Of a stretch of DNA of 10,736 bases, positions 1 to 10,736 are shown one piece after another. The DNA comes from Verrucomicrobiales bacterium. Its GTDB lineage: Bacteria > Verrucomicrobiota > Verrucomicrobiia > Limisphaerales > UBA1096. The stretch is taken from assembly GCA_002721375.1 (NCBI GenBank), contig PBKH01000012.1, positions 13,963-24,698 on the forward strand. The letters are read 5' to 3'. The notes beneath the pieces are model-generated. The model was not told the origin of the DNA and searched no databases. It saw only the letters and a list, made by a program, of their open reading frames with translations. The position numbers and the translations under genes were made by a program. Positions within the stretch are counted from its first letter, which is position 1; every line of letters starts with the position of its first letter.

Positions 1-59
1 AGCCCTGCAAGCAGCAATCCTGCCGTCAGGACCATTGAGAGTCTGGTAAGTTTCAACAT
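1..59 (-). CDS. 5' end of an exported protein, truncated by the window edge
   Basis: Reading leftward from an ATG at 59, the frame gives about 19 residues, MLKLTRLSMVLTAGLLLAG, and stays open to base 1. This is a typical export signal: basic residues K3 and R6, then a hydrophobic core rich in Leu, Val and Ala. The same frame has a TGA at 99-101 and no other ATG or GTG between it and 59, so this ATG is the natural start; an in-frame ATG at 35 would lose the basic residues. There is no clear Shine-Dalgarno sequence. The mature protein is outside the window, so no function can be given. It is divergent from argG. Confidence 0.6.
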   Translation of the reverse strand, partial: MLKLTRLSMVLTAGLLLAG

Positions 60-214
60 ATCTGGTTGCAGAACCGGTATCCCGCTTGGCCAAGCCAGTC
101 AAACGAATTTGTTTTTAACACATTGGCCGCTGCAGCAAAATGAACCATTGAGTGAGTCAAGCGGAAGTCCACGAAAAACCAGCCCGCTTCGCTAAACAGA
201 TATTAAAATGATAA

Positions 215-243
215 CTGACATCCTTATTCATCATGAGTCTAAT
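215..243 (+). promoter_or_regulatory. sigma70-like promoter for argG
   Basis: CTGACA (215-220) matches the -35 consensus at five of six bases. TCTAAT (238-243) matches the -10 consensus at five of six, and the spacer is exactly 17 bp. Transcription would start near 250, giving argG a leader of about 150 nt that includes the direct repeats and the short reading frame. It is predicted from sequence only. Confidence 0.45.
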
Positions 244-276
244 AAGCTTCTGTACATAGATATATCCCCGTTCATT

Positions 277-320
277 TTGTTTATCCTTTGATTTAGCAAA
301 CTTGTTTATCCAGTGATTGA
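277..320 (+). repeat. two imperfect direct repeats in the argG leader
   Basis: TTGTTTATCC occurs at 277-286 and again at 302-311, a period of 25 bp. The match continues imperfectly after each copy (TTTGATTTA against AGTGATTGA). The repeats lie downstream of the predicted argG promoter, where a repressor or an RNA-level regulator could act. They do not resemble the classical ArgR box. Chance recurrence in AT-rich DNA is possible. Confidence 0.4.
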
Positions 321-379
321 CTAACTACAACCGCAACTAATCTGGGAGGTTTTTTCTTTCATCACCGGTCGATTTGTCG

Positions 380-406
380 ATGATGCGCGGGCTGTTTTTA
401 GCATGA
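380..406 (+). other. possible short leader ORF overlapping the argG start
   Basis: From the ATG at 380 (or 383) the frame reads MMRGLFLA and stops at a TGA (404-406) that overlaps the argG start codon as ATGA. Such an overlap can couple translation, and argG has no Shine-Dalgarno sequence directly before its ATG. Against this, the leader ORF has no ribosome site at normal spacing either; the strong GGGAGGT at 344-350 lies about 29 nt upstream. A reading frame this short can easily arise by chance. Confidence 0.2.
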
Positions 407-1647
407 AAATTGTTCTCGCATACTCTGGAGGGCTCGACACCTCCGTTTTGTTGTCCTGGATTAGGGAGAAATACTCCGCTGAAGTCATCGCCTTTTGCGC
501 CGACATCGGTCAGGAAGAGGAGACCAAGGGATTGCGGCCAAAGGCCCGTAAGACCGGTGCATCGGAGATTTACATCGACGATCTGCGCGAAGAGTTCGCT
601 GCTGATTTTATATTCCCAATGATGCAGGCCGGCGCAATCTATGAGGGGCAATATTTTCTCGGCACCAGTATCGCGCGACCACTTATCGCCAAGCGGATGG
701 TAGAGATCGCCCGCAAGCACCGTGCACAAGCCATCGCCCACGGAGCCACTGGCAAAGGCAACGATCAGGTGCGGTTTGAACTTGCAGCAGCCGCGCTGGC
801 CCCAGAACTTGAGGTAATCGCCCCGTGGCGCAACGAGGAGTTCCGCAGCCAGTTCCCAGGCCGAAAAGAAATGATCGATTACTGCGTCGCGAAGAAGATC
901 CCGGTCGAGGCGAGCATGAAGAAGCCTTACTCGATGGATAGAAACTTACTGCATATCTCCTATGAGGCAGGCATGCTGGAGGATCCTTGGCTTGACGCCT
1001 CCGCCTCAAAATACAAAGGCATGTACAAGCTGAGTGTGTCACCCGAGGACGCGCCAAATAAACCGGCATACGTCACGCTGAATTTCGAGAAAGGCAATTG
1101 CATCGCCGTCAATGGCCGGAAAATGTCACCGCTCAAGGTCATGCAGACGCTCAACCGCCTCGGAGGCAAGCACGGCATCGGCCGGGTCGACATGGTGGAG
1201 AACCGTTTTGTCGGGATGAAGTCACGCGGGGTATACGAAACACCGGGCGGCGCCATCCTACACGCAACCCATCGAATGATGGAATCCATTACCATGGACC
1301 GCGAGGTCATGCACTTGCGTGACTCCCTGATCCCAGAGTATTCCAAACTTGTCTATAATGGATTCTGGTATGCACCCGAGCGGGAGGCTTTGCAGGCGCT
1401 CGTGACTGAAAGTCAGCAGAACGTCTCTGGCACCGTCCGAGTCAAGCTTTACAAGGGCAATGTTATCGCCGCCGGCTTAAAATCACCCGTCAGCCTATAT
1501 AACCCGGACATTGCCACCATGGAAGCTGACCCCACCGATGCCTACAATCAGGACGATGCCACTGGATTTATTCGCCTAAACAGCCTACGCCTGAAAGTAG
1601 CCACCAAAGTGGCAAAAGGTAAGCACTTGACCAAACGCAGGCGCTGA
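403..1647 (+). CDS. argG: argininosuccinate synthase
   Basis: This enzyme joins citrulline and aspartate, using ATP, to make argininosuccinate, the penultimate step of arginine biosynthesis; it acts in the cytosol. The 414-residue length is normal for ArgG. The N-terminal ATP-pyrophosphatase loop AYSGGLDTS is at residues 6-14, the [14 protein letters not shown] block at 113-126, and the [15 protein letters not shown] block at about 176-190; all are family hallmarks. The ATG at 403 gives the canonical [12 protein letters not shown] start, and no in-frame ATG, GTG or TTG lies in the bases just upstream. The C-terminus is a basic tail ([10 protein letters not shown]). No Shine-Dalgarno sequence sits next to the start; GGGAGGT at 344-350 is too far away. 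A zinc-ribbon gene follows after 20 bp and is probably cotranscribed. No other arg genes are in the window. Confidence 0.97.
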
Positions 1648-1667
1648 ATTGGCCAAAGTAACCCGAC

Positions 1668-2009
1668 ATGAGCAAATTGGTGCCATGCAAGATGTGCGGG
1701 AACGACCTGAGTCCGCAGGCAGCGTTCTGTCCGCAGTGCGGTCATCCTCAAATCAAGCCGGAACCTGAAAAGGCTAAGCCAAGCGGTGTGGTCGACATGA
1801 GCGGCTCTGGTCTTCGAGACCTGATGGCCGTGATTGAGCAGAATCTGGAGATTCTCCGCGAACTATCTATTCACGGCAGTGGCGAAATGAAGGCACTGGC
1901 CATCGCGCTGCTACAGGCCAAGGGACATAATATGACGCCGGACTCCACGCCCGTGACGGACCTCCCGATTGACACGCCAACGCCACCCGCCATGGACAAA
2001 CCGGGTTAA
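1668..2009 (+). CDS. small zinc-ribbon protein of unknown function
   Basis: This is a 113-residue soluble protein. Residues 7-24 form a zinc ribbon, C7-x2-C10 and C21-x2-C24 in the pattern PCKMCGNDLSPQAAFCPQCG, which resembles small treble-clef or rubredoxin-knuckle zinc ribbons common at the N-termini of bacterial proteins. A Lys/Pro/Glu linker follows, then one probable amphipathic helix (about residues 48-84, SGLRDLMAVIEQNLEILRELS onward) and a Pro/Thr/Asp-rich disordered tail. There is no signal peptide or membrane segment. It starts 20 bp after argG and has no evident ribosome site, so it may be translated from an argG readthrough message. Zinc ribbons of this size often bind protein or nucleic acid, but nothing here fixes a role. 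Confidence 0.75.
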   Translation: MSKLVPCKMCGNDLSPQAAFCPQCGHPQIKPEPEKAKPSGVVDMSGSGLRDLMAVIEQNLEILRELSIHGSGEMKALAIALLQAKGHNMTPDSTPVTDLPIDTPTPPAMDKPG

Positions 2010-2011
2010 GG

Positions 2012-2704
2012 TTAGTTGAACGTGCGGCTGATGCGATTTCGGCCACTGGATTTTTTGATATGGTCGAGCAGAACTTCCACCGCCTCATCTACATCATCAG
2101 TCAGCGTTAGCAACTCAATATCCCCCGGGCTGATATAACCTCCACCCTCAAGAGTTCTCTTTGCCCAGTTAAGGAGCCCGCGCCAATGCTTTTTGCCGAA
2201 GAGAATTAATGGAAATGGCTCGATACAGCGGGTCTGCACCAGAGTTGCTACCTCAAACAACTCGTCCAGCGTTCCAAAACCGCCTGGCATGTAGACGAAG
2301 CCCAAGCTGTACTTAACAAGGCAGACTTTCCGGGAAAAAAAGTAATGAAAGTTAATTGGCAAATTGGCGTATTGGTTGCCGCACTGCTCGAACGGGAGCT
2401 CAATATTCAACCCGACCGATGTACCTTTACCCTGTGCCGCACCCTTATTAGCAGCCTCCATGATACCTGGGCCCCCTCCGGTTATCACTGGCACATCGGC
2501 CTTGGCCAGTTTCTTGCCCATCGCCACAGTAGCCTTGTAGTAGAGATCGCGAGGCTTAGTTCGAGCAGAACCAAAAATCGTTACGGCGGGATCAATACGC
2601 GAAAGCTCCTCGAAGGAGTCTACAAACTCAGCCATGATCCGAAAGATCCGCCACGGATCCTCACGCGTGAAAGGTGCCTCGTCCTTATGGGTGATGCTTG
2701 CCAT
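2012..2704 (-). CDS. LOG family protein (TIGR00730-type nucleotide phosphoribohydrolase)
   Basis: This 230-residue cytosolic Rossmann-fold protein belongs to the LOG/'lysine decarboxylase-like' family. Plant and bacterial LOG enzymes cleave cytokinin riboside 5'-monophosphates, and many bacterial members act on AMP or other nucleoside monophosphates. The nucleotide-binding motif GGGPGIMEAANKGA is at residues 76-89 and the signature PGGFGTLDELFE at 140-151, whose Glu (E148) is the usual catalytic acid; an Arg (R125, in FFSRK) matches the conserved catalytic Arg. An upstream GTG at 2728 would add eight residues, but I prefer the ATG at 2704; neither has a clear Shine-Dalgarno sequence. The gene converges on the zinc-ribbon gene, the stops being 2 bp apart. 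Members of this family were formerly annotated as lysine decarboxylases, which the motifs do not support. True substrate unknown. Confidence 0.9.
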   Translation of the reverse strand: MASITHKDEAPFTREDPWRIFRIMAEFVDSFEELSRIDPAVTIFGSARTKPRDLYYKATVAMGKKLAKADVPVITGGGPGIMEAANKGAAQGKGTSVGLNIELPFEQCGNQYANLPINFHYFFSRKVCLVKYSLGFVYMPGGFGTLDELFEVATLVQTRCIEPFPLILFGKKHWRGLLNWAKRTLEGGGYISPGDIELLTLTDDVDEAVEVLLDHIKKSSGRNRISRTFN

Positions 2705-2740
2705 GGCTAGAGCATAACGGCCAAGCACTGAAAAGCAGCT

Positions 2741-2783
2741 TTAAAATCCAATATGGATAGAAGTTAACCAAGCATTTGGTCAA
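2741..2783 (-). terminator. tandem hairpins after the ankyrin gene, possible weak terminator
   Basis: Just past the ankyrin gene stop, the minus strand can form two hairpins. The first (2783-2764) pairs TTGACCAA with TTGGTTAA around a 4-nt loop, with one G-T wobble. The second (2758-2746) pairs ATCCA with TGGAT around a 3-nt loop and is followed by TTTTAA. Both stems are AT-rich and the second is short, so termination would be weak. It may separate the ankyrin gene from the LOG gene. Confidence 0.3.
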
Positions 2784-2788
2784 GCAAG

Positions 2789-4423
2789 TCATTCCTCGAT
2801 CTCGTTGACTGACACACGGAAAAACCGAGCGAGGTCAGCAGGTTCAGACTCGAACTCGAGCATACCAATTCCATCTTCTGTGTCGACGGACTCAACGACC
2901 TCCCAAACAGATAGGTTGATGGAATTCTCAATGTTGAACTCGAGAAGCGGCGCAATATCGCCGGTACCGTAAGGGCCAATTACGCGAAAGACCCGTTGAC
3001 CATCTTCATCATTCGTCACATCCACCCTGGTTTGTGCCTGCAGGAATTCAACCGTGTCGTGTTTGCGAATGTTGGCAGCTACATCGAACGGGGTTTCCCC
3101 AATATCGCTGAGCAGATTGAGGTCCGTACCAAAAAAAAGGTGAAGCCCGATCATGTCATTGTCTCCGGCTAAAGCAGCATCGTGAATACTTATTTTTGGA
3201 CCATTGATGCCTCCCGCCTCGATAATCATCTCGGTAATATCGACCAAGCCGGATTCCTCGGCAACGTCCAGAGGCGACCAATACCATTGATCGAGTAGGT
3301 TCGGATTGGCATCGAATTCTAGAAGGATCGCTGCGATATCGGCAAAGCCCAGTGCAGCAGCCACATTGAGGTTGGTTCTTCGCCAGTTGTCGATCGAATC
3401 CACCTTGGCCCCCGCTTCGAGCAGAATAAGGCAGTTGTCCGGATGGTTCAGCCCAACTGAATAGGAGAGAGGGGAAAAACCCTGCTCAGTTTTGGCCTCA
3501 AGGTCGGCCCCCTTGGACAGGAGCAATGCAAGGATTTCCTTGTTGCGCGAATGAGAAGCATAATGCAGCGGTGTCTTCGTGGTGTAAGCGGGCTCATTCA
3601 CATCAAACCCAGTCTTAAGCAGCTCATTTACGGCCTCGGTGTTATTGGTCTGGATAGCTGCGATGAATGATTTTTCCGCACCACTCGGAGCGTCGTTTTG
3701 CCGTAGAATATCTTCGGATTCGGCCGACTGCATAATGATAGCCCAATCTAGCGCGGTGCGCTCGGCCTTGTCCTCAGCTTCAATATCAGCCTCAGCATCA
3801 AGCAAGATTTGCAGAACCTCCGGGTAGTTGAGCTCAGCTGACATGATAAGAGGCGTGAAGCCGTGCCGGTCGGCAACCTCCAAGTTCGCCTCGTGTTCGA
3901 TGAGCAACTCTACAACTGCGATATGCCCTTTCTGCACCGCGAGCAAAATGGGGATGTTTCCATCGACATCCGTCTGGTCAATGTCGGTTCCTGCATAGAT
4001 ATGCAGCTTAACCCCAAGCACATCATTGTTCCACGCTAGGATATGGATGCCATCCGCAGGTGGCTCCACAGTGGCGCCGGCCTCAAGTAACAGGTCGATG
4101 ATTTCCTCCTTGGATCCAGAAATCGCCAGATCCAGTGGGGTCTTGGACTGATTGTTGTTAACGTCGGGATCTGCACCAGCCTCAAGAAGGAGAGCCACCA
4201 CTTCCGATTGAGTTTTCATTACAGCATAATGCAGCGGGGCGTAACCGGTCGTGTGTTTTTCATTCAGGTCAGTGTCCGCAGAAATGTGCGCTTCAATAGC
4301 CTCGATATCACCTTCAGAGGCCGCCTGCCAAACAGTTATTTCCGGGGTCTCTTGCCCATATGCCAGCAGAGAAAGGAAATGAAAGGCACAGAACAAAGCC
4401 ATCGTTTTCGCAGTTTCTTTCAC
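2789..4423 (-). CDS. exported ankyrin-repeat protein with verrucomicrobial-type C-terminal module
   Basis: This 544-residue protein begins with a signal peptide (basic K2 and K6, hydrophobic core about 8-21, probable cleavage after A21-Y22-G23). From about residue 30 to 465 it is a chain of roughly 13-14 ankyrin repeats, several nearly canonical (TPLHYA at 284-289, LLLEAGADPDVN at 78-89, LLLSKGADLEA at 300-310). Residues 478-544 are a different, probably beta-rich segment containing W507 and ending in ARFFRVSV, a pattern I associate with the ends of secreted Verrucomicrobiota proteins. The start is a GTG; the in-frame ATG at 4402 would remove the basic n-region of the signal, so GTG is preferred. 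A GGAGGGG motif lies 15 nt upstream. Ankyrin repeats bind proteins; the partner is unknown. It is 101 bp from the sugar operon and probably separately expressed. Confidence 0.88.
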   Translation of the reverse strand: MKETAKTMALFCAFHFLSLLAYGQETPEITVWQAASEGDIEAIEAHISADTDLNEKHTTGYAPLHYAVMKTQSEVVALLLEAGADPDVNNNQSKTPLDLAISGSKEEIIDLLLEAGATVEPPADGIHILAWNNDVLGVKLHIYAGTDIDQTDVDGNIPILLAVQKGHIAVVELLIEHEANLEVADRHGFTPLIMSAELNYPEVLQILLDAEADIEAEDKAERTALDWAIIMQSAESEDILRQNDAPSGAEKSFIAAIQTNNTEAVNELLKTGFDVNEPAYTTKTPLHYASHSRNKEILALLLSKGADLEAKTEQGFSPLSYSVGLNHPDNCLILLEAGAKVDSIDNWRRTNLNVAAALGFADIAAILLEFDANPNLLDQWYWSPLDVAEESGLVDITEMIIEAGGINGPKISIHDAALAGDNDMIGLHLFFGTDLNLLSDIGETPFDVAANIRKHDTVEFLQAQTRVDVTNDEDGQRVFRVIGPYGTGDIAPLLEFNIENSINLSVWEVVESVDTEDGIGMLEFESEPADLARFFRVSVNEIEE

Positions 4424-4524
4424 CTTAAAAGGAAGCTACCCCTCCACAAAATCGATGCAAGCTGCATTTGCTTAAGACCTTTTCTAAACTGCGCTACCAA
4501 GCAGGCCAGCGACAAATTGCACCT

Positions 4525-5550
4525 TCAATTCATATGTAGCACAGCCTTGATAACACCTGCCTCAGGGTTGAGCCAGTTGGGGAATTCGCCGATAAAATCA
4601 GCGTAGCTGGCATGGTGCGAAAGCCAAGGGTCGGTGTTTATCACGCCATCCTCAATCAGTGAAATGATTCGGGAAAAATCCGCTGGCACGGCGTTGCGGC
4701 TAGCTTTAATCGTAAGCTCTGGACGGTGAATAGCTACATGCTTAAAGGTCAAATCCTGAGTAGTGATTCCGACGTAGAGGACCTGCCCAGTGAATGAACA
4801 GTACTGGAAGGCATTGGACATGGAAACATGGCTACCGGTCGCGTCGATAACTGTGTCGGGCAAATTACCAGCATTAGCTTCGCGCAGACGATCAATCTCC
4901 GTCCCATCGTTCTTAAACACCACAGTGTGATCCACGCCGAGCTTCTCTTCACAGAATTGCAAACGGGTTTCATTCATATCCATGACCGTTATTTCGGCTC
5001 GGGCGACCTTGAGAAACTCAATCGCCGCCATTCCAATCGGTCCGGCGCCTATCACCATCACCTTGTCGTCGGCCTGTGTGGCAGCACGATTCACACAGTT
5101 GCAACCAATCGCTAGAGTTTCCACCAGCGCAAGTTGCTCCATAGTCAATTTCGCTGATGGGTGTAATTTGCACGCCGGCAAGACAAAACGTTCGCACATG
5201 CCCCCATTCTTGTGCACACCAATAACCTCTAGGGATTCACAGCAATTAGTCGCCCCTTTCTTGCAAGCGTAGCAATCGTCGCAATTCATGTATGGCTCAA
5301 TAGAGCAACGATCACCAGTCTGAACATTTTCCACTCCTTGACCCACTGACAACACCTTTACGCCAAGCTCGTGACCAGGGATGACTGGATAGGTGAAAAA
5401 CGGCATCTTACCCAGATAGCCGGAAACATCCGTACCACAAATGCCCACCCGATGCACCTCCACCAAAGCCTCCCCAGGCCCAGGCTGTACCGGCTCATCG
5501 ATGGTCGCATGAATAAAGCGCTCAGGTTTTTCGAGAATGATTGCTTTCAT
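4525..5550 (-). CDS. zinc-dependent medium-chain dehydrogenase, probable L-galactonate (aldonate) 5-dehydrogenase
   Basis: This 341-residue NAD-dependent alcohol dehydrogenase of the Tdh/RspB group (COG1063) has all the expected sites: catalytic-zinc residues C38 (GICGTD), H60 and E61 (GHE); structural-zinc cysteines C90, C93, C96 and C104; and the Rossmann loop VIGAGPIG at 166-173, with D191 ending the second strand, which favours NAD over NADP. The closest known roles in this group are L-galactonate 5-dehydrogenase and L-gulonate 5-dehydrogenase, which oxidise C5 of a six-carbon aldonate to a keto-uronate. The neighbours make L-galactonate to D-tagaturonate the most economical assignment. 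The ATG at 5550 is 4 nt past the aldo-keto reductase stop; a GGAG lies about 13 nt upstream within the end of that gene. Sorbitol or threonine dehydrogenase activity cannot be excluded from motifs alone. Confidence 0.8.
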   Translation of the reverse strand: MKAIILEKPERFIHATIDEPVQPGPGEALVEVHRVGICGTDVSGYLGKMPFFTYPVIPGHELGVKVLSVGQGVENVQTGDRCSIEPYMNCDDCYACKKGATNCCESLEVIGVHKNGGMCERFVLPACKLHPSAKLTMEQLALVETLAIGCNCVNRAATQADDKVMVIGAGPIGMAAIEFLKVARAEITVMDMNETRLQFCEEKLGVDHTVVFKNDGTEIDRLREANAGNLPDTVIDATGSHVSMSNAFQYCSFTGQVLYVGITTQDLTFKHVAIHRPELTIKASRNAVPADFSRIISLIEDGVINTDPWLSHHASYADFIGEFPNWLNPEAGVIKAVLHMN

Positions 5551-5554
5551 GAAA

Positions 5555-6484
5555 TTAATTGTTCTCCGGCAATCCTTCGATGTGACCGATATCCTTGATC
5601 GGCTCTAGGATGGCCAGCACCTCGGTTAGTAAAGTCTCATCCATCGGAGTCTCTGCCCAATTGGCCCAATTGCGGACATTTTCAGGATTCGCGCTACCTG
5701 CAATGGTAGTAGCAATATCGGGATGCGCCACACAGAATTGCACAGCCAGTTGCGCAATATCCACTCTTTGCGCGGCGCATAGGTCGGCAGCTTGTTTGCA
5801 AGCAAGACGCACTTCCTCCGGTTCCTTGTGCCACTCAGGTAGAGACGCATTGGTGAGCAGGCGCGCACAGAAGGGACCGGCGTTCATTATGCCTACACCT
5901 TTGGCCTTGAGATAATCAAAGTGCTCAGCGAAACGGGTGTTTTGCAGGTGATAATTATTATAGGAGAGCACCACATCCACGTCGATCTGGTCGATGATGA
6001 ACGGGAAAATCTTCATCGGATACCCGGAGAACCCGATGTACCGCACCTTACCCGCATCACGGATTTTTTGGATAGCCGGAATGGTTTCATCGACAATCTG
6101 CTGCATTTCCACAAATTCGATGTCGTGGCACAGAATTATGTCGAGATAGTCCACGCCCATCCGATGAAGGCTAACATCGATACTCTCAGCCACTCGCTTT
6201 GCGGAGAAATCAAAGTGCTGCAAATCATACCGTCCCAACTTGGTACCGAGAATAAAATCCTCGCGCGACCGATCTCGCAACACCTGCCCCAGCAACACCT
6301 CACTCATGCCGCGGCCGTAGAATGGCGAGGTATCGATGAAGTTCATGCCTAGCTCGAGCGCCACGCGGCAGGATTGAAGCGCCTCATCGATGGTCACCCG
6401 GCGAAACTCCTGCCCAAGCGACGAAGCGCCAAAGGAGATCACCGGGAGTTCCAAATCCGTGTTGCCTAGCTTGCGTCGTTCCAT
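5555..6484 (-). CDS. aldo-keto reductase, probable L-galactose dehydrogenase
   Basis: This is a 309-residue (alpha/beta)8-barrel aldo-keto reductase. The catalytic tetrad is visible: D51, Y56 (IDTSPFYGRGMSE), K82 (GTKLGRY) and H120 (LCHDIEF). Several blocks match what I recall of plant L-galactose dehydrogenase and its bacterial relatives: FDFSAKRVAESIDVSL at 91-106, LCHDIEF at 118-124, ETIPAIQKIRDAGKVRYIGFSG at about 133-154, and AILEPIKDI near the end. That enzyme oxidises C1 of L-galactose with NAD to the galactonolactone; some relatives accept L-fucose or D-arabinose. The operon supplies a lactonase and an aldonate dehydrogenase for the next steps, which supports this direction. The start ATG at 6484 is 5 nt past the preceding stop and has no strong ribosome site, so coupled translation is likely. 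Confidence 0.82.
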   Translation of the reverse strand: MERRKLGNTDLELPVISFGASSLGQEFRRVTIDEALQSCRVALELGMNFIDTSPFYGRGMSEVLLGQVLRDRSREDFILGTKLGRYDLQHFDFSAKRVAESIDVSLHRMGVDYLDIILCHDIEFVEMQQIVDETIPAIQKIRDAGKVRYIGFSGYPMKIFPFIIDQIDVDVVLSYNNYHLQNTRFAEHFDYLKAKGVGIMNAGPFCARLLTNASLPEWHKEPEEVRLACKQAADLCAAQRVDIAQLAVQFCVAHPDIATTIAGSANPENVRNWANWAETPMDETLLTEVLAILEPIKDIGHIEGLPENN

Positions 6485-6489
6485 GTTTT

Positions 6490-7305
6490 TTAAGCAAGGT
6501 GTTGATTAAAGGCGCCAATCGTGGCTTTCGCTGCCGCATCCGAATTCGGCCATGGAAATGCCTCAGCGGAAGCATATTTATCGTAGCCAATTGTCTTCAG
6601 CGCCGCTGCAATTGGAGTGTAATCCATGTGTCCGCATCCAGCCGGCCGACGGTTACTGTCAACAAAATGGACGTGGCCAATGTGACTGCCGTAAGTACTA
6701 AGGCCCTCAGCGATGTTGGCCTCCTCGATGTTCATGTGGAACAGATCAGCAAGGATTACAACATTATCTGTATCCAACGTACCAAGAAACGCCACAGTTT
6801 CATCGGCACGATTTAGCAGATTGCTTTCATAACGATTGAGTGGCTCGTAAATTAGCGGCACCCCAACAAGTTTGGCGTGTTCGCCCAGTTCATCGAGCGC
6901 CTCGCGCAGCCAGCATAGAGCCTGTTCTTTACTCACCTCGCCCTCAAACCGCCCCTGCATGGAGCCAATTATCGCAGGCGCACCCAACTGAGCTCCTGCA
7001 TTGATAATGGACCGAATAAAATTCTTTGCGTTATCGCGTGAGGCAGCGTCCGGCTGGCACAAGTGCCATTTGTGAATCACCCATCCCCCGCCCGTACCCA
7101 CCGCAGCGACCTTGAGCCCACATTCAGCGGTGAGGGCTTTAAGGTCGGCCACTGGTATGGCATCAGCATTGGGCGCAAACACCTCAACAGCGTCGTAACC
7201 CAGCTTAGCAGCCTTAACACAGCCGGCAGCGAGGTCATGCCAGAAAACAAACGGGCCGCCTTCGGCCTCTTTAACCAGCGAAATGGTAACAGCAGATTTG
7301 ATCAT
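6490..7305 (-). CDS. sugar epimerase, D-tagatose 3-epimerase / IolO-like TIM barrel
   Basis: This 271-residue protein is of the xylose-isomerase-like TIM-barrel family (PF01261). The metal ligands expected from D-tagatose 3-epimerase are present with the same spacing: E154, D187, H213, E248. The surrounding active-site residues E160, H190 and R219 also fit. The blocks EPLNRYE (154-160), ADLFHMNIEE (186-195) and DSNRRPAGCGHMD (216-228) resemble the Thermotoga 5-keto-L-gluconate epimerase IolO as I remember it. IolO inverts the carbon next to the keto group, linking 5-keto-L-gluconate and D-tagaturonate, the very compound expected in this operon. Its ATG overlaps the stop of the upstream uxaE-like gene by 4 nt (ATGA), so the two are probably translationally coupled. 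Hydroxypyruvate or 2-oxo-tetronate isomerase activity is an alternative; the exact substrate is inferred. Confidence 0.78.
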   Translation of the reverse strand: MIKSAVTISLVKEAEGGPFVFWHDLAAGCVKAAKLGYDAVEVFAPNADAIPVADLKALTAECGLKVAAVGTGGGWVIHKWHLCQPDAASRDNAKNFIRSIINAGAQLGAPAIIGSMQGRFEGEVSKEQALCWLREALDELGEHAKLVGVPLIYEPLNRYESNLLNRADETVAFLGTLDTDNVVILADLFHMNIEEANIAEGLSTYGSHIGHVHFVDSNRRPAGCGHMDYTPIAAALKTIGYDKYASAEAFPWPNSDAAAKATIGAFNQHLA

Positions 7306-8543
7306 GCAATAAAGATGCGTTTAAAATGACGGTCGTATAGATTCTCGGTTACATTTTTGCCTACGATATCTGCGTGAGCCTTCAGCAGGTCGGTGTACCG
7401 CGTGCCTTCCTTGGCAGCAATCTTGAAGGCGATGTGCAGCAACTGGCGGAAGTGTTGGTTGAACTCCGGATGCTCCTGTACATGTCGTAGTCCGTTTGCG
7501 TATTGATCGCCGCTCCAGCCGGAAACTTCATTAGCAGTGGGCAGCTTGGCGGAATCAATATCGATCACCGAAGCATAAGGCTCGCACATCGCATCGACAT
7601 TCTCCAGTGCCTTCGCGTAAATATCCTTGGCCAAATGCAAACCTTCGCCACCAGCTTCCGCCAAGCCGATCAATTCCTCAAGCCATGTGGTGCCCGCGGT
7701 CTTCACGTGAACGCCAGAGCCGGTGCGACGGATGGCATTGCCAATGATCGGGTAAATGGAAAACTTGTCGCTACCACTATGCACACTGAGCTTGAGATTC
7801 TCTGGCAATCCATAAGCACTGATGGCATGCGCAATCACGGCGAGGTCATCATTAAATTCCTTCTCGAACTGCTCCAGATCGCCCACGTAATCAACCCCCT
7901 TATTAAAACGGCCAGTAAACTTGGGCGCAATGGTCTGAATCCGCACACCCTCATCGGCCAGCGCGGCGAGAATTATCAACAACTCCGGCGGAGTCTGCGG
8001 CGTGTCGGTTTCATCCATTGATACCTCGGCAATGAAGTCATCTTTTTTGGACTCTATGTATCGGTAAATAGTTCCGGCCTCCGCCACGGCTGCAAGATAC
8101 TTGCCGGCAACTTTAATTACGTACTCTCGCGAAATATCAAATGGCAAATCGATGCCCTCAATAGAGACACTGCCAATCAACTCCGGATGCTTCTGCATGA
8201 ATGTTGCCACGGCATCATCGAGAGGCTCTTGCCCTATGAAATCTGCAACATCAATCGTGAAGAAATCCGAGCAGCTTAGATACTTGTCAACCGTATCCAT
8301 GTTGATGTGGTCAGCATCTACATGCCACCCCAACTGCCACCCCACCGCCTCCACCGCTGCCTGGGCTGCATCAAATACGCTTTGAGGATGCGAACCGATA
8401 AAACTGTGCTCACGGTTCGACTTGTTCCAGATCGGGATCACGTCAATGCCCCGCTCGGCCAATTTAACGCAGGCCTCTAACTGCGCCTCTGCCTGATGGG
8501 CAAAGCGATCACCTACGCCGATGGTATATTTCTCTAATATCAT
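7302..8543 (-). CDS. uxaE: tagaturonate epimerase family protein
   Basis: UxaE interconverts D-tagaturonate and D-fructuronate by C4 epimerisation, a cytosolic metal-dependent step leading into hexuronate breakdown. Of 413 residues, the recognisable blocks are GVGDRFAHQ (9-17), the WHVDADHINMDTVDKY stretch (73-88), VSMDETDTPQTPPE (174-187), LSVHSGSDKFSIYP (252-265) and HVKTAGTTWLEE (279-290). They correspond to VDETETPTSP-, HSGSDKFSVYP- and HVKTAGTSYLE-type blocks of Thermotoga UxaE, with Asp, Glu and His residues suited to metal binding. It lacks the N-terminal 70-80 residues that the Thermotoga enzyme carries. I chose the ATG at 8543. A TTG at 8591, with GAGG 10 nt upstream, would add 16 residues (MRPELKALFPDTVIII) and cannot be excluded. 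The stop overlaps the next gene's start. Confidence 0.85.
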   Translation of the reverse strand: MILEKYTIGVGDRFAHQAEAQLEACVKLAERGIDVIPIWNKSNREHSFIGSHPQSVFDAAQAAVEAVGWQLGWHVDADHINMDTVDKYLSCSDFFTIDVADFIGQEPLDDAVATFMQKHPELIGSVSIEGIDLPFDISREYVIKVAGKYLAAVAEAGTIYRYIESKKDDFIAEVSMDETDTPQTPPELLIILAALADEGVRIQTIAPKFTGRFNKGVDYVGDLEQFEKEFNDDLAVIAHAISAYGLPENLKLSVHSGSDKFSIYPIIGNAIRRTGSGVHVKTAGTTWLEELIGLAEAGGEGLHLAKDIYAKALENVDAMCEPYASVIDIDSAKLPTANEVSGWSGDQYANGLRHVQEHPEFNQHFRQLLHIAFKIAAKEGTRYTDLLKAHADIVGKNVTENLYDRHFKRIFIA

Positions 8544-8670
8544 GATTATAATGACTGTATCCGGAAAAAGCGCTTTCAGTTCCGGCCGCAAGAATCTACA
8601 TCCTCGTTAGAAGAAGGAACAGCAATCAGAGATTTTGCTGGCAAACAGATTAACAGTAACGAAAACCGAA
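8544..8670 (-). other. 127-bp gap inside the operon, with an alternative uxaE start
   Basis: This is the only wide gap in the cluster. It contains GAGG (8605-8602) placed 10 nt before an in-frame TTG (8591), which could start the epimerase gene, and an in-frame TAA just upstream at 8609-8607 that limits any longer extension. I see no hairpin followed by a T-run and no good promoter, but the length leaves room for processing or an internal start of transcription. Confidence 0.35.
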
Positions 8671-9507
8671 TCAGCTTATAAGCCGATAAAAACGGCGAGC
8701 GGTGCCTTCAAAAATCTCAAAAGTGTCGGCTTCGCTCAGGTCTCCCAACGCCTCCTTCAAGGCAGCATGCACGTTCTCATAACTACCAGCCAACTCGCAA
8801 ACAGGCCAATCGGAGCCGTACATACAACGACTCGGTCCGAAGTGCTCCAGCGCAGCCTCCACATACGGCTTTAGGTCGGCAGGCTTCCAATGCGACCAAT
8901 CTGCCTCGGTAATCATACCGGAAAGTTTGCAAAAAACATTTTCGTGCCGGGATGCGGCTTTAAATGCCGGCAGCCAGTCGCTCATAGAATGATCACCGAT
9001 TCTCGGCTTGGCCAAGTGATCAATGACCATCGGGAGCCCGGGGAGTTCTCGGGCAAGTTGATCTGCGTGCTTCAGATGGCGCACATAAAACAACAAATCA
9101 AACGGCACCCCGTGCTTCTCCAGCATCTTCAGCCCCCGCATTACCTCGAACCGCACAATAAAATCGTCATCCGGCTCATCATGTGTCACGTGACGGACAC
9201 CGACGAACTTCGGATGATCCCGGAACTCGAGCAACTGCTCTTCGCACGCCTCGCTTGTGAGATCCACCCAGCCCACCACACCCACAATCCAGTCGGTCTT
9301 CTCCGCCATGGCCAGCACCCAGCGATTCTCGGCTATATCATGTTGTGTCTGGACAAAGATGCTTTGCTGCACGCCAGTAGCATCCAGGTGTGGCTTGAGA
9401 TCATCCGGCAGATAATCGCGTCGAATGGCATTAAGATTCGGGGCATCCAGCCAAGCGTAATCAAAAGGCTGGCTCCGTTGCCAAAAATGTTGATGCGCAT
9501 CAATCAT
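8671..9507 (-). CDS. sugar lactonase of the amidohydrolase superfamily (COG3618)
   Basis: This 278-residue cytosolic TIM-barrel hydrolase belongs with L-fuconolactonase, L-rhamnonolactonase and L-galactonolactonase. The N-terminal metal motif DAHQHFW is at residues 3-9 (H5, H7); other conserved elements are GVRH (H106), VIDHLAKP (D163, H164), CKLSG (K194) and YGSDWPV (D233). Known members open 1,4- or 1,5-lactones of L-fuconate and L-galactonate, which fits the product of the aldo-keto reductase in the same operon. No fuconate or rhamnonate dehydratase is nearby, so an L-galactonolactone role fits the neighbourhood better than the classical fucose or rhamnose routes. The ATG at 9507 lies 7 nt past the stop of the small first gene; an AAGGAG sits 15 nt upstream, inside that gene's end, so translation is probably coupled. 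Confidence 0.85.
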   Translation of the reverse strand: MIDAHQHFWQRSQPFDYAWLDAPNLNAIRRDYLPDDLKPHLDATGVQQSIFVQTQHDIAENRWVLAMAEKTDWIVGVVGWVDLTSEACEEQLLEFRDHPKFVGVRHVTHDEPDDDFIVRFEVMRGLKMLEKHGVPFDLLFYVRHLKHADQLARELPGLPMVIDHLAKPRIGDHSMSDWLPAFKAASRHENVFCKLSGMITEADWSHWKPADLKPYVEAALEHFGPSRCMYGSDWPVCELAGSYENVHAALKEALGDLSEADTFEIFEGTARRFYRLIS

Positions 9508-9514
9508 CTTACTT

Positions 9515-9727
9515 TTAGCTTACTCCTTCAAGTGCAGCCCGAACCGCATCAAGTAGTTCCGCGATCTCCTCAAGGGTCCAACCCTCATAAAATTGGCCGT
9601 ACCGTTCCCAAGCCCCAGCATCTTCAGATAATAATTTGGCCAGATCTTCCTCGCGCTTGGCCAAAGGGTGAGAATCTACCTTACCCAGCCAACGTTCCAT
9701 TCGTTGCGATACTTTGTTAGCTGCCAT
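9515..9727 (-). CDS. small conserved-looking protein of unknown function, first gene of the operon
   Basis: This is a 70-residue, highly charged soluble protein with no signal peptide, membrane segment or cysteine. It looks mainly helical. Notable are three tryptophans (W13, W40, W50) and the central WERYGQFYEGWTLEEIAELL stretch (40-59), where aromatic residues precede an acidic amphipathic helix. I do not recognise the family. It is very probably a real gene: the ATG at 9727 has the best ribosome site in the window, TGAGGAG with an 8-nt spacer, the frame is open throughout, and it ends 7 nt before the lactonase. Being first in a catabolic operon, it may be a small accessory, chaperone-like or regulatory protein, but this is only position-based inference. 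Confidence 0.7.
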   Translation of the reverse strand: MAANKVSQRMERWLGKVDSHPLAKREEDLAKLLSEDAGAWERYGQFYEGWTLEEIAELLDAVRAALEGVS

Positions 9728-9877
9728 GCTGCAATCTCCTCACTGCAATTAGCCAAGCGATAGGGAGTTTGCCCGCTTTATGTTGGCGATCAGTCAGGCT
9801 TCTATTTTGCTTCCATCCATTTAAATTCAAAACTGCCAACAAAAAAGTGTTCGATATGGCGGGGATACAGGCTTTCT
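9728..9877 (-). other. 150-bp region upstream of the sugar operon
   Basis: It must carry the operon promoter unless transcription comes through from the esterase gene. The best -35-like element is TTGGCA on the minus strand (within 9833-9839), but no good -10 follows at 17 bp. A palindromic ATTTAAAT and a GTTGGC/GCCAAC pair about 47 bp apart are present and may be coincidental. No intrinsic terminator is visible after the esterase gene. Confidence 0.3.
9736..9742 (-). promoter_or_regulatory. strong Shine-Dalgarno of the operon's first gene
   Basis: TGAGGAG on the minus strand, 8 nt before the ATG at 9727. It is much stronger than the sites before the other genes of the cluster, which depend on overlap or very short gaps. 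This suggests that ribosomes load mainly at the small first gene. Confidence 0.6.
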
Positions 9878-10612
9878 TCATTTTTTGATTGAATTCAGCT
9901 TGATCAACTTGATAGCGCTTGTGGCGAAGCGCTCCCCAAGAGTCCTGTAGCCTTCGGCCGAATAATGCAGATCATTCTTGATCTTCTTGCCCCTACGATT
10001 GACGCCGTCGTTGAGGTCGTCTGTGTTCACCCAGCTGAATCGTGGGCTGGAGTCTGCCACTGTCACTTGTGCTTTGCGAACCATCGTCCAGTGTGGATAT
10101 CTGCTGTTTTTCATGTCAAAGTCGCTTAGTCGGCCGATCACAAAATGAACATCCTTGCGTTTTAAATCTTTGGATAACTGTTTGTACAACCCCTTTAGAC
10201 TTATCTCGTAAACTTTACCCCAACTCATCTTCGCGTCCCTCTCACCTTGCATCCAGATGAAACTTACGGAAGTAAGTTTCAGGCCAGAGATTTTTGGCCG
10301 AACCTTCGACATCAGGCGGTCATACAGATCGCCGGTGGATTCAGGTTTTTTTCCTTCAGGAGATTCCCACTTCTTCCACCAACGCTGAATCGGTTGACCA
10401 CCCATAGCATCCTGCACCACAATTACATTATCACTACCGAGGGCCGCCTTCACCGACGGCGTGAACGCCTCATCAGGCCGGTGCCCTTGCATGTTGGACT
10501 GTCCCGAAAGTATGAAAAGGTGCTTCCCTGCCTCCGAGGCATTGCCCAAGAACTGTTGCGATACGCCGAAGAGCATAACGAATGCAACTGTTAAAAAATG
10601 AATTGATTTCAT
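9878..10612 (-). CDS. exported SGNH hydrolase, sialate O-acetylesterase-like (SASA/CE6 type)
   Basis: This 244-residue protein starts with a signal peptide (MKSIHFLTVAFVMLFGVSQQ, probable cleavage near N24-A28), so it acts in the periplasm or outside the cell, probably removing acetyl or other acyl groups from sugars or polysaccharides. Family blocks are FILSGQSNMQG (33-43) with nucleophile S39, the oxyanion Gly in AMGGQPIQRWW (69-79), FIWMQGERDA (118-127), and the C-terminal NDLHYSAEGY (213-222) with H216. The Asp three residues before the catalytic His is replaced by N213, with D214 one position later; activity may be altered. A TTG at 10642 would add ten residues ahead of the signal, so I prefer the ATG at 10612. 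It lies 150 bp upstream of the sugar operon on the same strand. Confidence 0.85.
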   Translation of the reverse strand: MKSIHFLTVAFVMLFGVSQQFLGNASEAGKHLFILSGQSNMQGHRPDEAFTPSVKAALGSDNVIVVQDAMGGQPIQRWWKKWESPEGKKPESTGDLYDRLMSKVRPKISGLKLTSVSFIWMQGERDAKMSWGKVYEISLKGLYKQLSKDLKRKDVHFVIGRLSDFDMKNSRYPHWTMVRKAQVTVADSSPRFSWVNTDDLNDGVNRRGKKIKNDLHYSAEGYRTLGERFATSAIKLIKLNSIKK

Positions 10613-10624
10613 CCTACCGAAATG

Positions 10625-10645
10625 TTCTTGATATTTAATCAAGAA
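10625..10645. promoter_or_regulatory. perfect 8-bp inverted repeat just upstream of the esterase gene
   Basis: TTCTTGAT (10625-10632) and ATCAAGAA (10638-10645) are exact inverted copies around a 5-nt spacer ATTTA. The element lies 12 bp before the ATG at 10612, so it could be a repressor operator or a hairpin in the 5' leader that blocks translation. It overlaps the alternative TTG start at 10642, which is another reason to favour the ATG. Confidence 0.45.
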
Positions 10646-10736
10646 TGCAATGTTCTTTTAGGAAAAGAATCCGGGTGCTTAGTTTCGTTTAGGGATAAAA
10701 AAATCCTTTTAATAAATCTTTGAGGGATACGAGGAG

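Follow-up and report, generated by a model that had tools for sequence, protein, structure and literature searches.

The window, a stretch of 10,736 nucleotides from a marine Verrucomicrobiales bacterium, contains a run of sugar-acid genes whose substrate is the question considered here, together with the role of the second of its two epimerases. Five intact open reading frames lie head-to-tail on the minus strand between positions 4525 and 9507 (Table 1), confirming the tight cluster described in the initial annotation, which had read it as a self-contained oxidative pathway for L-galactose or a related L-sugar. The cluster probably encodes a dual pathway for L-galactose and L-glucose oxidation of the kind found in Luteolibacter sp. 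LG18, with an exit through D-fructuronate. This reading rests on protein families, catalytic residues, gene order, conservation and co-occurrence; the substrates of all five enzymes are those that we infer from characterized relatives.

Table 1. Genes of the cluster in order of transcription, with their predicted roles.
Gene	Position	Strand	Length (aa)	Type and predicted role
Lactonase	8671-9507	(-)	278	First gene of the run; amidohydrolase-type aldonolactonase
UxaE (short)	7302-8543	(-)	413	Likely D-tagaturonate <-> D-fructuronate 4-epimerase
Epimerase, IolO/LguG-like sugar-acid type	6490-7305	(-)	271	Likely 5-keto-L-gluconate <-> D-tagaturonate
AKR (aldo-keto reductase), L-galactose-dehydrogenase-type, LguA-like	5555-6484	(-)	309	Putative first oxidation
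Zinc dehydrogenase (ADH), RspB/LgoD-type, LguD-like	4525-5550	(-)	341	Likely aldonate 5-dehydrogenase

The lactonase and UxaE genes are separated by 127 bp, UxaE and the epimerase overlap by 4 bp, and spacers of 5 bp and 4 bp separate the epimerase from the AKR and the AKR from the dehydrogenase. Promoter and terminator scans gave no signal higher than that of shuffled sequence. The enzyme families named initially hold for all five proteins, with Pfam matches above the cut-offs: Amidohydro_2 (PF04909, 189.9 bits), UxaE (PF16257, 209 bits against a gathering cut-off of 27.1), AP_endonuc_2 (146 bits), Aldo_ket_red (PF00248, 167 bits) and, for the zinc dehydrogenase, ADH_N (81 bits) and ADH_zinc_N (73 bits). 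A residue check on the translations found the family catalytic residues intact in the lactonase, epimerase, AKR and dehydrogenase; their catalytic roles we take to be those of the respective families.

The AKR carries the complete tetrad Asp51/Tyr56/Lys82/His120 and matches five L-galactose dehydrogenase sequences of the PDB with 248-305 bits, while the next match reaches 106 bits, which supports an oxidative route of the L-galactose type. The enzyme would oxidize an L-aldohexose at C1. The zinc dehydrogenase retains the ligands Cys38/His60/Glu61 and Cys90/93/96/104; its best PDB match is RspB (4ilk), and PRK10083 leads the 30 NCBIfam families matched, with 181 bits, below the cut-off of 376. 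It could oxidize the aldonate at C5, yielding D-tagaturonate or 5-keto-L-gluconate. The reference chosen in the initial annotation was the L-galactose pathway of Phocaeicola (Bacteroides) vulgatus, reportedly the work of Hobbs in 2014. To our knowledge, that pathway includes neither an IolO-like epimerase nor UxaE, whereas the window has both. The type of route, from L-galactose to D-tagaturonate by an aldo-keto reductase, a lactonase and a dehydrogenase, is the same, but a closer match is found within the phylum.

The soil verrucomicrobium Luteolibacter sp. LG18, whose L-glucose/L-galactose pathway (genes lguABCDEF, lguG, and lguH) was proven in 2025 (PMC12632266), is the closest proven system and a better comparison than B. 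vulgatus. LguA, LguD, and LguG were assayed and knocked out; LguA prefers L-galactose to L-glucose about 40-fold, and LguG, 35% identical to IolO, is needed for L-glucose only, the lguG knock-out growing normally on L-galactose (PMC12632266). At the family level LguA (first oxidation) corresponds to the AKR of the window, and LguD (C5 oxidation) and LguG (C4 epimerization) probably correspond to its zinc dehydrogenase and epimerase. In LG18 rbsD adjoins lguG (PMC12632266), and likewise an RbsD/FucU mutarotase gene adjoins the AKR or the epimerase in several relatives of the window (L048, L084, L117, and L155). The two systems differ in that LguC, which its Prokka name suggests to be UxaB-like, reduces D-tagaturonate and LguB dehydrates D-altronate, whereas the window has UxaE instead, and its cluster holds no gene similar to LguB, LguC, LguE or LguF. 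Moreover, lguG lies outside the LG18 cluster, for which no lactonase is named, whereas the window has both epimerase and lactonase inside. The authors found the complete LG18 pathway only in some Luteolibacter species (PMC12632266). The published N-termini of LguA and LguD matched none of 360 proteins (the best 120 listed per search). A gene pair in genome G041 (L152) encodes proteins 42% and 47% identical to the window AKR and zinc dehydrogenase, and the N-terminus of its dehydrogenase resembles published LguD more than that of the window enzyme does.

The second epimerase was placed in the operon by the initial annotation with no role assigned to it; its membership stands, and its IolO/LguG-like character suggests the L-glucose arm of the pathway. 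The best NCBIfam match is IolO (NF041099, 219 bits, below the cut-off of 300), the best PDB match is TM_0416 (2zvr, 150 bits), and the residues Glu154/Asp187/His213/Glu248 are intact. Its relation to LguG, through family and pathway, points to L-glucose and 5-keto-L-gluconate, and its likely task would be the conversion of 5-keto-L-gluconate to D-tagaturonate. As outlined in the LG18 paper (PMC12632266), Paracoccus 43P also converts L-glucose via L-gluconate to 5-keto-L-gluconate, but then reduces it to D-idonate, with no C4 epimerase or UxaE step in that outline.

The gene order of the cluster is conserved. Of 48 named loci encoding a UxaE relative, 12 show UxaE, epimerase and AKR in the same order as the window, and in 11 of these the zinc dehydrogenase follows the AKR, the contig of the twelfth stopping there. 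One further locus has the order epimerase-AKR-dehydrogenase-UxaE; the remaining 35 have different surroundings, or their contigs are too short for a judgment. These neighbor counts derive from a tblastn table of loci for the five genes; the ORF picker at times took shadow frames in GC-rich loci, and UxaC neighbors were assigned from the picker plus one scanned cluster member.

Close relatives of the AKR (at least 67% identity) are present in 17 of 37 other families of the order, represented by one genome each. All 17 genomes also encode an IolO-like epimerase, 50-60% identical to that of the window, with short UxaE in 15 and another UxaE-family protein in two. On their fragmentary contigs, 8/17 have the epimerase no more than 5 kb from the AKR, 7/17 a UxaE-family gene at that distance, and 12/17 one or both. 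Within the genus, 13 genomes have both AKR and epimerase, the latter being at least 83% identical in eight and present only as a 53-62% copy on another contig in five. What co-occurs in a genome is a relative of each gene, which need not be the copy in the operon. The identity threshold, set after the hits were known, leaves 31 genomes from the 34 that match at E <= 1e-50; G033 and G041 (UxaE, no epimerase) and G057 (UxaE and epimerase), with AKRs of 42-51%, were omitted, and their addition brings the order-level epimerase tally to 18/20. In G055 the last gene of the cluster, after AKR-epimerase-lactonase, encodes a UxaE-family protein from a different subfamily (31% identical, 402 Pfam bits vs. 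209 for the window protein), apparently recruited independently for the same activity.

These distributions bear on the simplest alternative, that the cluster serves L-galactose from algal polysaccharide only and the epimerase has some other or incidental role. The strong preference of LguA for L-galactose, the normal growth of the lguG knock-out on this sugar and the presumed absence of L-glucose from nature (PMC12632266) all fit it, but the epimerase is part of the operon, and 30 of the 31 genomes with the AKR, including all 17 at the order level, also encode a related epimerase, though not always next to the AKR; we consider this alternative unlikely. Under the dual pathway for L-galactose and L-glucose, the otherwise puzzling second epimerase would acquire a role that can be tested, natural L-glucose or related compounds would become a direct question, and the LG18 pathway would have a UxaE-based counterpart in many verrucomicrobial families, marine ones among them. 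A bolder proposal is that aquatic Verrucomicrobiota do feed regularly on L-glucose, or on another L-gluco substrate yielding 5-keto-L-gluconate, because the pairing of AKR and epimerase would otherwise lack a reason, LG18 needing LguG only for L-glucose. It is distinctly unlikely; if true, an entire order would permanently maintain a pathway for a sugar that is presumed not to occur in nature, and the exit would, in this genus at least, lead through nickel-dependent mannonate/gluconate epimerization and not through KDG.

The lactonase retains its HxH motif and late Asp; its best PDB match is 4dlf (156 bits), and its sole NCBIfam match is L-fucono-1,5-lactonase (FuconLaconase, 231 bits, under the cut-off of 400). 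The label COG3618 comes from the initial annotation. Taken alone, the NCBIfam match would fit oxidation of L-fucose (6-deoxy-L-galactose) or D-arabinose, as would the FucU-like mutarotases adjoining the genes in relatives. However, LguA is inactive on both sugars (PMC12632266), the oxidative L-fucose route, as far as its outline in PMC5507952 goes, employs a fuconate dehydratase rather than a 5-dehydrogenase and UxaE, and the cluster encodes no fuconate dehydratase, making these substrates very unlikely. In the dual L-galactose/L-glucose pathway the enzyme likely opens L-galactono- or L-glucono-1,5-lactone. Its family was correctly recognized, but as a pathway member it is optional and the least constant part of the cluster: it is immediately upstream of UxaE in 8/48 loci, and no lactonase of at least 100 bits was found in seven close relatives whose upstream sequence extends for 2 kb or more (L029, L031, L032, L038, L039, L044, and L049), nor in L042, L045, and L073, three close relatives with UxaE elsewhere. 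Where it is absent, spontaneous hydrolysis would produce L-galactonate or L-gluconate. A second lactonase of the superfamily, 26% identical, is encoded in the same genome near an L-rhamnonate-dehydratase-like gene.

An inositol route of the Thermotoga type, in which the zinc dehydrogenase (IolM), IolO, and UxaE would act on diketo-inositol and 5-keto-L-gluconate, is very unlikely indeed. In NCBIfam the epimerase scores highest with IolO and IolM ranks third for the dehydrogenase, and Thermotoga maritima likewise has UxaE, but the dehydrogenase scores higher with PRK10083 (181 bits) than with IolM (133 bits, cut-off 450), no IolG- or IolN-like gene occurs among the ten window proteins scanned, and the AKR and lactonase would be left without a role.

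UxaE probably starts at ATG 8543 rather than at TTG 8591 of the initial ORF list; the ATG corresponds to the MILEKY start of the relatives L030 and L041. Structure matches are 6il9, 6ila, 6ilb, 9lhu, and 9lhw; aligned to 6il9 and 9lhu, the window protein keeps the conserved residues, and E172, D176, E177, H254, D258, K259, H278, and K280 are invariant in 18 aligned sequences, including one distant UxaE. Its predicted model has a pLDDT of 93.5. The short UxaE subfamily has no NCBIfam match, and the pathway proposed here would give it a likely function. Short UxaE and UxaC share at least 8 of the 48 loci and are adjacent in six, which supports a tagaturonate/fructuronate activity; in the cluster UxaE would convert D-tagaturonate to D-fructuronate. 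In a UxaE tree built without the near-copies L029, L032-L035, L038, L040, L043, L044, L046, and L049 and without short or broken hits, the window protein belongs to a 24-row clade (support 100/99) that contains no row with a uronate context; contexts were labeled by hand, L042 and L045 being called L-sugar although only the dehydrogenase is in the locus. L112 sits on a very long branch of this tree. Least likely of all is that UxaE serves galacturonate catabolism from pectin beside mere neighbors, for although short UxaE elsewhere occurs in loci together with UxaC, GH28, pectinesterase, and MFS genes, the clade of the window protein is free of uronate contexts, and UxaC is missing from all 21 genomes of the genus and encoded in just 3 of the 17 order-level genomes with the AKR.

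The exit is the most uncertain step of the proposed dual pathway. Contrary to the description as self-contained, the cluster includes no gene for a reductase, dehydratase, kinase, aldolase, transporter or regulator. UxuA, UxuB-type dehydrogenase (Mannitol_dh_C), and UxaC are all absent from the 21 genus genomes (61-93% complete). In the co-occurrence tally across genomes, G039 (partial, with an internal stop) was not counted for UxuA. The synteny of uxuA and uxuB, proposed earlier as a check, thus fails, while the claim that an epimerase branch replaces the tagaturonate reductase agrees with UxaE in the cluster and the missing Mannitol_dh_C. A canonical UxuB/UxuA exit and an entry through UxaC are rejected for the genus, and galacturonate is not a likely source because UxaC is absent. 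UxaA/GarD-type dehydratases occur in 13/21 genus genomes; the one in the same genome as the window lies away from the cluster among apparently unrelated genes and is nearer to galactarate dehydratase (GarD), below the cut-off. A ManD-type mannonate dehydratase was sought among the enolase-superfamily proteins of this genome and rejected: of the five scanned among eight matches, three matched ManD with 84-152 bits against a cut-off of 550, and two gave no match at 1e-15.

Given the lack of UxuA and UxuB, D-fructuronate in the genus is probably reduced to D-mannonate by a short-chain dehydrogenase (SDR), followed by nickel-type epimerization to D-gluconate, as in T. maritima. The hexuronate branch of that organism, in the outline available, comprises UxaE/UxaD/GntE/GntK/Gnd and starts from galacturonate, whereas the entry in the window would be an L-aldohexose; its UxaE family is shared, and the SDR and LarA-type enzyme of the genus could act as UxaD and GntE. 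The own assembly of the window (78% complete) contains no strong LarA homologue, and its weak match (35 bits, L145) has no adjoining SDR. In all five genus genomes read with a strong homologue, an SDR of the D-mannonate-oxidoreductase kind is located directly before it, and this pairing suggests a Thermotoga-like exit. One SDR of the genus lies at L139:644-1456. In the one pair scanned, the SDR reached 306.6 bits (cut-off 281) and the LarA homologue, a putative nickel-type hexonate epimerase, 194 bits, below the cut-off of 500. LarA homologues of at least 90 bits are present in 17/21 genus genomes, and occur also in five genomes of the genus without a UxaE match.

Five intact genes lie on the minus strand of the window (bases 13963–24698 of contig 16, 28,035 bases, in a 3.2-Mb assembly that is 78% complete). 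Running from 9507 to 4525, they encode a lactonase, UxaE, an IolO-like epimerase, an L-galactose-dehydrogenase-type aldo-keto reductase (AKR) and a zinc dehydrogenase. The lactonase gene is separated from uxaE by 127 bp; from uxaE onward the genes touch or overlap, with spacings of a 4-bp overlap, 5 bp and 4 bp. The start codon of UxaE should be the ATG at 8543. The closest named relatives by UxaE protein are Verrucomicrobiota MAGs, most with 82–88% identity, whose titles (ERR599..., ALOHA, Arabian, FRAM) mostly indicate seawater, habitat being read off these titles. The genes, their families, residues and order, and their co-occurrence are directly observed. We infer the substrates of all the cluster enzymes, and the cluster probably performs dual oxidation of L-galactose and L-glucose with an exit through D-fructuronate.

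All five proteins exceed their Pfam cut-offs, and none reaches an NCBIfam cut-off. The window UxaE is a short form that aligns to its Pfam profile (475 positions) only from around position 64; its structure is predicted with confidence (mean pLDDT 93.5, every residue at 50 or above, pTM 0.90).

Coordinates and closest matches of the cluster genes and of other features mentioned in the text
Feature	Location (strand)	Nearest NCBIfam family (bits vs cut-off)	Solved-structure match
Lactonase	window 8671–9507 (−)	L-fucono-1,5-lactonase (231 vs 400)	4dlf
UxaE	window 7302–8543 (−)	no name matched	Cohnella UxaE; further tagaturonate/fructuronate epimerase entries
Epimerase	window 6490–7305 (−)	IolO 5-keto-L-gluconate epimerase (219 vs 300)	TM_0416 (best)
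AKR	window 5555–6484 (−)	distant reductases only	five L-galactose dehydrogenase sequences (248–305 bits; next match 106)
Zinc dehydrogenase	window 4525–5550 (−)	PRK10083 zinc oxidoreductase (181 vs 376)	RspB
SASA-type carbohydrate acetylesterase (92 bits)	window 9878–10642 (−)
Ankyrin-repeat protein	window 2789–4423 (−)
Ankyrin-repeat protein (by eye)	L006:1633–3201
AKR/mutarotase row	L152:1385–7763
Short UxaE surroundings	L047:6472–11745
444–476-aa protein	L064:2100–3461
Second lactonase row	L129:2861–6734

The acetylesterase gene lies upstream of the cluster; in locus L030 a 77% homologue is also upstream of the lactonase, at a distance of 4 kb. Two ankyrin-repeat proteins are encoded near the cluster; a homologue of the one in the window also follows the dehydrogenase in L028, L030, L036 and L037. 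The window flanks (L005 and L006) contain many ambiguous bases, giving X in translations.

The L-glucose pathway of Luteolibacter LG18 was solved in October 2025 (PMC12632266). Its AKR, LguA, has a kcat/Km of 274 on L-galactose and 7.1 on L-glucose and does not oxidize L-fucose or D-arabinose; LguD oxidizes L-galactonate and L-gluconate; the IolO relative LguG, required for L-glucose only, epimerizes 5-keto-L-gluconate to D-tagaturonate, which LguC reduces, D-altronate being dehydrated by LguB (PMC12632266). In database searches reported with the LG18 work, the full set of seven orthologues was confined to some Luteolibacter (PMC12632266). The window contains the same three families (LguA, LguD and LguG), and judged by sequence its AKR and dehydrogenase are family-level relatives of LguA and LguD; it differs in having a lactonase and in carrying UxaE in place of LguC and LguB. 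In the accessible parts of a mostly open-access literature that takes in few subscription papers (including PMC3750489, PMC7583248, PMC6003095, PMC5385347, PMC7700177, PMC5507952 and PMC6353982), no published description of a pathway for L-galactose or L-glucose that uses UxaE was found.

Among 48 named loci encoding a relative of UxaE, 12 share the window's order UxaE–epimerase–AKR; the dehydrogenase comes next in 11 of them, and in the twelfth the contig ends. One Akkermansiaceae MAG has the order mutarotase–epimerase–AKR–dehydrogenase–UxaE, and the remaining loci show other contexts or lie on too-short contigs. In three close relatives (L042, L045, L073) UxaE stands apart from the epimerase and AKR. 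The lactonase adjoins UxaE in 8 of the 48 loci and was not found in seven close relatives with enough sequence. Among 58 genomes (21 of the genus and 37 from other families of the order), an AKR of at least 67% identity is encoded in 31, of which 30 have an epimerase match (E <= 1e-40). At order level, with one genome per family, the epimerase accompanies the AKR in 17/17 genomes (Fisher p about 1e-8) and a short UxaE in 15; the other two, G022 and G055, encode another UxaE-family protein (33–38% identity), which in G055 belongs to an AKR–epimerase–lactonase–UxaE cluster. The contigs are fragmentary; 8/17 genomes have the epimerase gene no more than 5 kb from that of the AKR, 7/17 a UxaE-family gene, and 12/17 at least one of the two. 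The co-occurrence tally may partly count paralogues, since 5 of the 13 genus genomes with both AKR and epimerase have only a 53–62% epimerase, located on another contig.

RbsD/FucU mutarotases adjoin these genes in L048, L084, L117 and L155. In L152 (genome G041) one adjoins an AKR/dehydrogenase pair of 42%/47% identity to the window proteins; this row comprises the AKR, RbsD/FucU, an LguD-like dehydrogenase and a sugar-binding protein (scanned), then ABC-transporter-like genes by eye, and is perhaps an uptake and oxidation cluster nearer to LG18.

Short UxaE shares a locus with the uronate-entry enzyme UxaC in at least 8 of the 48 loci, adjacently in six (Bacteroidota, Pseudomonadota and Armatimonadota MAGs). 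Some of these also encode one or more of the following, as identified by scanning one or two members per group: a D-mannonate-oxidoreductase SDR, a nickel-type hexonate epimerase, 6-phosphogluconate dehydrogenase, a KDG-kinase-like protein, GH28 or pectinesterase. They resemble the galacturonate branch of T. maritima, described as gnd, uxaE, uxaD, gntE and gntK (PMC3750489), where GntE2 is described as converting D-mannonate to D-gluconate (PMC7583248). These contexts support a tagaturonate/fructuronate activity of short UxaE. In a tree of 58 rows, the window UxaE falls in a 24-row clade (support 100/99) with 16 L-sugar-context, 8 unlabelled and no uronate-context rows. Context labels require three changes, compared with 11.0 on average when they are shuffled 500 times. 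L095, L048 and L112 fall outside this clade, so recruitment of UxaE to the L-sugar cluster may have occurred repeatedly, although the starred branches force only one change.

In L047, short UxaE has a TctA-type transporter gene on one side and, judged by eye, a sulfatase-like gene on the other. Six Planctomycetes loci (L064 and its homologues L065–L069) encode, directly upstream of short UxaE, a 444–476-aa protein with a 'DLHTH' stretch like uronate isomerases (by eye); the L064 protein matches neither Pfam (at 1e-5) nor NCBIfam (at 1e-10). Downstream are a D-2-hydroxyacid dehydrogenase (six loci) and an LDH2-type dehydrogenase plus SDR (five).

UxuA, Mannitol_dh_C (the UxuB/UxaB family) and UxaC were each found in 0/21 genus genomes; thus, neither textbook exit is seen in the genus. 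A UxaA/GarD-type dehydratase occurs in 13/21, that of the source genome being nearest to galactarate dehydratase (380 bits vs cut-off 731), and KDPG aldolase in 19/21. A LarA homologue (at least 90 bits) is encoded in 17/21, directly preceded by an SDR in all five whose neighbourhood was read. In the single pair scanned, the SDR scores above the cut-off for D-mannonate oxidoreductase (306.6 vs 281) and the LarA homologue below its own (194 vs 500). This pairing suggests an exit in which D-fructuronate would be converted to D-mannonate and then D-gluconate. Against it, the only LarA homologue in the source assembly (L145) is weak and lacks an adjoining SDR, five genus genomes with a LarA homologue have no UxaE match, and the SDR–LarA pair is unlinked to the five-gene cluster.

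The source genome encodes a second member of the lactonase superfamily (L129), in a row with an L-rhamnonate-dehydratase-like protein (278 vs 393 bits) and a 567-aa transporter-like protein (by eye), perhaps a separate oxidative sugar-acid route.
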